A program made the position numbers and the translations under genes. Under the pieces are notes generated by a model. It had not been told where the DNA came from. It ran no database searches and saw only the letters and a list, made by a program, of their open reading frames with translations. From Adlercreutzia murintestinalis (GTDB taxonomy: Bacteria > Actinomycetota > Coriobacteriia > Coriobacteriales > Eggerthellaceae): a stretch of DNA of 64,000 nt. Shown here piece after piece: positions 1 through 64,000 of this stretch. Position 1 is the stretch's first letter, and each line of letters opens with the position of its first letter. The stretch is taken from the NCBI RefSeq assembly GCF_943192905.1, contig NZ_CALPCC010000010.1, positions 24,146-88,145 of the forward strand, in the 5' to 3' direction.

Positions 1-30
1 TCGGTTGGGGATTTAGCACAGCCTTATGGA

Positions 31-57
31 GATGTATTCCCAAATTGGGAATACATC
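31..57. repeat. Perfect inverted repeat, possible operator or terminator
   Basis: GATGTATTCCC (31-41) and GGGAATACATC (47-57) are perfect 11-bp arms around AAATT. There is no T-run after it. It lies at the window edge just before a decayed acetyltransferase, so whether it is an operator of the next gene or a terminator of a gene to the left cannot be decided. Confidence 0.5.
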
Positions 58-75
58 TTCCCTATTCAGTCGGAT

Positions 76-681
76 ATGGATGCACGCGCTTCGACCTTGT
101 CTAGCCTGATGTGGTGCTCGAGCGAACGTGCGGGCTCAAGGCGACTAGGAACGTTCCTGCACCTGACAGCTTGCCGGAGGCTGTTCCAGAGGTTCGTGGA
201 CGGCCCGGACGAAGGACACTATGTTCCCGACGCGATTGAGCAAGTCGAATCGCTGGCAATAGCTCAAGACGACAACGGAATGACCCTTTGCTTCGCCGGT
301 GTTCAAGGTGACGTACTCGCAATGCTCTTCCTTGCTCCCGATCAGCGGGGCAACGGCGTTGGCCGCAAGCTTCTGGCCTACGCCGAAGAACAGCTGGGCG
401 CGCGCAAGCTCGAGATCAACGAACAGAACCCGCAAGCCCGCGGCTTCTATGAACGCTGCGGTTGGCAAATGGTCGGCCGTCGCGAGACCGATGATGCGGG
501 CGAGCCCTATCCGCTTCTGGAATTGGAACTCATGCAATCGTGGCCAAAATGGCGAAAACCCTCGCAGGAGGGTTTTCGATCAGATTCTTTGGAGTGGGTG
601 ATGGGAATCGGCCCCTGTGCCAATACCAATAGTTATGCCCCATGCGCTTCTGCACCTCAGACGGGAGCCCATCGAAGCTGA
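76..681 (+). pseudogene. Decayed GNAT-family N-acetyltransferase
   Basis: The middle of this frame (residues about 50-152) is a good GNAT core: an acetyl-CoA loop of RGNGVGRKLL type, then NEQNPQARGFYERCGW and a PYPLLELEL ending. The same landmarks appear in the intact GNAT at 31629-32081. The N-terminal third does not match: the expected W-x-S-VRATH-x-FL region is scrambled, with pieces readable in other frames. After the family's usual end (LELEL, near 530) the frame runs on about 50 residues through a hairpin, suggesting a lost stop codon. I read it as a decaying copy, though a shortened active protein cannot be excluded. Confidence 0.6.
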
Positions 682-847
682 CCTCTTTCCAGCCGACCAC
701 GCCTCGGATCGGCTCCACGGTCAGCTCCAGATAGGCGTCTTCTTTCAGTTGCCGCTCTGTTCCGAAAGAGATGTCCCGCGCATCGCCTTGGACGTTGTGG
801 CAGGGGAGCGTATAGAGCAGGCTCATGCCCCCTGTTGGGTCTATCAC
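530..847 (-). CDS. Hypothetical protein, doubtful
   Basis: An open frame of 105 residues with no family I recognise. It lies about 30 bp downstream of the 70-residue gene at 880-1092 in the same direction and could be a second gene of that unit. Against it, its 3' end reads through the hairpin at 553-578 and overlaps the decayed acetyltransferase frame. The part encoded by about 590-820 looks more protein-like than the end. Confidence 0.25.
   Translation of the reverse strand: MIDPTGGMSLLYTLPCHNVQGDARDISFGTERQLKEDAYLELTVEPIRGVVGWKEVSFDGLPSEVQKRMGHNYWYWHRGRFPSPTPKNLIENPPARVFAILATIA
553..578. terminator. Hairpin with T-rich arm, likely terminator
   Basis: CGAAAACCCTC (553-563) and GAGGGTTTTCG (568-578) pair perfectly around a 4-nt loop. 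The arms contain A4/T4 runs, so it could terminate in either direction, between the decayed GNAT and the minus-strand genes to its right. Confidence 0.5.
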
Positions 848-879
848 GCCTCCCTTCGACTCCAGCTCTTCTACTCTCT

Positions 880-1092
880 CTATGCCTGGTCCAGCTTGGA
901 AAAGTCGACCGTCTCCTTCTTCAGCGATATCTTGCCCACTTCGTACCCATAGCCCGGAAGCTCTTTCTTGTATTGGAGGAACGAGTGGTCTATGGGGATT
1001 CCTGCGATATCGCGTATTTGATCGAAAGTGAGCGTGAGCTCATCTTCGCCGGTCTTTTGTATGTATTCCCACAAGGGGTCGAATTTGCTCAT
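880..1092 (-). CDS. Small conserved protein (70 aa), function unknown
   Basis: The protein begins MSKFDPLWEYIQ, followed by LTFDQIRDIAGIPIDHSFLQYKKEL, which I recall as typical of a widespread small uncharacterised family in Firmicutes and Actinobacteria. It is soluble, with no signal peptide or membrane segment. The ATG at 1092 is preceded by AAAGGATG at suitable spacing. Function is unknown; recognition rests on memory of the motif, not on a search. Confidence 0.65.
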   Translation of the reverse strand: MSKFDPLWEYIQKTGEDELTLTFDQIRDIAGIPIDHSFLQYKKELPGYGYEVGKISLKKETVDFSKLDQA

Positions 1093-1699
1093 TCGTCACA
1101 TCCTTTCATCCTTGGTGCGCGATCGGCTCGTGCTGCTCGGTTGCCGCTGTGTGTCGAGCCGTATTGCCGGTTGCCCATACGCGTCGGGTCGCGTTATCGG
1201 CTTCAAGCATAGACCCGCAGAAAGGCGTCGATGTCTAGAATCCATAACCGTAGCCTCTTCGCAAACGAGCTGGCCAGCATTATTGCAAGCGAGGCGACAC
1301 CTGCGAGGGCGACAGGGGACGGGACGATGACGGGATGACAGGGGACGGGGATAATGTCATCAAATCTGCGCACGCGCGAGAGCAGCTACAAGCGCTATCC
1401 CATGACTGGCATCGATGGGGGCGTGCTGGCCCTGGTCGGCGGTCTCCTAAGCTAGCGTCCGCGGCGTCCCTGCATGCGCCTCCCGGCGCATTATCGAATC
1501 ATGGGCTATGGGAACCGCTCCCTTGGCTTAGGCCGCGTTATCGGCTCATTTTCGCAACGAAAAGGCTACCGAAGCCTGCCGCACTGACGCCGTCCGGTAA
1601 AATGCCCGTGCGGCGCCCTTCGAGCAAGCGCAGCCGCGGCATGATGGGAATCGCTCCACCGCGAGGAGCTTCAGGAATGGGCAAGAGGAGGTCGGGGCC
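1093..1699. other. Intergenic region of about 600 bp, no convincing gene
   Basis: No gene of normal length is supported here. It holds a repeat family 2 copy (1310-1361) and one 33-codon frame (1354-1455, plus strand) whose ATG lies inside that repeat and whose product ends with a hydrophobic GVLALVGGLLS stretch. This may be the end of a gene fused to the repeat, or chance. Confidence 0.5.
1310..1361 (+). repeat. Repeat family 2 copy (core GGGACGGGGATAA)
   Basis: A direct duplication of GACAGGGGACGG is followed by GGACGGGGATAATGTCATC. The core is shared with copies near 2122, 28601, 32190, 35571 and 46275. Confidence 0.65.
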
Positions 1700-2110
1700 A
1701 TGAGGCGGCTGGCAAGGTCCTTGCAGATCGCAGGCGCATGGGCTTCGTTCGCGATGGGTTGCATCGGAGTTGTTGTCCCGGTGCTTCCCACCACTCCGTT
1801 CCTGCTGCTTGCCGCGTTCCTCTTCGCGAGATCCTCCCCTCGCATGCACGCATGGCTGTGCTCCACGAAGGTGCATCAGCGCTACGTCGCCGCATTCAGG
1901 CAAGCCGGGGGCATCCCCCTGTCCACGAAGGTCCGGTTGGTCGGCGTCTCGTACGCCATGATGGGCGCCAGCGCGCTGGTCGTCCAGAAGCCGCTGGTGT
2001 GGGCGGTTCTGGGATGCGTGGCCGTCTTCCTTCTTTACCTGATGGCCGTCCGCATCCCGACCATTAAGCAGGAAAGCGTCGACCAGGTCAGGGCGGAAGA
2101 CGCGGCCTGA
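1700..2110 (+). CDS. ybaN: DUF454/YbaN-family inner-membrane protein
   Basis: The 136-residue protein has the YbaN layout: an N-terminal hydrophobic helix with the family-typical G-C-I-G-V-V-V-P-V-L-P-T-T-P-F-L-L-L-A stretch (residues about 20-39), FLFARSSPRMHAWL, and two closely spaced C-terminal membrane segments (about 84-118). Length matches the family. The molecular role of DUF454 proteins is not established. It stands alone, followed by a GC-rich GGCC/GGCC element and a repeat. Confidence 0.85.
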   Translation: MRRLARSLQIAGAWASFAMGCIGVVVPVLPTTPFLLLAAFLFARSSPRMHAWLCSTKVHQRYVAAFRQAGGIPLSTKVRLVGVSYAMMGASALVVQKPLVWAVLGCVAVFLLYLMAVRIPTIKQESVDQVRAEDAA

Positions 2111-2121
2111 GGGGGCCGCCC

Positions 2122-2179
2122 TTTGGGTGACAGTATTCCCGTTCGGTGTCATCCGGGACGGGGATACCGTGACCCAAGG
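2122..2179. repeat. Imperfect palindrome, repeat family 2
   Basis: The arms TTTGGGTGACAGTATTCCCG (from 2122) and CGGGGATACCGTGACCCAA (ending near 2178) pair with a few mismatches. The inner CGGGACGGGGATA links it to repeat family 2. It sits just after the ybaN-like gene and could also act as its terminator. Confidence 0.55.
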
Positions 2180-2513
2180 CTGCTGCCCTCGCCTCCTTCG
2201 CCGCGTTGATGTCATGGGCACATCATGGCACGGCGAAGGATGCCTGGTCGCGGCACCGTGGAACGACAAGCGAACTGTCATCACACCGAAGGCGGCCTGT
2301 CAGCTGCAACATGCGAGTCAAGAGAGCCCCCCTGAAGGAAATAGGGGCGGGACAATATCGCCAACGCCGCTGCCTCCGTTCCGAGTCATGGCGTTCCAGC
2401 TCGCCTGTCCGCCGCCCTCGTCGGGGCCGTCGCCTGCATACGTATGTTGCAAGCTCCGCCAGCTGGAATCTTTTGAGGGCGGGCGTTTATAAAGCGAGAA
2501 AATAAGGCAGAGT

Positions 2514-2557
2514 GCACCGATACAGCCCTAAAGGGAGTGATTAGGTCGTATCGGTGC
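2514..2557. repeat. Hairpin with 24-nt loop
   Basis: GCACCGATAC (2514-2523) pairs perfectly with GTATCGGTGC (2548-2557). The loop contains CCCTAAAGGG. Role unknown; possibly a structured RNA or operator. Confidence 0.4.
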
Positions 2558-2661
2558 GAGAGAAGAAAGGAGCAAGGGGAGGGATCCTTGCCTAGAGCAC
2601 TTTCATAATAGCAAGGTATTATTCTTTATTAAGGATAATGCAAGAAAGTCATTCGAAGAAA

Positions 2662-2685
2662 AAGGCATGCCGAACAGCATGCCTT
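2662..2685 (-). terminator. Rho-independent terminator of the molbindin gene
   Basis: On the minus strand the arms AAGGCATGC and GCATGCCTT close a 6-nt loop and are followed by TTTTTCTTC. It lies 30 bp after the molbindin stop codon. Confidence 0.8.
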
Positions 2686-2714
2686 CGTACCCTTTCGCGC
2701 TAAAGCGCGGTTAG

Positions 2715-3134
2715 CTACTCCACACCGACCATGACCTCGGTCGCTTTGACGATAGCGACCGCATCGTTGCCCTTTGCCAGCCCCAGTTGCTCGATAGCCT
2801 CGTTGGTGATCGAGCCTTTCATCTTGCAGCCGCAGGGGAGCTCGATGGCCACATGGCCGTTCACGGCACCCTTCTCGATGTCCACAACCTTGCCCTTGAC
2901 CTGATTGCGGGCGGATATGTTGGGGATGATGTCTGTTGCGAACATGACCGAGCTGGCCTTAACGATCGCGGAGGCCTCTTTGCCGACTTCAAGACCGAGG
3001 TCGCGTATCGCCTCCATGGTTATGTCCGCCTTGATCTTGGTGTCGTGCACGTCGATGGTCACGACGCCGTTTACGGCACCTTCTTGAATGTTGCTGACCG
3101 TTCCTTTGAGTTGGTTGCGTGCTGAAATCTTCAT
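2715..3134 (-). CDS. mop: Molbindin, tandem Mop/TOBE molybdate-binding protein
   Basis: The 139-residue protein is two Mop (TOBE) domains in tandem, each starting S-A-R-N-Q-x-K-G and containing G-A-V-N-G-x-V and a closing A-I-V-K-A (residues about 3-68 and 72-136). Molbindins store or buffer molybdate in the cytoplasm. It is divergent from modA, and the ModC encoded nearby lacks its C-terminal Mop domain, so this free protein may supply that function. The frame is open further upstream, but ATG 3134 directly follows AAAGGGATG and starts the domain, so I chose it. The shared 192-bp intergenic region carries a palindrome that could coordinate both directions. Confidence 0.9.
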   Translation of the reverse strand: MKISARNQLKGTVSNIQEGAVNGVVTIDVHDTKIKADITMEAIRDLGLEVGKEASAIVKASSVMFATDIIPNISARNQVKGKVVDIEKGAVNGHVAIELPCGCKMKGSITNEAIEQLGLAKGNDAVAIVKATEVMVGVE

Positions 3135-3259
3135 GGCATCCCTTTCTATTCGGACTCTATGGCTTCCATGACGTGTCTTGATCGCAAGCATTGCCTGGCC
3201 GTTGCTGGTTCGCATCTTCTCGGATTGACCGACCGTCACATACTGTATTATATTGAATA

Positions 3260-3283
3260 GAGAATATTCTCGTATGAGAATAT
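3260..3283. promoter_or_regulatory. Candidate molybdate-responsive operator
   Basis: A perfect 12-bp palindrome GAGAATATTCTC (3260-3271) is followed 4 bp later by a direct half-site GAGAATAT (3276-3283), in the AT-rich divergent mop-modA region. Position suggests control of both directions. No ModE-type regulator is encoded nearby, so the binding protein is unknown. Confidence 0.5.
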
Positions 3284-3326
3284 ATAAACATGTCAGCAAC
3301 GAACTGGAAAAGAGGTTGGGGAAGTC

Positions 3327-4169
3327 ATGAAGCAATCCATGCACAATATCCGAGCAAGGCGCATTGCAGCAGCCGTGGCTGTTGGGATGGCGTTGATGGT
3401 GGTGCTCTTGGCGGGCTGCTCTTCGCCGGACAACACGGCCCCGGCAAGCTCGTCTTCGGCGAACTCGTCTGCCCAGTCCCACGCCGCTTCGCTCGATGGC
3501 CAGCATCTCGATATCTATTGTGGCGCGGGAATGACAGACCCCTTCGCCGAGATAGCTGATCTGTTCGAAAGCGAAACCGGATGCGAGATGAGCGTGACCT
3601 ATGCCAATGCTGCCCAGATCCAGACGCAGATCAACACGACAGGGGCCGGCGACTTCTTCATCGCGGGGTCGAAGGAGGAGCTCAAGCCGGTCGAGACGGC
3701 TATCGCGTCCAGCGAGGACCTCGTCAAGCATATTCCCGTGCTTGCCGTGCCCGCCTCAAACCCGCAGAACATCACCGGGCTTGCGAGCCTCGCTAACGCA
3801 AAGCGCGTGCTCGTGGGCGACCCCGAGTCCACGCCCATCGGCAAGATAGCCATGAATGCGCTTACCAATGCAGGCCTTTGGGAGAGCCTCATGGCGTCGG
3901 GGGTCATCACGACTACGACTACGGCGCCTCAAATCGCGACGGCCCTTGGCAACGGCGAGGGAGATGTCGGCATCGTGTGGAAGGAGAACGTGAGCGACGA
4001 CAATGTGGTCATCGTGGACACGAAGGACCTCGACTCCATGGTGAAGGTGATTCCCGCAGCTCAGCTTGAGAGCGCCCAGGACATCGATGCCGCGAATGCG
4101 TTCAAGGAGTTCTTGCAGACCGATGCCGTGTGGGACATTTGGGCGTCGTATGGCTATGAGCGCGCCTGA
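3327..4169 (+). CDS. modA: Molybdate ABC transporter substrate-binding lipoprotein
   Basis: This is the extracellular molybdate/tungstate receptor. A type II signal peptide ends in LLAGC, with the lipidated cysteine at residue 31, followed by an Ala/Ser/Asn-rich linker. The mature domain starts LDIYCGAGMTDPFAEIADLF, close to the ModA family opening, and continues with the binding-protein motifs GDFFIAGSKEEL and A-P-Q-I-A-T-A-L. The length of 280 is normal. It is first of a modABCD unit with short gaps. A tungstate preference cannot be excluded from sequence alone. Confidence 0.92.
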   Translation: MKQSMHNIRARRIAAAVAVGMALMVVLLAGCSSPDNTAPASSSSANSSAQSHAASLDGQHLDIYCGAGMTDPFAEIADLFESETGCEMSVTYANAAQIQTQINTTGAGDFFIAGSKEELKPVETAIASSEDLVKHIPVLAVPASNPQNITGLASLANAKRVLVGDPESTPIGKIAMNALTNAGLWESLMASGVITTTTTAPQIATALGNGEGDVGIVWKENVSDDNVVIVDTKDLDSMVKVIPAAQLESAQDIDAANAFKEFLQTDAVWDIWASYGYERA

Positions 4170-4222
4170 TGCCGACCCATCTGCGTTGAGCGAAGGGAAA
4201 GCCTGAGCCCAAGGCCCGATGA

Positions 4223-5152
4223 ATGAAGACGGATAACGTTCGACAAAAGCATGGTTGCCGACGGGACGCCTTCTCGGTGCTGACCATCGCGATCGCCACC
4301 GTGGCCTTCCTGTTCATTGGAAGCGCCATAGTGGCGATCCTTGCAGGAGGAGTGGCGCATTTCCATGAGGTGGCGGCCTCCGCTGAAGTGCTGTTCTCGC
4401 TTCGCCTGAGCATCGTCACATCCACCATTTCGACCGCCGTCTGCCTTGCTCTTGCATTGCCGACGGCCTATGCGCTCTCGCGCACGAACATGCCTTTCAA
4501 GCGGCTGGCCGGCATCTTGATGGAGCTTACGCTCTCGCTTCCGTACATCCTTCTCGGGTTCGCATTGCTGCTCATCTTCTCGTCTCCTTTCGGGAAAACG
4601 CTCAGGGACATCGGGCTTGCCGTGGTCTTTCAGCCGGCGGGTATCGTGTTCGCACAGCTCATCGTGAACCTCCCGTTCGCCATCCGCATGATGCGGACCG
4701 CTCTCGACGGGATAAGCCCTCGCATGGAGTTCGTCGCGAAGACGCTTGGGGCGTCTTCGGGGCAGGTATTCCACAGCATAATCCTGCCAATCTCGCGGAA
4801 TTCGGTCATATCGTGCGCCGTGCTCACCTGGGCTCGTGGCATGGGCGAGTTCGGCGCCACCCTCATGCTCGTAGGGGTCACCCGCATGAAGACAGAAACG
4901 CTTCCGGGAAGCATTTACCTGAGCATATCGACGGGCAATAACGACGTCGCCATGGCCACAGCTATGATCATGCTCATCGTCTCGGCCATAACGCTGGTCG
5001 TTGCGAACGCACTCAATCGCCCTGTCGGCGCCGCAAGAGTCGACGACACGAAAGGAGCGAGAAGGCGTAGGCGCCGACGCGACGCCTCGACGTCCGTTCC
5101 GGAATCGGGTGTTGCTCAGGTGCCCTTTGAGGAGGAATCGTATGGCCGGTAG
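4223..5152 (+). CDS. modB: Molybdate ABC transporter permease
   Basis: The membrane subunit of the molybdate importer has about six hydrophobic segments and the cytoplasmic EAA-type loop E-F-V-A-K-T-L-G-A-S-S-G-Q-V-F-H-S-I-I-L-P-I-S, which contacts the ATPase. After the last membrane segment it carries an unusual basic tail (R-R-R-R-R-R-R near residue 280) of about 40 residues. At 309 residues it is longer than typical ModB (about 225) at both ends. Its stop overlaps the modC start by 11 bp, indicating translational coupling. Confidence 0.9.
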   Translation: MKTDNVRQKHGCRRDAFSVLTIAIATVAFLFIGSAIVAILAGGVAHFHEVAASAEVLFSLRLSIVTSTISTAVCLALALPTAYALSRTNMPFKRLAGILMELTLSLPYILLGFALLLIFSSPFGKTLRDIGLAVVFQPAGIVFAQLIVNLPFAIRMMRTALDGISPRMEFVAKTLGASSGQVFHSIILPISRNSVISCAVLTWARGMGEFGATLMLVGVTRMKTETLPGSIYLSISTGNNDVAMATAMIMLIVSAITLVVANALNRPVGAARVDDTKGARRRRRRRDASTSVPESGVAQVPFEEESYGR

Positions 5153-5897
5153 CATCGACATACGCGACCTTGAGGTTCATCGTGGAGCGTTTACGCTACG
5201 TGTTCCAGAGCTTCATGTCGTCCCACACGAGATGTTCGCCATCCTTGGCGCCACGGGATCGGGAAAAACCGTGCTCCTCGAAACTATCGCCGGAGCTTAT
5301 CCGCATGCTGCAGGTGAGATTCTCCTGGGCGGGAGACCTGAAGATGAGTTGCCCATACAGGAGCGGCAGCTTGGCATTCTCTACCAGGACTACGCTCTCT
5401 TTCCCCATATGAGCGTGCGCGAGAACGTGAGCTATGGGCTCAAAGTGCGTCGCGTGCCTGAAGAAGAGCTGCATGAACGCACCAATGAACTGCTCGACAG
5501 CTTCGGAATTGGCGATATAGCGGATCGCTACCCCGGCATCATCAGCGGCGGGGAGGCCCAACGGGCCGCTTTGGCGCGGGCGCTCATATTAAGGCCCGAG
5601 GTGCTCTTGCTCGACGAGCCGTTCTCGGCCCTCGATCCCGCGACGAAGAAGAGAATGTACGCGGTTTTAAGGAACGTGCATGAGCGATTCGGGTGCACCA
5701 TCGTATTCGTCACGCACGATTTCCAGGAGGCGTCCGCGTTGGCCGATCGGGTCGCCATCTTGCTTGATGGCAGCCTGCGCGTCGTGAGGGAGTCGCAGCA
5801 CTTGTTTTGCGAGGAGGGCCTGGACGAGGACGTTAAAGCGTTTCTCGATATCTCGCCCGCTCCAGTCGAAGTAACGTCGAAATATCGAATCCAATGA
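5142..5897 (+). CDS. modC: Molybdate ABC transporter ATPase without Mop domain
   Basis: The cytoplasmic ATPase of the importer. Walker A GATGSGKT is at residues 36-43, the signature ISGGEAQRAALARAL follows, then Walker B LLLDEPFSALD and a THDFQEA switch. At 251 residues it stops after the nucleotide-binding domain, whereas classical ModC is about 350 residues with a C-terminal Mop/TOBE domain. I chose ATG 5142 because GAGGAGGAATCGT precedes it and the domain starts there. Confidence 0.9.
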   Translation: MAGSIDIRDLEVHRGAFTLRVPELHVVPHEMFAILGATGSGKTVLLETIAGAYPHAAGEILLGGRPEDELPIQERQLGILYQDYALFPHMSVRENVSYGLKVRRVPEEELHERTNELLDSFGIGDIADRYPGIISGGEAQRAALARALILRPEVLLLDEPFSALDPATKKRMYAVLRNVHERFGCTIVFVTHDFQEASALADRVAILLDGSLRVVRESQHLFCEEGLDEDVKAFLDISPAPVEVTSKYRIQ

Positions 5898-5926
5898 ACA
5901 ATAGAGTCAGCCGAAGGAGGAGCATC

Positions 5927-6784
5927 GTGGTCATTTTTCCGGGGACGCGGATCGATCAGCTCATCAGTGAGGACATCCCTTATATAGACTTGACCAGCAT
6001 CGCGCTCGGCATCGGAGACACGCCAGGGCGCATGTCTTACTTCACTCGCGAGAAATGCACCCTTGCGGGGGTTGCCGTGGCGCGGCAGGTCATGGCGCAT
6101 CTCGACTGCACGGTTGCCTCATCGAGGAGCGACGGAGACGAGCTTGAGGCAGGCGAGACGATCATGGAAGTTCATGGCGATGCTTCGGCGCTGCATGCCG
6201 CCTGGAAGGTATGCTTGAACCTGTTCGATCACCTGTCGGCGGTGGCTACGAAGACGCGGTCCATGGTGGATGCTGCGCATGCCGTAAATCCTCGCTGCGA
6301 GATTCTCACCACGCGTAAGAGTCTGCTAGGAGCGAAGGACCTGCTCACCGAAGCCGTCATGGTCGGTGGCGCGTTTCCGCACAGGCTGGGGCTTTCGGAG
6401 ACCGTGCTTGTCTTCGAGCATCATATCGCGTTCTTTGGAGGCTTCGACGACTTCCTCCGGCGGATTCCGGCCATCAAGGCGCGCTGCGTCGAGAAGAAGC
6501 TGTTTGTGGAGGCAGAGGCCGATCGAGCTGCAGCGCTTGCGCGGGCAGGGGTCGATGGCATCCAGCTCGACAAAGTGGCCCCTGACGAGCTGGGGGGCCT
6601 CGTCAGAGAGCTCAAGGGCTTGAATCCGGGCGTGACCCTGATAGCTGCCGGAGGCGTGAACCCCCAGAACGTCGGGGCCTATGCTGCAACGGGTGTGGAC
6701 GGCCTTGCCACCACGAGCCCCTTTACGGCAAAGCCCATCGATATGAGCGTACGCATAGAAGCGGCGGAAGAGGAATCGATGTGA
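5927..6784 (+). CDS. modD: ModD, NadC-like protein of the molybdate operon
   Basis: ModD proteins are homologues of quinolinate phosphoribosyltransferase found in molybdenum transport operons; their reaction is not established. Here the sequence opens ISEDIPYIDLTS and retains the NadC-type R-K-S-L-L-G-A-K-D and A-A-G-G-V-N-P-Q-N motifs with a late TSPF. GTG 5927 is preceded by AAGGAGGAGC and begins at the family's usual position, so I preferred it to an ATG at 5894 that overlaps the modC stop. It is last in modABCD. Length 285 is normal. Confidence 0.85.
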   Translation: MVIFPGTRIDQLISEDIPYIDLTSIALGIGDTPGRMSYFTREKCTLAGVAVARQVMAHLDCTVASSRSDGDELEAGETIMEVHGDASALHAAWKVCLNLFDHLSAVATKTRSMVDAAHAVNPRCEILTTRKSLLGAKDLLTEAVMVGGAFPHRLGLSETVLVFEHHIAFFGGFDDFLRRIPAIKARCVEKKLFVEAEADRAAALARAGVDGIQLDKVAPDELGGLVRELKGLNPGVTLIAAGGVNPQNVGAYAATGVDGLATTSPFTAKPIDMSVRIEAAEEESM

Positions 6785-6807
6785 TCTAGGCGGCGCCCCC
6801 GGGTTGT

Positions 6808-6831
6808 CCGCCGCTTCATCCGTTGCGGCGG
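6808..6831. terminator. GC-rich hairpin between convergent genes
   Basis: CCGCCGC (6808-6814) and GCGGCGG (6825-6831) pair around a 10-nt loop, between the ends of modD and the convergent membrane gene. There is no clear T-run; it may serve both directions. Confidence 0.45.
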
Positions 6832-6839
6832 GGAAGGCT

Positions 6840-7403
6840 TCAGTCTTCGAGTTCGCGCTCGATCTCGTGGCGGCGCTTGATTGCCGAGGAGAAGAGGCCG
6901 GCATAGACGACAAGGCCGATCACGAACCCCAGACCTCCCAGGAACGCGCCGATGGCGATGTCAGGGAGCCACATCACGTTTTCGAACCCGACGATTTGCA
7001 TCTCTGCGAGCACGCGCATGACGAAGGAGAGCACGCCGATGGAAGCGCCACACGCCAAGGCCACAAAGCAGACGAAGTCCCAGGGAATGCGGTCCACGTT
7101 GGCAAAGCGCTGGTAGCTGCCCGTCGACCCTGACCTCGCCTGAATCGCCGTCATGGCGGTGCCCGAGACGAGGATCGCGATGGCGAGCAGCAGGCTCGAT
7201 GGAACCAGTCGGTCCCTCAGCGCCGTGTAGATGGGATCGTCCAGCACCGAAGAGACCTGCTGGAGCATTATCTGGTAATAGAGCACCAGCAAGGTGCCAA
7301 CGATAAGAATCCCATATCCGACCTTGACGGCCTTGTTCTCCTTGGCCTCCAGGTATTCATCTTTCGGCCCCATGTATTCTCGCCACTTTCTGATGAGCCC
7401 CAT
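6840..7403 (-). CDS. Four-TM membrane protein paired with an XRE regulator
   Basis: The 187-residue protein has a short cytoplasmic N-terminus (GPKDEYLEAKENKAVK) and four hydrophobic segments at about 28-50, 68-90, 105-132 and 145-172, with a charged C-terminus. No family is firmly recognised. It starts only 3 bp after the stop of a small XRE repressor gene, an arrangement common for regulators paired with a membrane partner in Gram-positive bacteria. Function unknown. Confidence 0.8.
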   Translation of the reverse strand: MGLIRKWREYMGPKDEYLEAKENKAVKVGYGILIVGTLLVLYYQIMLQQVSSVLDDPIYTALRDRLVPSSLLLAIAILVSGTAMTAIQARSGSTGSYQRFANVDRIPWDFVCFVALACGASIGVLSFVMRVLAEMQIVGFENVMWLPDIAIGAFLGGLGFVIGLVVYAGLFSSAIKRRHEIERELED

Positions 7404-7406
7404 GAC

Positions 7407-7613
7407 CTATCCTTCCTCCCAGAACAGTTCGTCTAGCGTCTTGCCCAGCGTCTTGCAGATGGCGGTGCACAGGCGCAGGCTCGGGTTGTACGTTCCTGCT
7501 TCGATGAGACCGATCGTCTGCCGAGTGGCACCGACCGCATCGGCGAGCTGCTGCTGCGAGAGCCCCGCGTCCTTGCGCGCTTTCTTCATGCGGACGTTCT
7601 TCCAGTCTTCCAA
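7407..7613 (-). CDS. Small XRE/Cro-CI-family regulator
   Basis: The 68-residue protein is a single HTH_3 domain: AGLSQQQLADAVGATRQTIGLIEAGTYNPSL is the helix-turn-helix and CTAICKTLGKTLDELF is the closing helix pair. It ends FWEEG, as in the widespread YozG/Cro-like repressors. It is first of a two-gene unit with the membrane protein and probably autoregulates through the TGCAAT palindrome just upstream. Confidence 0.9.
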   Translation of the reverse strand: MEDWKNVRMKKARKDAGLSQQQLADAVGATRQTIGLIEAGTYNPSLRLCTAICKTLGKTLDELFWEEG

Positions 7614-7651
7614 GCTGTGTCCTTCGACCTCTGAGAATGTAAGGTATATCT

Positions 7652-7674
7652 TGCAATGTAAATTGCATATTGCA
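7652..7674. promoter_or_regulatory. Candidate XRE operator
   Basis: TGCAAT (7652-7657) and ATTGCA (7662-7667) form a palindrome with a 4-bp centre, and a further ATTGCA half-site follows at 7669-7674. It lies about 40-60 bp upstream of the XRE gene start, in an AT-rich promoter-like stretch. Confidence 0.55.
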
Positions 7675-7854
7675 TTTTTGAGACGTCAAGGAGACAGCTT
7701 GCCGACATATCGAAGCGGATGCTTGCTGGCACCATAGATCTGGCAAGGAGACAGGGGGCAGAAAGGCGGCCATGCTCACAACAGTCAAGGAGCATCGATG
7801 GTCAGTCGTTGAGCATGGATTCAGGGGCCCGGTCGTTGAGCATGGGCCCAGAGA

Positions 7855-7900
7855 AGCATCGACGTCCCGCCTTCCTGGAAGAAGACGGGACATCGATGCT
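7855..7900. repeat. Long imperfect hairpin after the MFS-CBS gene
   Basis: AGCATCGACGTCCCG (7855-7869) pairs with CGGGACATCGATGCT (7886-7900) with one mismatch, and it sits 3 bp beyond the MFS-CBS stop codon. A duplicated GTCGTTGAGCATGG lies just left of it. It may be a terminator or a third mobile palindrome type. Confidence 0.45.
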
Positions 7901-7902
7901 CG

Positions 7903-9825
7903 TCAGCGGTGAGACTCTTGCCCCAAATACTCCTTGACGGCAAAGCCCGTGATGTTGGAGCGATTGATGATGCCCACCATGCGTCCTTCCGCAAGCACGG
8001 GGGCCTTCTTGAGATGGTTGTCGGCCAGTACCTTCGCTACGACGCCCATGTCGTCAGATACGTCCACGTAGATAACGCGCCTCGCGGCGATGTCGCGGAT
8101 GGGCGATTGCATCACCTCGTTCAGCGTATGGGTGAAGTCGTCGTTTTCGCGCTCAACGAGGAACGACCACGCTGTCTTGAACGCGGGCACCTGGTCGGCG
8201 AGGCTGCGCATGACGTCCCCGTCCGACAGAAAGCCCACCACGGTTCCCGTCTTGCTCACCACCGGTGCTCCGGAGATGCCTTTCTCGAAGAACAGCTTAA
8301 GCGCCTCCGCCACGCGCGCCGTCTCGGAGAGGGTGTACACGTCGGCCTTCATGATGGAGGCAAGCGAGGGCTCGTTGGAGGGCGTCGCTTCGGTCGCCGA
8401 AGCCGCCGAAGCCGGCGTTCCCTCCTTCGCCATGCGGCCGATGACGAGCGCGCAGACGAAGCCCACGGCTCCGACCGCCCCCACGAGCACGCCGGTGGCG
8501 GCCATCGCCTGGGTAGCCGCTGCCGCAAATTCGACGCCGGCTGCCAAAGAGCCCGCGGTGACCGCGACGTAGATGCCGGTGAACACCGACGAGCCAACGC
8601 AGCCGGCAATCTGGAAGCCCGTGGACATGATGGTGACGCCGTGAGGGTTCTGCTCATAGGTGAGCTTCGAGAGCGCGAAGCTCTGCACGGGGCCGATCAC
8701 GAGAGCCGAGCCGCAAATGACCGGAATATATACGAGGGCGAGCACCACCGCATTGGCTGTGGCTATGAGCAGGCCCGTGAGCACCGAGAATACCGCTATG
8801 CAGGCGAAGCCGAGCGGCAGCAGGACGCCGGGACCGTGCTTGTCGTAGATGCGCCCAGCCAGAGGCGACACGGCGCAGGAGCAAAGGATGGCCGGGAACA
8901 GGATCAGCGACGCGATAAGCGGAGGCGTTCCCAGCACCGACTGCATGAAGGTCGGTACGATGATGTTCATGGCAAAAATGGTGAGAAGCGACAGCATGTT
9001 CGCCACCACGCCTAGAGCGAAGGGGCGCACGCGCAGCGGCTCCAAGTTGATGAGCGGCTCTTCGAGCGTGCCTTGGCGTCGTACGAACAGCACCAGCGAA
9101 GCGATGCCAAGTATCGCAGCCGTTCCCGCCACGAAGATGCTGCCCGAAAACGCAGTGGACACACCGTAGAGGATGCCAACGAGCGCAATGCCGATGAGCG
9201 CCACCGATGCAGCATCCAGCCGCGGGCGCGTGAGACGGGCGATGTCGCGAAGTATTACTGCGCCGAGAAGGAAGCAGAGCGCCGACAGCCCCGCGAAGAC
9301 CCAAAGCAGCATGTGCCAGTCGGCTACGGCCAGAATGGCGCCTGCCAAGATGACACTCGAGGACGGGCCCAAGGTGGTCATGGCCCCCATAATGCCCATG
9401 TAGGCGCCAAGCTTCTCGCGTGGCGCCACCTCCAACGTGATGTTCATGCCGATAGGGATGAGCATGCCCGTGCCGAGCGCCTGCACGATGCGCCCGACCA
9501 GAAGAACAGGAAAGCTCTGGGCTAGACCGCCTATGACCGACCCTACTACGAGAAGCGCCGTCGTCGCGCAGAACAGTGGGCGTGTGGGAAACGAGCGGTA
9601 GGCGAACGCAGATACTGGAACCATGACGGCCGCCCCCAGCATGTAGGCCGTGGCAAGCCACTGCACCGTCGACACGTCAACGCCAAGGCCCTCCATGATG
9701 GGCGAGAACCCTACGTTGAGGAATGTCTCGTTGAATGTGGCCAGGAATGCCGCAAAAGCCGCAACAGCTAAGATGGTGGTAGGTTTTCTGGTTTGCGTTG
9801 GAACGCCATTTGTGCCCGGTTGCAC
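7903..9825 (-). CDS. MFS drug:H+ antiporter (DHA2-like) fused to a CBS-domain pair
   Basis: Residues 1 to about 475 are an MFS transporter with around 14 hydrophobic segments and DHA2-type features (FNETFLNVGFSPIMEGL, W-L-A-T-A-Y-M-L, a motif C-like G-P-S-S-S region). Residues about 487-640 are two CBS modules (I-M-K-A-D-V-Y-T-L, G-A-P-V-V-S-K-T-G-T-V-V-G-F-L-S-D-G-D-V, and a second KAPVLAEGRMVGIINRSNI). CBS pairs bind adenine nucleotides or similar ligands, so export may be gated by energy state; the substrate is unknown. GTG 9825 follows GAGGAGATT at good spacing. Length 640 compares with about 480-520 for unfused relatives. Confidence 0.88.
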   Translation of the reverse strand: MQPGTNGVPTQTRKPTTILAVAAFAAFLATFNETFLNVGFSPIMEGLGVDVSTVQWLATAYMLGAAVMVPVSAFAYRSFPTRPLFCATTALLVVGSVIGGLAQSFPVLLVGRIVQALGTGMLIPIGMNITLEVAPREKLGAYMGIMGAMTTLGPSSSVILAGAILAVADWHMLLWVFAGLSALCFLLGAVILRDIARLTRPRLDAASVALIGIALVGILYGVSTAFSGSIFVAGTAAILGIASLVLFVRRQGTLEEPLINLEPLRVRPFALGVVANMLSLLTIFAMNIIVPTFMQSVLGTPPLIASLILFPAILCSCAVSPLAGRIYDKHGPGVLLPLGFACIAVFSVLTGLLIATANAVVLALVYIPVICGSALVIGPVQSFALSKLTYEQNPHGVTIMSTGFQIAGCVGSSVFTGIYVAVTAGSLAAGVEFAAAATQAMAATGVLVGAVGAVGFVCALVIGRMAKEGTPASAASATEATPSNEPSLASIMKADVYTLSETARVAEALKLFFEKGISGAPVVSKTGTVVGFLSDGDVMRSLADQVPAFKTAWSFLVERENDDFTHTLNEVMQSPIRDIAARRVIYVDVSDDMGVVAKVLADNHLKKAPVLAEGRMVGIINRSNITGFAVKEYLGQESHR

Positions 9826-10056
9826 AATCTCCTCGCTTTCTGCAGCGCAGAAGATGGCCGGATCGTAACCTGTGGCAAGAAGAAAGCGCCTGATGGTGAA
9901 ACCCGACCACGAGAGCTTCCTCTGTACCGTGATCAGATTTACGCGCCATCAAGCGCCACATGTGTCGTTTGCAGTTCTTATTCAATTGGCGAGAAGCATA
10001 TCACGAAAAAGCCTCCGTGCTGATTTTTCGAATCTGTAAACGGCAGCAACACAGGG

Positions 10057-10116
10057 CAACACAGGGGACAGGTTAGTGTGTTGGCGCCCGAACACACTAA
10101 CCTGTCCCCTGTGTTG
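10057..10116. repeat. REP family 1 palindrome, perfect 26-bp stem
   Basis: The arms at 10057-10082 and 10091-10116 are perfect reverse complements of 26 bp around an 8-nt loop (GGCGCCCG). The core is ACAGGGGACAGGTTAGTGTG. Imperfect complementarity continues outward. The same core brackets the RAYT at 19.3-20.2 kb and recurs at 37.56 kb. Confidence 0.9.
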
Positions 10117-10136
10117 TCCCTGTGCTATACACGACG

Positions 10137-11324
10137 TTAGCGGCTCATCATCTTTACGCCAAGCCTGACCAGCGCTGGAAGGCCGGGGATCTGAAGGCGC
10201 CGCTTCACCGATGTCAGCTCGTCTGGGATGCGGATATGCTGGGGGCACTTCTCTATACAGGCGCCGCACTTGACGCAATCGCTTGCGAAGCGGGCCTCGC
10301 CGACCATGGCCCCCGATGCCGTGATGTACTGGTGCATGCCTTGGTACCAGCCGTGGGCGAAGGACGTGTTGTAGGCGGCGAAGCACATGGGGATGTTCAC
10401 CCCTTTCGGGCAAGGCAAGCAGTATCCGCACCCCGTGCAGGGGACCTTGTAGCTTCGCGCGATATGCTCACGCGCGAGCTCCACCGCCACCACCTCGGCA
10501 CCCTGAAGCGATCCGGGAAGCGCCGTGTCGGCCGTCTCGATGTTCTGCAGCAACTGCTCCTGCGTGCTCATTCCCGACAGCACCACGGTCACCTCGGGAT
10601 GATCCCATACCCAACGAAGAGCCAGCCTTGCCGGGTCGTCGCTGATGCCGGCATCGGAAAGGGCGGAGCGTGCCTCCTTCGGCAGGTCGCCTGCCAGCTT
10701 GCCTCCGAGGAGGGGCTCCATGACTATGACGGGCAGGCCGCGCTCCGCGGCTGCCATGAGGCCCGCCGTGCCCGCTTGGTAGTCCTCGTTCATGTAGTTG
10801 TACTGGATCTGGCAGAAGTCCCAGTCGAAGGAGTCGAGCAGCACGAGGAAATCGGCCTTGGGGCCGTGGTATGAGAAGCCAATACGGCAGATGCGCCCCA
10901 CCTCTTTCTGTCTGTTGACCCATTGCTCGAATCCCAAAGAGGCGAGACGGCTCCATGCCTCCGCGCTCGTCACGTTGTGGACGAGGTAGTAGTCGATATG
11001 GTCGGTGCGCAGCCTCTCGAGGGAGCGCTCTAGGTACTTGTCGAAGTCGGCGGTTACTTCGCAGTGCGCAACCGGCAGCTTGGTGGCGACATGGACGCGC
11101 TCCCTCAGGCCGGGATTGCGAGTGAATATCTCGCCGAGGGCTGCTTCGTTCCCGTTGTACATGTAGGCCGTATCGAGGTAGTTGACGCCCCGATCGATGG
11201 CCTCGACGATAAGCCGTTCGGACGCGTCGACGTCGATGCGTCCGCCGCTGGTAGGAAACCTCATGCAACCGAAGCCCAGCGCCGATAGCTCTTTTCCGCT
11301 CCTCGAATCCGTTCTGAATTGCAT
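10137..11324 (-). CDS. Aldo/keto reductase with C-terminal ferredoxin domain
   Basis: A cytoplasmic oxidoreductase of the Fe-S aldo/keto reductase group common in anaerobes. The AKR tetrad is present: D51, Y56, K82 and H116. After the barrel, residues 296-305 (C-x2-C-x2-C-x2-C) and 350-360 (C-x2-C-x2-C-x3-C) can bind two 4Fe-4S clusters. The substrate is unknown. It is divergent from a TetR gene across a region with two tandem palindromes, so the TetR probably controls it. A paralogue is at 40870-41994. Confidence 0.92.
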   Translation of the reverse strand: MQFRTDSRSGKELSALGFGCMRFPTSGGRIDVDASERLIVEAIDRGVNYLDTAYMYNGNEAALGEIFTRNPGLRERVHVATKLPVAHCEVTADFDKYLERSLERLRTDHIDYYLVHNVTSAEAWSRLASLGFEQWVNRQKEVGRICRIGFSYHGPKADFLVLLDSFDWDFCQIQYNYMNEDYQAGTAGLMAAAERGLPVIVMEPLLGGKLAGDLPKEARSALSDAGISDDPARLALRWVWDHPEVTVVLSGMSTQEQLLQNIETADTALPGSLQGAEVVAVELAREHIARSYKVPCTGCGYCLPCPKGVNIPMCFAAYNTSFAHGWYQGMHQYITASGAMVGEARFASDCVKCGACIEKCPQHIRIPDELTSVKRRLQIPGLPALVRLGVKMMSR

Positions 11325-11347
11325 TGTCAGGACCCCTTGCCTAGAAT

Positions 11348-11391
11348 TAGTTGCACGATGTAACTAGAATATAAGTTGCGCTATGCAACTT
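11348..11391. promoter_or_regulatory. Tandem TetR operators
   Basis: Two palindromes of the same form lie 25 bp apart centre to centre: TAGTTGC-acgat-GTAACTA (11348-11366, one mismatch) and AAGTTGC-gctat-GCAACTT (11373-11391, perfect). They fill the divergent region between the AKR and tetR genes, so one TetR protein could repress both. Confidence 0.75.
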
Positions 11392-11414
11392 GTCAAGGCG
11401 ACGATGGGGTCAAC

Positions 11415-12098
11415 GTGACCGGAAAAGATCAGACGTATCAGCGCGCGCGGACGCAGGAGCAGAAAGGCCAGCGGCTCGATGACATCCTGGATGCGACGAA
11501 GTCCATCCTGGACGAGGGCTCGTACCATGACGTCACGCTGAGCGCCATAGCCGATCGGGTCGGTTACTCGCGCGCTAACCTGTCGCACTACGTCGGTTCG
11601 AAGGAAGAGATCCTCCTGCTCTTGTACGTCCGGTCGCTGCGCGAAATCCTGGAAGACCTGAGGGGGATCGATCCGAGGGTTTTGGACGCGTCCTCTAGGG
11701 AGGGCCTCGAAGCCGCCTCGGCCATGCTGACATCGGTGCTCTCATCGCATCGGGACTTCGGAAGGCTCGGCGCGCTTCTGCCGAGCATCATAGAGACCAA
11801 CGTGGGCCAGGAGCGCCTCGTCACGTGCAAGCGCGAGATAGTCGCCATGATGGCCGAGGGATCGAGCCTGCTCGTCGAACGCGGCCTGTTCGACGACGCG
11901 GACGTTTCGGCGAGGTTCCTCTTGGACTTGTCGAATTACGTTTCCGGCCTTTATCCGGCGACCCATCCGCTTCCCATCCAGCGCGCCGCATGCGAGAAGA
12001 CGGGGTATCCGACGCCGTCCTACGAGGAGTCGCTGCGCCATTTTCTGACCGTGCAGCTTATCGGCTACAAGGCAGCGTTGGGACGGGGTGATTCGTGA
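11415..12098 (+). CDS. TetR-family regulator
   Basis: The N-terminal HTH is clear: LDDILDATKSILDEGSYHDV, then LSAIADRVGYSRANLSHYVGSKEEIL (residues about 15-62). The rest is a helical ligand-binding domain that I do not recognise. GTG 11415 follows GGGGTCAAC and leaves both operators outside the gene; an upstream ATG at 11376 would place the start inside the second operator. It likely represses itself and the divergent Fe-S AKR gene. A decayed partial copy lies at 52162-52314. Confidence 0.88.
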   Translation: MTGKDQTYQRARTQEQKGQRLDDILDATKSILDEGSYHDVTLSAIADRVGYSRANLSHYVGSKEEILLLLYVRSLREILEDLRGIDPRVLDASSREGLEAASAMLTSVLSSHRDFGRLGALLPSIIETNVGQERLVTCKREIVAMMAEGSSLLVERGLFDDADVSARFLLDLSNYVSGLYPATHPLPIQRAACEKTGYPTPSYEESLRHFLTVQLIGYKAALGRGDS

Positions 12099-12204
12099 GC
12101 TGCGATGCGACCATGCATGGCGCCTTTGGTCCCGACAGCGCCATGGCGCCCGTGTCCGAGAAGGCCGGGGAGCGGCCGGAAGCCACCGAGAGAGGCGATG
12201 CGCT

Positions 12205-12774
12205 ATGACGCCGACGCTGGAGACGAAACGCCTCGTGCTGCGACCCTGGCAAGACAAAGACGCCGAAGAGCTGTTCCGATACGCGCGTGACCCGCGTATC
12301 GGGCCTATTGCCGGATGGCCGCCCCACGAAAGCGTCGAGGACAGCCGCCAGATCATCCGCGATGTGCTCTCCGTGCCGGAAACCTATGCCGTGGTGTTGA
12401 AGGAGACGGGCCTGCCTGTGGGAAGCATCGGCTTACTCTTTGGAGATGCGGCCAATGCCGACGTGGCCGACGACGAGGCTGAGGTGGGCTATTGGATCGG
12501 CACGCCTTTCTGGGGGCGAGGCCTCATTCCCGAGGCTGTCCGCGAGCTCGAGCGCCACGCTTTCGGGGATCTGGGCCTGCGAGGGCTTTGGTGCGGCTGC
12601 TACGACGGCAACCACAACTCCGCACGGGTGCAGGAGAAGTGCGGCTTCGCGTTCCATCATACGAGAGAGAACGTGCCCTGCGCGCTCATGGGCGACGTGC
12701 GCACCGAGCACTTCACCTACCTGACGAAAGAGCGCTGGAAGGCCCTGGAAAAAACGCACATTCGCGAGATGTGA
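12205..12774 (+). CDS. GNAT acetyltransferase, RimJ/RimL type
   Basis: The 189-residue protein starts LETKRLVLRPWQDKDAEELF, the usual RimJ/RimL-like opening, and has the acetyl-CoA region VGYWIGTPFWGRGLIPEAV and the late NHNSARVQEKCGF motif. Such enzymes acetylate protein N-termini, amino acids or antibiotics; the substrate here is unknown. ATG 12205 is at the domain start, with GAGAGG about 10 bp upstream. It follows tetR by about 100 bp in the same direction. Confidence 0.85.
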   Translation: MTPTLETKRLVLRPWQDKDAEELFRYARDPRIGPIAGWPPHESVEDSRQIIRDVLSVPETYAVVLKETGLPVGSIGLLFGDAANADVADDEAEVGYWIGTPFWGRGLIPEAVRELERHAFGDLGLRGLWCGCYDGNHNSARVQEKCGFAFHHTRENVPCALMGDVRTEHFTYLTKERWKALEKTHIREM

Positions 12775-12887
12775 TCGAGCGAGCGCCCTCTTCCGAGCGA
12801 CTGTCTGCACAAGGGCCTGCTCGTTTCGGAAGGGCATGAGGGCGGGATTCCGCGCAGCATCCTCGGGGAAGGCTCGAAGTCGGCGAC

Positions 12888-12908
12888 GCTGCCGAAGGCT
12901 TCGGCAGC
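12888..12908. terminator. Strong hairpin between convergent units
   Basis: GCTGCCGAAGGCTTCGGCAGC is a perfect 21-base inverted repeat. It lies between the end of the GNAT gene and the minus-strand MATE/ABC genes. It lacks a T-run. Confidence 0.45.
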
Positions 12909-12975
12909 CAAGGATGGCGAAGCACGACGGGGCGATGACATTGGGGGCATCCCGGACATCGCCCTGTCGCCGCCG

Positions 12976-13239
12976 CTACGCTTTCTTCACGGAGGCCAGT
13001 ACCATCGCTGCCGCCACGATCAAGACGAGCATATCCGTCAGAGCGCAGGCAAGCCAAACCCCTTGGATTCCCGTCCCGGTCATCATCGGCACGAGCAGAA
13101 CCATCGGCACGAAGAGCACAAGCGGACGCGCCATGGTGAGCACGGCCGCCTTGCCTCTATCGCCGATGGATTGCAGCAAGAAGGTTTTCCGGTCTGTCTT
13201 TCCTGTCATGTCAGACCACTGTCCTTTGTACAGTGCCAC
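12976..13239 (-). pseudogene. C-terminal remnant of a MATE efflux transporter
   Basis: The frame resembles the end of MATE (NorM/DinF-type) transporters: FLLQSIGDRGKAAVLTMARPLVLFVPMVLL followed by GIQGVWLACALTDMLVLIVA, the last two or three membrane helices. A complete MATE protein is about 450 residues; only about 75 remain and the 5' part is replaced by the end of the ABC exporter gene, which it overlaps. I infer a deletion. Confidence 0.7.
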
Positions 13240-14980
13240 CTGCTAGCGACCAGTCGGCGCTTTCGGATTGGAGCCTTACCATGCGGGCGAACAGGCCATC
13301 CCTCTCCAACAGCTCGGCCGGGGACCCTTGTTCCACGACACGACCCTCGTCGAGCACTACGATCTTGTCCGCGTTCATCACTGTGCGCATGCGGTGCGCG
13401 ATGACGATGACGGTCTTGCCCGCGAGCAGATTCGAGAGCGCCTCCTGCACTTGGGACTCGTTCTCCACGTCGAGCGATGCGGTCGCCTCGTCAAGCAAAA
13501 CGATGGGCGAGTCCTTCAGCAGTGCCCGGGCAATCGATATGCGTTGGCGCTCGCCGCCCGAGAGCTTGCTGCCGTTCTCTCCGATCATGGTGTCGTAGCC
13601 CTGCGGCAGCTTGCGCACGAAGTCGTCGCACATGGCGGCTTTCGCGGCTGCCAGAACCTCATCGTCCGTCGCGTCGCGGCGGCCGAGGCGGATGTTGCCC
13701 ATCACCGTGTCATCGAAGAGCAGCACGTCTTGGAAGACCACGGAGTAATCCTTCAGAAGCGCCTCCGGGTCGATGGTGGACGCATCGACGCCGCCCACGA
13801 GGACGCGACCACCGTCGGTGTCCCAAAAACGCGCAGCCAATCTGGTGAGGGTCGACTTTCCCGACCCGGAAGGACCTACAAGCGCGGTCACCTGGCCCTC
13901 CTTCGCGACAAAGGAAACGCCTTGCACGACAGGTTCGTCGTCATCACCGTAAGAGAAGGTCACGCCCTCGAACGCCACGTCGTGCCCCTGAGGCAGGAAG
14001 CTCTCGCTTCCCGTGGCAGCAATCTCGTTATAGAACGCCTTCATGCGAGGAGCGGCGACCTCGGTGGCCATGAACAGCTCGGCGAGCATGAGCGTCGACT
14101 GATCGAAAGGTGCGTAGATGCGCGATGTCACGAGCAGAAAACCGAACATCACCATGAATCCGATGGAGCCGTCGGCGAGCATGAGTGAACCTGCAAGGAT
14201 GGTCGTGGCGATGCCGAGGCGCATGATCGCCTGGGTTGACTGAACGGGGATGCCTGACGCGACCTCCGATTTGAACATCTTCTTCTCGAGGTCGTCGATG
14301 TAGCCGTCGGCCTGCTTGAGATGTGCCGGCACTTGATTGGTGGCCCGAATCTCGCGAACGCACTCCAGCATCTCCTGCGTGTTCTCCGTCATGGCGATTG
14401 CGCAAGCACGTGTCCTGTGCAGGAGCGGGGCGGTGAAGCGGCGTGACCAGAACAGGATGGCGAAAGCCACCGGCACCGACCAGAGGGCCGCTATCGCCAG
14501 CTGCCAGTTGAACGCCAGAAGGCATACGGCGATGATCGCTGTCGAGACGTAGGTGCCGTACAGGTACGGCAGCACATGCGAGTAGACGTGCTCCATCGTA
14601 GAGGCGTCGGTCATGATGGTCTCCGTCAGGTCTGCCAGATCGCGCTTCCCGAAGAACGACAGCGGCAGCTCTCTCAAACGCTCGCCCAATCCGATGCGTT
14701 GCTTGCCGCTCTCGCGATAGGTCTTGCCGTAGGTGTAGTCGTACTGGAACCAGTGGGCCACCCAGAGCGCGATGGCGAAAACGACGAGTCCTATCGCATA
14801 CGGAGCCATGTCGGGAAGCGCTTTTCCATCTGTCAGGGCCGAGATGAGCTGTTCCATCAACATGAAGAAGAACCCTATGCCGAACATGGCGATGAGATTG
14901 ACGATAACGGTCCAGAAGGCACCGAGGCGAATGTTTTTGGCGCCTTCCGCGGTGAGCGCGTATTTCTCTCTCATTCCCAT
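13211..14980 (-). CDS. ABC exporter half-transporter, second subunit
   Basis: A fused membrane/ATPase half-transporter of 589 residues. Six membrane helices lie in residues about 20-310, then Walker A GPSGSGKST, signature LSGGERQRISIARAL and Walker B IVLLDEATASLDVENE. It pairs with the upstream half-transporter; the stop and start overlap as TAATG (14978-14982), supporting a heterodimer. The AraC neighbour and overall form recall YbtP/YbtQ siderophore-linked exporters, but the substrate is not shown. The upstream in-frame extension was rejected because it overlaps the partner gene. Confidence 0.9.
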   Translation of the reverse strand: MGMREKYALTAEGAKNIRLGAFWTVIVNLIAMFGIGFFFMLMEQLISALTDGKALPDMAPYAIGLVVFAIALWVAHWFQYDYTYGKTYRESGKQRIGLGERLRELPLSFFGKRDLADLTETIMTDASTMEHVYSHVLPYLYGTYVSTAIIAVCLLAFNWQLAIAALWSVPVAFAILFWSRRFTAPLLHRTRACAIAMTENTQEMLECVREIRATNQVPAHLKQADGYIDDLEKKMFKSEVASGIPVQSTQAIMRLGIATTILAGSLMLADGSIGFMVMFGFLLVTSRIYAPFDQSTLMLAELFMATEVAAPRMKAFYNEIAATGSESFLPQGHDVAFEGVTFSYGDDDEPVVQGVSFVAKEGQVTALVGPSGSGKSTLTRLAARFWDTDGGRVLVGGVDASTIDPEALLKDYSVVFQDVLLFDDTVMGNIRLGRRDATDDEVLAAAKAAMCDDFVRKLPQGYDTMIGENGSKLSGGERQRISIARALLKDSPIVLLDEATASLDVENESQVQEALSNLLAGKTVIVIAHRMRTVMNADKIVVLDEGRVVEQGSPAELLERDGLFARMVRLQSESADWSLAGGTVQRTVV

Positions 14981-16908
14981 TATCGAGCGCCTCCTTCCGA
15001 CGCGAACGATTCGCATGCTGCCGCGACCTGCTCCTCGTCCGGAGTCTCGGACTTGATGCGCCAGAGGGCCGCACGCTGGTATTCTTCCCACATGCGGGCA
15101 TAAAGGCCGCCGAGCGCCAGCAACTCGTCGTGCGTGCCCTGCTCTACGACGCGCCCGTCTTCGATGACCACGATCTTGTCTGCCCCCACCACAGTGGAGA
15201 GCCGGTGCGCGATCATCAGCACAGTGCGGTCCTTGGCAAGCTCGGAGAAGCCCTTCTGTATGAGCGCTTCGTTCTCCGGGTCGGCGAATGCGGTCGCTTC
15301 GTCGAGCACCACGATGGGAGCCTGCTTGCAGATCGCGCGGGCGAGCGCGATGCGCTGCTTCTCCCCGCCGGAGAGGTGGACGTCGGCCGTTCCCACCACG
15401 GTGTCTGCGCCTTGCGGCAGCTTCGCGAGAATGTCATCGCATTGGGCGGCGGCGAGAGCCGCCAGCACGTCTTCGCGCGCGGCGTCGGGCCGGGCTGACG
15501 CCACGTTCTCGTAGATGGACTTCTTGAACAGGCGGTTGTCCTGGAACACGAAGGCGACGCTCTTCATGAGCTCGGTCGTATCGAACGCGCGCACGTCCAC
15601 GCCGCCGATGCGCACCGCGCCGACGCTGACGTCCCAGAAGCGCGGCACCAGGCTCGCCGCCGTGGTCTTGCCTCCTCCGCTGGGTCCCACCAGGGCCACC
15701 GTGGTCCCCTCGGGAACCTCGAAGCTCACGTCCGTCAGGGCATCGTGTTCGGCGCCCTCGTAGCGGAAGCCGACATGGTCGAAGGCGATGTCGTGGGCAT
15801 GCGGCGTCTCGGGGTGCGTCGGCTCCGAGAGTGTCGGCGAGCCGAGGATGTCGTGCGTCCTCTTCGCGGCATCGGCCGAGATCTCGATTTCCTCCATCAC
15901 GAACATGAGGCGCGTGGTGGCCGTGGCGATGATGGCGGAGAATATGGCGTAGAACGCGAAGTTCGCCATGAAGCCTGCGAACGCGACGGTGCCTGCCGCC
16001 TGAGCCTCAGGCGCGAGGAAGACGACCACCGGCACGAGGAAGATGGCGATGCCCGTGATGGCGGTGAGCGATGTCACCTGCGGCTTGGCGCACACCTTCA
16101 CCGTGTAGTACTCGGCCATTTCCGAGTACTCCTTGATGGCATCATGGAACGCCTTGAACGAGAAGACGGTCTGCTGGAAGACCTTCACGACGGGAATGCC
16201 GCGCACGTATTCCGTCCCGGCCTTCGCCATGTTCACTTGCGCCTGCATGTAGCGCTGCATGAAGTGCGCGTTATTTCCGCCCATCATGGAGAACATGCAT
16301 GCAAGGGATAGGATGGCGGCCAGAAGGCACGCGAGCCCCATGCGCCAGTCGAAGACGAACAAGGTGACGACGAGGCCCAGCACCATGGCGATTGACCCTG
16401 CGGTATCGGGCGTCTTATGCGCGATGAGGCCTTCGGTGGATCCGGCGCAGCCGTCGATGATGCGACGCAGCGCGCCTGAGGCGTGCGTGTCGAAGTAGCC
16501 GAGTTGCACCTTCATGAGATGCTCCAGGCATGCCTTGCGCAGGTTGCTCGCCGTGTGGAACGCGCACGCATGGGTGCAGAGCAGCGCGCAGAAGTAGAGC
16601 ACGAGGCTGGCCACAGCCATGAAGAACGCGAACCATCCATATAGTGCCAGGTTCTCCGCAGCTGTCCAGTCGGGGGCCACGGCGATGAGGTCGCGTGCGA
16701 CGAGCCAAATGCAGATATACGGGCCGAATGTGAGCAGCATGGCCGCAGCCGATAGGCCGCAGCCGAGATAGAGCAACCAGCGCTTGCGGCCTGCAAACCC
16801 AAGAAGATAGCCGAGTCCTAGCCTGCGCGATGGCGTGCTTTCGCCAACGGGCGGAGGCGTGGATGCCTCCGAAGATGGTCCCAGTGATGATTGCGCTTCC
16901 GAATTCAA
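14980..16908 (-). CDS. ABC exporter half-transporter, first subunit
   Basis: A 642-residue half-transporter. A Ser/Pro-rich N-terminal tail of about 30 residues precedes six membrane helices; the ATPase has GPSGGGKTT, HLSGGEKQRIALARAI and IVVLDEATAFADPENE. The AFADPE variant after Walker B is typical of YbtQ/IrtB-like subunits. The start is TTG 16908, chosen because AAGGAGGAGC stands at ideal spacing. It is the first gene of the exporter unit, divergent from an AraC-family activator. Confidence 0.9.
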   Translation of the reverse strand: MNSEAQSSLGPSSEASTPPPVGESTPSRRLGLGYLLGFAGRKRWLLYLGCGLSAAAMLLTFGPYICIWLVARDLIAVAPDWTAAENLALYGWFAFFMAVASLVLYFCALLCTHACAFHTASNLRKACLEHLMKVQLGYFDTHASGALRRIIDGCAGSTEGLIAHKTPDTAGSIAMVLGLVVTLFVFDWRMGLACLLAAILSLACMFSMMGGNNAHFMQRYMQAQVNMAKAGTEYVRGIPVVKVFQQTVFSFKAFHDAIKEYSEMAEYYTVKVCAKPQVTSLTAITGIAIFLVPVVVFLAPEAQAAGTVAFAGFMANFAFYAIFSAIIATATTRLMFVMEEIEISADAAKRTHDILGSPTLSEPTHPETPHAHDIAFDHVGFRYEGAEHDALTDVSFEVPEGTTVALVGPSGGGKTTAASLVPRFWDVSVGAVRIGGVDVRAFDTTELMKSVAFVFQDNRLFKKSIYENVASARPDAAREDVLAALAAAQCDDILAKLPQGADTVVGTADVHLSGGEKQRIALARAICKQAPIVVLDEATAFADPENEALIQKGFSELAKDRTVLMIAHRLSTVVGADKIVVIEDGRVVEQGTHDELLALGGLYARMWEEYQRAALWRIKSETPDEEQVAAACESFASEGGAR

Positions 16909-17227
16909 AGCTCCTCCTTACTATCGAGGCGGCGACGGTTTGTGGGGGTATTTTCCAACCGGCACAAGTGACAGAGGGAAACGGCGAACGACTGGCGAAA
17001 CGATGCGAACGAACAAGGAACCGCACTTTCGTTCGCCGCTTGCGGTAACGACAGCGAGCGAGATGGAATAAGTTTGCCATGGCTAACATTTCGAGCTATC
17101 ATGGATGCCGTCACGCAGGCGCCTGCGCGCAGCACGGAAGATTGCAAGGGAAGCATCGCGGGCATAAGCCTCGCCTCGAACGTGTTCGGCGCATCTTTCG
17201 CATGCATCGCCCAGGGAAGGAGACCTC
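16909..17227. promoter_or_regulatory. Divergent control region, ABC exporter and AraC regulator
   Basis: A 319-bp region without a gene. GTTTGCCATGGCTAAC (17072-17087) is a near-perfect 16-bp palindrome about 140 bp upstream of the AraC gene, a plausible binding site. A second palindrome, CAGGCGCCTG, lies near 17116. The rest contains no feature I recognise. Confidence 0.5.
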
Positions 17228-18190
17228 ATGGTTGCAGACGTAGCCGAGAAGATGCAGACGTTCTTCGTCCCTCAGATGGAGCAGCTCGGGCTTAAGGAGA
17301 AAGAGTCGCGACATGGCTCGTTCAGCACCGTCGAAGCGGATTGGGGCCAGGGCGTGCTCTGGGCTCACAGCCTAGGGAATAATTGCTTGTTCACGTTCCA
17401 CGACGTGCGCCTGAACGAGGACGTGACGCTGATCGAGCAATCGAGTGACTACGTTTGCATCGCCTCCATGACGAGCCATTCTGCGAAGATGTGCCCGGTC
17501 GACAAGACCTACTTCAAAGAGCACAACACCGTCTCCTTCGAGCAAGAAGGTCAGCCGAGGGTTGCTTACGAGTTGAAAGCCGGAGAGAGGCATCGCTCGT
17601 TCACCTTTTGCCTGTCTCCAGACTTCTTCGACGAATTGGAGGAGGTTACGGACGCCGAAAAGGAGGATCTCCTTCAGTTCCTTGCCACCCAAGAGGTCAA
17701 TACCCATGCTCCGGAAATCGTGCGGGCCTTGGAGAGCCTTGGCCCGGAATGGGCGCACAAGTCAGGGGGCGACCGGTTCTGTCGCGCAAAGCTCAACGAG
17801 ATACTCGCCGTGTCCCTTTGCGAAGCGCACGATCGAGGCGGCATGCCACATGCGGGCAACGACGACGATCGTCGCCTTGCCCGCGAGGCGCAGATCATCA
17901 TAGACGGCCACTATAAGGAAGCTCTCACGCTCCAATCCATAGCAAAGCAGCTGTACGTGGGGAAGACGCGCTTGTGCGGGGTATTCAAGAAAGAGTACAG
18001 CTGTTGCGTGGCAGAGTACCTGCGCGACAAGCGCATTGCCAAGGCAAAAGAGCTTCTTTCCGGCACCGGAGTTAGTGTCGGGGAGGTTGGACGCGCCGTC
18101 GGCTATCTGCATCAGAGCAGCTTCACCGAGGCGTTCAGGCGCGAATGCGGCACCACGCCGACGCAGTGGCGCAACTGCCCGCTGCGATGA
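17228..18190 (+). CDS. AraC-family transcriptional regulator
   Basis: The 320-residue protein has a C-terminal AraC DNA-binding domain with both HTH units: LTLQSIAKQLYVGKTRLCGVFKKEYSCCVAEYLRDKRI and VSVGEVGRAVGYLHQSSFTEAFRRECGTTPTQWR (residues about 228-315). The N-terminal 200 residues resemble the ligand domains of PchR/YbtA-type siderophore regulators in layout only. It is divergent from the ABC exporter, its likely target. Confidence 0.88.
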   Translation: MVADVAEKMQTFFVPQMEQLGLKEKESRHGSFSTVEADWGQGVLWAHSLGNNCLFTFHDVRLNEDVTLIEQSSDYVCIASMTSHSAKMCPVDKTYFKEHNTVSFEQEGQPRVAYELKAGERHRSFTFCLSPDFFDELEEVTDAEKEDLLQFLATQEVNTHAPEIVRALESLGPEWAHKSGGDRFCRAKLNEILAVSLCEAHDRGGMPHAGNDDDRRLAREAQIIIDGHYKEALTLQSIAKQLYVGKTRLCGVFKKEYSCCVAEYLRDKRIAKAKELLSGTGVSVGEVGRAVGYLHQSSFTEAFRRECGTTPTQWRNCPLR

Positions 18191-18385
18191 TGGTCAGATG
18201 CTGTCTAATGCGCCTCGGCCCATAGTCGCTCCTTTGGGACAGCGTTCGCCCTTCTTCGCCGGTCGTTTTCCTGTCACCGCTCCTGCGTCGCCACGCGTCG
18301 CCGTTGTTTGCGGCAGCTCCCAGGCAGTTCCTATAATGAAGAAGGACGTGCATTAACAGATCCGATGTGACAGCGAAGAGGGCGC

Positions 18386-19372
18386 ATGGGGAAGACGGGA
18401 ATCTTGCTGCTGAATACGGGAAGCCCCGAGGCTCCGACCTCGGACGCGGTGCGTTCCTATCTGGCCGAGTTCCTCACCGATCCGCGGATCTGCCCCATGA
18501 ACCCGCGCATCTGGAGCTTTCTGCTCAACCGATTCATCCTCCCGAAAAGGTCGACGGCCTCCGCCGCCAAGTATGCAGCCATCTGGACGGAGGCGGGATC
18601 CCCGCTTGACGTGACCATGCGCTCACTTGCGGGTAGGCTGGAGGCGTCGCTTCGCTTTGCCGACGAGGACGTGGCGGTGGCCCGCGCCATGAGCTACGGG
18701 AAGCCTTCGGTGGGCGAGGCGCTGCGCGGCTTGGTCGACCGGGGATGCGGCCGCATCGTCGCGATCCCGCTCTATCCGCAAAGCGCTTTCAGCACGACGG
18801 GTGCCGTGCACGACAAGCTGGACGAGGCGCTTGCGGCGCTGGATCACGCGCCCGAGGTCGCATTCGTTGATGATTACTACGAGGAAGGCGCCTACATCGA
18901 CGCCGTGGCGGAATCGATAAGGGCTGCCGGGTTCGGCCAAGGAACGTCGGACAGGCTGCTCTTCGCCTTCCACTCCATCCCCATCTCGGACATCAAAGGT
19001 GGCGATGCCTATCCCGAGCAGACTCTCTGGACCGCCCAGGCTGTCGCTACCAAGCTTGGCCTGTCGGATGCTGAATGGCGGGTCGGGTACCAGAGCCGCT
19101 TCGACAAGAGCCGATCGTGGCTCGGGCCTTCCGTGAATGCCGTGCTGGAAGGGTTTCCCGAAAGCTATTCGGACCTGTTCGTGGTCGCCCCCAACTTTTC
19201 GGTCGACTGCCTTGAGACGCTCTACGACATCGATATCGTCCTGCGCCGCAGATATGAGGGCGCGGGCCGGAGACTCCGTTACGTTGCATGTCTCAACGAC
19301 TCGGACAGCCATGTAGGGCTTTTAAATGAGCTTGTCGTAGCACAGGGGATCGTAGCACAGGGGACAGGTTAG
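18386..19372 (+). CDS. hemH: Ferrochelatase (HemH/CpfC family)
   Basis: It inserts ferrous iron into a porphyrin; in Gram-positive actinomycetes the substrate is usually coproporphyrin III. The opening GILLLNTGSPEAP, the active-site histidine H196 (FAFHSIP) and glutamate E277 (FSVDCLETLYDI) are all present. Length 328 is normal. The end is odd: after LNELV the last codons are read from a REP family 1 repeat, giving VAQGIVAQGTG and a TAG lying inside the repeat's GGTTAG. No other heme genes are in the window. Neighbouring iron-type ABC/AraC genes may be functionally linked. Confidence 0.92.
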   Translation: MGKTGILLLNTGSPEAPTSDAVRSYLAEFLTDPRICPMNPRIWSFLLNRFILPKRSTASAAKYAAIWTEAGSPLDVTMRSLAGRLEASLRFADEDVAVARAMSYGKPSVGEALRGLVDRGCGRIVAIPLYPQSAFSTTGAVHDKLDEALAALDHAPEVAFVDDYYEEGAYIDAVAESIRAAGFGQGTSDRLLFAFHSIPISDIKGGDAYPEQTLWTAQAVATKLGLSDAEWRVGYQSRFDKSRSWLGPSVNAVLEGFPESYSDLFVVAPNFSVDCLETLYDIDIVLRRRYEGAGRRLRYVACLNDSDSHVGLLNELVVAQGIVAQGTG

Positions 19373-19378
19373 TGTGTT
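19338..19378 (+). repeat. REP family 1, left flank of the RAYT
   Basis: A short copy GTAGCACAGGGGATC is followed by GTAGCACAGGGGACAGGTTA and GTGTGTT. It is in inverted orientation relative to the copies at 20172-20236. It contains the hemH stop codon (19370-19372) and touches the RAYT stop codon. Confidence 0.88.
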
Positions 19379-20130
19379 CAAGCGCTCATTCTTCTTACGA
19401 TCCCAACGGAAAGACCGGTAAGACGACTTGTCTGCCGAATCGAAAGCCCGGCTTCAAGAAGCAAGGGTACGGCTTCGGACTGCTCCTCTTGCGACAATGC
19501 CATGAAATCCTCAACCGAGGAGCATCCGGTAATGTCGAAGATGATCTTCTTTGCATCGTCATCAATGAAGTGCCGCCTTCCGTTCTCCGAAACCTCAAGA
19601 CATTCATCCTCGTTTGAAGCCTCGGTGAAGCGTATCAGCTCTTCGATGCTGATAATCTGATTCACATAATCTGTATCAGTGATCCCCTCGCCGATAAGAT
19701 AGTCGCGATAGCTGCTATATGGAAATTCTTCCGGATGAGCACATGCGCATGCTTTAACGGGGTTCATGTGAATGTAGCGCAATACGGTCAGAAGGTATGA
19801 GTCGTCTTCAACCGGCTCGCTTTTGAAGCGCTCTTGAAAGAGGTGCCCGATCCTGTCGTATTTTGTGTTGTACCAAGTGGCGTATCTGGTGGCGATTCGC
19901 TGGATGGTGCTAGAAATGCCCCCTTCCCCCTCTTTGATTAAAAGGTGGACATGGTTGCCCATGAGACAATAGGCAAGAAGTTTGCAGCCACTGGCCATAC
20001 GGCTATGTGCGAGTTCGTACAGGAATCTCAAACGATCATCGGCGCTATTAAAGATGAGTTGCCGATCAACTCCGCGCAAAATAACATGATAAATGCCGCT
20101 TGCTGACATCTTCCGTGCGGTTCTTGGCAA
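19378..20130 (-). CDS. REP-associated tyrosine transposase (RAYT, Y1_Tnp/IS200-like)
   Basis: A single-strand HUH nuclease-transposase of 250 residues. The metal-binding HxH is in LMGNHVHLLI (H60, H62) and the probable nucleophile is Y119 in LRYIHMNPVKA, the position used in REP transposases. RIGHLFQERFKS is also family-typical. A C-terminal extension ends with an HTH-like LSIRQTSRLTGLSVGIVRR. TTG 20130 has GGGAGGATTCTT before it. It lies tail-to-tail with hemH, 5 bp apart, and is bracketed by inverted REP family 1 copies; other copies at 10.06 and 37.56 kb have no transposase. GC content is lower than its neighbours, consistent with transfer. Confidence 0.92.
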   Translation of the reverse strand: MPRTARKMSASGIYHVILRGVDRQLIFNSADDRLRFLYELAHSRMASGCKLLAYCLMGNHVHLLIKEGEGGISSTIQRIATRYATWYNTKYDRIGHLFQERFKSEPVEDDSYLLTVLRYIHMNPVKACACAHPEEFPYSSYRDYLIGEGITDTDYVNQIISIEELIRFTEASNEDECLEVSENGRRHFIDDDAKKIIFDITGCSSVEDFMALSQEEQSEAVPLLLEAGLSIRQTSRLTGLSVGIVRRMSA

Positions 20131-20171
20131 AAGAATCCTCCCGTGCCGTCTGGGTAATATGGGCTGTCATG

Positions 20172-20236
20172 CTAGCACACTAACCTGTCCCCTGTGTTCT
20201 AGCACACTAACCTGTCCCCTGTGTTATGCCCTGTGT
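20172..20236 (-). repeat. REP family 1, right flank of the RAYT (tandem copies)
   Basis: Two tandem copies of CTAGCACACTAACCTGTCCC plus CTGTGTT, with a 27-bp period, are followed by a partial ATGCCCTGTGTTAGG. They are inverted relative to the left flank. The stop codon of the permease-lipoprotein gene (20207-20209) lies inside the second copy. Confidence 0.88.
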
Positions 20237-22102
20237 TAGGCGGTTGACGTAGCGAAGGCCATCCTTGGTGAGGCGGAAGCTGCGGGCGATGATGTCGTCC
20301 ACGGGGGCGGCTTTCCGGGTTTGGGTGTCGTAGGCTTGAAGTCGTGAGTCGCCGTCGATGAAGTAGATGGCGCTGCCGTCGAAGGCGATGTTGCCGCTGG
20401 CAGGGATGGCGAGCGTCTGCGTCGACCGCGTGGCCCGGTCCATCTCGACAATTTCGTCGTTCGCCACGAAGAAGATGCTGCGGTCATTCAGGAAGAAGCC
20501 GCGGCAATCTGGTAGAAACGCCCACGTGTCGCCGACGGTGTAGTCGATTCCCAGCAAAGATCGGTCGCTGTCGGCGATCTGCTCGAAGATAACCTGGCGC
20601 TCCAGCGTGTCCGCATCAAGGCGCACAATGCTGAACTGGGTGAACGTGCTGCCGTAATTGCCGACCCGGTCGACATGCTGTCGGGTGCGAGAGGTTAGAT
20701 AGTATACGCACGGGCCGGCTACGTAGACTCCCTTCACGAGCTCTTCGTCCGAAAAGGCACCGAAAAGAGGCGACGCCTCCACGGTCATCGCGGTAGCCCC
20801 CTCACGTTCCATAACGTAGGTTCGGGTCTCTTCGTCGAACGTTACGACAATGCCGTCACCCTCCAAGCTCTGGGCATCAGAGTTGTAGACCACGGTCTCA
20901 GTCGTCCCAGAAGAGCACCCGGTGACAGGCAGCAGAAGCGCAACGGCGAGCAAAAGCGCGACCGCCGACCTGGCTCTTCTGCCGCGGCGGGGCCTTCTCG
21001 CCAGAAGCCAGCAGTTCGTGCTGCAGCGCACGGCCCAGTACAGCGCAAACGTCACGATCGCCACCGAGATCACCGCCACCAGCGCGAATTCCCAAGGGGA
21101 AACCTCAACGAACAGGGCGATGGAATCCCCGCCGTCGCCCTGCGCAAAGCGACTGCCTTCTAAGAACCCCGTCGCAAGCAAGAACGCCAGGGGAAGGGGA
21201 AGGCGGAAGACGAATTGCTCCGGCATGCCCATAAGAGGTATAAGGGTGACGGCAGCGCCGATGAGCGCCGTCAGAGCATGCTTTCTTGCCAACAGCGACA
21301 CGAAAAGCAGCAAAGAGGCGAGCATCGCCGCGCCGAAGCAGCGAAGGCCGGCGGCCGCAACGAACGCCTCGGCAAGAGAGAGGCTCTTCGTGCTGGCGCC
21401 GAACAGCGAAATGCTCTGCAGCGGATAGTCCCCATGGGGTAGGCCGTATTTCGCCGAGAAGAATGCAAGCTGGGCGAGGGAAAGCGCCGCACAGAGGGCG
21501 ACGACAGAGCCGACGACGATGAGTTCTTTACTCCGTGCGCTCGCGCGGCCTTGAGGAGTCGTGCGCAGCAGCGCATCCATCTGGCAAGCACATTCCGAGC
21601 AAAAGGCCGTGGCGGCCAGGTACAAGATGGCCAGCAGCACCGGGAAATCCAGCGTCTGGGCACCAAGCAGCCCCGCCCAGCCGTTCGTCTCAAGGAAGTA
21701 ACGGTTGGGTGTGTTCTCCGATATATAGAGATACTGCTGGTAGGCGACGTCGAATCCCCGCTCGTGAGCCAGCGTCTCATCGGATCGGGCGGTCGCGCGC
21801 TCGTAGTCCTCGGCGGAGATGATCCCGTCGTAGTAGCCTTCCCGTGCTTCGGCGCGGGCGGCCTTCGCCTCTGTGATGGCTTCGCTCCTTTCTTGAAGCC
21901 ACACCTCTTTCTGACCATCCAAGGCCCCGTCAAGCGTTTCCAGACACCAGACGTAATCGCCCCGGTTCTCTTCCATGGCGACATTCTGGGGCCGATCGGT
22001 CGCTGCCAGCCAAGCCACGCTGGTCACCAGGGCTGCTAACAGGCAGGCCAAACCCCGCTGCACGATCATGAGCTTCTTCCACTCGTAGGCGAGCACCCTC
22101 AT
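20207..22102 (-). CDS. ABC-2 type permease with C-terminal lipoprotein-like domain
   Basis: Residues 1 to about 390 are an ABC-2 permease: the opening EWKKLMIVQRGLACLLAALV is a membrane helix, then an extracytoplasmic loop of about 120 residues and five more helices. At about 400-425 a second hydrophobic stretch ends LLPVTGCSSG, a perfect lipobox, followed by about 200 residues resembling a beta-propeller (AFDGSAIYFIDGDSRLQAYD). It therefore reads like a permease fused to a lipoprotein. Its start overlaps the previous permease as ATGA. The last residues LTQGITQGTG and the TAG come from REP family 1. It is last of a seven-gene unit. Confidence 0.82.
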   Translation of the reverse strand: MRVLAYEWKKLMIVQRGLACLLAALVTSVAWLAATDRPQNVAMEENRGDYVWCLETLDGALDGQKEVWLQERSEAITEAKAARAEAREGYYDGIISAEDYERATARSDETLAHERGFDVAYQQYLYISENTPNRYFLETNGWAGLLGAQTLDFPVLLAILYLAATAFCSECACQMDALLRTTPQGRASARSKELIVVGSVVALCAALSLAQLAFFSAKYGLPHGDYPLQSISLFGASTKSLSLAEAFVAAAGLRCFGAAMLASLLLFVSLLARKHALTALIGAAVTLIPLMGMPEQFVFRLPLPLAFLLATGFLEGSRFAQGDGGDSIALFVEVSPWEFALVAVISVAIVTFALYWAVRCSTNCWLLARRPRRGRRARSAVALLLAVALLLPVTGCSSGTTETVVYNSDAQSLEGDGIVVTFDEETRTYVMEREGATAMTVEASPLFGAFSDEELVKGVYVAGPCVYYLTSRTRQHVDRVGNYGSTFTQFSIVRLDADTLERQVIFEQIADSDRSLLGIDYTVGDTWAFLPDCRGFFLNDRSIFFVANDEIVEMDRATRSTQTLAIPASGNIAFDGSAIYFIDGDSRLQAYDTQTRKAAPVDDIIARSFRLTKDGLRYVNRLTQGITQGTG

Positions 22103-23316
22103 CGAGCCCTCCGTATCGGACAGAGGGCATTTCGCGGCGAGAGCATGTAGATGGCCACCGCAGCGATGAGCCCCACGACCAAGGAGAAGGCAAGCGCAGC
22201 CTGCCAGGACAGCACGGGAAAGCCTCCGATGTCCAGAAATTCCGTCTGGGCCAGAAGGGGGCGGCCCGCCAGCAGCGAGTAGGGATCGAGCGCCTTCGCC
22301 CACACAAGATGGGAATAGGCCACGCTCGCGCCGCCGACGACGAGCGCGGCGGTGAGCGCGAGGTTGGCGACAAGGGGAGCCAGGGCGTTTCCGCACCGCA
22401 GCGACACCGCAAGCCAGAGCATGCCCAAAGCCCAGAGCCCCGCGCCTCGCAGCGCTGCCGCCAGGACCGCGAACTGAAAAACGCTAAGGCCGACCGGCGC
22501 CTCTGCAAAGCTGGGGATGGCATACACCGGCTGCCCTAGGCCCTCGAAGGTGCCGAAGGCCGCTACGAAGCCCGCCAAGTCTAGCAGCGAGAACCACGCG
22601 GTCACCAGCAGCAAAAACCCGCTGACCGCCACCAATTTTGCGAGAATGGTGCGACTGCCGCCGTTGGGGTTCGTGAGCAGCAGCCGGTCCATCTGGGTTT
22701 CCCGTTCCGTTGTGAAGGTGCCGGTGACGCCGTAGAGCCCCAGAAGCAGCACGAGAACGAGGGAGAAGTCGTAATTCAGGTAATAGTTGGCCATCTCTGT
22801 GTAGGCGAAGGCGGGCACCGTGCGGCCGGCGTAGATCTGGTATATGGCAGCGCTTTCCCGCTGTTGGTACAAGGCGTCGGCCTGGGCTGCAACTGCGGCG
22901 TTCTGGCGCGCCTTCTCCGCCACTGATGCGGCGCGCTCGCTATATTCGTAGCAATACTGCATGGGATCGACGAAGTACTTCTCCAGAAGATTCCTGTCGC
23001 TGTAGAGGTTTCCCGTCAGGGAGTCGGCATCATCGGTGGCGGTGTTGGCGGTCATGTCCGCCGTGGCTTGGGCTAAGGGCTGCCATGTCGCCAACAGCTG
23101 CTGCACCTTTTCGGGCGTGATGGGGCCTCGGTACTGATCGTAGAGGCTCCAGTGAACGGTGCGCCAGCTGCGCTCGTCGCCTCCGTCGGACAGAAACGAA
23201 TAAGCGTTCCATTCGCTGTAGATTTTGACCAGATTAACAGCGCTGAACAGGGCGAAGAGCACAAGGATCGAGCGCCGGCAGAAAAGCTTGACGAATTCGC
23301 AGCGGATCAGTCGCAT
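22099..23316 (-). CDS. ABC-2 type permease
   Basis: The 405-residue membrane protein has an N-terminal helix (RRSILVLFALFSAVNLVKIY), an extracytoplasmic domain of about 140 residues rich in Ala, Gln and Tyr, and five or six further helices beginning NYDFSLVLVLLLGLYGVTGTFTTERE. The layout matches exporters of the lantibiotic-immunity/bacitracin type. ATG 23316 overlaps the end of the ATPase gene by 10 bp. It probably forms the channel with the next permease and the upstream ATPase. Confidence 0.85.
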   Translation of the reverse strand: MRLIRCEFVKLFCRRSILVLFALFSAVNLVKIYSEWNAYSFLSDGGDERSWRTVHWSLYDQYRGPITPEKVQQLLATWQPLAQATADMTANTATDDADSLTGNLYSDRNLLEKYFVDPMQYCYEYSERAASVAEKARQNAAVAAQADALYQQRESAAIYQIYAGRTVPAFAYTEMANYYLNYDFSLVLVLLLGLYGVTGTFTTERETQMDRLLLTNPNGGSRTILAKLVAVSGFLLLVTAWFSLLDLAGFVAAFGTFEGLGQPVYAIPSFAEAPVGLSVFQFAVLAAALRGAGLWALGMLWLAVSLRCGNALAPLVANLALTAALVVGGASVAYSHLVWAKALDPYSLLAGRPLLAQTEFLDIGGFPVLSWQAALAFSLVVGLIAAVAIYMLSPRNALCPIRRAR

Positions 23317-24185
23317 GGCGCATCGCCGTCCCGGCAGAAGTATAGAAACACGTCTTCCAGGTTCGGCCGAATCGGGTAGGCCCCTTGGCAAGGGCGCTCG
23401 TCGCTGACAATACGGAGCGAAAAGAGTGAACCGTCCTGCTTCATGTTGCCGATGCGCCAGCGCTCGGCTAGCCGCCGGGATTCCTCCATGTCCACCGTGG
23501 CCTCCCACACCTTGCCCGCGATGCTCTGCTCCAGCGCGGCCGGTGTTCCCTGCATGAGCAGCTTGCCGTGTCTCAGCAGCAGAATCTCCGTGGCGATGCA
23601 CTCCACATCGGAGACGATGTGGGTGGCTAGAAGGATGGTGCGTCCAGGGGCGAAGCGGGAGATGAGATTGCGGAAGCGAATGCGCTCGCCCGGATCCAGG
23701 CCGGCGGTGGGCTCGTCCAGCACCAAAACTTTCGGATCGGACAGCATAGCCTGGGCAATGCCGAGCCTTTGGCGCATGCCTCCCGAAAGGGCGCCGATCT
23801 TCTTGTCCCACGCGTCGGCCAGATTCACGGTGGCCAGCAATTCCACCGCCCGGGTTCGCGCCCGTTCGGCGCTCAGGTTTTTCAGCGCTCCCATGTAGAG
23901 AAGGAAATCCCCCACGGTGAAGTCGCGATAGAAGATCGGATATTGGGGCATGTAGCCCAAGTCGGCCAGAAACTCACTGCCCTGCGCCCCGATGTCGCGC
24001 CCGTTCGCCCTCACCGTGCCGCCATCGGCGCGCAAGATGCCCACGAGAATGCTGATGAGCGTCGTCTTCCCGGCTCCGTTTTCGCCTAGCAGCCCGAAAA
24101 CGCCCTCGCCCAGCGTGGCACTGAAGTCTTTCAGCGCGTATTTGCCCTTGTAGCGCTTCGCTACGTTGTCGAATTGGATTTCCAT
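23307..24185 (-). CDS. ABC transporter ATPase
   Basis: A 292-residue ATPase with Walker A GENGAGKTT, signature LSGGMRQRLGIAQAM, Walker B VLVLDEPTAGLDPGER and a THIVSD switch, the pattern of ABC-2 exporters such as CcmA/NodI/BcrA types. The C-terminal 70 residues (after GTPAALEQ) resemble the extra domain of such ATPases. It starts 1 bp after the stop of the lipoprotein gene and overlaps its permease, so it is translationally coupled. Confidence 0.92.
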   Translation of the reverse strand: MEIQFDNVAKRYKGKYALKDFSATLGEGVFGLLGENGAGKTTLISILVGILRADGGTVRANGRDIGAQGSEFLADLGYMPQYPIFYRDFTVGDFLLYMGALKNLSAERARTRAVELLATVNLADAWDKKIGALSGGMRQRLGIAQAMLSDPKVLVLDEPTAGLDPGERIRFRNLISRFAPGRTILLATHIVSDVECIATEILLLRHGKLLMQGTPAALEQSIAGKVWEATVDMEESRRLAERWRIGNMKQDGSLFSLRIVSDERPCQGAYPIRPNLEDVFLYFCRDGDAPCD

Positions 24186-24186
24186 G

Positions 24187-25353
24187 CTAGTTCCCGAAAC
24201 TAAACGTAGATACCGCCGTGTCGATTTCCCCTATGCCGCAACCCAAAAGCACGACGGCGGCCTGCGCATCGTCCACGATGCTCACTTGAGGAATCCGCCA
24301 TGTATAACGAGGATCATCCACGTCGATGGTCTCGGTGGCCAGAAGCTCGCCGGAATCGACGGCATAGACCCGCACGGTAACCGCGCTGCCCAGTTCGGCG
24401 GTGGCGACATATTTGCCCTGCTCGGAAACGTAGATGCCGTCCCCTCCCTCGTCGTTTGAGGAAAAGGAGAGTCGATGCGCGGCGCCGCTTGCTATATCGA
24501 CCCAAGAAAGACTTCCATCGACATGCGAGATCGCGGGAGGAAAGAACAGCCTGCCGTCGGCCTGCAGCGTTTCTTCGACGCCCTTTACATCCAGCCAGTC
24601 AAGCTCGAGTCCGCCGCCATCGATGTCTACCGTTCCCCACATTGACGCACTTTCCTCGCCATCGGCGCCTTGCTCGGGAAAGCCGTCTCCGGCAAAGGCC
24701 ACATGGTCGCCATCGGGCGTGAAAACGACGCCGCTCAGCGAGGCCGCATTGATGCCTGAGCTACCGGTGCCCTGGGCGATGTCGAGCAACATGGTAAGTC
24801 GCGCGGTCGGGCGGTCGTAAAGGTAGAGGGCGCTAAGGCCTGCGATAGCCAGCTGGCTCCCATCGCTCGACACCGCAACGCAGTTGGGGCTGGCCACATA
24901 GTCGTCGGGCAGAAGCTGCTCCAGCTCGAGGGATTCCTTCAGATTCAACCTGTTGTCGTAGATACGAACGATCGCCCCCGTGTCGCTCATGGCCGTAAGG
25001 GCGATGCCGCCCTCGAACGGCGCTGCGGCGAAGTCCTGCGACGGCGCCGGGCAGTGGGCCAACACCGTGCCGGAGGAGGTATCGTAGAGAGACAGCTCGT
25101 CGGCACAGACGAGCAGCGTGCCCGCTTGGGCATAGGAGCAACCCGTCAGCTTTCCTTGGAAAAGGGCGCTGTCGAACGTGAAGACGCTCGAACCTTGGCC
25201 GGGGTCCTTGACCTCTGCGGCATCGGTGGCTGGTATTGGGGCGACCGGCGTTTCTGGCATCGCCCCTTCGAGGCCGCTCGTTGGCGCTTGAGGACTGCAA
25301 GCCCCGAAGGGGAACAGCGACAGGGCAATCGCGGCGCAAAGGGCTTTCCTCAT
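24187..25353 (-). CDS. Lipoprotein, predicted beta-propeller
   Basis: The signal peptide MRKALCAAIALSLFPFGAC ends in a lipobox, with cysteine at residue 19. The mature protein repeats phrases such as GTLLVCADELSLYD, AIVRIYDNRLNLKE and LAIAGLSALYLYDRPTARL that look like WD/YVTN-type propeller blades. No enzyme motif is visible. It lies 3 bp after the preceding lipoprotein gene in a two-component/ABC operon, so it may capture a ligand for sensing or export. Confidence 0.75.
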   Translation of the reverse strand: MRKALCAAIALSLFPFGACSPQAPTSGLEGAMPETPVAPIPATDAAEVKDPGQGSSVFTFDSALFQGKLTGCSYAQAGTLLVCADELSLYDTSSGTVLAHCPAPSQDFAAAPFEGGIALTAMSDTGAIVRIYDNRLNLKESLELEQLLPDDYVASPNCVAVSSDGSQLAIAGLSALYLYDRPTARLTMLLDIAQGTGSSGINAASLSGVVFTPDGDHVAFAGDGFPEQGADGEESASMWGTVDIDGGGLELDWLDVKGVEETLQADGRLFFPPAISHVDGSLSWVDIASGAAHRLSFSSNDEGGDGIYVSEQGKYVATAELGSAVTVRVYAVDSGELLATETIDVDDPRYTWRIPQVSIVDDAQAAVVLLGCGIGEIDTAVSTFSFGN

Positions 25354-25356
25354 GAT

Positions 25357-26400
25357 TCAGGCCTCCTTGAAGAGCAGTATCGAGTTGGTTTTGTAAAAGG
25401 GCGTGTCCGCGTTTTCGGTAGGCACTGCTATACAGTAGAGCGTGTTGAACTTTCCGAGCAGAGACGGGCCGATGACGGCCTCCACCACGGTCACGCCCCC
25501 TTGGCTCAGCGTTGCGGTGCACGACCCTTCTCCATTCATTGCCACCGGCTGGTGGTCGAGGAAGAAGGCGATGCTGTAGTGCGCGCCGGGAGTGCCGCAC
25601 AAGGTGAAGCGCACCGGCACCGGCTCGACAACGGGGAGGTTGTCGAACACCGTGCCGCCGCCGAGCGTGAAGGTGTAGTAGACCCCGTCATCCAGCGTGT
25701 CCAAGGTCACATCCGGCCATCCCGCCTGAGCCAGGTCGTTTTCCACGTACTGAGCCGTGGCCTTCTCCTCGTGCACGTTGCAGGATGAGAAGGCATCCAC
25801 CGGACTCGGTGCTGCGGCTTTCGCGGGCGCGTCGGCGTCGAAGCGCATCTCCAAGCTGAGGGGAAGCGCATTGTGGTACCACCCGTAGCTGGACGTGCCT
25901 TCCATATCCGGCTGGAAGTCGGGGTTCGTGATGCTGACGATGGTTAGGCTCAGCGTTTCGCCTGCCTTTCCGCGCACCGGATCGAACAGGAAGGCGAGCT
26001 CTTGGTCTTCCGCCGCATCGAACGTGTGGCAGTAGGCGTAGTCGGACGACGGGTCGTCGGTGCGGTAGGGCTGGGGATTCCCATCCAGGAAGAGGAGGAA
26101 GCCCACGCTGTCCAAGTCGCCGGTGACGGAGAATCGATAGTCCAGGCGAAACTCGCCGCCATCGTAGGGGAGCGGCTCTCTTTCGCCGTCGTCGGATAGG
26201 GGCGGATTCGCGGCCTCGTGGCTGAGCATGGCCATGATGTTCGCATCCTCCTGCGCCTCCTTAAACGGATTCGCCGCATCGTTCGGCGCGGCCGCAGGGG
26301 TGTCTTCTGGAATGTCGTAGCCGGTGCAGGCGGACGCGGACAGAAGGGTTGCCCCGAGCAGCGCGGCCAGCGACGCGGCCAAGGCGGGTTTCATTCGCAT
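25357..26400 (-). CDS. Lipoprotein of unknown function
   Basis: MRMKPALAASLAALLGATLLSASAC is a lipoprotein signal peptide with cysteine at residue 25. The mature 320 residues are soluble, acidic and probably beta-rich (YRFSVTGDLDSVGFLLFLDGNPQPY, FLDHQPVAMNG). Two Ig-like halves are suggested, but I recognise no family. ATG 26400 has AAAGGAGGTCCTGT before it. It is the third gene after the response regulator and kinase. Confidence 0.72.
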   Translation of the reverse strand: MRMKPALAASLAALLGATLLSASACTGYDIPEDTPAAAPNDAANPFKEAQEDANIMAMLSHEAANPPLSDDGEREPLPYDGGEFRLDYRFSVTGDLDSVGFLLFLDGNPQPYRTDDPSSDYAYCHTFDAAEDQELAFLFDPVRGKAGETLSLTIVSITNPDFQPDMEGTSSYGWYHNALPLSLEMRFDADAPAKAAAPSPVDAFSSCNVHEEKATAQYVENDLAQAGWPDVTLDTLDDGVYYTFTLGGGTVFDNLPVVEPVPVRFTLCGTPGAHYSIAFFLDHQPVAMNGEGSCTATLSQGGVTVVEAVIGPSLLGKFNTLYCIAVPTENADTPFYKTNSILLFKEA

Positions 26401-26521
26401 ACAGGACCTCCTTTGCGCCTTTCGCCCAAGCCTAGGGCGCAAAAGTCAAAAATCGGTCAAGCTGCGAGAGCTCGGCGATGTCGGTGCGCGCTGCCGAAGG
26501 TCGGCGGCGACGGCCTCTGCT

Positions 26522-27811
26522 TCAGCCGTCCGCGCTGCCCCTCCGAAGGTCTTCGATTGCAATCAGGACCTTTGCGCGGGCGCCGCCATCGCTGTTCGAC
26601 AGTTCCAGGGATCCCCCCAGCTTTCGGCAGAACACTCTGCTCGTGGCCAATCCCAGCCCCAAGTGGCCGTCGGAGGCATCTTCGGAGAGGAGCAGGGCGT
26701 CCTTCCTCCGAAGCACCGCTTTCGGAAAACCAGGGCCGTCATCGGTCACGGTGGCCGCCAGCAGCTCCCCCTCTTGGTGGAACTCGAGCGTGATGGTGGA
26801 ACGGGCATAGCGAAGGGCGTTGCCCACGAGGTTCTCCAGAACGCGGTACAGAAGCTCGCCATCGAAGACGGCCGTGCACTCCGGCACAGAAACGCGATGG
26901 GTCAACCGCACGGAACCGTCGCGACACAGTGCGGCCAGGGAATCGCCGAGGTCCTCCAGAAACTCACGGAGGCGTTCCTCTTTGGGGCGAACCTCCAGAT
27001 CTTCGATGGCTCCCACCTCGCGCACGACCTCGGTGTAGCGCCCCATGCGCTCGGCAGCGGCCCTCAGGTTGCCAAGCGCCCGGTCGAGCTCTTCGTCGGT
27101 CAGAAGGCCAGCCTTGCGACCTTCTTGCAGGTACTCCACGTAGCCTCCGACGATGGCAATCGGGTTGCGCAGATCGTGAGCCACCGACGCCTGAAGGGCC
27201 CGGCGCTGCTCCAGCATGTCCCACAGGAGGCGGTTGTTGTCGACGAGGGCCTGGCGCATGTCCTCGAAGGCGGTGCAGAGTTGGCCAAGCTCGTCAGTGG
27301 ATTCGCAGTGCACCTGAAAGTCGAGGTCCTGGCGTTTGACGTGGGCGGTCGCGTCGGCGAGCGCGCGGATGGGCGGTTCCAGCTTCTTCCGATAGAACCA
27401 CTGGCCCGCCAGGGCGATGCCGAGGAGGGCGAACAGGAGAGGCAGCCCGACCATGGCCGCCTGCGAGGCACGATAGGCGGCCTTCTCCCTGGCCGTGAGC
27501 ATCGAGAAGCTCGACTCTATGCGGTCGACGGCATAGCTCGCTGTTTGGCCGGGGGCGTCTTCCGAGCCTTCCGGGACAAGATGGCCGAGCGGTTCCGGCT
27601 GGCCGCCGAGCTCAATGCGCTGGGTCGATTCCGAGACGCTGCCGTCGGGTGCAGTGGTTTTCTGGGTGAGCCATACCTCGTCGGAATCCGGCAGGATGGA
27701 TTTCTGCAGCTGGTAACAGCCGAAGATCGCAAGGCCGCTGGCGAGGGACACGGCGAGCATGGTCACCGCCACGGCGCGGGCGAACTCCTTCTTAAGCGAC
27801 CCCTTCTTCAT
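26522..27811 (-). CDS. Sensor histidine kinase
   Basis: The 429-residue membrane kinase has an N-terminal helix (about 10-32), an extracytoplasmic loop, a second helix (about 133-155), a HAMP region (LEPPIRALADATAHVKRQDLDF), the H box VAHDLRNPIAIVGGY, N box ENLVGNALRYA, G1 DDGPGFP and G2 GLGLATS. The N-terminal D/T-P position is replaced by N-P, as in some kinases. ATG 27811 overlaps the response-regulator stop by 4 bp. It probably senses a ligand presented by the two lipoproteins, which is inference. Confidence 0.9.
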   Translation of the reverse strand: MKKGSLKKEFARAVAVTMLAVSLASGLAIFGCYQLQKSILPDSDEVWLTQKTTAPDGSVSESTQRIELGGQPEPLGHLVPEGSEDAPGQTASYAVDRIESSFSMLTAREKAAYRASQAAMVGLPLLFALLGIALAGQWFYRKKLEPPIRALADATAHVKRQDLDFQVHCESTDELGQLCTAFEDMRQALVDNNRLLWDMLEQRRALQASVAHDLRNPIAIVGGYVEYLQEGRKAGLLTDEELDRALGNLRAAAERMGRYTEVVREVGAIEDLEVRPKEERLREFLEDLGDSLAALCRDGSVRLTHRVSVPECTAVFDGELLYRVLENLVGNALRYARSTITLEFHQEGELLAATVTDDGPGFPKAVLRRKDALLLSEDASDGHLGLGLATSRVFCRKLGGSLELSNSDGGARAKVLIAIEDLRRGSADG

Positions 27812-28482
27812 GCCTTCCACCGGTATCCCATTCCCCAGACCGTTTCGATGGGTTCGTTGCCGCAGGCCTCCGAGAGCTTCTGGCGGATTTTGCGCACGTG
27901 TTCTTTGACGACGCTGGCGTCTCCTTGGCCGTCGATGCCCCATACTGCCGCGTAGATGCGCTCGCGGTCGAAGACCTGGTTGGGGTGCGACATCAGGAAA
28001 TCAAGGATATCGAACTCGCGCTTCGAGAAGGTTATTTCCCGACCGTTTGCGAATGCCTTCCGATTGGACCGGTTGATGAGAATGCCCTGCGCTGCCACCA
28101 CCTCCGATGCCGGGCGCTCGCGGGCCTCCCGGCGAAGGTGTGCTTCGATGCGCGCTGTCAGCTCTCGCAAGCTGAAGGGCTTCGTAATGTAGTCGTCCCC
28201 GCCGGCGGTCAAGCCGTCGACCTTGTCTTGTTCGGCGATGCGCGCCGTGAGAAACAAGATGGGGCACCCTACGTGGTCCCTGATGGCTCGGCACAGCTGC
28301 AGCCCGTCCGTTCCCGGCATGCCGATATCCAGCAAGACAAGATCGGGCTTCATGCCCAGTTTCGCCAGAGCCTCATCCGCATCGTTCGCCTTGTAAACCA
28401 AGTACCCATGCTGGGTCAGGTGCGCGTCCAACAGGTCGGTGAGCATAGGTTCGTCGTCGACCACGAGAATCTTGTGGGTCAT
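27808..28482 (-). CDS. OmpR/PhoB-family response regulator
   Basis: The receiver domain has acidic D9/D10, phosphorylation site D52 (LVLLDIGMPG), the late T and K of FLTAR and TKPFS; the DNA-binding winged helix is at about 125-224 (FSKREFDILDFLMSHPNQVFDRERIYAAVWG, VRKIRQKL, VWGMGYRW). ATG 28482 follows GGAGGCAACAGC. It heads a unit of seven genes with overlaps or very short gaps in most junctions: regulator, kinase, two lipoproteins, ATPase, two permeases. Confidence 0.93.
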   Translation of the reverse strand: MTHKILVVDDEPMLTDLLDAHLTQHGYLVYKANDADEALAKLGMKPDLVLLDIGMPGTDGLQLCRAIRDHVGCPILFLTARIAEQDKVDGLTAGGDDYITKPFSLRELTARIEAHLRREARERPASEVVAAQGILINRSNRKAFANGREITFSKREFDILDFLMSHPNQVFDRERIYAAVWGIDGQGDASVVKEHVRKIRQKLSEACGNEPIETVWGMGYRWKA

Positions 28483-28577
28483 GCTGTTGCCTCCAATCCT
28501 ATGAACCATAAGACGGGAAAGTCAAGAATCCGTCAAGTTCGCTGACTCCACCTGAAAGGTGATGCGACGATGATCTG

Positions 28578-28634
28578 CATCATTTGCATTTGGGGCAAAT
28601 GATGATGTTATCCCTGTCCTGCGTTCTGTGTCAT
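28578..28634. repeat. Hairpin joined to a repeat family 2 copy
   Basis: CATCATTTGC (28578-28587) and GCAAATGATG (28595-28604) are perfect 10-bp arms. They run directly into GATGTTATCCCTGTCCTGCG, the reverse complement form of the repeat family 2 core. It lies in the divergent region upstream of both the two-component operon and the lone permease. Confidence 0.55.
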
Positions 28635-28740
28635 ATTAGGCGGGAAACCTTGCAAAAACGTTAGGCGCGCGTAAGGCGAATCGATGGCAGGAGGGCAGCT
28701 CGTTCCTTAAGTTGGTTCCAGTCCCAGATTGGAGCCGCCA

Positions 28741-30105
28741 ATGATATTGAAGCTAGCCGTGCGTAATGTGCTACGCTCGGCGCATGACTACTCGGTATAC
28801 TTCGCCACGCTGGCCTTCGCGGCCTGCCTGCTGTACTCCTTCACGGCTTCGGGCGACTACCTCCTGTCACTCGACCTGACCGCCGACCAGCGTGGCATAT
28901 ACGAGTCTGCCTCGATGATCACCCAGGCGTTCTCGGTGTTCTCGGCGCTCGTCTTCGCGTTCCTGGTGACCTACGCCAACCGCTTCATTCTGCGTCGCCG
29001 CTCCAGGGAGTTCGCCACCTATGGGATCATGGGGATGGAGCCGGCGACCATGGCGCGCATCCTGGTTTACGAGGGATGCGTCGCCGCCGTGGTCGCGCTT
29101 GCGGTTGGAATGCTCGTCGGGGTGCTCGCCTCTCCTCTCTTCGGGGCGGTCGCTGCCTTCGTCTTCGACGCCCCCTGGCAGCTCCTGTTCGTGTTCTCGG
29201 CCGATGCCGCCCTCTGGACCGCAGAATGCTTCGCCGGCCTCATGGTGCTCGCCCTTGCTCTGGAGGTCCGAAGCTTGCGCAAGCACTCGCTGCTCGAGTT
29301 GTTAGATGCTGACAGTACGCCCGAGCAGCCGAAGGGGACCGCTCGGCTTTCTGTGGGCTTCCAGACGCTGCTGGCAGTGGTCCTGCTCGCCGTTGTTTGG
29401 GGTTCGTGCCTGTTCCAGCCAGTGCAGTTCATCGTGTGGATCCTGCCCATGGGCGTCGCTGCTGTGCTGGCTACCGGAATGCTCTTCCGGGTCTGGGCCA
29501 TCAGGCGCCCGGAACGGGCGCGCCGCCGCCCCGATCGGCTTTTAGTGGGCTTGCGCCTTTTTGATCTGCGCCAGTTGCAGGCTCGCATGTCCCTCAGTGC
29601 GAACGCGATGGCATGCACCTGCGTCCTCATTGCCGTGGCGGTCTGCATGATGGTCGCGGGCCTTGCGTTCAGCGTCGGCATGCGAGATGGATTCGGGCAG
29701 CTGAGCAGCCATACGCTGGCCCCCATCGGCTACGTCGGCATCTTCTATGGGATCACGTTTCTGGTTGCGGCCGCCGCTGTGCTGGCTTTGCAGCAGCTTG
29801 CGGGTGCGGCTGACGACCGGCAGGCCTACCGCATGCTCGGAAACCTGGGCTGCGACGCGGCCATGATGCGGAGAAGCATTCGATCCCAAGTTGGCACCTG
29901 CTTTGCGCTGCCGATGGCCTTCGCGCTCGTCCACGACGTCTTCGGCCTGGCCCTGGTGGCGTTTTTGGCCTATACGCTGGGCAGCGCTCAGTTTCCTGTC
30001 ATCGTGGCGGGGGTCGTGGGGGTCACGGTCGCGCTGCTGGGCGTGTACTATCTCATCACCTGCCGGGAGTGCGGCCGCATGCTCCTGCCGCAAGAGAGCG
30101 AGTGA
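28741..30105 (+). CDS. Lone FtsX/BceB-like permease, short form
   Basis: MILKLAVRNVLRSAHDYSVYFATL is the standard start of BceB-type peptide-antibiotic permeases, and the first four helices follow in family order (ANRFILRRRSREFATYGIMGME is the coupling region). At 454 residues it is about 200 shorter than BceB (about 650) and lacks the large extracellular domain between helices 7 and 8. No partner ATPase is adjacent. ATG 28741 has GGAG at good spacing. The 3' end overlaps a duplicated repeat. Confidence 0.82.
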   Translation: MILKLAVRNVLRSAHDYSVYFATLAFAACLLYSFTASGDYLLSLDLTADQRGIYESASMITQAFSVFSALVFAFLVTYANRFILRRRSREFATYGIMGMEPATMARILVYEGCVAAVVALAVGMLVGVLASPLFGAVAAFVFDAPWQLLFVFSADAALWTAECFAGLMVLALALEVRSLRKHSLLELLDADSTPEQPKGTARLSVGFQTLLAVVLLAVVWGSCLFQPVQFIVWILPMGVAAVLATGMLFRVWAIRRPERARRRPDRLLVGLRLFDLRQLQARMSLSANAMACTCVLIAVAVCMMVAGLAFSVGMRDGFGQLSSHTLAPIGYVGIFYGITFLVAAAAVLALQQLAGAADDRQAYRMLGNLGCDAAMMRRSIRSQVGTCFALPMAFALVHDVFGLALVAFLAYTLGSAQFPVIVAGVVGVTVALLGVYYLITCRECGRMLLPQESE

Positions 30106-30194
30106 GCCGCGTGAGTCAAGGGAACTGTCCCTTTGACTCCCAAGAGAGCGAGTGAGCTGCGTGAGTCAAGGGAACTGTCCCCCTGACTCACGCG
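30091..30194. repeat. 41-bp duplication and palindrome (repeat family 3)
   Basis: The segments 30091-30131 and 30141-30181 match at 40 of 41 positions, with a 50-bp period. The second includes a hairpin, GCGTGAGTCA (30159-30168) with TGACTCACGC (30184-30193). The first copy contains the stop codon of the permease gene. Confidence 0.8.
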
Positions 30195-30231
30195 TTCCCA
30201 AACAGCAGGACGCTCGTTTACGCACCATCAG

Positions 30232-30849
30232 CTAGCGCAGCGCGTTGACGATGAGCGTGAGGACGAATGCGATGATCAACCCGATTCCTGCACCGCAGAT
30301 GAGCTTCGTAAGGTTGGACATCCATGGATTGCGTCGCGAAAGGGCTTCGCTGTCCTCGGGTATATCCTCCCCGTCCATGAACGCGCTGATTTCGCGGTAT
30401 GTCACGAGGTCATGGCTCTTCTTTATCCGCTCGATTCTCACCGAGAGCACGAGCGAGGGAATCCAGAAGGCAACCATGGCGGCTATTCCCGCAAGAGAGC
30501 CCGTCGACATATATGGTATAGGCGCGGGATCCTTCCAGACAGCGTTAAGCCCGACCATGCAGGCAATGCCCATGAGTATGAGCATGACCGATCCAACGGC
30601 CATCCTCTCCATCACCACCGCATCCTTGCTGACCATCTCTTTCATCGAAACCACGTCTCCTTTCACGAGTTCGTCTATGGAGACGCCGAAGAGCCGGCTG
30701 AGCAGCATGAGGCTTTGCACGTCGGGGTAGGTCTTGCCGTTTTCCCAGCTGGACATGGTTTGCCGCGACACGAAGATCGCGTGCGCGACATCTTCCTGGG
30801 ATAAACCCAGCCGCTTCCGATTCGCCTTCAAGTGTTCGGGCAGTTCCAT
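30232..30849 (-). CDS. XRE regulator with membrane domain
   Basis: The N-terminal 65 residues are an HTH_3 domain (LGLSQEDVAHAIFVSRQTMSSWENGKTYPDVQSL). The rest has three hydrophobic segments at about 85-107, 117-140 and 182-204, so it is a membrane-tethered DNA-binding protein of 205 residues. Such proteins are common in Gram-positive bacteria and may sense envelope state. ATG 30849 follows a G-rich site, GGGGGCGTCG. It has no obvious operon partner. Confidence 0.85.
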   Translation of the reverse strand: MELPEHLKANRKRLGLSQEDVAHAIFVSRQTMSSWENGKTYPDVQSLMLLSRLFGVSIDELVKGDVVSMKEMVSKDAVVMERMAVGSVMLILMGIACMVGLNAVWKDPAPIPYMSTGSLAGIAAMVAFWIPSLVLSVRIERIKKSHDLVTYREISAFMDGEDIPEDSEALSRRNPWMSNLTKLICGAGIGLIIAFVLTLIVNALR

Positions 30850-30903
30850 CGACGCCCCCTTTCCGAGACGAGGTTCCCATTCGACATGCGACGATACCAC
30901 CAA

Positions 30904-31085
30904 GATGGCTTTACATCGCTGATTTGAAGGTCACCAGAGATGTCAAAAGGTCCTTACATAAGTCCCTGAACTGGGCACATGGAAATAATATTCGCTCCCT
31001 TTCGCCCTTCTTAGGATTCCTAGCCACGCAAGATGCAGAATGCCTAGACGCAGGAAAGCCAGATATTTCAATTATCATTGAGAGC
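30904..31085. other. Short intergenic region, nothing firm
   Basis: About 180 bp of lower GC with no recognisable gene or strong palindrome. Confidence 0.4.
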
Positions 31086-31460
31086 CTAAGACGATGCCTG
31101 GATTACCTGTTGTAGCCAGAAAGCAATTATTCCCATCCAGACGAGAACCATGAAGATAGCAGTTCCGCAGAGAAACGGGCGTGTCGCCTTACGGCTAATG
31201 CCATGAACAAAGCCAAGGTCGTATAGCTTGTTGCTGAATACATAGCTAAGTGCAAGCAATACGTTGCAGCCACTCATTATGAGCGAGATGGGAAACATTT
31301 CCCATGGTGTGCCATAGCGGTCGATTTCACCGTGCGCATTCCAGTGCATGGGGATTTCGACATTCGGCTGAAATTGCGCAATGGCGATGAGGGAAGCGCC
31401 CACGGGCATCGCTACGACGACAATCCAGAAAAGGATTATGAGAAGCTTTTTTAGGGACAT
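31086..31460 (-). CDS. DUF1648-type membrane protein
   Basis: The 124-residue protein has a first helix (LLIILFWIVVVAMPVGASLI), then VEIPMHWNAHGEIDRYGTPW, the DUF1648 motif seen in SdpI-like immunity proteins and other small membrane proteins, and two further helices. ATG 31460 begins at the family's usual position. SdpI relatives provide immunity or signal transduction, but this short form lacks a demonstrated role. Confidence 0.8.
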   Translation of the reverse strand: MSLKKLLIILFWIVVVAMPVGASLIAIAQFQPNVEIPMHWNAHGEIDRYGTPWEMFPISLIMSGCNVLLALSYVFSNKLYDLGFVHGISRKATRPFLCGTAIFMVLVWMGIIAFWLQQVIQASS

Positions 31461-31628
31461 CGTGTGCGGCCTTCGCTTGAGGATGCCGCCATTATAGTAC
31501 AGGTGGAAACGAGGACAGAAGCGGCAAAAGGTTGAGATCGTCATCGGTATCGTGGCTTCAAGAACGAGCACGCTTCCGAAGCAAAACCATGCTGAAATTG
31601 CTGTGCGCTGAAATTCATATCGGATAAT

Positions 31629-32081
31629 TCAGTCCACATCAGAAAGGCTCATATATAAAAGCGGATAAGGATTCCCCTGTTCGTCAAGGTCTGTCCGTTT
31701 GTAAACGTGAAAGCCCATGTGTTCATAAAATCCCCTTGCCAGCGGGTTCTGTTCATTAACTGCCAGCCGCTCTACGGCATAATTTTCAATCCCATATTGG
31801 ATTAGGCGTTTCCCCAATCCCTTTCCTCTTTCCTCTGGTGAAATAAACAGCATTTCCAGTGTGCCGTCCTCAATTCCCATAAAGGCAACGGGGCAATCCG
31901 TGTCATCTTCCGCAATCATCAAATGGGCAATTCCGTTCAACGCCTGCGGGACATATTCTTTGATACTCTTGATTTCATCGTCTGACAAAAACAGGTGGGT
32001 GGCTCGCACAGAGCCTTCCCATACTTCCAGCAACCGATTGATTAAATCCGGCGTCCTGTCCGTTACTTCAAGTATTTTCAT
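31629..32081 (-). CDS. GNAT acetyltransferase, AT-rich
   Basis: A 150-residue GNAT of the form WEGSVRATHLFLSDDEI..., LEMLFISPEERGKGLGKRLI, NEQNPLARGFYEHMGF, PYPLLYMSL, the same subfamily as the decayed copy at 76-681. The gene is far lower in GC and uses many A/T-ending codons, unlike both neighbours, which suggests recent acquisition from a low-GC Firmicute. ATG 32081 follows GGAGAAGAAAGAG. Its substrate is unknown. Confidence 0.87.
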   Translation of the reverse strand: MKILEVTDRTPDLINRLLEVWEGSVRATHLFLSDDEIKSIKEYVPQALNGIAHLMIAEDDTDCPVAFMGIEDGTLEMLFISPEERGKGLGKRLIQYGIENYAVERLAVNEQNPLARGFYEHMGFHVYKRTDLDEQGNPYPLLYMSLSDVD

Positions 32082-32189
32082 TTTCTCTTTCTTCTCCGTG
32101 ATATGTGTGATTTCATAAAATCTGATTTGGAGCCTATCCGTATCAAACACTGTTTTTCTTCTTCCGCCAAGCGGTGATAAGGGATGGAA

Positions 32190-32258
32190 TGACGCGGGAC
32201 GGGGATAATGTCATCATGTGCCGCTTCGGCTAGATGACGTCATCCCCATCCCGTGTCA
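32190..32258. repeat. Repeat family 2 palindrome, best copy
   Basis: The arms at 32190-32215 and 32233-32258 are about 26 bp and complementary with around five mismatches. The left arm contains GGGACGGGGATAATGTCATC, the loop contains TGCCGCTTCGGCT. Loop and right arm recur at 35571-35614. Confidence 0.8.
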
Positions 32259-32263
32259 CTCTC

Positions 32264-32845
32264 TCAGTAGCGCTCGCCGTAGGCGCGACGTGCCTCAGCG
32301 GTGTATTTTTTCACGAAGGCGGCCTTCTCTTCAGTGTAGGCATCGCGGTCATGCTCGTATTGCTTCCAAAGAGTTAGCTTCAACTCCTGATATTCCTGCG
32401 CGATATCGGGACGATCGTTCAGGTAGTCCCTAAAATAGAGTTCATCATCGTCGCCGCGGTAGCGAAGATGTACGTGGTACACCTTCTCCGCGAAACCTTG
32501 CGGGGTATAGCCGTAATTGAGCGAGATGCGCCCCGGCTCGGACTTCATGCATATGAATCCCTGACGCTCAAGCTCTTCGGAGACGGCTTCAAGGTCTTCG
32601 TCTGCATCGACTTCAATGAGGATATCCACGATATCCTTCGACCAGATCCCCTCGATGGCAGTGCTCCCGATGTGACTTATGCGCAGACCTTCGATGTCAT
32701 GCAAGATACGCAGTAGACGCTCTTCCATTTCGTCGTATTGCCGCATCCAGCCCTCACGCGGCGCAACCAAAGATATCGAGAACAGCACCCAAAGTTCCTC
32801 CAGGCTCATGGAGGTGAGCGGATTATTTTCCGCCACTGCGCTCAT
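32264..32845 (-). CDS. GrpB/UPF0157-family protein
   Basis: The 193-residue protein contains the GrpB domain hallmarks: I-S-H-I-G-S-T-A-I-E-G-I-W-S-K-D-I-V-D-I-L-I-E-V (nucleotidyltransferase-like fold) and YHVHLRYRGDDDELYFRDYL. The biochemical function is not established. Its ATG overlaps the HxlR regulator stop as ATGA (32842-32845), so the two are translated together. The region before the GrpB domain (residues 1-30) is a short extension. Confidence 0.87.
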   Translation of the reverse strand: MSAVAENNPLTSMSLEELWVLFSISLVAPREGWMRQYDEMEERLLRILHDIEGLRISHIGSTAIEGIWSKDIVDILIEVDADEDLEAVSEELERQGFICMKSEPGRISLNYGYTPQGFAEKVYHVHLRYRGDDDELYFRDYLNDRPDIAQEYQELKLTLWKQYEHDRDAYTEEKAAFVKKYTAEARRAYGERY

Positions 32846-33174
32846 AGCCCCAACTCCTCCTCGCCCCACTGCTTCATGGCGAGCAGGATGGGAACGAAGC
32901 TCTCGCCCTGTGCGGTCAGCGTGTACTCAACTCGTGGCGGCACCTCACCATAGTCGATACGTTCAAGGAAGCCGTCGTCGACCAATTCTTTGAGTTGCTT
33001 CGAGAGCGTCGATTCGGAGATGTTGCCGATACAGCGCCGAAGCTGCCCGAAATGGCGAATGTCCTTGAGCGCCACGTAGAACAGGATTTCTATCTTCCAT
33101 TTGCCGCCGATCATGCGCTGGATGGTGGAGACAGACTTGCATCTCTCCACTTCCGCACCTTGCCTTCGCGCCAC
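32842..33174 (-). CDS. HxlR-family regulator
   Basis: The 110-residue winged-helix protein has the family motif C-K-S-V-S-T-I-Q-R-M-I-G-G-K-W-K-I-E-I-L-F-Y, then FGQLRRCIGNISESTLSKQLKELVDDGF and YTLTAQGESFVPIL. The leading cysteine at about residue 9 is the redox or electrophile-sensing position in several HxlR proteins. GTG 33174 is chosen over longer options because GGGAGGGAAAAA precedes it. It is co-translated with grpB. Confidence 0.87.
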   Translation of the reverse strand: MARRQGAEVERCKSVSTIQRMIGGKWKIEILFYVALKDIRHFGQLRRCIGNISESTLSKQLKELVDDGFLERIDYGEVPPRVEYTLTAQGESFVPILLAMKQWGEEELGL

Positions 33175-33415
33175 TTTTTCCCTCCCGATGTGCTGTATAA
33201 AAGGATAGTACTCCAAAGATAGCAGCAATATGTGGATGATCGGATGACATTGGATGTGTTCTAGTGTCATCCTAGTATCGGCGAGTGTGCGGAATAGGGA
33301 CCGAGATCACCGGATTCATCTATGAATACGCTTAAGTCGGACATGTTGATCCCTAAAGACAAGAGCAAAAGAGCAGATATTGAACGAGGGATAACATCAT
33401 CGTTTGTTCCATGGA

Positions 33416-34030
33416 TCAGCGCGTTTTGGCGCATTGCTCTACGAAGTTGCGTACGATGCGCTTGGTTTCTTGCCGGCGAGCGTGTGACGGGTCAGTGAGC
33501 AGCGCAAGCGCAAGTCCGTCGAGCAGGCCGTGGAGGTGCATGGCTTCGAGTCTGATATCGCGGTCTTCCTTGGGGGATTCGGGGCCGTTCAGTTCTCGTA
33601 TGCATCTTAGGCAGAATCGCTCAAGGGCGCTGTTCATCTGTCGGCTATAGCTGCCGAGACCTTCGTCCGTGAGCGCAGCTGTCGAAAAGGCGGCCCAAAT
33701 GCGCGCCTCTTTCTCTCGCTCGGCGTCCAAAGGCAGCGTCTCCATCAGAAGCCCTGCAATGGCAGCTGTTTTGTCGCCAGCGCGAACAGGCAATCCTTCG
33801 GCATCGTTGAGGCGCGTGGTCACGCGTTGTACGACAAGCTCCATGGCGAAGCGCTTGAGTTCCTCTTGCGTGCGGAATGAGTGCTGTATCGAGCCAACCG
33901 AGAGGCCGCATTCGGCAGCGACCGCGCGTATCGTGGCGCGTTCGAGCCCCTGGTCGGCAGCGATGTTCCATACCGCCTCCGCGATGCGCTCGCGGCGCTT
34001 TTCCTCATTGACCAGCTTCGGCATTTCCAT
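33416..34030 (-). CDS. TetR-family regulator
   Basis: The 204-residue protein has a TetR HTH (RERIAEAVWNIAADQGLERATIRAVAAECGLSVGSIQHSFRTQEEL) and a BetI-like C-terminal domain (HLHGLLDGLALALL). It is divergent from a small membrane protein gene across a 63-bp region with TAATACA/TGTATTA arms. ATG 34030 follows GGGGG closely; ATG 34024 is an alternative. Confidence 0.87.
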   Translation of the reverse strand: MEMPKLVNEEKRRERIAEAVWNIAADQGLERATIRAVAAECGLSVGSIQHSFRTQEELKRFAMELVVQRVTTRLNDAEGLPVRAGDKTAAIAGLLMETLPLDAEREKEARIWAAFSTAALTDEGLGSYSRQMNSALERFCLRCIRELNGPESPKEDRDIRLEAMHLHGLLDGLALALLTDPSHARRQETKRIVRNFVEQCAKTR

Positions 34031-34049
34031 TCGCCCCCTTTTCTGGTTA

Positions 34050-34081
34050 TAATACATCTGTAATAAAATACAAGTGTATTA
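34050..34081. promoter_or_regulatory. Divergent promoter with candidate TetR operator
   Basis: TAATACA (34050-34056) and TGTATTA (34075-34081) are perfect 7-bp arms separated by 18 bp of AT-rich sequence, between the divergent tetR and membrane-protein starts. Confidence 0.5.
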
Positions 34082-34093
34082 AAAAGGAGACCG

Positions 34094-34645
34094 ATGGAAC
34101 AGAACGTGCTTCGACCGTCTAAGTTTTCTGACATTTTCTGGCGCGGGCTGTACGGAGTCGATTACGGTGATGCGCGATATGTCGTCGAAGTCGATTTCTT
34201 CGATATCAAAGAGAAGGTGCGCCTCTATCGCGACGACCGTCTTGTGGCAGAGGAGAGCTCTCCCGCCTCTTTCGACATAGGAGATGCAACGATCGAGGTG
34301 GCGATGGCGCTTTATGGCATGAAGACTGCGAGGCTTATACCGCATGGGCAAAGGCCTCGGCCGCTTGCGCCATTGCCTGGCACGGCGGAAGACCGCCGAC
34401 TTTCTTTCGGAAGGGAGCACCCTGTTGCGAGCATGCTCTTGGCGGCTGCGGCGTGGATCGTCCTTGCAGTAGCTCTGGTGACGCAGATACCGAACCTGCT
34501 TAACTCCATTGGTCATTTAACGGGCTGGTCGATGCCGACTTTCGGATTTCCTGAGTGGCTCAATGCTTTCCTCGGCATAGCGGGCATCCTTGCCGGCCTG
34601 GATCGTGGATTGCGCATGAAGCACAATCCGTTGCTAGATGATTAG
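34094..34645 (+). CDS. Small two-TM membrane protein, unknown function
   Basis: The 183-residue protein has a cytoplasmic N-terminal domain of about 115 residues (VVEVDFFDIKEKVRLYRDDRLVAEESSPASF looks like beta-strands) and two membrane helices at about 117-140 and 157-172. No family is recognised. AAAAGGAG precedes the ATG. It is divergent from a TetR gene, its probable regulator. Confidence 0.8.
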   Translation: MEQNVLRPSKFSDIFWRGLYGVDYGDARYVVEVDFFDIKEKVRLYRDDRLVAEESSPASFDIGDATIEVAMALYGMKTARLIPHGQRPRPLAPLPGTAEDRRLSFGREHPVASMLLAAAAWIVLAVALVTQIPNLLNSIGHLTGWSMPTFGFPEWLNAFLGIAGILAGLDRGLRMKHNPLLDD

Positions 34646-34670
34646 GGCTAAACGCCCTTGACCCACTCCG

Positions 34671-35489
34671 TCACCCTCTGCCGCATGATTCCATGAAGCC
34701 CTCGATCGCCTCGTTCACCGCTTTGGGCTCGTCGGTGTTCGAGTTGTGGCCGGCGCCTTCTATCCAGAGAAGGGGTATGCCGGAGATGCGCGTCCATTCC
34801 CGGTTGTAGCGCTTGGCGGAGCCCGCTTTGTCCTGCCTGCCGCATATGAGCAGAGCCGGGCACGGTATGTCGAAGGCCCTTTCGCTTTCCACTGCCTCGG
34901 CTACGACGCGATACCCATGGTCGGCCAGGTCGCAGTACTCGCGCTTGCTATAGCCTTCCATCATGTCCCTCATGAGCGTCTTCCCGTATTGCGAGGTGGC
35001 GCAACCCGCAGAGCCCCAGCGGATGAGCAGCTTCCAGGGAATGGACAGGTACATAAGCTTGGTGCGCTTGAGCGCCCACAGCTCCCAGCCTGCGAAGTAG
35101 CGGCGCTGAAGCGGGCACGAGTCGATGGACACGAAGCCCGATACGCTCTCGGGGAAGAGCTCCATATAGGCCTGCGCGACGTAGCCGCCCATGGATTGTC
35201 CGACCAGAACAGGCTTGCGGATGCCCTCGTGCTCGCAGATTTGATGTAGCCACCTTGCCAGGTCGTCCATGGTCCATTCCAGGGGAAGCGGGCGGGATGC
35301 CCCATGCGAGGGCGGATCCCAGATCAGGAAGTTTGCCCTGCCTTGGAAGTACGCGGCCTGCTTGTCGAAGAGCCTGCGGTCTGCAGTGAGCCCGGGAAGG
35401 AAAACAGCCCACGGCTTGCTCGGGTCGATGCCGTCGCTGAGCCAGTATGCTATGTCGCCAAGCTCCGTGGAGAAAACCTTTTCCTGCAT
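34671..35489 (-). CDS. Alpha/beta hydrolase
   Basis: The 272-residue protein has the alpha/beta hydrolase fold: VFLPGLTADRRLFD (oxyanion strand), nucleophile S99 in VGQSMGG, acid in CGRQDKAG and catalytic histidine in GAGHNSNTDEP. Length is normal for esterases or C-C hydrolases; the substrate is unknown. It ends close to the convergent membrane gene. Confidence 0.88.
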   Translation of the reverse strand: MQEKVFSTELGDIAYWLSDGIDPSKPWAVFLPGLTADRRLFDKQAAYFQGRANFLIWDPPSHGASRPLPLEWTMDDLARWLHQICEHEGIRKPVLVGQSMGGYVAQAYMELFPESVSGFVSIDSCPLQRRYFAGWELWALKRTKLMYLSIPWKLLIRWGSAGCATSQYGKTLMRDMMEGYSKREYCDLADHGYRVVAEAVESERAFDIPCPALLICGRQDKAGSAKRYNREWTRISGIPLLWIEGAGHNSNTDEPKAVNEAIEGFMESCGRG

Positions 35490-35570
35490 GCTGCCCCCGT
35501 TCGTAAGATGCGGCCATCTTCAGGATATGCCGTTGGCTTGCTGTTGGAAAGAGGCGAGCTGCACCGTCTC

Positions 35571-35614
35571 GGGTGCCGCTTCGGCTGGCTGACGTTATCC
35601 CCGTCTTGCGTCAT
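35571..35614. repeat. Repeat family 2 copy containing an SMR gene stop
   Basis: GTGCCGCTTCGGCT and GACGTTATCCCCGTCTTGCG match the loop and right arm of the copy at 32190-32258. Read on the minus strand it forms the last codons (D-D-A-R-R-G) and TAA of the upstream SMR gene. Confidence 0.75.
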
Positions 35615-35954
35615 CCTCGTTCGCGGGCTGTTCCTTGGGCGAGGATTCCAAGAGCAGCACGCCTGCGATGATGAGCGCGATGCCCGCCACAATGACGATG
35701 TTCAGCGGTTCGCCCCAGATGATGGCGCCGATGATGGTGACGGCTGCAACGCTGACGCCCGACCAGATGCCGTAGCTCACGCCCAAGGGGAGCTTCTTCA
35801 ACGCGAGGGTGAAGAAGCTGAAGCACGACAGGTAGCCGAGGACGAACAGCACCGTGTAGGCCGACACGCTGAAGCCGTCGGACATCTTCAGCATAAGGGT
35901 CCCGAAGATCTCGAAGACGATGGCGAGCGCGAAGAACAGGTAATACTTCCTCAT
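35595..35954 (-). CDS. Small multidrug resistance (SMR) protein, partner 2
   Basis: Four membrane helices in 119 residues, with the essential SMR glutamate E15 in AIVFEIFGTLMLK, plus the family-typical YGIWSGVSVAAVTIIGAIIWGE. It overlaps the other SMR gene as ATGA (35951-35954), typical of paired (EbrAB/YkkCD-type) heteromeric pumps. The C-terminal tail is unusually charged (SSPKEQPANEDDARRG), and its last six residues plus stop derive from a repeat. Confidence 0.9.
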   Translation of the reverse strand: MRKYYLFFALAIVFEIFGTLMLKMSDGFSVSAYTVLFVLGYLSCFSFFTLALKKLPLGVSYGIWSGVSVAAVTIIGAIIWGEPLNIVIVAGIALIIAGVLLLESSPKEQPANEDDARRG

Positions 35955-36271
35955 GCGTTGACCCCCATTTCCAGCAGGAGAACCCCTCCGACGATGAGCA
36001 AGATGCCCATGGCTTTCCTGATGCCCATGCCCTCCTTCCAGGCAACGGCGGCCACCACGGCCGTGAGCGCGGTGCCAGCGCCGGCCCAGATGCCCATGGC
36101 GACGCTTAAGGGCAGGTCGCGCAGCACGAAGCCGAGCAGGGCGAATGAGATGACGTAGCCTGCGGCGATGCCGAGGATGGGCAGCTTGCGCTTGAAGCCG
36201 TCCGAGAGCTTCATCATGGACGTGCCGAACACCTCGGCTCCAATCGCCAAGGCAAGCAGTACGTAGGGCAT
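35951..36271 (-). CDS. Small multidrug resistance (SMR) protein, partner 1
   Basis: A 106-residue four-helix protein with E13 in AIGAEVFGTSMMKLSDGF and the GIWAGAGTALTAVVAAVAW motif. As the first gene of an ATGA-overlapping pair it probably forms a heterodimeric proton-coupled exporter of cationic compounds with its partner. The divergent MerR/GyrI regulator at 36377 likely senses the substrate and activates this promoter. Confidence 0.9.
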   Translation of the reverse strand: MPYVLLALAIGAEVFGTSMMKLSDGFKRKLPILGIAAGYVISFALLGFVLRDLPLSVAMGIWAGAGTALTAVVAAVAWKEGMGIRKAMGILLIVGGVLLLEMGVNA

Positions 36272-36376
36272 GCCTTCTCCTTCCGATGCTCGATGAGCGC
36301 TGTTCGAGACGATGCTAAACTATCGGGTAACCATAGAGTCAAGCGCCGTTTTTTGCTGGCGGGAGGGGAGGAGGCG

Positions 36377-37189
36377 ATGAGGTCGGGGGAGTTCGCGCAG
36401 CTGTGCGGCACGACGAAGAACACGCTCATCCACTACGACGAACTGGGGATCCTCAGGCCCTCCCATCGTGGGGCGAACGGGTACCGGTCCTACACGCTCG
36501 ACGATTACATGGCCTTCTCCGCCGTTCAGGCCTTCGCTCAGGCCGGGTTCCCGCTCAAGGAGATTGGGCGCTTGGCGCGGGAGCGCGACGTGGGGCGTCT
36601 CGCCGATGCGGTGGAGAAGAACCTTGCCGCCATCAAGGAGCGTCGCGCGGCGCTCGACCGGTCCGAGGCGCTGCTTGAGGAGATGGAGCGCCAAGCCCAC
36701 GAGGCCATGGCGTTCGAGCCAGGTGCGGTGCGCCTGGCGAAGCGCAATGCCCGGAGGCTGCTGGTGATCCGCCAGGGGTGCTCCTTTCGGCCGGCCGACG
36801 GCGTGGCGGAGCTCAACCGTGAGGACGTGGGCGCCATGAAGGTGCTGAGGCGGCTGGGGCCGGCGTCCGAGGTCGCTCCCTACGGCCTTGCGGCCGCACT
36901 CGACGAGGAGGGCGGGCCGGTGTATTCCATGCTGTACTACGAGCTCCCGCCTTCTGCGGAGCCGTCAGGGGAGCTGCCGGTGAAGGAGCTGCCGGCGGCC
37001 CGGTACGCCGAGGCCGACTACGAAGGGCCCTGGGAAGAGGCTCGGGAGGCCTACGGCAGGTTGTCGGCATTCATCGAAGGCGAGCGGTTGGAGTCAGTGG
37101 GCGCGTTCTACGAGACGGTCCAGCTGCGCCTCTTCGACTCTGACCCTGCATCGTTTCGCTGCCGCATCGCCATCCAGGTGCGCGGTTGA
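36377..37189 (+). CDS. MerR-family regulator with GyrI-like effector domain
   Basis: Residues 1-70 are the MerR HTH (GEFAQLCGTTKNTLIHYDELGILRPSHRGANGYRSYTLDDY), then a coiled dimer helix (about 80-118), then a GyrI-like ligand domain of about 150 residues. This is the layout of BmrR/BltR multidrug sensors. ATG 36377 has GGGGAGGAGGCG before it. It is divergent from the paired SMR pump, which supports drug-inducible control. Confidence 0.9.
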   Translation: MRSGEFAQLCGTTKNTLIHYDELGILRPSHRGANGYRSYTLDDYMAFSAVQAFAQAGFPLKEIGRLARERDVGRLADAVEKNLAAIKERRAALDRSEALLEEMERQAHEAMAFEPGAVRLAKRNARRLLVIRQGCSFRPADGVAELNREDVGAMKVLRRLGPASEVAPYGLAAALDEEGGPVYSMLYYELPPSAEPSGELPVKELPAARYAEADYEGPWEEAREAYGRLSAFIEGERLESVGAFYETVQLRLFDSDPASFRCRIAIQVRG

Positions 37190-37199
37190 CGGCGGATGA

Positions 37200-37529
37200 C
37201 AGGGGGACGAGTTCCTGTTCCAGCGCACACCCGAGAACGACGACTACTATCACTTGGGTGCGGGGGTTCGCGTGTGCGATGGTGGAAACTGGTCCTGTGG
37301 CGAGGCGTGGGACGCTATCAACCGCTACATCTACGCGGCGCTCCAAGGCGGTTCGATCATGCATAGGTGGTGCCGCGACGAGCGGCTAATGATCGGGTGC
37401 TGCAATGACGGTACGCGCCCCGTAGTCTTCAAGATCGTGCGCATCGACATCCCCGAGACCGAGGAGGAGGCCGAATGGCTCTCCAAGCAGGACTTCATAA
37501 ACAACCCGGTGGATGCCTACGTCGGATAG
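37200..37529 (+). pseudogene. 5'-truncated gene fragment, unknown family
   Basis: The frame is open from 37200 to TAG 37529 with protein-like composition (FLFQRTPENDDYYHLGAGV, IVRIDIPETEEEAEWL) but has no ATG or GTG with a ribosome site near its beginning. It follows the MerR stop immediately. I take it as the 3' end of a broken gene; I do not recognise its family. Confidence 0.5.
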
Positions 37530-37557
37530 CGGAGCAGCGAGAATCCGTGCCTCGCGC

Positions 37558-37655
37558 CAACACAGGGGACAGGTTAGTGTGTTTTCGTGAAACGGATGAA
37601 CGCTCGAACACACCAACCTGTCCCCTGTGTTCCCTGTTTCCTGTCCCCTGTGTTT
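37558..37655. repeat. REP family 1 pair without transposase
   Basis: The left arm 37558-37583 and right arm 37607-37631 are complementary with one mismatch around a 23-nt loop, with the ACAGGGGACAGGTTAGTGTG core. A further partial copy CCTGTCCCCTGTGTTT follows to about 37655. It lies between convergent gene ends. Confidence 0.88.
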
Positions 37656-37670
37656 GCGCGCCTCCGCCAG

Positions 37671-38252
37671 CTACAGACCCAGGAAAAGCTCGTGGATGGA
37701 AGGGTCGCCGTCAAGCTCGGGGTGGAATGCCACGGCAATCTGACTGCCTTGCTGCACGGCCACAGGCCAGCCGTCCACTTCCGCGAGGCAGCGTACGTCC
37801 GGCGCTCTGTCGATGATGCGCGGCGCCCTGATGAAGCTCATCGGCACCACCGCGCCGCCATCGAGGGGCGCCGACGCGTGGAAGCTTCCCAGCTGGCGCC
37901 CGTAGGCATTGCGCTTTACGGCAACGCCCAGGGTCGAGAAGGTCCCAGGACCTTCCGCCAAGGCGCCATCCGGCCCGCGTCCGACCACGCTGCGGGCCAG
38001 CAGGATGAGCCCGGCGCAGGTGCCCAGCACCGGCATTCCCGCCCTGATGCGGCAGCCCAGCGGCTCGAGCAGCCCCTCTTCGCGCAGCAGCTTGCCCTGC
38101 ACGGTGGATTCTCCGCCCGGGAGCACCAGCCGATCGAAGCCCCGGTCGGCATCGGCGGCTGAGCGAAGCTCGAACCAGGGCTCGCCCAAGGCATCCAGCA
38201 TGGCGCCATGCTCGGCAAAGGCCCCTTGCAGCGCCAGGATGGCCGTCGTCAT
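37671..38252 (-). CDS. pdxT: PdxT, glutaminase subunit of pyridoxal 5'-phosphate synthase
   Basis: It releases ammonia from glutamine for PdxS. The type I glutaminase triad is visible: C79 in VLGTCAGL, H177 and E179 in AFHPEL, with an early LPGGEST oxyanion region. Length 193 is normal. Its ATG shares a base with the pdxS stop (TGATG at 38250-38254), so the two subunits are co-translated. Confidence 0.95.
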   Translation of the reverse strand: MTTAILALQGAFAEHGAMLDALGEPWFELRSAADADRGFDRLVLPGGESTVQGKLLREEGLLEPLGCRIRAGMPVLGTCAGLILLARSVVGRGPDGALAEGPGTFSTLGVAVKRNAYGRQLGSFHASAPLDGGAVVPMSFIRAPRIIDRAPDVRCLAEVDGWPVAVQQGSQIAVAFHPELDGDPSIHELFLGL

Positions 38253-39139
38253 CAGGCGCCCCGCTCGGCTATGAGCAGCTCGATCTCGTCCCGGTTGATG
38301 CCGACCATGGCCTCGCCCAGGCCGACCGAGACCTGCGCCAGGTAATCGGCGTCGTCGAAGCGCGAAACCGCCCCCACGATGGCACGCGCCCGCTGGGCGG
38401 GGTCGCCGCTTTTGAATATGCCGCTGCCCACGAAGACCCCTTCGGCGCCAAGCTGCATCATGAGCGCGGCATCGGCAGGGGTGGCAATGCCGCCGGCTGC
38501 GAAGTTCACCACCGGCAGCTTTCCCGTCTCGTGGACGGAGCGCAGCAGACCGACGGGCACCTCCAATTCCTTGGCCGCCTCGCAGAGCTCGTCGTCGCGC
38601 AGGCTGGAAACGTGCCTGATCTGGCCGTTGATGAGGCGCATATGGCTGACGGCTTGGATGACGTCGCCCGTGCCGGGCTCGCCTTTCGTGCGGATCATCG
38701 ACGCGCCTTCCGCGATCCGCCGCAAGGCTTCCCCAAGGTCGCGCGCACCGCACACGAAGGGCACGGCGAACGCGCCCTTGTCGATATGGTGGACGTCGTC
38801 GGCTGGGCTCAGGACCTCCGACTCGTCTATGTAGTCTATCTCAATGGCCTGCAGGATCTGCGCTTCGGCGAAATGCCCGATGCGGCACTTCGCCATGACG
38901 GGGATGCTCACGGCGTCCTGGATCCCGCGGATCATGGCGGGGTCGCTCATGCGGCTGACGCCTCCTGCCGCCCGGATGTCTGCGGGGATGCGCTCGAGGG
39001 CCATGACCGCGCAGGCCCCGGCCTCCTCGGCGATGCGCGCCTGCTCGGGCGTGGTCACGTCCATGATGACGCCCCCTTTGAGCATCTGGGCCAGTTCGCG
39101 GTTGAGCTTCGCGCGCTCTTGGGTCGTTTCGGGTTCCAT
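38252..39139 (-). CDS. pdxS: PdxS, synthase subunit of pyridoxal 5'-phosphate synthase
   Basis: The 295-residue barrel makes pyridoxal 5'-phosphate from ribose 5-phosphate, glyceraldehyde 3-phosphate and ammonia (DXP-independent route). D27 (VIMDVT) and K84 (VMAKCRIGH) are the active-site residues, with a second lysine in [11 protein letters not shown] chose ATG 39139, at the family start and after GGAGCACC. It is divergent from pdxR. Confidence 0.96.
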
Positions 39140-39238
39140 GGGGTGCTCCTGCTCCTCTCTGCGATGCCTTTCGTGCAAACGCAGGATAGTCGCAATTTGG
39201 TAGCATTGATATATTCAGAAACGGAAGAAACGATAAGA

Positions 39239-39329
39239 CCAGATGCTAAGGCCAGGCGGCACCAGGGGGCCAGATGCTGAGGCCAGGCTGCACCAGGGGG
39301 CCAGACGCCATGGCCAGGCGGCAAGGCCG
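39239..39329. repeat. 31-bp tandem array in the pdxS-pdxR control region
   Basis: Three consecutive units at 39239-39269, 39270-39300 and 39301-39329: units 1 and 2 differ at two positions, the third is more diverged but keeps GGCCAGGCGGC. The 31-bp period is about three DNA turns. It lies between the divergent pdxS and pdxR starts. Confidence 0.8.
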
Positions 39330-39375
39330 CAGGCCGCTAGGCGGAGTTTCGCGGACGTGGGGGGGGGGTGATGGG

Positions 39376-40782
39376 ATGCTCGACTACAACATGGAGGAAA
39401 GGGAAGGGCAGAGCCTCTACGAATTCCTCTACCGGTCCATCCGGCGCGATATCGAAGATGGCGTGCTGCGCGCCCATGGCCGCCTTCCCTCCAAGCGGCT
39501 TCTGGCGCAGCACCTTGGCATAAGCGTCATCACGGCGGAGAACGCCTATGCGCAGCTGGTGGCCGAGGGTTACTGCTATTCCCGGCAGCGTCGCGGCTAC
39601 TTCGTGTCGCCGATTCCCCTCCGGACCCCTCGGGCGCCGAAGGCCGCAGAGCCGGAATCCTCGCGTTCGCTGCCCGACGCGGTCCGCTACGACCTCGCCA
39701 GCGCCAAAGCCGACCCAGCCCAGGTGTCGCGCGTGTGGGGGAAGGCGCTGCGCAGGGTGCTCGCGTCCGAGCCCGACGAGGAGCTGTACGGCCCGCAGCC
39801 GCCTAAGGGGGCGCTGCGCCTGCGCCGCGCCATCGCCGACAGGCTGCGGCAGGTGCGCGGAATCGATGCCTCTCCCGAACGCATCGTCATAGGCGCTGGC
39901 TCGCAGATGCTGGATGCGATGCTCGCGCAGCTGATTCGGCCTTCCGGCGGCATCGCGTTGGAGGACCCGGGCTATCCGCGCCTTGCCCAGATCTACGGAT
40001 CGCTTGGCCTGCGGGTCGCGCCCGTGCCCCTTGACGACGGCGGCATCGTCGTGGAGGAGCTGCGAAGGACTGGCGCCCAGGTGGCTCATGTCATGCCGTC
40101 GCACCAGTTCCCGACGGGCATCGTCACCAGCATCTCGCGGCGCTATGAACTGCTTGCGTGGGCCAGCGAGCGGCCGGGCCGCCTCATCGTGGAGGACGAC
40201 TACGACGCCGCGTTCCGCATGGCAGGGCGGCCGGTGGCCAGCCTCACCTCCATCGACGTCCAGGGGCGCGTGGTCTACACCGACACCTTCTCGAAGAGCC
40301 TGGGGCCGACCTTGCGCATGGCGTTCATGGTGCTGCCTGGCCCGCTTGCGGAGGAATGGGACGACAAGGTGGGCTTCTATGCGAACTCGGTGAGCGTCAT
40401 CGACCAGGTCGCCCTGGCGAGCCTCATCGAGTCGGGAGAGTACGACCGCTACGTCAACCGCTACCGCAAAGCCCAGCGCGACGTCCGCGACGCGTTCATC
40501 GGCGAGCTGCGCCAGGCCCTGGGCGACCGCTTCTCTGTGGAGCAGGCTGATTCGGGACTTCATTTCGTGCTGGCGATAGAAGGCATCGATGGGGGAGTGC
40601 TGAAGGCCAGAGCCGCAGAGCAAGGCGTGCGCCTTGGTCTCATAAGCGAATACAGCCTGAGCGAGGGCGACGCGGCGGGAAGCGTGCGGCAGCCGGCAGC
40701 CTTCGCCATTCAATACGGCGGCTTGAGCCTTGAATCAGCCCGCGAGGCCGCAAGGATCATCGCAGGCTGCGCGTCGGCTTAG
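39376..40782 (+). CDS. pdxR: PdxR, MocR/GntR-type regulator with aminotransferase domain
   Basis: The N-terminal winged helix (LYEFLYRSIRRDIEDGVLRAHGRLPSKRLLAQHLGISVITAENAYAQLVAEGY) is followed by a fold-type I aminotransferase domain with a PLP-binding lysine in DTFSKSLGPTLRMAF. PLP-bound PdxR usually controls pdxST according to PLP supply. ATG 39376 follows a G-rich ribosome site. Divergent position and the tandem array between them support control of pdxST. Length 468 is normal. Confidence 0.93.
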   Translation: MLDYNMEEREGQSLYEFLYRSIRRDIEDGVLRAHGRLPSKRLLAQHLGISVITAENAYAQLVAEGYCYSRQRRGYFVSPIPLRTPRAPKAAEPESSRSLPDAVRYDLASAKADPAQVSRVWGKALRRVLASEPDEELYGPQPPKGALRLRRAIADRLRQVRGIDASPERIVIGAGSQMLDAMLAQLIRPSGGIALEDPGYPRLAQIYGSLGLRVAPVPLDDGGIVVEELRRTGAQVAHVMPSHQFPTGIVTSISRRYELLAWASERPGRLIVEDDYDAAFRMAGRPVASLTSIDVQGRVVYTDTFSKSLGPTLRMAFMVLPGPLAEEWDDKVGFYANSVSVIDQVALASLIESGEYDRYVNRYRKAQRDVRDAFIGELRQALGDRFSVEQADSGLHFVLAIEGIDGGVLKARAAEQGVRLGLISEYSLSEGDAAGSVRQPAAFAIQYGGLSLESAREAARIIAGCASA

Positions 40783-40869
40783 CTCGCGGCTTGCCAGGGC
40801 CTTTTGCCGTCCCTGCGGGCGCTTGCGTTTATCGCGAGAACCTTCATGGTGCCCCCTGGCGTGTCGCGC

Positions 40870-41994
40870 TTACTCGTACAGCTCTATGGCGCGTTCCAGC
40901 TGATGGATGATGTTGATCTGCTGGGGGCACATTGACTCGCAGAGCCCACATTGGATGCAGGAGCTGGCTTTGCCCTCGGCCGCCTGCCAGCTGTAAAGGT
41001 CTTTTGCGAAGGCGAGGTCGCCGGTCATGCCTCCCAGGTTCAATAGCTCCATGATCTGGGGAATCTGCACGTTCGACGGGCAGCCCTTCACGCAGTAGTT
41101 ACAGGCCGTGCACGGAACCCCCGCCAGGGAGCGCAGGATGCTCACGGCTTCGTCCAGCGCTGCCTGCTCCTCGGTGGTGAAGGGCGCATTCGCAGCGTAG
41201 CTCGCTACGTTCTCGCGCGTCTGCTCGAGCGTGGACATGCCCGACAGCACGGCGAGCACGTTCGGAAGGTTCCAGCAGAAGCGATAGGCCCACTGGGCCT
41301 GCGTGGCATCGGGGTTGGCCGCCTCGAGCGCCCGCGCTGCCGCCTCGGGCAGGTTGCAGAGTCTGCCGCCGCGCGCCGGCTCCATGATGACCACCGGCTT
41401 ATTATGGGCCGCCGTCACCTCCATGAGGCGCGCCGCTTCGTTGTGCGGGTCGTTCCAATCCAGGTAGTTCACCTGCAATTGCACGAAGTCCATCTCGGGG
41501 TGCGCACTCAGCAGCTCTTCCAGGCAAGCGGCGTTATCGTGCATGGAGAAGCCCACGTAGCGTATCTTGCCTGCGGCCTTCTGCTGCTGAGCGAACTCCC
41601 ACATGCCGTACTCGTCGAACTTGGCCGTGCGCTTGCCGCCCACGTTGTGCAGCAGATAGTAGTCCACGTAGTCGGTGCCCAGGCGCTCGAGGGATACGTC
41701 CAGGCACCGCTTTGCCGACTCGGCATCTGGCATGGCCCACGCAAGGCACTTGGTGGCGAGCGTGAACGAATCGCGCGGGTAGCGCTTGACCAAGGCCTCG
41801 CCCAGCGCGGTCTCAGAGGCGCCCTCATGGTAGATGAAAGCGGTGTCAAAGTACGTATTGCCTGCCTCCATGAAGGCGTCCACCATCTGCTTGAATTGCT
41901 CGATGTCGATACTTGCCTGATCGTTCTCGTCAAGCAGGGGCAGCCGCATGCAGCCGAACCCCATTTTCGATGCGGGCATGAGGGGCATGTCCAT
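40870..41994 (-). CDS. Aldo/keto reductase with C-terminal ferredoxin domain
   Basis: A 374-residue paralogue of the enzyme at 10137-11324. AKR residues D50, Y55, K82 and H116 are present; cysteines C295, C298, C301, C305 and C346, C349, C352, C356 form two 4Fe-4S sites. Substrate unknown. A dead lysR lies just upstream, in divergent DNA, so its former regulator may be lost. Confidence 0.92.
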   Translation of the reverse strand: MDMPLMPASKMGFGCMRLPLLDENDQASIDIEQFKQMVDAFMEAGNTYFDTAFIYHEGASETALGEALVKRYPRDSFTLATKCLAWAMPDAESAKRCLDVSLERLGTDYVDYYLLHNVGGKRTAKFDEYGMWEFAQQQKAAGKIRYVGFSMHDNAACLEELLSAHPEMDFVQLQVNYLDWNDPHNEAARLMEVTAAHNKPVVIMEPARGGRLCNLPEAAARALEAANPDATQAQWAYRFCWNLPNVLAVLSGMSTLEQTRENVASYAANAPFTTEEQAALDEAVSILRSLAGVPCTACNYCVKGCPSNVQIPQIMELLNLGGMTGDLAFAKDLYSWQAAEGKASSCIQCGLCESMCPQQINIIHQLERAIELYE

Positions 41995-42146
41995 GAACCG
42001 CTCCTTTTCGGGTGGTCGCGCGTTGTCTGCTCATAGGGTAATCGGCAGGTTTTCGCATATCAAATATCTATGAAATATAACTTATCATACTGAATGAGTA
42101 TAGATATGGCAATGACCTCCAGCATGCGCTCGATTCGGGGAGGGCC

Positions 42147-42197
42147 GGCTATCGTGCTGTGCCGACTATCGTGCTGTGCCTTCTATCGTGCTACGTA
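42147..42197. repeat. 17-bp tandem repeat
   Basis: Three units at 42147, 42164 and 42181: the sequence CTATCGTGCTGTGCC recurs with a two-base variable prefix; the last unit ends CTATCGTGCTACGTA. The array lies within the tail of the decayed lysR. Confidence 0.75.
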
Positions 42198-42387
42198 CCG
42201 CTTCCAGGAAGGCTCCGGCCGCTTGTGATAGCCTGCGGCGCCTGTTTCAAACCAAGAACAGATGAGCCTCCAGGCTCCTCATCTGCCGGGAGAGCGGCGG
42301 CTGGGTCATATGGAGGCATTCGGCGGCTTTCGTGAAGCTGTCCTCCTGGGCGATCGTCAGAAAATGCTGCAGGGTTCGTACGTCCAT
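42166..42387 (-). pseudogene. Decayed LysR-type regulator
   Basis: From ATG 42387 the frame gives MDVRTLQHFLTIAQEDSFTK, AAECLHMTQPPLSRQMRSLE, then AHLFLV and a TGA: the LysR winged helix, cut at 46 residues where LFER normally follows. Beyond the stop in the same frame, NRRRRLSQAAGAFLEAVRST still matches the family's LTxAGxxFL segment. The effector domain is gone. Its position, divergent from the flavodoxin-AKR gene and near an AKR gene, is usual for regulators of such genes. Confidence 0.82.
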
Positions 42388-42523
42388 GTTCCCCTCCGCG
42401 GGTCTTTGTGGATAAATATATTAAATGGGTATGTATTCGTATATTGAATGCGAAATTGATATATGCGGGCATTCGGCGTATCGTCCTTGCAGAAAAGGAC
42501 CTAAAGGACCTAACGGAAGGCTC

Positions 42524-44044
42524 ATGCGAATGATCACGAGACGGAAGTTCGTCGGGCTCGCCGGGGCGACGGCCCTGCTCGCGCTGTCAGGTTGCGTCGC
42601 TTCTGGCGAGGTTTCGCCTGGTGGCGAGACCGCGGGCTCTGAACTGGAGGGCGAAGCCGAGACCGCGGGCTCTGAACTGGAGGGCGAAGCCGAAAGTGAG
42701 GGTGGCGCAAAAGGGGGCAACGCATTGACGGGATCTGTGCTCATCGTCTATTTCTCCTGTACCGGCACGACGGAGAGAATCGCTGACATCATCGCGGAGG
42801 CCACGAGAGCGGACACGTTCCGAATCGTCCCGCAACAGCCCTATACTGATGCCGACCTGGCCTATTACACCGATGGTCGCGCCGATCGGGAGCAAAACGA
42901 CCCGGGCGCGCGTCCGGCGATCGCAGAACGGGTTGATGGCCTGTCCGGCTATGACGCCATCATATTGGGGTATCCCATCTGGCATGGGCAGGCGCCGCGC
43001 ATCATGGATACGTTCCTCGAATCCTGCGACCTTGCCGGGAAGGCCATCCTGCCTTTCTGTACCTCCCATTCCAGCGGCCTTGGGTCGAGCGCAAGCGATC
43101 TGTGTGCCCTTGCGCCCGAGGCGCATTGGCTCGAAGGCCGCAGGTTCGATCCCGATGCGAGCTCGGCCGAGGTGGAGGATTGGCTTGCCGCGTCCGGCAT
43201 CGCTGTCGCGGGAGCATCCAACGTGCCCGCCTCGTTCAGCCTGGCATCACGCCAGGTGACGCTGAACGATGGGCACGTGATGCCCACGAACGGCCTCGGC
43301 ACCTACAGCCTTAAGGACCAGACCTGCGTGGATTCGGTTGCGGCCGCCCTGGCCGCCGGCGTGCGCCTCATCGACACGGCGTACATGTACGGCAACGAGG
43401 CGGAGGTCGGCCGCGCCATCCGCGAGTCCGGCGTGCCCCGCGACGAGGTGTTCGTCATCACAAAGCTCTACCCCAGCCAGTTCACCAATGCCGCCGACGC
43501 CATCGATGAGGCGCTGGCGAAGCTGGACGTCGGCTATGTGGACATGATGCTTCTGCATCACCCCGGCGCGAACCAGGTGGAGGCCTACCAGGCCATGGAG
43601 GCGGCGCGCGATGCGGGGCGCATCCGGTCGCTTGGGCTGTCGTGCTTCTACGTGGACGAGTTGCAGGATTTCCTGCCGCGCGTGTCCGTCAAGCCTGCGC
43701 TCGTCCAGAACGAGATGCACCCCTATTACCAGGACGGCGACGTGGTCGACTTCATCCACGACCAAGGCATCGCGTTGCAGGCGTGGTACCCGCTGGGCGG
43801 TCGCGGGCACAACGCAGAGCTTCTGGCCGACCCGATGCTTGCGGTTATCGCTGCTGACCATGGAGCCTCCATCCCTCAGGTCATCCTGCGGTGGAACCTG
43901 CAGCGTGGCGTCGTGGTGATCCCGGGGTCTGGCGACCCCGCCCACATTCGCGAGGACGCGAGCGTTTACGGCTTCGAGCTGAGCGATGCGGAGATGGCGC
44001 GCATCGCAGCTCTTGACCGCAACGAGAAGCACGACTGGTACTAG
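42524..44044 (+). CDS. Tat-exported lipoprotein: flavodoxin-like domain fused to aldo/keto reductase
   Basis: The signal MRMITRRKFVGLAGATALLA ending LSGC has twin arginines (R6-R7) and a lipobox (cysteine 24), so it should be exported folded and lipid-anchored. A linker (25-70) contains an 11-residue tandem duplication. Residues about 70-235 are a flavodoxin_4-type domain (VLIVYFSCTGTTERIADII, GYDAIILGYPIWHGQAPRIM). Residues about 238-506 are an AKR barrel (NGLGTYSL, LIDTAYMYGNE, VITKLYP, MMLLHHPG), so the catalytic D, Y, K and H are kept. Such enzymes are normally cytoplasmic and NADPH-dependent. An in-frame ATG at 42425 would add 33 residues; the signal favours 42524. Confidence 0.88.
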   Translation: MRMITRRKFVGLAGATALLALSGCVASGEVSPGGETAGSELEGEAETAGSELEGEAESEGGAKGGNALTGSVLIVYFSCTGTTERIADIIAEATRADTFRIVPQQPYTDADLAYYTDGRADREQNDPGARPAIAERVDGLSGYDAIILGYPIWHGQAPRIMDTFLESCDLAGKAILPFCTSHSSGLGSSASDLCALAPEAHWLEGRRFDPDASSAEVEDWLAASGIAVAGASNVPASFSLASRQVTLNDGHVMPTNGLGTYSLKDQTCVDSVAAALAAGVRLIDTAYMYGNEAEVGRAIRESGVPRDEVFVITKLYPSQFTNAADAIDEALAKLDVGYVDMMLLHHPGANQVEAYQAMEAARDAGRIRSLGLSCFYVDELQDFLPRVSVKPALVQNEMHPYYQDGDVVDFIHDQGIALQAWYPLGGRGHNAELLADPMLAVIAADHGASIPQVILRWNLQRGVVVIPGSGDPAHIREDASVYGFELSDAEMARIAALDRNEKHDWY

Positions 44045-44063
44045 AGACTTCGGAGGACGAGCT

Positions 44064-44630
44064 ATGCAGGAGCAGGAATACCTGAACCGCCTTCTGGCGG
44101 GAGAGGCCGTGGAAGCCGGGAGCGAGATGCACCTCATGATGCATGGAATGAGCCAGCAGGCCATCCGCATCTGTATGGAGATCAACAGCGCCTACCACGA
44201 GCCCGGAGAGCTGAAGGCGCTCATGGGGGAGCTGACGGGACGGGCTGTTCCCGAGGGCTTCGCCCTGTTCCCGCCGTTCAACGCCGACTGCGGGAGGAAC
44301 ATCTATCTTGGCGAGGACGTGTTCATCAACAGCGGCTGCAAGTTCCAGGACCAGGGCGGCATCTTCATCGGCGACCGATGCCTCATCGGGCACAACGTCG
44401 TCATAGCGACGCTGAACCACCATATGGACGTCGATCGCCGCGGCGGCATGGTGCCGAAGCCGGTGCGCTTGGGCAGCGATGTCTGGGTCGGCTCGGGCGC
44501 CATCCTGCTTCCGGGCATCACCGTGGGCGACGGCGCCGTGGTGGCTGCGGGGGCCGTGGTCACCACGGACGTGGCCCCGCGCACGATAGTCGGCGGAAAC
44601 CCGGCGCGCCTCATCAAGCGAATCGCCTGA
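44064..44630 (+). CDS. Sugar O-acetyltransferase, LacA/Maa-like hexapeptide family
   Basis: The 188-residue protein has an N-terminal maltose-acetyltransferase-like cap (LNRLLAGEAVEAG, INSAYHEPGELKALMGELTG) and a left-handed beta-helix (GEDVFINSGCKFQDQGGIFIGDRCLIGHNVVIAT). The catalytic histidine lies in LNHHMD, and the end is IVGGNPARLIKRI. ATG 44064 has GGAGG 7 bp upstream. It begins 20 bp after the flavodoxin-AKR gene and is probably in its operon. Confidence 0.9.
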   Translation: MQEQEYLNRLLAGEAVEAGSEMHLMMHGMSQQAIRICMEINSAYHEPGELKALMGELTGRAVPEGFALFPPFNADCGRNIYLGEDVFINSGCKFQDQGGIFIGDRCLIGHNVVIATLNHHMDVDRRGGMVPKPVRLGSDVWVGSGAILLPGITVGDGAVVAAGAVVTTDVAPRTIVGGNPARLIKRIA

Positions 44631-44676
44631 ATCGGGGGACGGTTCTCATGACTCACCATCCTGCATCATCAGCAGC

Positions 44677-45756
44677 CTACGATGAAGCCAGGTTGGTCCA
44701 GAACCAGGGGGAGAGGAAGAGCTGTTCCGGGCAGGCGACTTCCATGCCGCCGAGATACACCTTGCCGTGAGAGAAGTTCGAGGTCAGAAAGACGCGCCAA
44801 TCGAGCCCCGATGCCAAAAAGCCGACAAGAACGCAAGCGAGACCGGCAAGAGCCAGTATCCAGCAAATGCGGAAGAACGGCGCACCAAGGACTTCGACGG
44901 CCGCTCCATCTTTGAGGGCGTCGCCGTCGCCCTGCATGGAGGTTTCGCCGACATAGTGCAGTCGGTTCGTGGCGCTTGACGCATCGACAGGGCCGGTTTC
45001 CTCGGCGAAGTTGCTGCCATGTCTTGAGAATCGCACGACCACGTTCTCTTTCTGCCAGCGCAGGAAGGCACGGGTGACTGCAAACGCTGCTTTTAGGACC
45101 CACATGCCACCGCCGAATAACAGCAAGGCATAACCAGTATTCACCAAAGAGAAGGGTATATTTCCTGTCTGCAGACCCCATATGACAAAGAGCAAGGCAG
45201 CCGGTGCGGACACAACGAAGGCGCCTCCGATAATCCACAGGCAGGCAATCAGCGTCCATGCACATATATATAGAGCAAGCACGATCGCAGCAACGCCTAT
45301 GGCAAGAGCCAGAGTGCAGGCGGCTACAGCAACAAGAAGTGTGAGCCATAGCGGCGACGTCACAATGAGGACGACCCATTCAAGGGGCGTAAATCTGCGC
45401 TCTTTCGCTCGAGCAAAGAAGCCATCCAGGGATGTCGAAGCGGCTTCGCTGCCTTCGACGACGTCCTCGGTCGCTTCGATACCTGCGATATTCTCAGGGA
45501 AGTCAGGTTCGTCGGTTCCGTCGACGCTTATCTCGAACGAGACGAGCGTCTTTTTCTTCTCGCCTGCCTCAGCGATGATGGCCTCCGCCGCCTGGCCAGG
45601 GGAGGCCATCATCGCGACCGCTTCCTCTTCGGACATGCCCTCGTCGATGCGGTCCGCAATGGATTCCATGTAGAAGGAAACGGCCTCTTCGCGTTCCTTC
45701 TGCGGAAGCGAGCGGAGCAATGCGGTCAGTTGCGATTTGTATTCCTCGGTGTTCAT
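44677..45756 (-). CDS. DUF1700 (HAAS) membrane protein
   Basis: Residues 1-75 are a HAAS/DUF1700 domain (YKSQLTALLRSLPQKEREEAVSFYMESIADRIDEGMSEEEAVA), which in related systems interacts with PadR-like regulators. About five hydrophobic segments follow (about 125-235 and 300-322). The C-terminal part after 325 is probably extracytoplasmic. It starts 27 bp after the padR gene, the standard PadR-DUF1700 pair; role thought to be in envelope stress or regulation. Confidence 0.88.
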   Translation of the reverse strand: MNTEEYKSQLTALLRSLPQKEREEAVSFYMESIADRIDEGMSEEEAVAMMASPGQAAEAIIAEAGEKKKTLVSFEISVDGTDEPDFPENIAGIEATEDVVEGSEAASTSLDGFFARAKERRFTPLEWVVLIVTSPLWLTLLVAVAACTLALAIGVAAIVLALYICAWTLIACLWIIGGAFVVSAPAALLFVIWGLQTGNIPFSLVNTGYALLLFGGGMWVLKAAFAVTRAFLRWQKENVVVRFSRHGSNFAEETGPVDASSATNRLHYVGETSMQGDGDALKDGAAVEVLGAPFFRICWILALAGLACVLVGFLASGLDWRVFLTSNFSHGKVYLGGMEVACPEQLFLSPWFWTNLASS

Positions 45757-45783
45757 GAAACGATCCTTACTATCGTTCTCTTG

Positions 45784-46143
45784 TCAGGCTTGCTCTGTAT
45801 GATGTGCCGGGGGACAGGGAGGCGCGGATAGGCCGGCAGCGCGTTCCACGTATACGAGTACGTCGGTGATTTCCTGCTTACTCTGCAGGAAATCGTCCAG
45901 GTTGACGCGGCCCTTTTCTGTGAGCGAATAGTATTTCCTCAGCCGCCCGTTGTGCTCCGCCTTGCGTACCTTTATGAGCCCTTTCGACTCGAGACGTTTG
46001 AGCAGCGGATAGAGCGTTGATTCGCTCATGTCGAGCGACGGGAGCATATCCTTGATGATCTGATAGCCGTATGACTCGCCTTGTGCCATCGTCGCCAGCA
46101 CACACGCATCCAGAAAGCCACGTTTCAATTGTGCATCCATCAT
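45784..46143 (-). CDS. PadR-family regulator
   Basis: A 119-residue PadR winged helix: DAQLKRGFLDACVLATMAQGESYGYQII, SESTLYPLLKRLESKGLI and RKYYSLTEKGR are all typical. ATG 46143 or 46140 is possible; AGGAGG is close by. It has its own sigma-70-like promoter and heads the padR-DUF1700 unit. Confidence 0.92.
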   Translation of the reverse strand: MMDAQLKRGFLDACVLATMAQGESYGYQIIKDMLPSLDMSESTLYPLLKRLESKGLIKVRKAEHNGRLRKYYSLTEKGRVNLDDFLQSKQEITDVLVYVERAAGLSAPPCPPAHHTEQA

Positions 46144-46158
46144 ACCTCCTAATATACA

Positions 46159-46187
46159 ATACTATATAATGCATAGTAATATGTCAA
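46159..46187 (-). promoter_or_regulatory. Promoter of the padR-DUF1700 unit
   Basis: On the minus strand TTGACA (46187-46182) and TAGTAT (46164-46159) stand 17 bp apart. The spacer and -10 contain the imperfect dyad ACTATGCATTATATAGT, a likely PadR autoregulatory site. Confidence 0.65.
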
Positions 46188-46274
46188 AAAGGGAAGGTAC
46201 ATCGATCGTGGATGCGACGGGAAGCCGCTAGGGCATATGACACGAAGAGGGAAGGGGAAGACGATGGCTTGATG

Positions 46275-46322
46275 AAGTTATTCCCCGTCCTGCGTCGTCC
46301 TGCGCTGGTGTCCTGCGTCATC
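46275..46322. repeat. Repeat family 2 remnant
   Basis: GAAGTTATTCCCCGTCCTGC is the reverse form of the family 2 core; GCGTCGTCCTGCG and TCCTGCGTCATCG follow as partial duplications. It is in the intergenic stretch between padR and a truncated gene. Confidence 0.5.
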
Positions 46323-46401
46323 GCCTCTCCCCTCAGAGGTGCGTTTGGTGCAAACGGAATAGCTCATAATCGATTCGACTGCAATTCAAACAAGGTGAAT
46401 T

Positions 46402-46551
46402 AACTGCTATAACACCATTGAGCGAAAGTTTTCCGTGCTTGAGGCATTGTTCGATAACTACCCGAAGCATGTTCTTTCGCTCAATGATTTTCAGTCCAGC
46501 AGGAACGGAATCCAGGGCATCAACCCCATTGACTGGCTCCTCGTCAGCTGA
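46402..46551 (+). pseudogene. C-terminal remnant of a DUF4143-type AAA ATPase
   Basis: The 49 codons before TGA 46549-46551 read YNTIERKFSVLEALFDNYPK, then HVLSLNDFQSSRNGIQGINP and IDWLLVS. This matches the end of the bacterial AAA/DUF4143 family (ERE-x-x-LL-x-I-x-DNYPK-x-VLS-x-D, GI-x-x-x-x-x-x-x-FLL). A complete gene is about 400 codons; nothing of the rest remains upstream. Confidence 0.8.
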
Positions 46552-46617
46552 GCGCGAATTGCGTCAGCTCTGATGACGCGGCGGCTCGGAAGCCCTCCTG
46601 CTCGTATGGGAGTCGTG

Positions 46618-49062
46618 TCACTCGGCAACCAGCTCCTGAACGCTCACACGCCTGATCCGCCTCGACATTCCGAAAGCTGAAAGAGCAAAGGCAAGAGCGA
46701 AGGCCACGCTGATGGCGACCGCCTCCCAAGCGGGCAGCACAAGGCTGAATCCGCCGACACCGAACAGACTGAACAACATGCTGATCAGTGCGCCGCCAGC
46801 TGCCATAGCAAGAGCCGCCCCGATCAAGGCACCTACCGCAGACACGCCGAGAAAGCGCATCGTGAACGAAATGCGCAACGACCCCACCGTGAATCCCATC
46901 GCACGATAGATCCCCAGATCACGGCGCTCGGAGAGAAGCGTCCGCCTGCTTATCAGCATCACAGCAACGCAGGCAAGAACCAACGCGAAGGCAGACATCG
47001 CATAGCCCATGGTCGTAAACATATCCCTGACGAGTAAAAGCAAGCTAGTGCTTGAGGCAAACAACCCGGTCAGCTCGGTGTCGACACTGTCGCCGAACCG
47101 GCTTGCGAGCGCATCCGCCACCTCATCGACCTTGTCGGGGTCGGCCAGCTGGTACTGACGCGAAATGCCAGCACCTTCCAACTCCGGCTCGACCAGCCCC
47201 TGGAATCCCTCATAGGTGAGAACGACGCCATTGCCGCCATTGAGCACCGACGAGAGCAAGCCGCTCACGATATAGGTTCGCTCCTCGCCATCGCTCTTCG
47301 ACACCTGCAATTCATCGCCCACCGAAAGCCCCTTGGCGCGAGCAAGGCCCAGTCCCACGAGCGCCTCGTTGGAGTGCTTAGGCGCACGTCCCGAGACAAT
47401 GGATGCCTCTTCTAAAACATCCATATCAGAAATCCCGACGAAGGTGCAGGCCTCGCCGTTCAGGTTGAGCACCGCAGCACCCTCTTCCCACTCACGCGCT
47501 ATGGGAGAGACGCCTTCAATGGTCTCGCGCACCTCGTCAAGGCTCGCCTCCTGCCCATCAAGGCGAACTGAGCCGTCGCTCTTCCACACACCGAAGGCCT
47601 TGTACACCGCGTCGTCTCCGGCAACCGCGCCACCGATTCCGAAGCTCAGCGCAACGAAGGCGCACAAAAGCAAGGAGCAGACGCCTATTCCAGCATAGCG
47701 CCCCTTCTCGGACACGATTGCGCGCCACGCCAGCGACGCCTTCAAGTGACCGCCCGATATCGCGCTCGTCTCGCGAGGCGAGAAGCGGACATCACCGTCC
47801 CCTTGCCTGAGCGCCGTCAAAGGTGTGATGCGCCCTATCTTGCGCGCCATCACGGCAACGCACGCCACGAGGGTCGCCAAAAGTGCAGCGCAACAACAGA
47901 TGCCTATCCACGGGAAAGATGCTTCGACCACGAGGATCCCCGTGATGAGCAGAAACATCGGCCAGAAGAGCGGCTCCAAAAGACAGCCTACGATAAAGCC
48001 GAGAGCGAGGCCGGCAAGCGAGGAGAGCGCATATTGCATGACAAGAGCCCTGCGTAGCGTAGCTCGCGGAAGCCCCACTCCCTTCAAGACGCCCCAGTCG
48101 GCATAACCGCTTTGTATGCTCGAAGATGCCGTATGCAAGCACAGGATGAGAGCCACCACGAACAGGATCAACGCGAACACGGCGAGCACCGCGGTGATGA
48201 CCTGCACGACCAGAAGGCTGTAGCCGACAAGGGTCTGCCGGGAGAAGAGCGTGTGTGCGGATGAGCCCCACGAGGTCCCGTCATCGATCAGCTGCGTCAG
48301 ATCATGCCCATCGATGCCTTGGGAGCGCGCCTCGGATGTCAGCACTACGTCGATATTCCTGATCGGATACGCCTCCTTCTCCGTTAGCGTGGCGCCGGCG
48401 GCGACACCCACGCCGGACACGCCCGTCTTCTCGACCTCCGCGAAAAGTCTCTCGAAGGTGTCGGAAGACAGAAGATAGCGCTTGGCCTCCATGAACGGCG
48501 TCCCAAACTGCGGGTCTTCATAGAACCCCGCAACCCGCAAAGAAGTCTCTTGCCCACCGATGTCGAGCACGAGAAAGTCGCCTATCTGCATATTGTGCAG
48601 GGTATCCGCAACACGAACATAGGCCTCTCCGTCCGCCGGCCCTTCCCGATCGTCGTCATATGCTGAAAGGTCATCGGTAAGGACGTTGAAATCAAGGGAT
48701 GTGCCCCAAGCCTCATAGGCGCACAGCGATGGCGGAGCGCTCTTGACGATCTCGTTTCCTTGGGCGTCTTCGACGCGCGTCGAAGCTGCGAAGGCCTCCG
48801 TCATCTTCACCTCCTCCACCTCGGGAAGAGCCTCTATCTCGGCGATGTCCTCGTCGGTGAGATTCTGCACAGTATCATTGGCGGCAACATCCCCTGCTGC
48901 AACCTGGTCGAGCAATGTCTCCTCACGCATGGAGAGGTCAACGAAGAGGCTGGTGGTCAGCGTCAGTGCGAGGGCTGCAAGGAACAAGAGCAGCGCGAGC
49001 CCGATGAATGTTCCCTTCTCGTTGCGAAGTCCCGCCTTTGTCAGCGTGCGTAACGGTTCCAT
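46618..49062 (-). CDS. FtsX-like ABC permease
   Basis: An 814-residue permease with two FtsX domains: helix 1 (about 16-38), a large extracellular domain, three helices at about 265-400, a second extracellular domain, and three C-terminal helices (about 690-805). The family motif FTVGSLRISFTMRFLGVSAVGALIG lies near the end. It starts 9 bp after the ATPase stop. Together they form a MacB/BceAB-like exporter driven by the adjacent two-component system. ATG 49062 follows AGGTGATCTTC. Confidence 0.9.
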   Translation of the reverse strand: MEPLRTLTKAGLRNEKGTFIGLALLLFLAALALTLTTSLFVDLSMREETLLDQVAAGDVAANDTVQNLTDEDIAEIEALPEVEEVKMTEAFAASTRVEDAQGNEIVKSAPPSLCAYEAWGTSLDFNVLTDDLSAYDDDREGPADGEAYVRVADTLHNMQIGDFLVLDIGGQETSLRVAGFYEDPQFGTPFMEAKRYLLSSDTFERLFAEVEKTGVSGVGVAAGATLTEKEAYPIRNIDVVLTSEARSQGIDGHDLTQLIDDGTSWGSSAHTLFSRQTLVGYSLLVVQVITAVLAVFALILFVVALILCLHTASSSIQSGYADWGVLKGVGLPRATLRRALVMQYALSSLAGLALGFIVGCLLEPLFWPMFLLITGILVVEASFPWIGICCCAALLATLVACVAVMARKIGRITPLTALRQGDGDVRFSPRETSAISGGHLKASLAWRAIVSEKGRYAGIGVCSLLLCAFVALSFGIGGAVAGDDAVYKAFGVWKSDGSVRLDGQEASLDEVRETIEGVSPIAREWEEGAAVLNLNGEACTFVGISDMDVLEEASIVSGRAPKHSNEALVGLGLARAKGLSVGDELQVSKSDGEERTYIVSGLLSSVLNGGNGVVLTYEGFQGLVEPELEGAGISRQYQLADPDKVDEVADALASRFGDSVDTELTGLFASSTSLLLLVRDMFTTMGYAMSAFALVLACVAVMLISRRTLLSERRDLGIYRAMGFTVGSLRISFTMRFLGVSAVGALIGAALAMAAGGALISMLFSLFGVGGFSLVLPAWEAVAISVAFALAFALSAFGMSRRIRRVSVQELVAE

Positions 49063-49071
49063 GAAGATCAC

Positions 49072-49851
49072 CTACCAGCAAAGCGAGGACAGCCACGCGT
49101 TGGCGATGGCTTCCCGCTCACGAACGTAGGCCTCATCGCCGGAAAGCGCCGCATCCCATGCGGGAAGCTCCAGCTCTCCGCGCACGGAGCCATCCTCGAA
49201 GTACAGCACCCGATTGCCGCGCACGGCGCTTCGCACGTCGTGGGTGACCATGAGGACGCTGATGCCCTCCGCGTTCATGCCGCTCAAAAGATCCAGCACC
49301 TCAAGGCTGTTCGCCCGGTTGAGAGCTCCGGTGGGCTCGTCGGCGAAGACGATAGCAGGTTCGTTCACCACCGCCCGCGCCACAGCACAGCGCTGCTTTT
49401 GGCCGCCCGACGCTTGACTTGGCAGATGCGCCGCCACCTCTTCTAGGCCCATCTGAGCGATAAGGCGCTCCGCCTCCACCTTCGTCTGCTTAGCGGATCT
49501 CCCCTGCTTGAGATACCCGGGCACTGCCACATTCTCAAACAGCGTGAGGTTGCTCACCAGATTCGCCGCTTGGAACACGAAGCCGAATCGCTGCGCGCGT
49601 AGCTTCGCCAACTCGTCCTCTTTGGCGCCGACCAGATCCTCCCCTTCGAAAATGACCGAACCTGCCGTGGGCCTGTCCATGCTTGAGAGGCAATAGAGCA
49701 ACGTCGATTTGCCGGAACCGGAAGGCCCCATGATGCAGGTGAAATCCCCGCTATAAAGCTGCAGATCCACGCCGCCCAACACATGCGTCTGCACACCGTC
49801 GGCCACGTAAGTTTTCGAAAGCCTCTTGGCTTCCAGTATGACTTCGCCCAT
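49072..49851 (-). CDS. ABC ATPase, LolD/MacB-like
   Basis: A 259-residue ATPase with GPSGSGKST, QASGGQKQRCAVARAV and IVFADEPTGALNRANS; the ALN-x-x-x-S variant after Walker B is typical of BceA/peptide-resistance ATPases. THDVRSAVRGNRVLYFEDG is the switch and D-loop region. It lies between the histidine kinase gene and its permease in one direction. ATG 49851 is at the family start. Confidence 0.92.
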   Translation of the reverse strand: MGEVILEAKRLSKTYVADGVQTHVLGGVDLQLYSGDFTCIMGPSGSGKSTLLYCLSSMDRPTAGSVIFEGEDLVGAKEDELAKLRAQRFGFVFQAANLVSNLTLFENVAVPGYLKQGRSAKQTKVEAERLIAQMGLEEVAAHLPSQASGGQKQRCAVARAVVNEPAIVFADEPTGALNRANSLEVLDLLSGMNAEGISVLMVTHDVRSAVRGNRVLYFEDGSVRGELELPAWDAALSGDEAYVREREAIANAWLSSLCW

Positions 49852-49976
49852 AGCGATCAGCCTTTCTCGTTCAACGCCTTGTCTGCGCTCCATGCTAGAG
49901 GGGCAAACATTAAGAAATCATTAAGGCCGCGGAAAGCGAGTAAAGCGAGCGTATAGCCTAGGCCCTTGGGCCGTCA

Positions 49977-51155
49977 TCACCCGATGATGCGAAGCTCGAT
50001 CGTTGCCCTGAGACCCGGATGCGCGTTCTCTAGGCGAAGGTGTCCTCCCATGCGCTCTATCAGATATGAGGTGATGAACAGGCCGAGTCCTGAGCCCGCC
50101 TCGTCGGCCGCATTCGATCCTCGGTAGAACCGCTCTGTGGCAAACGGCAGGTCATCGGCAGGAATGCCCGGCCCGAGATCACGCACGGCAACGGTGTACA
50201 CATCGCCTTGCGCAACCCCTTCGATCTCTATCGCCGCGCCCCGCGCATACTTAAGGGAGTTACCGATAAGATTGCCCACGACTTGCCCGAGCCGCGCCTC
50301 ATCCGCCTCGACGAGAGCGCTGTCAAGGCTCACCCGTGATAGCGGCGCGATCCCCGCATAGGCATTTACGCAGGATTCGAGAACGAGGGCTGCCTGAACA
50401 GGAGCACATTCGACCTGTATACGGCCCATATCGGCGAGCGCGTGCTGAAACAGGTCCTCCACGAGCGAGGATGCCTCGTCGCACTTGCGCATGATCGCGC
50501 GCTCATACTCGGCCCGCTCTTCATCGGTTGTAGCCAGCCCCATATCGAGTGCTTCGGCATAAGCGCGAAGCGAGGCGAGCGGCGTGCGCAGGTCGTGCGA
50601 AAGCGACGCGAGAGTTGTCTTGTGAGACTCGCTGGCCTGCTCTTCCGCCTTGCGGGAACGCTTCAACTCTTGCCGCAAGTGGTCGAACGCCCAAGTGAAC
50701 TTGCCGAAAGGATTGGCGCGTCCGAAACGCAGAGGCGCATCCAGATTCCCCGCCGCCACCTCTTCTGCGAAGTCTTCCAGTTTCATGAAAGGACGAGCCA
50801 CCGACCGATAGAGATAGAGAACCATGGCACAGATAACCGCAATGGCTACGACGGCGATGGTCCCGATAGCGAGCAATGTCGTGTCATCCTCGGCTGCGGC
50901 AGCTTCGCGCAGGGCACCTTGGGATGCCACAAGCGCGGCGTCTGCTTTTTCGCGGGCTGTTTCGGCGGTGGTAGCCGGATCGTCTTTCAGGTCTTCCCGA
51001 ATATTGTTGAGCTCGAGCACTTGCTCCCGGATCAAACCTTCGTCCTCGGCAGTACCAACTGAAATGCCCGCCACAGCAACGATAACCACAACGGCGATGG
51101 AAAGCGTGGCACTCCAGAAAAGACGCCGCTTCAAACGCGCTCCCTGCTTCGTCAT
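49977..51155 (-). CDS. Sensor histidine kinase
   Basis: The 392-residue kinase has two membrane helices (about 10-32 and 94-117) flanking a short extracytoplasmic helix-rich loop, a HAMP segment (YRSVARPFMKLEDFAEEVAAGNLDAPL), H box SLSHDLRTPLASLRAYAEAL, N box NLIGNSLKYARG, G1 RDLGPGIP and G2 GSGLGLFITSYL. It overlaps the response-regulator stop by 4 bp (ATGA). Confidence 0.92.
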   Translation of the reverse strand: MTKQGARLKRRLFWSATLSIAVVVIVAVAGISVGTAEDEGLIREQVLELNNIREDLKDDPATTAETAREKADAALVASQGALREAAAAEDDTTLLAIGTIAVVAIAVICAMVLYLYRSVARPFMKLEDFAEEVAAGNLDAPLRFGRANPFGKFTWAFDHLRQELKRSRKAEEQASESHKTTLASLSHDLRTPLASLRAYAEALDMGLATTDEERAEYERAIMRKCDEASSLVEDLFQHALADMGRIQVECAPVQAALVLESCVNAYAGIAPLSRVSLDSALVEADEARLGQVVGNLIGNSLKYARGAAIEIEGVAQGDVYTVAVRDLGPGIPADDLPFATERFYRGSNAADEAGSGLGLFITSYLIERMGGHLRLENAHPGLRATIELRIIG

Positions 51156-51850
51156 CGTAGGTCTTTCTCGGGAATGTCGAAGCGATACCCCTCGCCACGA
51201 ACTGTTTTGAAGTAGACGGGATCAGATGGGTCATCTTCAAGTTTGGAGCGCAACCAACTCATGTGCACCGACACCGTCTGCGCCTCAAGCTCCGCGAATG
51301 CACCCCACGCTTTCGCAAGCAGAGCATCGCGGGAAAAGGCCTTGCCGGGGTTGCGCATGAGCGTTTCGGCTAGATGAAATTCCTTCGGGGATAGGTTCAC
51401 TTCCTGCCCGTTCTTCTTGATGGTGCGGGCGCCGGTGTTCAGCTCGAATGGACCGATCTTGAGCGGTGTCGATTCGTCTTCAGCCTTGCGCTCCGGTCGC
51501 ATCATGAGCGCTTTGGCCTGCGCAAACATCTCCCGTAGGCTGAAAGGCTTCGAAAGGTACGCGTCGCCTCCTTCTTCTAGGGCACGGATGCGGGCGTCGG
51601 GCTCTATGCGCGCCGAAGCGAATACCACGGGAACGCCGCTGCGCTCTCGGAGGTTGCGACAAAGCGCGTAGCCGTCATCTCCGGGAAGGTTCACGTCTAC
51701 GATCAGGCAGTCGAAGACTGAGTCCTTCAAGGTGTCGTAGGCTTCCTCTGCGCTGGAGGCGCTCTGTGCGGCAATGCCTTCCGATTCGAAAGTGCGACAC
51801 ATCAGCTTCGCAAGTTCGCGATCGTCCTCAACGATCAAAACTTTTCTCAT
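51152..51850 (-). CDS. OmpR/PhoB-family response regulator
   Basis: The 232-residue regulator has a receiver with D9/D10, phosphorylation site D52 (CLIVDVNLPGDDGYALC), FASAR and SKPFSLREM, then a winged helix (LSPKEFHLAETLMRNPGKAFSRDALLAKAWG, VSVHMSWLRSKLE, VRGEGYRF). ATG 51850 overlaps the tautomerase stop as ATGA. It probably controls the downstream ABC transporter and its own unit. Confidence 0.93.
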   Translation of the reverse strand: MRKVLIVEDDRELAKLMCRTFESEGIAAQSASSAEEAYDTLKDSVFDCLIVDVNLPGDDGYALCRNLRERSGVPVVFASARIEPDARIRALEEGGDAYLSKPFSLREMFAQAKALMMRPERKAEDESTPLKIGPFELNTGARTIKKNGQEVNLSPKEFHLAETLMRNPGKAFSRDALLAKAWGAFAELEAQTVSVHMSWLRSKLEDDPSDPVYFKTVRGEGYRFDIPEKDLR

Positions 51851-52074
51851 GCGTCTTCCCGCTGACTTGCGTGTTTGTCCATGTACTCCCGCTTGACCAC
51901 ATCTATGCACTTGCCGCCGATGCCGTAACTTGCATCGTCGATCTCATGGATCGTGATGCTGTAGAACTCCGGCGGGATGCTCATGATTTCGGAAGAGACC
52001 GCCGTAATACGCTCAATGAGGTTGCGCTTTTGCTCTTCGGTGAGCTTTCCGGACTCAACTGTTATGTGTGGCAT
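51847..52074 (-). CDS. 4-oxalocrotonate tautomerase-family protein
   Basis: The 75-residue protein begins MPHITVESGKLTEEQKRNLIERIT. The proline after the initiator methionine is the catalytic base of this superfamily, and the length is normal. The natural substrate is unknown. It is the first gene of a unit in which its stop codon overlaps the response regulator start, an unusual partner for a two-component/ABC operon. Confidence 0.85.
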   Translation of the reverse strand: MPHITVESGKLTEEQKRNLIERITAVSSEIMSIPPEFYSITIHEIDDASYGIGGKCIDVVKREYMDKHASQREDA

Positions 52075-52107
52075 GTTCCTTCCCTCTTCCTGTCTTCGAT
52101 TTCACTC

Positions 52108-52140
52108 TTGGCAACATTAGAATACATCCAATGTTGCCAA
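52108..52140. promoter_or_regulatory. Long palindromic operator upstream of the tautomerase unit
   Basis: TTGGCAACATT (52108-52118) and AATGTTGCCAA (52130-52140) are perfect 11-bp arms with an 11-bp spacer. The arms share GTTGC/GCAAC with the TetR operators at 11348-11391, and a decayed copy of that tetR follows directly. Confidence 0.7.
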
Positions 52141-52161
52141 GGCCAACCCTATACCGATTAG

Positions 52162-52314
52162 AAAGACCAACGGCTCGACGACATTCTGGACGCGACGAAA
52201 TCTATCTTGGGCGTGGGTTCATACCATGACGTCTCGCTGAGCGTCATAACCGAACGGGTCGGCTGCTCGTGTGCTATTCAGCATCTTGGCCGCTTTGGTC
52301 ACACTATCGTATGA
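52162..52314 (+). pseudogene. Decayed tetR fragment, copy of the 11.4-kb regulator
   Basis: In frame it reads KDQRLDDILDATKSILGVGS, then YHDVSLSVITERVGC, then SCAIQHLGRF and a TGA. The first 40 residues align with the HTH of the TetR at 11415-12098 (QRLDDILDATKSILDEGSYHDVTL). The match stops in the recognition helix and the rest of the gene is missing. The operator-like palindrome upstream is consistent with an inherited promoter. Confidence 0.85.
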
Positions 52315-52603
52315 GAACAGAGCATCGCTCGCATGGCGGCATTTGTGAACGCCGCCGGAGTTGAACAGTTTACGGCCATCGGGCTTCACCTGGCCCTTCC
52401 CCCTGAAACCACGATACTCCCATCGCACGAGATTTTGCGTTCGCCTGGCCCGAAGGGACGGGGAAATGGCGTTTTATGCACGCTTGAGTCGCATTCTGAC
52501 CCCCCGACGCTTGATTTGACACTGTTATATATTTGTTGCAAGGATTCGTCGGGTTGATTCGTTGTTATATGCAGAGGGTCGACGCGAGAAGAGGGGTATC
52601 ACC
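52315..52603. other. Intergenic region, nature uncertain
   Basis: About 290 bp between the tetR remnant and the secreted-protein gene. A minus-strand frame at 52219-52428 (VRWEYRGFRGKGQVKPDGRK, then LFNSGGVHKCRHASD) could be part of an unknown broken gene. A TTGACA at 52516-52521 has no good -10 at standard spacing; the promoter of the secreted-protein gene may belong to the ECF sigma factor. Confidence 0.35.
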
Positions 52604-53092
52604 ATGAAGAAAGCCATCGTCGTCACAATTGTAGTAGCAGCTTGCGCGGCGCTTGTGGTTCCGACGGTTGCGTTCGGAGCGTCGAGTGCGCTTGTGTTCG
52701 AGCACGCCGAGAAGCAGGTCGCCTTCCAGCTGACTGAACCGACGCTTGCCGACGAGCAATCCGATTCCGCCGGTGCATGGCAGGCCGTTCATCCCAAGAT
52801 CGGACAGAAGGTTGCTGACGCAGCTGAGGCGATTGCAGCAGCAGTGCAAGCATCTGATAAGACAGCGGCGCAAGCGGTAGCCGATGAGCCTGCGGTAACC
52901 AGCGCCGTGCCGAGCGTCGGCTTCGTCGACGAGAACGGCAACGGCCTTTGCGACCGCTACGAACAAGGCGCATGTGCCATCGCAGATTGCCCAGGCCATG
53001 GTTCAGGCTCAGGCTACGGTTACAGCCAAGGCGGTTCGGGTTACGGTTACGGCCATCACGGCAATGGTCACCGCGGTGGCCATTGCTGGTAG
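52604..53092 (+). CDS. Secreted protein with His/Gly/Tyr-rich tail
   Basis: The 162-residue protein has a signal peptide (MKKAIVVTIVVAACAALVVPTVAFGASSA, cut near residue 26). The middle is Ala/Gln-rich. Residues about 115-135 read VGFVDENGNGLCDRYEQGAC, a Cys/Asp motif resembling small metal-binding loops, and the tail is GYGYGHHGNGHRGGHCW. No family recognised. ATG 52604 follows GAGGGGTATCACC. It is followed by an ECF sigma factor and anti-sigma whose tail is also His/Gly-rich, suggesting linked function, perhaps metal or envelope sensing. Confidence 0.8.
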   Translation: MKKAIVVTIVVAACAALVVPTVAFGASSALVFEHAEKQVAFQLTEPTLADEQSDSAGAWQAVHPKIGQKVADAAEAIAAAVQASDKTAAQAVADEPAVTSAVPSVGFVDENGNGLCDRYEQGACAIADCPGHGSGSGYGYSQGGSGYGYGHHGNGHRGGHCW

Positions 53093-53182
53093 GCGTCCCC
53101 GACGCGGAGCATGGCGCAGGCGGCCGGCGACGGATACAGCGCAAGCGTTCGGCGTGGCACGACGACGACACGAGGGAAAGAC

Positions 53183-53674
53183 GTGCGCAGCAGCTACGAC
53201 ATCGAGCAAACGATAGACGGCTTCGGCTCCACTGTGTGGCGCGCATGCGTCGGCTTTTTCTCGCGCGAACAGGACGTTCAGGACGCGTTTCAGGACACGT
53301 TTCTAAAATATGCGCTGGCCGACACGACGGAATTCAAGGACGACGAGCACCGCAAGGCGTGGCTCATCAAGGTGGCATCTAACGTGTGCCGCGACATGCT
53401 GCGCGCGGCACATCGCAAGGACCAGCCGTTCGACGATGCGGCCGAACAGCACCTGTGGGAGTCCTCGCGCACCACGGATAGTCCCGTGACGCGGCACGCC
53501 GAACTCGTCGACGCCTTCCGCTCGTTGGATGATCCGCCACGTTTCCCCCTGTACCTTTCGCTGTACGAGGGCTATACCGCGCCCGAGATTGCCGACATCA
53601 TGGACGCTCCCGTAAACACGGTGTATTCGTGGATATCGCGGGGCAGAAAGATGCTGAAGGAGGCCCTGTCGTGA
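53183..53674 (+). CDS. ECF-family RNA polymerase sigma factor
   Basis: The 163-residue protein has sigma region 2 (VWRACVGFFSREQDVQDAFQDTFLKYA, then HRKAWLIKVASNVCRDMLR) and region 4 (YLSLYEGYTAPEIADIMDAPVNTVYSWISRGRKML). GTG 53183 is preceded by GAGGGAAAGAC, and earlier codons have no signal. Its stop overlaps the next GTG (GTGA at 53671-53674), so it is co-translated with its anti-sigma. Confidence 0.9.
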   Translation: MRSSYDIEQTIDGFGSTVWRACVGFFSREQDVQDAFQDTFLKYALADTTEFKDDEHRKAWLIKVASNVCRDMLRAAHRKDQPFDDAAEQHLWESSRTTDSPVTRHAELVDAFRSLDDPPRFPLYLSLYEGYTAPEIADIMDAPVNTVYSWISRGRKMLKEALS

Positions 53675-54708
53675 ATGATAACGATCTGGACCGGCGTGTT
53701 CGGGAGGCCTTCGACGGCATTGAGGCCTCCGATGAGGCGAAGCGTCAGGCTCTTGCGTATGTGCTTGCGCAGGGACGGAACTGCGCGACGCAACCGGAGG
53801 AGCAGCTTGCAGTGCAACCTGGCGTTGTGCAGTCGGCATGCGGCGCTGCCCTTGACGGGCGTCCTACGGCTCGGGCCGTTCCTCGGTCCGTAATGCGATC
53901 CCGACGCTGGACTCGCATTGCCGGCAGCGCAATTGCCGCGTGTGTCGTGCTGGCAGCTGTGGGATTCGGGGCGTTCCAACTTGGTGCCGGACAGTCAGTC
54001 CTCGAAGGGTCAGGTGTCGATATGCCCGGTCTGACACGTTCCTCTTCGGCCGAGGCCGAACGTGCGGATGGCGACCAGCCTGCCGATTCGGCTGGCCCTG
54101 CCGGCGAAGGGCAGGCTGCCTCTCCGGCCGACACGGTTCCCACGGCGTTTGTGGACATTGACATCAACCCGTCCATCCAGCTGCAGCTGAACCGAGTGGA
54201 CGAGGTGGTGGGCGCCGAAGGCATCAACGAGGATGGAGTCCGTCTATTGCTGGACGTCCCCCTTAACGGGTTGCCGTACGAGCAGGCATTGCAGATGCTG
54301 CTCGCCAGCGACCAGATTGCTTCCTATCTTGACGGGGACGCTTTTGTATCCATAAGCGTGTCCTCCAGCGACGAGGCCCAGCAGCAGGCTTTGACCGCGG
54401 CAAGTGAGGTATGTCTGGCGGGCGGTTCCTACCAGGCGGATTGCCGCGGGGTCAGTCAGCAGCTCTACGATGAGGCGCATGGTCATGGCATGGGATGCGG
54501 GCGTTACGCTGCCGCGGTCGAGTTAACGCAGTTGGATCTTGGCGTGTCCGTGGAGGATTGCGCGAACATGACCATGCGCGAACTGCGCGACCGCATCGCG
54601 GCGTGCAAGGCGGGTTCGGAAAGTGCGGCAGCCGGTGCCGACGGCGGCTCGGGTTCGGACATGGGTGGCGGTCACAGAGGCCACGGCGCGCACCACGGCT
54701 GGCATTAA
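53671..54708 (+). CDS. RsgI-like membrane anti-sigma factor
   Basis: Residues 1-80 are cytoplasmic and should bind the sigma factor; one membrane helix is at about 82-104. The extracytoplasmic part begins VDIDINPSIQLQLNRVDEVV (from residue 161), the RsgI hallmark; N166-P167 corresponds to the Asn-Pro bond autocleaved in RsgI-type domains. ALQMLLASDQIASYL follows as in that family. The end is GGGHRGHGAHHGWH, echoing the secreted protein's tail. GTG 53671 has AAGGAGG before it. Length 345. Confidence 0.88.
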   Translation: MNDNDLDRRVREAFDGIEASDEAKRQALAYVLAQGRNCATQPEEQLAVQPGVVQSACGAALDGRPTARAVPRSVMRSRRWTRIAGSAIAACVVLAAVGFGAFQLGAGQSVLEGSGVDMPGLTRSSSAEAERADGDQPADSAGPAGEGQAASPADTVPTAFVDIDINPSIQLQLNRVDEVVGAEGINEDGVRLLLDVPLNGLPYEQALQMLLASDQIASYLDGDAFVSISVSSSDEAQQQALTAASEVCLAGGSYQADCRGVSQQLYDEAHGHGMGCGRYAAAVELTQLDLGVSVEDCANMTMRELRDRIAACKAGSESAAAGADGGSGSDMGGGHRGHGAHHGWH

Positions 54709-55035
54709 GGCACGCGGGACTGGGCCTTGGCGACGACGCCGACCGCCCCTGTACCTGCGCGGCACGTCCTATTTCGCAGTCGGGCGCTCCGTTGGGCTGT
54801 TCGCCGTTTTCAACGTGGGGTTCCTGACGGCGTTGCTCGCGGCTTGTCGCATGTGCGGCATGCAGCCGACGGCGGCACGTCTGGCCGCCTGCATGGGCCT
54901 GCAAAATGCCATACATCGCCTGCAAAACAGGCAATTTGGATGTTGCCGAATCGTTACCGAGCGCGATATAATAAAACAAATTGTGCCAATTAAACCACAC
55001 TGGTCACTTCTGCTGTGTAAAGGAGAACAGCCGAG
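54709..55035. other. Intergenic region before the giant protease gene
   Basis: About 330 bp with no gene supported. It contains the predicted promoter at 54943-54972 and an AT-rich leader of about 60 bp. The first half is GC-rich and open in several frames but without any recognisable domain. Confidence 0.5.
54943..54972 (+). promoter_or_regulatory. Sigma-70-type promoter of the giant protease gene
   Basis: TTGCCG (54943-54948) and a perfect TATAAT (54967-54972) stand 18 bp apart, about 65 bp before the GTG start. This argues that housekeeping sigma, not only the adjacent ECF sigma, transcribes the gene. Confidence 0.65.
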
Positions 55036-58000
55036 GTGCTTGAAAAAACGAAGCAGACAACGCACAACGCCGGGCGCGTCGCCATTTCCGTGCTTCTTGC
55101 AGGAGCATTGCTCGCTCCTACATTCCCACTCTCTGAAGTACAGCCCGCCTATGCCGACCCTGCGTCTGCTAAAGCATCTGGCAACACGCCATCGGGCCAG
55201 GAAGCGGACCAGTCCACTACGGAATCCTACACGGGCCGCATCGATATGGACGTCCCGCTTGACGGCACGCTGATAGTTGCCCAGGGCCAGACGCAAAGTC
55301 CGCTCTCCACCCAACAGACCCAGCAGGCGGTTCCGCAAAAGACCGAGGAAGAGAAGCAGGCCATCCTGGATGGCTACCTGGCCGACGGAACTATAACCGA
55401 AGACGACTTGGACAACGAGTTCATCGTCAGCTCGCTTACGGGGTCATATCTTGAGCAAAATGGCGATGGGGGAAGGTCGGCCTCTGAAGCGGCTACTTTC
55501 GAGGCTGGGTCTGAAGATACGTGCGGCAATTGCCTTGACGAGGACGGCAGTCTCTCTTCTGAGGTAGAGGACCGCCTGGCGCAGGACGACGAAGCCGTTC
55601 AGACTGCGCTTGAAGCCCTGGCCCAGGGTCCTACCTACGAAGACGTCCTTGCGGCTGAAGAGGCGCGCAAGGCTGAAGATGAGGCGGCCGTTCCCCACGA
55701 CGAGTCTCTCTTGCCCAGCGAGGTCGTCACGAAGCAACCCCATGTTGCCGACGACGTGGAAGCGAACGGCGTCAAGCCGGATGTCGTTTCTGTCACAGTG
55801 AGCCTGTGCGCGATAGATGAGGAGCCCGTTGTCTACGGGTCCGCCATCCGTGCCGCCCAGGCTGTTGTCCCGGCAGATAAGGCGGCCGATCCTGAAAGTG
55901 CGGCCCAGATCGCCGACGTTCAGGCGGTCGGTCCCGACGAGGCCGCCCAGGTAGCAACCGTCGCTCAGGCCAGTCCTGCTGCCTCGGCTGCCCGCGGCGC
56001 CTATTCCCCCGAGGTCGTGGTGAAAAACGTCCAGTCCGTCGCCCTGTGCACTAGGACCGGCGACGTCCGTAAGGGATCCTTCTTCCTCAACAACGTGAAG
56101 AACAACGCCTACGAGTACACGGTGCGCGTCAAGGCCTACAACATGCCGGAGTTCTACAGCCCCGTCGTCGATGTGCGCTGGGGCGGCGGCAAGGGTTACC
56201 TCACCCTCAGGCTGCCTGCCGCCATCGACGAGGAAGAGCGGCATTTCGAGGTCTTTTACACCTCGGGCGTGGATTGGGAAGGCTACGTGAAGACCGTTGG
56301 CGGCCAGCCTACGGTGAACGATGCCACGGTGAAGGCCGACCTTGCGAATACGCCTGGCTATGTGGCCGCGCGCGAATCTGCCTACCTCAACGCCTACAAG
56401 CTGGCCCCCTTCGCCTCCTACGAGGACATCGTGAAGTCGGGTAACGCCATGCCAGCAAGCAGCCCGCTGGCCACGAAGGAGATCCGCGAGATATGGCCGG
56501 TGCACAAGGACGATGGCATGAAGGTGAGCCTGTTCGAAGGCCAGGAGCAAGACATTGTGCGCAGCGTGGTGTACTTCGCTGACAATACCTCGCAGACTCT
56601 CGACCTCGACTACCTCGGCAAGGGTACCTGTACCGCGTCCTACGCGACGCACGATGTCGGCGTGCTGTACCAGCCGAATTTCTGGATCATCGGCAAGAGT
56701 GCCCAGCCCGCCATCACCCGCATGGCGTCGTTCATTCGCTCGAAGACCTGGGCGACGTGGTTCCAAAGCTACAGCGGCAACCCTCGCATGCATCGCAGCG
56801 TCCGCGACTACTTCGACAAGAACATCCGCGACAAGGCCGAGGAAGTGGCGGCCAACCTCGTCACTAACATACCCGCATGGAACGCATGCGACTCGGCGTC
56901 TTATGCGTGGAACTACATCATGCAAAACGCGGAAGCTGCCATGCCGAGCGAGGACTGGAGTTCGACGGCGCCCGAGACCAAGATGTTCAACCTGATGTTC
57001 CTCTACACCTACCTGGAGCGCTTCATGGGCTTCGACGTTGGTGGCAACGAGATCGTGAAGGCGCGAAAGGACTCGAACGCGTTCTTGGTGATAGCGTTCC
57101 GGGGCAGCGTTATCAGGCCCGGCCTGTCGCTCCTGAGCATGACGCCCACGTTGCGAAAATCCTACATGCCCGTATTTGCCAAGGTAGATGCGCTCTCCGA
57201 GGTGGTACTCCCCAAGCTCCTGTACAGCTATACGGGCCTTACGTCTTCGATCCAGCTCGTCCAGCTTGTGGTCAAGCGTACGACCGGCTATGCCAGCATG
57301 GCCGAGTGGTTCAAGGACTACATGAGCTCCATCGCGTTCTACCACGAATATCTGCCGCCTGAATACGAGAACGTTCCCGAAAGCGAGCGACCGCTGTGGC
57401 GCGGCTGGGACCAGGCGTCCCGGTACTCGGATTACCTGCTTCTGTGGCTGACGTTGGAGCCGGGCACGCAGTACTTCGCCTCAACCACGATGCTGATAGC
57501 CTCGGGCACGACAGGCAACTACGAGGTCGGTGCCCCGCTTGACGACGCGCATCGGGCGTCATTCAAGCAGCGCCTGGACAACATCTTCATTCCAGCATCG
57601 CGCTACATGTCCACCGTGACCTCCATCGTGGGGGTGGAGCGGGTCGATTCCGTCTGCGTCATCAGCTTCGACAACATCTTCTCCAAGTACGACTCGGGCA
57701 GGTCGATCATGGAGCGGGAGGGCACCACGGGCAAGAAGCTCACCGAGGATCCCTACCTCAAGAACTTCACCGACGTCACCGGGCGCTTCATCGCCAACGG
57801 CCAGGGCGCTGCGGCCATGACGAACAACATATCGAGGACCGACAAGAACATCTACTTCCTGGCGTACACCGCGCTCGGGTGCGCGTGGGACTACTATTGG
57901 TCGCACGAGATGGCGCACGCCATCGACAAGGAGATATTCCTGAACGGCGAGCAGCGCGGCATCACCAACAACGAGGACTACACCGACGGCTTCCTAACAC

Positions 58001-61000
58001 AGGGCTTCGGCGGCTGGTCGTACGTGATGAACCTGACCTTCGACTGGGACCTGTCGAAGGACGTGTCATCCAACCTGAGCCGCGAGCGCATCATGTCGAA
58101 GGACAAGATAGACGACTACTACCACAAGATGTACGAAGCGCTGGACATGCTGGACTATGCGGCCTTGCAAGCGTTCCTCAGGCTGGATAAGGACGAGCAG
58201 AACAAGGTGGCCTCGCAAGCTTGGTTCGATGGGCAGAACGGCACCTCGGCGATGGACACCGGCGCCACGGCCACCATCCTGCATTCGCGCAACAACGTGC
58301 TGAACGGCTATGATGGAACCACGGCCACCATGCCGGTGAACGCCTCGGTGTTCAACGACGGCTCGCGCAAGTTCGAGACCGTGGAGGAAGTGTACGACAA
58401 CCAGCTGTTCCTGCGCCCGGGCCTGCCCGAGGCGAGCAGCTGGACGTGGCTGTGGGCCAACTACGTCGCCGACGACCTGCGCGGCGTGTGGTGGTTCCCG
58501 ATCCATTGCAACGGCAACCGTCCCGATTCGCGGTCGTTCAAGATCGAGATCTACCGCATGCTCGGCGACAAGGGCTTCGATGCCTGGGCCGAGTTCGGGC
58601 GCAACGGAGGCGGCGGCGACCTGGCGAAGCTGCAGAAACTCACCGGGTACAACTCTTTCAAGGAATGGCAGATGGCTAAGTGGGATGCCATCGAGGCCAA
58701 CGAGGACAAGGTCACCTACGTCGACTTCGACGACCTGGTGGACAAGTTCGAGACGGCGCTGAAGACCGATGCGGGCAAGGCCGATCGCAACCTTACGCAA
58801 ATGAACAGCCTCCGCTCGCGTATGTATTTCCTGGCGAAGCGCATGACGAACGACTTCCGCTCGAGCGTGTACGAGGACAAGGTGCCCGTCACGCACATCC
58901 GTACTGCCGATGATCTGCGGGCGATCGCCGACAACCCCTATGGCAGCTACGTGCTCGACAACGACATCGAGGTGTTCAACATCGACGAGGCTGCCAGTCT
59001 CGTCGATGTCGTGTTCATGGGCAAGCTGGACGGGCAGGGGCACCGCATTTATGCGGAGGACGAGATGCTTCCTGCGCTCTTCATGGGGGCCAAGCACGCC
59101 TACATCAAGAATTTGTCCCTCGAGGGCACCGTGATGCAGCTTCCGGCAAAGACGGTGAACAACACTGAGGTGGAGAACGTAAGTTACACGAAGTTCGAGC
59201 GGAACATATATTCGGTCGATGATTTCGTGGGCATCGGCAATGACTTGCAGCGCGGCGTAGATACATTCCATCTGATGGCTGACCTCGACTTTACGGAATG
59301 GTCTGCTGCCAATGAGGCGGCTGCGGCGAGGGCGGCGTCGGTGGTCTCGCAGCTAGTAAGCGGCACGGCGACAAACCCAAAAGTGCTCAATGGCAACGGC
59401 CATAAGATAACGAGTCTTACGGGCGCATCGCTGTTTGCCGATGTATACAATGCCGACATAAACAATCTGACCATCCGGAACTGCAGCAACCTGCAGGATG
59501 TAGCGAGTGGCGAGCGGCTGGGCATTCTCGCGCGCCGCTCCCTCAACTCGAAGTTCTCCGACCTGTTCTTCGACAGCGTGCAGCTGCGGGGCAAGTGGCG
59601 TATCGGGTTCGTGTCGGGCGACGACGGATGGATGGGCGTCAACGGCGTGACGGCTCAAGGGTCGCAGTTTAGCCGCATCCAGGTGACAAACGGTGCCCTG
59701 ACGTGCGGTCAGAATGGCTATGGCGGCTTCATCACCGGGTGGATGCTCAACGGCTCCATGGAGGACATCTTCGTGGAGGGAACTCTTTCCGCATCGGGAC
59801 CCAAATGTGGGGGGATGCTCGGTGCCCTTGCGGGCTCGGGTCAGCTGAACCGCTGCATATCGAAGGTCGACCTGAACTCTGTTGCCACGGGTGCGGCGCT
59901 GAACGTGGGCGTTCTGCTGGGGAATATCGAGGTGGACAACAAGGGTAATTACGACGCTGAGAACACTCGGGTGTCCAATTGCGTCGGGCTGGGGAAGCCC
60001 GGGCCGACGCAGACAACCCCCGGAGCCGTCCCTGCCAACGCTGCTTGGCGTTTGGCGGGCTACACGGCTGCAGGGGCGGCTAGCGCCTTCCAGAACTGCT
60101 ATGAGGATACAGCTTACTTGCACGGGCGAACCCTGACGAAGGATGAAGCTGCAGACGTATCCTATGCGAGGAGCACTCTTTATATTGGTGCCTTCGAGGG
60201 TGATCATCGTCTTCTGAACGGCTATGTCTTCCCTGATTTGCGTAACGAGACTACGTATAAGGGATGGGGTTTCAACGATCACGTGTGGGAGTTCGACCCT
60301 ACCATCAACGCGGGCTATCCGGTTTTGCGGTTCGAGGGGGACAAGCAGGCGTTCTACGATTACGACCTGGACTGCAAGCTGGACTTCAAGAACGAGAAGC
60401 TTGTGTGCTGGGGTTCGGACTTCAATCGAACGAAGGTCGGCATCCACAACCTGCCATACCTGTCGTGGAAGGACGGCACATGGCATGATGAGAAATACTC
60501 ATCTATACCGCCTGACATGTTCTCTTCCATCACCGAAGACCCCGACAGCATCGACCTTTCCGGGATCATCGAATACGAGGGGTTCCCGAACGACGAGACT
60601 GCGCTCAAGGGCACGCGCTCAGTGAGCCTGTTCTATGCCGCGCGTCTCTCAGGCAGGCCTTACAGCTTCGAGAAAACGGTCGAGATGCCGCCGCGGCCCG
60701 AGATGGATTGCGCCGACCGCGTGCGCGGCGTGCGTGCGGGCACCGATGGCATGGGCGCCATCCATTTCGCATCCATCGGCGTGTACAAACCGTCCGACCT
60801 CGAATACCGTCCCGTGGCTGGCGAAGGCGCGGGCGACGGCGCCGAGGCTACGGCGGACGATGCTGCCGCGACCGAGACCGCTTGGACCCCCATGACCTCT
60901 GCCGTTATGCCGGTGGCGCCAGGCGCCTATGAGATTCGCATCGCCGCCACCGATCATTCGTTTGCGTCCTATTCCAAGCAGGTTGTGGTGGAAGAGCGCG

Positions 61001-63312
61001 ACCCCAGCTCGCTTAAGCATCCCTTGGTGCTTGACGCGAACGGCGGCAACTGGGTCCAGGCCGACAAGGTGCCCATGGAATACGACACCACAGAGACGTT
61101 GGTGCTTCCGACAGGTTCCGATATCACGCGTGATGGATACACGTTCAGCGGGTGGTACAAGAGCGATGATTTCAGCGGCTCGCCTGTTACGCAGATCGAA
61201 CCGGGTGGGGTTGAACCCATCACGTTGTACGCGCGTTGGAGCCCCAACACCTATGCGGTCAAGCTCAACCTTGGCGGCGGTGCATTCACTAACGCATCCG
61301 ATAACGTCACGGCGTATGTGGCGGGTACCGGCGCTACGCTCGTTGCGCCTAGCCGCGCGGGCTACGTATTCGGCGGTTGGTTTGATAATGAGGCGTGCAC
61401 GGGCAGCCAGGTCGGCTCCATAGGGGAGTTCGACTTCGGTGACAAAGAGTTGTGGGCCAAGTGGGATTCGATAACCTATAGCGTGGTCCTCGACCTGATG
61501 GGGGGCGAGCTTGCCGAAGGCCTATCCGACTCGCTCACTTACCAAGCGGGCACCGGCGCCGCTCTGCCCACTGCCGACAAGATAACGCGGCTAGGCTATG
61601 CGTTCGCCGGCTGGTTCGATAACGCGGACTATGTCGGCTTGCCGGTGACAGCTATCACGGAGGCTGACTTTGGTAACAAGCAGTTGTGGGCAAAGTGGAC
61701 GACCATCCTGTACGAGGTATCGCTGGAAAAGAACCAAGGAACGCTGAAGGTAGGCGAGTCTGACGTGTTCAGCTACCAGTTCGGCTTTGGAGCGACGCTG
61801 CCCGAGTTGGAGCGTGCCGGATACGAGTTTGGCGGCTGGTATGGCAATGCCGATTGCTCGGGTGACCCTGTAAAGGTTATCGAGCCGGACGAGACAGGGG
61901 AGCGAAAGTTCTGGGCGAAGTGGACCCCGATTACCTATACGGTTGTCTATAACATGGGCTCTGACTATAAGGGCGACGTGCCGCCTGGAAACATCGATCT
62001 GAGTACGTACGAAAGCTATACCACGGGTACGGGGCTTATGCTTCCCGCTGCGACTATCATGGCGTGGGAGGGCCACGACTTTGCAGGGTGGTATGACAGC
62101 CCTACGTTCGAGAATAGCCCGATTGTCGAGATCAGCGCCGACAGTTATGGCGATATCACGCTATACGCTCGCTGGGCCAGTGATGCCTGTGTGTTGTCCT
62201 TCCACGAGAATGGCGGCACGTTCCTCACGGCTCCGCAGACGGTCTATGAGTTTGGTGACGACGGCGTCTCTGAGGGCAGCACGGTGATCCTACCGGGGGA
62301 GGCGGACATAACGCGCGATGGTTGCATCTTCGAAGGCTGGTACGACAACGCCGACTTTAGCGGTCAGCCGCTCGAAAGCGTGCGGCTGGTGCAGGGAAGT
62401 ATCGACCTGTACGCGAAGTGGACAAACGTGGAATACGGCATTGCTTACGAGTTGAATGGTGGCGCGTGGGCTTCGGGGTACGTGGCTCCCGACCGTTACA
62501 CGGTGGCCACGAGCGACGTGCGCCTGCCTAGTGCGACAGACGTGGTGCGCGACGGCTTCGTGTTTGACGGCTGGTATGCGGACAAGGCTCTTTCGGGCGA
62601 GCCGGTGACGGCGATCCCGCTGGGGGCCACGGGCGACCTGAAGCTTTATGCCAGATGGAAGGAGTCAGCTCCGGCTCCCGGCCCCGGCCCCGATACCCTG
62701 CTGCTCGAAATCGTTTCCCTTTCCATTGCTGAGTTGGGCAACCAGTCCATCGAATGGGACGAGAACAGCTACGCCAAGATCGAGGTGCCCGCGTCGAAAA
62801 TTCCGACCAAGGCTGAGGACTTCGTCATCGAGGTGCCCGAAGGAGTCGAATGTGAGGTTACGAAGCGTGCGGATCCCGTGTTCCTGTGGATGGCATATTC
62901 TGTGGAGCCCATGCGGGAGGGTGTCGGCGCGTCAACGATTTGGGACATCGTGCTCAGGCGTCTTGCCGCCCCGCCCGCAACGAAGAACTTCGTTTTGGAA
63001 ATCGTGCCGATGGCCGAGAGCAGTGATGGTGACGGCAACGATAACGGCGGCAGTAACGGTGGCGATGGCAACCCTGCCCCCGATCCGACGCCTCCGCCTT
63101 CAGGCGGCGCCGACTTGGGAGCGACACCGGACGTGCCCACGCCCATGCCTCCTTCGCTGGATGGCTCGACGTCCATGCCTTCGCCGAATGTCGTTGGCGA
63201 CTCGTTGAAGGCGACGGGTGATATCGCTCCTCGCGCTCTTGTCGCGTTGGGTGTGGTGGCGCTTCTTGCCTCGTTGCTCTGCCTTGTTGCATATCGTCGT
63301 ATGCGCGCGTAG
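55036..63312 (+). CDS. Giant cell-surface M26-like zinc metalloprotease with InlB-type repeats
   Basis: A 2758-residue exported protein. Signal peptide 1-40 (cut after AYA). Residues about 300-1250 hold a long N-terminal region and an M26/ZmpC-type metallopeptidase core with H957-E-M-A-H961 and a downstream glutamate E980 (ITNNEDYTDGFL). Residues about 1290-1660 resemble the GLUG/beta-helix region of M26 proteins. Seven Listeria-Bacteroides/InlB-type repeats (WYxxxxFSGxPVxxI...LYARW) span about 1996-2541. After a Pro/Gly-rich linker, SLKATGD precedes a membrane helix and RRMRA, a sortase-type anchor with a variant motif. Relatives cleave IgA1 or host proteins. GTG 55036 follows AAAGGAG. Confidence 0.9.
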   Translation: MLEKTKQTTHNAGRVAISVLLAGALLAPTFPLSEVQPAYADPASAKASGNTPSGQEADQSTTESYTGRIDMDVPLDGTLIVAQGQTQSPLSTQQTQQAVPQKTEEEKQAILDGYLADGTITEDDLDNEFIVSSLTGSYLEQNGDGGRSASEAATFEAGSEDTCGNCLDEDGSLSSEVEDRLAQDDEAVQTALEALAQGPTYEDVLAAEEARKAEDEAAVPHDESLLPSEVVTKQPHVADDVEANGVKPDVVSVTVSLCAIDEEPVVYGSAIRAAQAVVPADKAADPESAAQIADVQAVGPDEAAQVATVAQASPAASAARGAYSPEVVVKNVQSVALCTRTGDVRKGSFFLNNVKNNAYEYTVRVKAYNMPEFYSPVVDVRWGGGKGYLTLRLPAAIDEEERHFEVFYTSGVDWEGYVKTVGGQPTVNDATVKADLANTPGYVAARESAYLNAYKLAPFASYEDIVKSGNAMPASSPLATKEIREIWPVHKDDGMKVSLFEGQEQDIVRSVVYFADNTSQTLDLDYLGKGTCTASYATHDVGVLYQPNFWIIGKSAQPAITRMASFIRSKTWATWFQSYSGNPRMHRSVRDYFDKNIRDKAEEVAANLVTNIPAWNACDSASYAWNYIMQNAEAAMPSEDWSSTAPETKMFNLMFLYTYLERFMGFDVGGNEIVKARKDSNAFLVIAFRGSVIRPGLSLLSMTPTLRKSYMPVFAKVDALSEVVLPKLLYSYTGLTSSIQLVQLVVKRTTGYASMAEWFKDYMSSIAFYHEYLPPEYENVPESERPLWRGWDQASRYSDYLLLWLTLEPGTQYFASTTMLIASGTTGNYEVGAPLDDAHRASFKQRLDNIFIPASRYMSTVTSIVGVERVDSVCVISFDNIFSKYDSGRSIMEREGTTGKKLTEDPYLKNFTDVTGRFIANGQGAAAMTNNISRTDKNIYFLAYTALGCAWDYYWSHEMAHAIDKEIFLNGEQRGITNNEDYTDGFLTQGFGGWSYVMNLTFDWDLSKDVSSNLSRERIMSKDKIDDYYHKMYEALDMLDYAALQAFLRLDKDEQNKVASQAWFDGQNGTSAMDTGATATILHSRNNVLNGYDGTTATMPVNASVFNDGSRKFETVEEVYDNQLFLRPGLPEASSWTWLWANYVADDLRGVWWFPIHCNGNRPDSRSFKIEIYRMLGDKGFDAWAEFGRNGGGGDLAKLQKLTGYNSFKEWQMAKWDAIEANEDKVTYVDFDDLVDKFETALKTDAGKADRNLTQMNSLRSRMYFLAKRMTNDFRSSVYEDKVPVTHIRTADDLRAIADNPYGSYVLDNDIEVFNIDEAASLVDVVFMGKLDGQGHRIYAEDEMLPALFMGAKHAYIKNLSLEGTVMQLPAKTVNNTEVENVSYTKFERNIYSVDDFVGIGNDLQRGVDTFHLMADLDFTEWSAANEAAAARAASVVSQLVSGTATNPKVLNGNGHKITSLTGASLFADVYNADINNLTIRNCSNLQDVASGERLGILARRSLNSKFSDLFFDSVQLRGKWRIGFVSGDDGWMGVNGVTAQGSQFSRIQVTNGALTCGQNGYGGFITGWMLNGSMEDIFVEGTLSASGPKCGGMLGALAGSGQLNRCISKVDLNSVATGAALNVGVLLGNIEVDNKGNYDAENTRVSNCVGLGKPGPTQTTPGAVPANAAWRLAGYTAAGAASAFQNCYEDTAYLHGRTLTKDEAADVSYARSTLYIGAFEGDHRLLNGYVFPDLRNETTYKGWGFNDHVWEFDPTINAGYPVLRFEGDKQAFYDYDLDCKLDFKNEKLVCWGSDFNRTKVGIHNLPYLSWKDGTWHDEKYSSIPPDMFSSITEDPDSIDLSGIIEYEGFPNDETALKGTRSVSLFYAARLSGRPYSFEKTVEMPPRPEMDCADRVRGVRAGTDGMGAIHFASIGVYKPSDLEYRPVAGEGAGDGAEATADDAAATETAWTPMTSAVMPVAPGAYEIRIAATDHSFASYSKQVVVEERDPSSLKHPLVLDANGGNWVQADKVPMEYDTTETLVLPTGSDITRDGYTFSGWYKSDDFSGSPVTQIEPGGVEPITLYARWSPNTYAVKLNLGGGAFTNASDNVTAYVAGTGATLVAPSRAGYVFGGWFDNEACTGSQVGSIGEFDFGDKELWAKWDSITYSVVLDLMGGELAEGLSDSLTYQAGTGAALPTADKITRLGYAFAGWFDNADYVGLPVTAITEADFGNKQLWAKWTTILYEVSLEKNQGTLKVGESDVFSYQFGFGATLPELERAGYEFGGWYGNADCSGDPVKVIEPDETGERKFWAKWTPITYTVVYNMGSDYKGDVPPGNIDLSTYESYTTGTGLMLPAATIMAWEGHDFAGWYDSPTFENSPIVEISADSYGDITLYARWASDACVLSFHENGGTFLTAPQTVYEFGDDGVSEGSTVILPGEADITRDGCIFEGWYDNADFSGQPLESVRLVQGSIDLYAKWTNVEYGIAYELNGGAWASGYVAPDRYTVATSDVRLPSATDVVRDGFVFDGWYADKALSGEPVTAIPLGATGDLKLYARWKESAPAPGPGPDTLLLEIVSLSIAELGNQSIEWDENSYAKIEVPASKIPTKAEDFVIEVPEGVECEVTKRADPVFLWMAYSVEPMREGVGASTIWDIVLRRLAAPPATKNFVLEIVPMAESSDGDGNDNGGSNGGDGNPAPDPTPPPSGGADLGATPDVPTPMPPSLDGSTSMPSPNVVGDSLKATGDIAPRALVALGVVALLASLLCLVAYRRMRA

Positions 63313-63597
63313 GTGTCGGGGGCTGCAGAAGATGGGCAGAGTGCGGCTAGGCGAGAAGAGCTGTGCGTGCGGGGTTCTGGTGGCCGCAGAGGATGGACGC
63401 GAAGCGAGCCATTCGCCTTCCAGTGCCGATATCCTAAGTTTTCCCTGTTCAGGGGCATATAAAATACTTTTGACGTAGGTTTTTTGCGGGGTCTCGAACG
63501 TTGGCCGCTGCAGTAAGGCTAATGTTCTCTGCATTTTGTGCACGAAGTGATTGACAGGGGAACGAGATGGTGTCCGAACATGCGATGTTAATTTCTT
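63313..63597. other. Intergenic region, nothing firm
   Basis: About 285 bp after the giant gene, falling in GC from left to right. I see no strong terminator or gene. Confidence 0.4.
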
Positions 63598-63741
63598 ATG
63601 CTGCTGCTAGCTGTGGCGGTGGTTGTCCTGTCCATCGGATTGATGGTGTATGCGTCGAAGGTAGACGCGCAGCTTAAGCGCATGGTAATTGTGCGTTACT
63701 GTGGCAGCATGGGAGTCAATTCGCCGCTTGTAGGTGATTGA
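63598..63741 (+). CDS. Possible 47-residue membrane peptide
   Basis: MLLLAVAVVVLSIGLMVYAS is a good membrane helix, followed by a basic KVDAQLKRMVIVRY tail. There is no clear ribosome site, so it may be chance or a remnant. Confidence 0.25.
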   Translation: MLLLAVAVVVLSIGLMVYASKVDAQLKRMVIVRYCGSMGVNSPLVGD

Positions 63742-63786
63742 CTGCATGCAGCACTCACTATGACGGAGAGCAAAGGGGCTCAGGGA

Positions 63787-64000
63787 ATGCAAGAAGCAAA
63801 AGTCAATCCGGCCAGCAACCCGGAGGTCGGCCAGAAACTAGTCCCGTGCAACGGCCTCGGGCGGATGTGCGCGCTCATCATGATCGACATGCAGATGGGC
63901 TTCATCGACTCCGCCTCCCCGCTGTGCATCGCTGGTGCCGCAGCCACCATCGACACGTGCGCCGACGTGCTTGCCGTGGCGCGCGCTGCCGGCATGCGCG
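63787..64000 (+). CDS. Isochorismatase-family hydrolase, partial at right edge
   Basis: Only the first 71 codons are in the window. MCALIMIDMQMGFIDSASPL is the family opening; D34 is the expected catalytic aspartate. The lysine and cysteine of the triad would lie outside. Relatives hydrolyse isochorismate, nicotinamide or similar amides. ATG 63787 follows AAAGGGGCTCAGGGA; an in-frame ATG at 63760 is possible. Confidence 0.8.
   Translation, partial: MQEAKVNPASNPEVGQKLVPCNGLGRMCALIMIDMQMGFIDSASPLCIAGAAATIDTCADVLAVARAAGMR

Follow-up and report, generated by a model that had tools for sequence, protein, structure and literature searches.

A 64,000-nucleotide stretch of the Adlercreutzia murintestinalis draft assembly (here, the window) carries a transposase gene between inverted repeats as well as two pairs of the same repeat that lack a transposase, raising the question of what kind of system this is and how the additional pairs arose. 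The predicted protein matches the Y1_Tnp profile (PF01797) with 54.4 bits against a cut-off of 23, and no other gene of the assembly (2.04 Mb in 55 contigs, a 91% complete draft) matches that profile. A sequence-only reading had called it a Y1 HUH transposase from H60, H62, and Y119; in that numbering, all three residues are invariant across homologue alignments of 41 and 58 rows, confirming the call. The TTG start proposed in the same reading is also supported, because the aligned homologues begin with MPRxARK at the same position as the window protein. The closest solved fold to the predicted model is E. coli TnpA-REP, in a comparison that barely covered the C-terminal third. The model has helices at residues 213-248, and the helix-turn-helix (HTH)-like tail gave weak domain matches in the window protein (E values of 0.13 and 0.35) and weak HTH_23 matches, the best with an E value of 0.0012, in 14 of 41 homologue rows when E values up to 1 were allowed.

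Table 1. Genes, repeat units, and truncated repeat copies in the window
Feature	Positions	Strand	Description	Basis
Locus A, truncated outer copy on the left	10048..10056	+	AACACAGGG	Sequence
Locus A, inverted pair	10057..10116		26-bp perfect arms 10057-10082 / 10091-10116, 8-nt spacer; no transposase	
Locus A, truncated outer copy on the right	10118..10127	minus	TAGCACAGGG	Sequence
Ferrochelatase gene (PF00762), left neighbour	18386..19372	+	Stop codon inside left repeat	
Truncated outer copy, outside left unit	19338..19349	+	GTAGCACAGGGG	Sequence
Left-end repeat unit	19354..19378	+	Arm, GGGGACAGGTTAG loop, arm	Core scan, sequence
Y1/HUH transposase gene	19378..20130	minus	250 aa, TTG start, H60/H62, Y119, HTH-like tail	
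Right-end inner repeat unit	20173..20198	minus	Inverted	Core scan, sequence
Right-end outer repeat unit	20199..20225	minus	Second full copy	Core scan, sequence
Right neighbour gene, no Pfam match	20207..22396	minus	Ended by right repeat; cut at 20238 relative to G001	
Truncated outer copy beyond right units	20229..20237	minus	AACACAGGG	G001 gene alignment starts at 20238
Locus C, inverted pair	37559..37631		Units 37559-37583 and 37607-37631, one arm mismatch; no transposase	
Locus C, truncated third copy on the right	37640..37654	minus	AACACAGGGGACAGG	Core scan, sequence

Identical inverted repeats of 21 bp flank the transposase gene (Table 1). The inverted copies were thus read correctly from the sequence, but the right end has two full copies instead of one, and truncated copies lie further out. 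GGGGACAG is present in all seven full repeat units of the window, and truncated copies, scored by eye, stand at five of the six borders of its three loci. The two transposase-free stems were also as first described: that of locus A is perfect over 26 bp, and that of locus C (first placed at 37558-37631) has 17 perfect base pairs, one mismatch, and further pairing. Their spacers differ (8 versus 23 nt), and as single-stranded DNA they fold with z scores of -11.7 and -7.9 relative to shuffles. Single units fold weakly alone (-1.2 to -2.7 kcal/mol, with 28, 107, and 83 of 200 shuffles equally good), so the case for a hairpin rests on the relatives and on the inverted pairs. Compared with IS200/IS605 elements (IS608, ISDra2), the motif here lies in the loop, and the window protein is ∼100 residues longer, with its HTH-like tail. 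The end orientation of IS200/IS605 elements is unlike the inverted-repeat ends of the window element.

At up to three mismatches, the core ACAGGGGACAGGTTAG matched the window 8 times; 0.22 matches were expected, and none of 100 shuffles gave more than 2. Allowing two mismatches across the whole assembly also gave 8 matches, 7 of them at the three window loci; the eighth, on another contig with two mismatches, may be chance, because the reversed-pattern control also gives one. The copies in this draft assembly amount to three loci, all within 28 kb, and not to many dispersed copies. Were the two pairs placed at random, the probability of finding both no farther than 17.8 kb from the gene would be ∼3e-4, a post hoc figure from a uniform model in which the genome is a single line and contigs are disregarded. 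The pairs at loci A and C are likely offspring of the window transposase element.

Two published classes bear on the identity of this element. TIRYTs/TIRtrons comprise a RAYT-like tyrosine transposase enclosed by long terminal inverted repeats with the motif GGGGWSAS, and their repeat families are found singly, as dimers, and in clusters (Di Nocera et al. 2013, PMC3733652). The consulted portion of that paper calls these repeats unrelated to REPs, some being partly or wholly self-complementary. The window element resembles them in that GGGGACAG fits GGGGWSAS exactly and in that a gene for a Y1 transposase with HUH and catalytic Tyr lies between terminal inverted repeats. TnpA-Y1 subclass 2.1, which is group 1 of Bertels, is the second largest subclass (14.9% of strains) and occurs in several phyla; it has NHVH, FQ, Y-I-H-x-NP, and SS motifs, a median length of 238, and an HTH-like tail (Quentin et al. 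2018, PMC6006769). All of those motifs are present in our two homologue alignments when compared with Table 1 of that paper. Based on these features and on the text of PMC3733652 and PMC6006769 used here, the window element likely fits both the TIRYT/TIRtron type and subclass 2.1. The complementarity of CCGTCCCC and GGGGACGG also led us to consider the REPs with a CGTC tag described by Di Nocera, which we set aside; as described in the portion of PMC3733652 consulted, their tag lies at one end of the repeat and they have no flanking transposase.

We compared 110 related loci: 30 were taken from the matches in 138 genomes of the family, and 80 were the best among 567 confirmed stretches. They include at least one duplicate, as L195 and L022 very likely represent a single element that is present in two collections. 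The transposase protein matched in 58 of the 138 genomes and the 14-base core of the window in only 3, indicating that repeats differ between elements. The relatives belong to several phyla, and 78 of the best 80 of 567 confirmed stretches lie outside Coriobacteriia, judged by title, so we rejected the earlier suggestion of a REP system specific to that lineage. One relative (G080, a single 1.4-Mb contig) had ten homologue matches, more than any other genome in the 138-genome search.

These loci share one layout across several phyla, in which the stems differ while the loop stays of GGGGAC type, and the common form of the unit is a variable arm, the loop, and a complementary arm. Among the 102 of 110 loci with at least 300 bases on each side, an inverted repeat scored above the 99% null score in 69 and above the null maximum in 43. 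Automatic and manual searches near subclass 2.1 genes had given no REP-like sequences, according to the part of PMC6006769 consulted; in contrast, GGG[AT]C was present on both sides at 87 of 105 related loci, in units that are hairpins, compared with 2 of 48 control pairs at a distance of 3 kb. GGGGAC occurred in both flanks of 58 of the 105 loci and the strict GGGGWSAS form in 12. A Watson-Crick run of at least 6 spanned the gene-nearest motif in 50 of 96 cases upstream and 37 of 85 downstream, compared with 6.6 and 5.0 when sides were permuted among loci. This permutation is the fair test, because the 36 units that gave a covariation score of 0.85 (0.20 shuffled and at most 0.16 slid) had been chosen for pairing. 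It also takes the place of a loose hairpin scan with wobble allowed, which was too weak to use (a stem of 6 in 199 of 294 motif instances versus 110.7 expected, and in 452 of 1,067 distant control sites). In the 36 stem-selected units, 6 of 6 pairs were changed on both sides, which is not above shuffles (5.5), and covariation within G142 and within G143 revealed nothing beyond the shared stem. Alignment A3 omits 5 of the 40 selected units (L135, L168, L181, L184, and L187) and adds one window unit. Among those 40 units, protein similarity tracks the similarity of the loops (r = 0.27, p = 0.0015) and, less strongly, that of the arms (r = 0.16, p = 0.007), and loop and stem recognition therefore do not split cleanly.

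The sequence-only reading had likened the window to REP/RAYT systems, and the repeats would then be hairpins with a GTAG tag that the enzyme, as in E. coli, recognises and cleaves on the 5' side of the stem. The match of the predicted fold to E. coli TnpA-REP as the closest solved structure is consistent with this, as are the inverted pairs, since Pseudomonas REPINs are inverted hairpin pairs that act as the replicating unit and form clusters beside RAYTs (Bertels and Rainey 2011, PMC3116915, as consulted in part). The classical tag, GTAG at the hairpin foot (PMC3733652 and PMC6006769, in the parts consulted), does adjoin the left unit, but it stands beside none of the other units of the window, and among 40 related units GT[AG]G stands at the foot of 1 (1.25 expected). 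The tag-like motif here is instead of GGGGAC type and lies within the loop; the NCBI REP_Tyr_transpos model scores 68.9 bits, below its cut-off of 80; and the assembly holds three loci within 28 kb, whereas motif copies number from tens to hundreds in other genomes of this type. We therefore consider classical REP/RAYT recognition very improbable and do not claim membership in that group, with the foot tag at chance, the model below cut-off, and three loci in the assembly, although the window system may work much like one.

Truncated outer copies recur among the relatives. An arm stretch of at least 7 nt was found again outside the outermost unit in 29 of 99 cases (permuted mean, 4.0; maximum, 9). 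The inner side gave such a match in 20 of 99, some of which may be further full units. Cutting by Y119 beside the G run, as we would predict for this enzyme, would produce such arm+GGG copies at the borders. At about 1225-1275 of L202 (G068:C1:2211100-2213700), three tandem truncated arm copies, TGTGACAAGGG, precede a full unit.

The genes around the window element bear marks of the repeats. Both convergent neighbours terminate on a repeat-encoded QGTG-stop; in one frame, the unit is a ready-made gene end. The version of the right-hand gene in G001, a genome of another genus (82% DNA identity), continues 48 residues past VNRL, where the window has TQGITQGTG, and the local alignment to it starts at 20238, immediately beyond the outermost truncated repeat. 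Because the window gene is shorter, the element either sits within the end of that gene or has taken its place. Other DNA follows in G001, so its site is not an exact empty site for the window element, and none was found among the compared relatives. Over 20238-23044, the window shares 82-83% DNA identity with G001, whereas G011, of the same genus as the window, reaches 70-77% at its main matches to other window parts; horizontal exchange or a mixed ancestry of the window contig is possible, judging from these identities.

In a second reading, the transposase-free pairs would be remnants of complete elements that arrived separately and lost their gene, and would not be mobile as such. G011 offers a precedent: where the gene bordering locus A has its 3' end, there is a decayed transposase whose repeats (TGAACAGGGG...) have a different stem, and the unequal spacers of loci A and C fit separate arrivals. 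In relatives, however, unit spacing is nearly constant (75-80 apart in G068, G066, and G130 pairs and 21 apart in G142), which repeated deletion would hardly produce, and G142, G143, and G147 have one detected gene against tens of pairs. We regard gene loss as an unlikely source of the pairs and favor movement of the pairs themselves.

Comparison of sites occupied and unoccupied by a pair bears on this movement. Five inverted pairs of ∼80 bp lie scattered over G068. One of them (L201) is absent from G066, with flanks 93-94% identical, and from G067, and in G065 other DNA is present at the site. The junction of the empty site is not base-exact, with ∼10-15 nt unaligned; the contrast is a difference between species, and the apparent insertion is read from the comparison. 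In G066, 20 places resemble the 80-bp pair, and of the 19 that were read with a strict motif scan, 8 had a clean inverted pair and 11 had none. The G068/G066 pairs have a loop that does not resemble the sequence flanking the transposase gene at G068:C1:1011019. A GGGGACGGGGATGATGTCTCA unit lies near the third G068 transposase and a looser unit alone near the second G066 transposase, which is only suggestive as to the cognate of the 80-bp pairs.

Copies in richer genomes lie in patches. GGGACGGTTCT occurs 109, 263, 19, 93, and 17 times in five genomes, with 0, 0, 0, 3, and 2 matches in reversed controls. We examined G142, G143, and G147 because of their copy richness, and they are not a random sample. 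On G142 C11, all 26 units in the 100 kb taken lie at 29.4-50.4 kb, around the single detected transposase gene at 33.6-34.4 kb; on G143 C40, 43 of 53 units in the 95 kb taken lie at 37.3-59.6 kb, with the single gene at 47.1-47.9 kb. Within ∼19 kb around the gene, extra copies numbered 15 in G142 (genome mean, 0.67) and 35 in G143 (1.08), with a small excess in G144 (2 versus 0.22) and G145 (2 versus 0.55) and none in G146 (0 versus 0.07). G147 has 71 matches, and 33 of its 45 loci lie <5 kb from another (uniform mean, 5.8; maximum, 16; contigs ignored); four extra loci fall within 10 kb of its single gene, against 0.27 expected. In all three of these genomes, as in the window, one patch lies around the only transposase gene detected. 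A near-versus-far count within 9 kb of 24 loci (41 versus 25 extra copies) was carried by a few rich loci and was not decisive. Dense patches with no detected transposase also exist (G142:C13; G143:C5, C6, and the first 20 kb of C1; G147:C9), so the clustering is not solely around the gene. At G143:C6:329376-354288 (L266 and L267), units occupy many intergenic gaps over 25 kb, with none in the preceding 49 kb fetched. The patches differ from the situation in Pseudomonas, where most doublets are singlets spread over extragenic space (PMC3116915, in the part consulted).

Of the 82 clusters outside genes (85 in all), 57 lie nearest a gene 3' end, against a background of 41-51% with crude gene calls. 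This preference, like the patches with no detected transposase, would fit pairs that are retained because they serve the host at gene 3' ends, for example as a terminator or RNA-stabilising hairpin, with patches reflecting selection or permissive regions. We find that doubtful, given sharp-edged patches, the copy-free 49 kb next to one of them in G143:C6, a pair inside a coding region in G033, and stems that are replaced wholesale between elements.

We conclude that the window probably holds a small mobile element whose Y1 enzyme is predicted to cut the repeats as single-stranded hairpins and has likely spread pairs to nearby gene ends. The enzyme would read the loop motif together with the hairpin shape, and the HTH-like tail may help choose the cognate stem. 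Excised pairs might rejoin mostly near the donor, either at the same replication fork or because the enzyme acts near its own gene, and reinsertion would prefer gene 3' ends. More tentatively, and with the balance slightly against it, subclass 2.1 as a whole could be a large, mostly unstudied REPIN-type system with a GGGGAC tag in the loop, a swappable element-specific stem key, trimming of arms at the G run with each jump, and short-range spread of pairs that fills gene ends around the gene.

The window element is a member of the type named in 2013; what seems new relative to that description is that the repeats are hairpins with the tag in the loop, have element-specific stems, and spread in patches. 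The consulted text of PMC3733652 makes no mention of stem covariation, truncated outer copies, or gene-centred patches, and a search of the open-access literature did not find the hairpin form and patches of subclass 2.1/TIRYT repeats in print. The DNA partner of subclass 2.1 had been reported to lack REP-like structure despite the presence of the subclass in 14.9% of strains (PMC6006769, in the part consulted). A constant loop on covarying stems offers an exact substrate and makes this little-studied transposon family testable, and the patches of copies may record the jump distance of single-strand transposons.

Inverted pairs also reshape gene ends, providing new stop codons in the window and an in-frame protein linker in one relative, G033. 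There, at L114 (G033:C3:100800-102900), an open reading frame at 30-1730 contains an in-frame repeat pair between a histidyl-tRNA-synthetase-like (HisZ-type) part and HisG. The fusion is a single 566-aa protein whose linker is encoded by the repeats.
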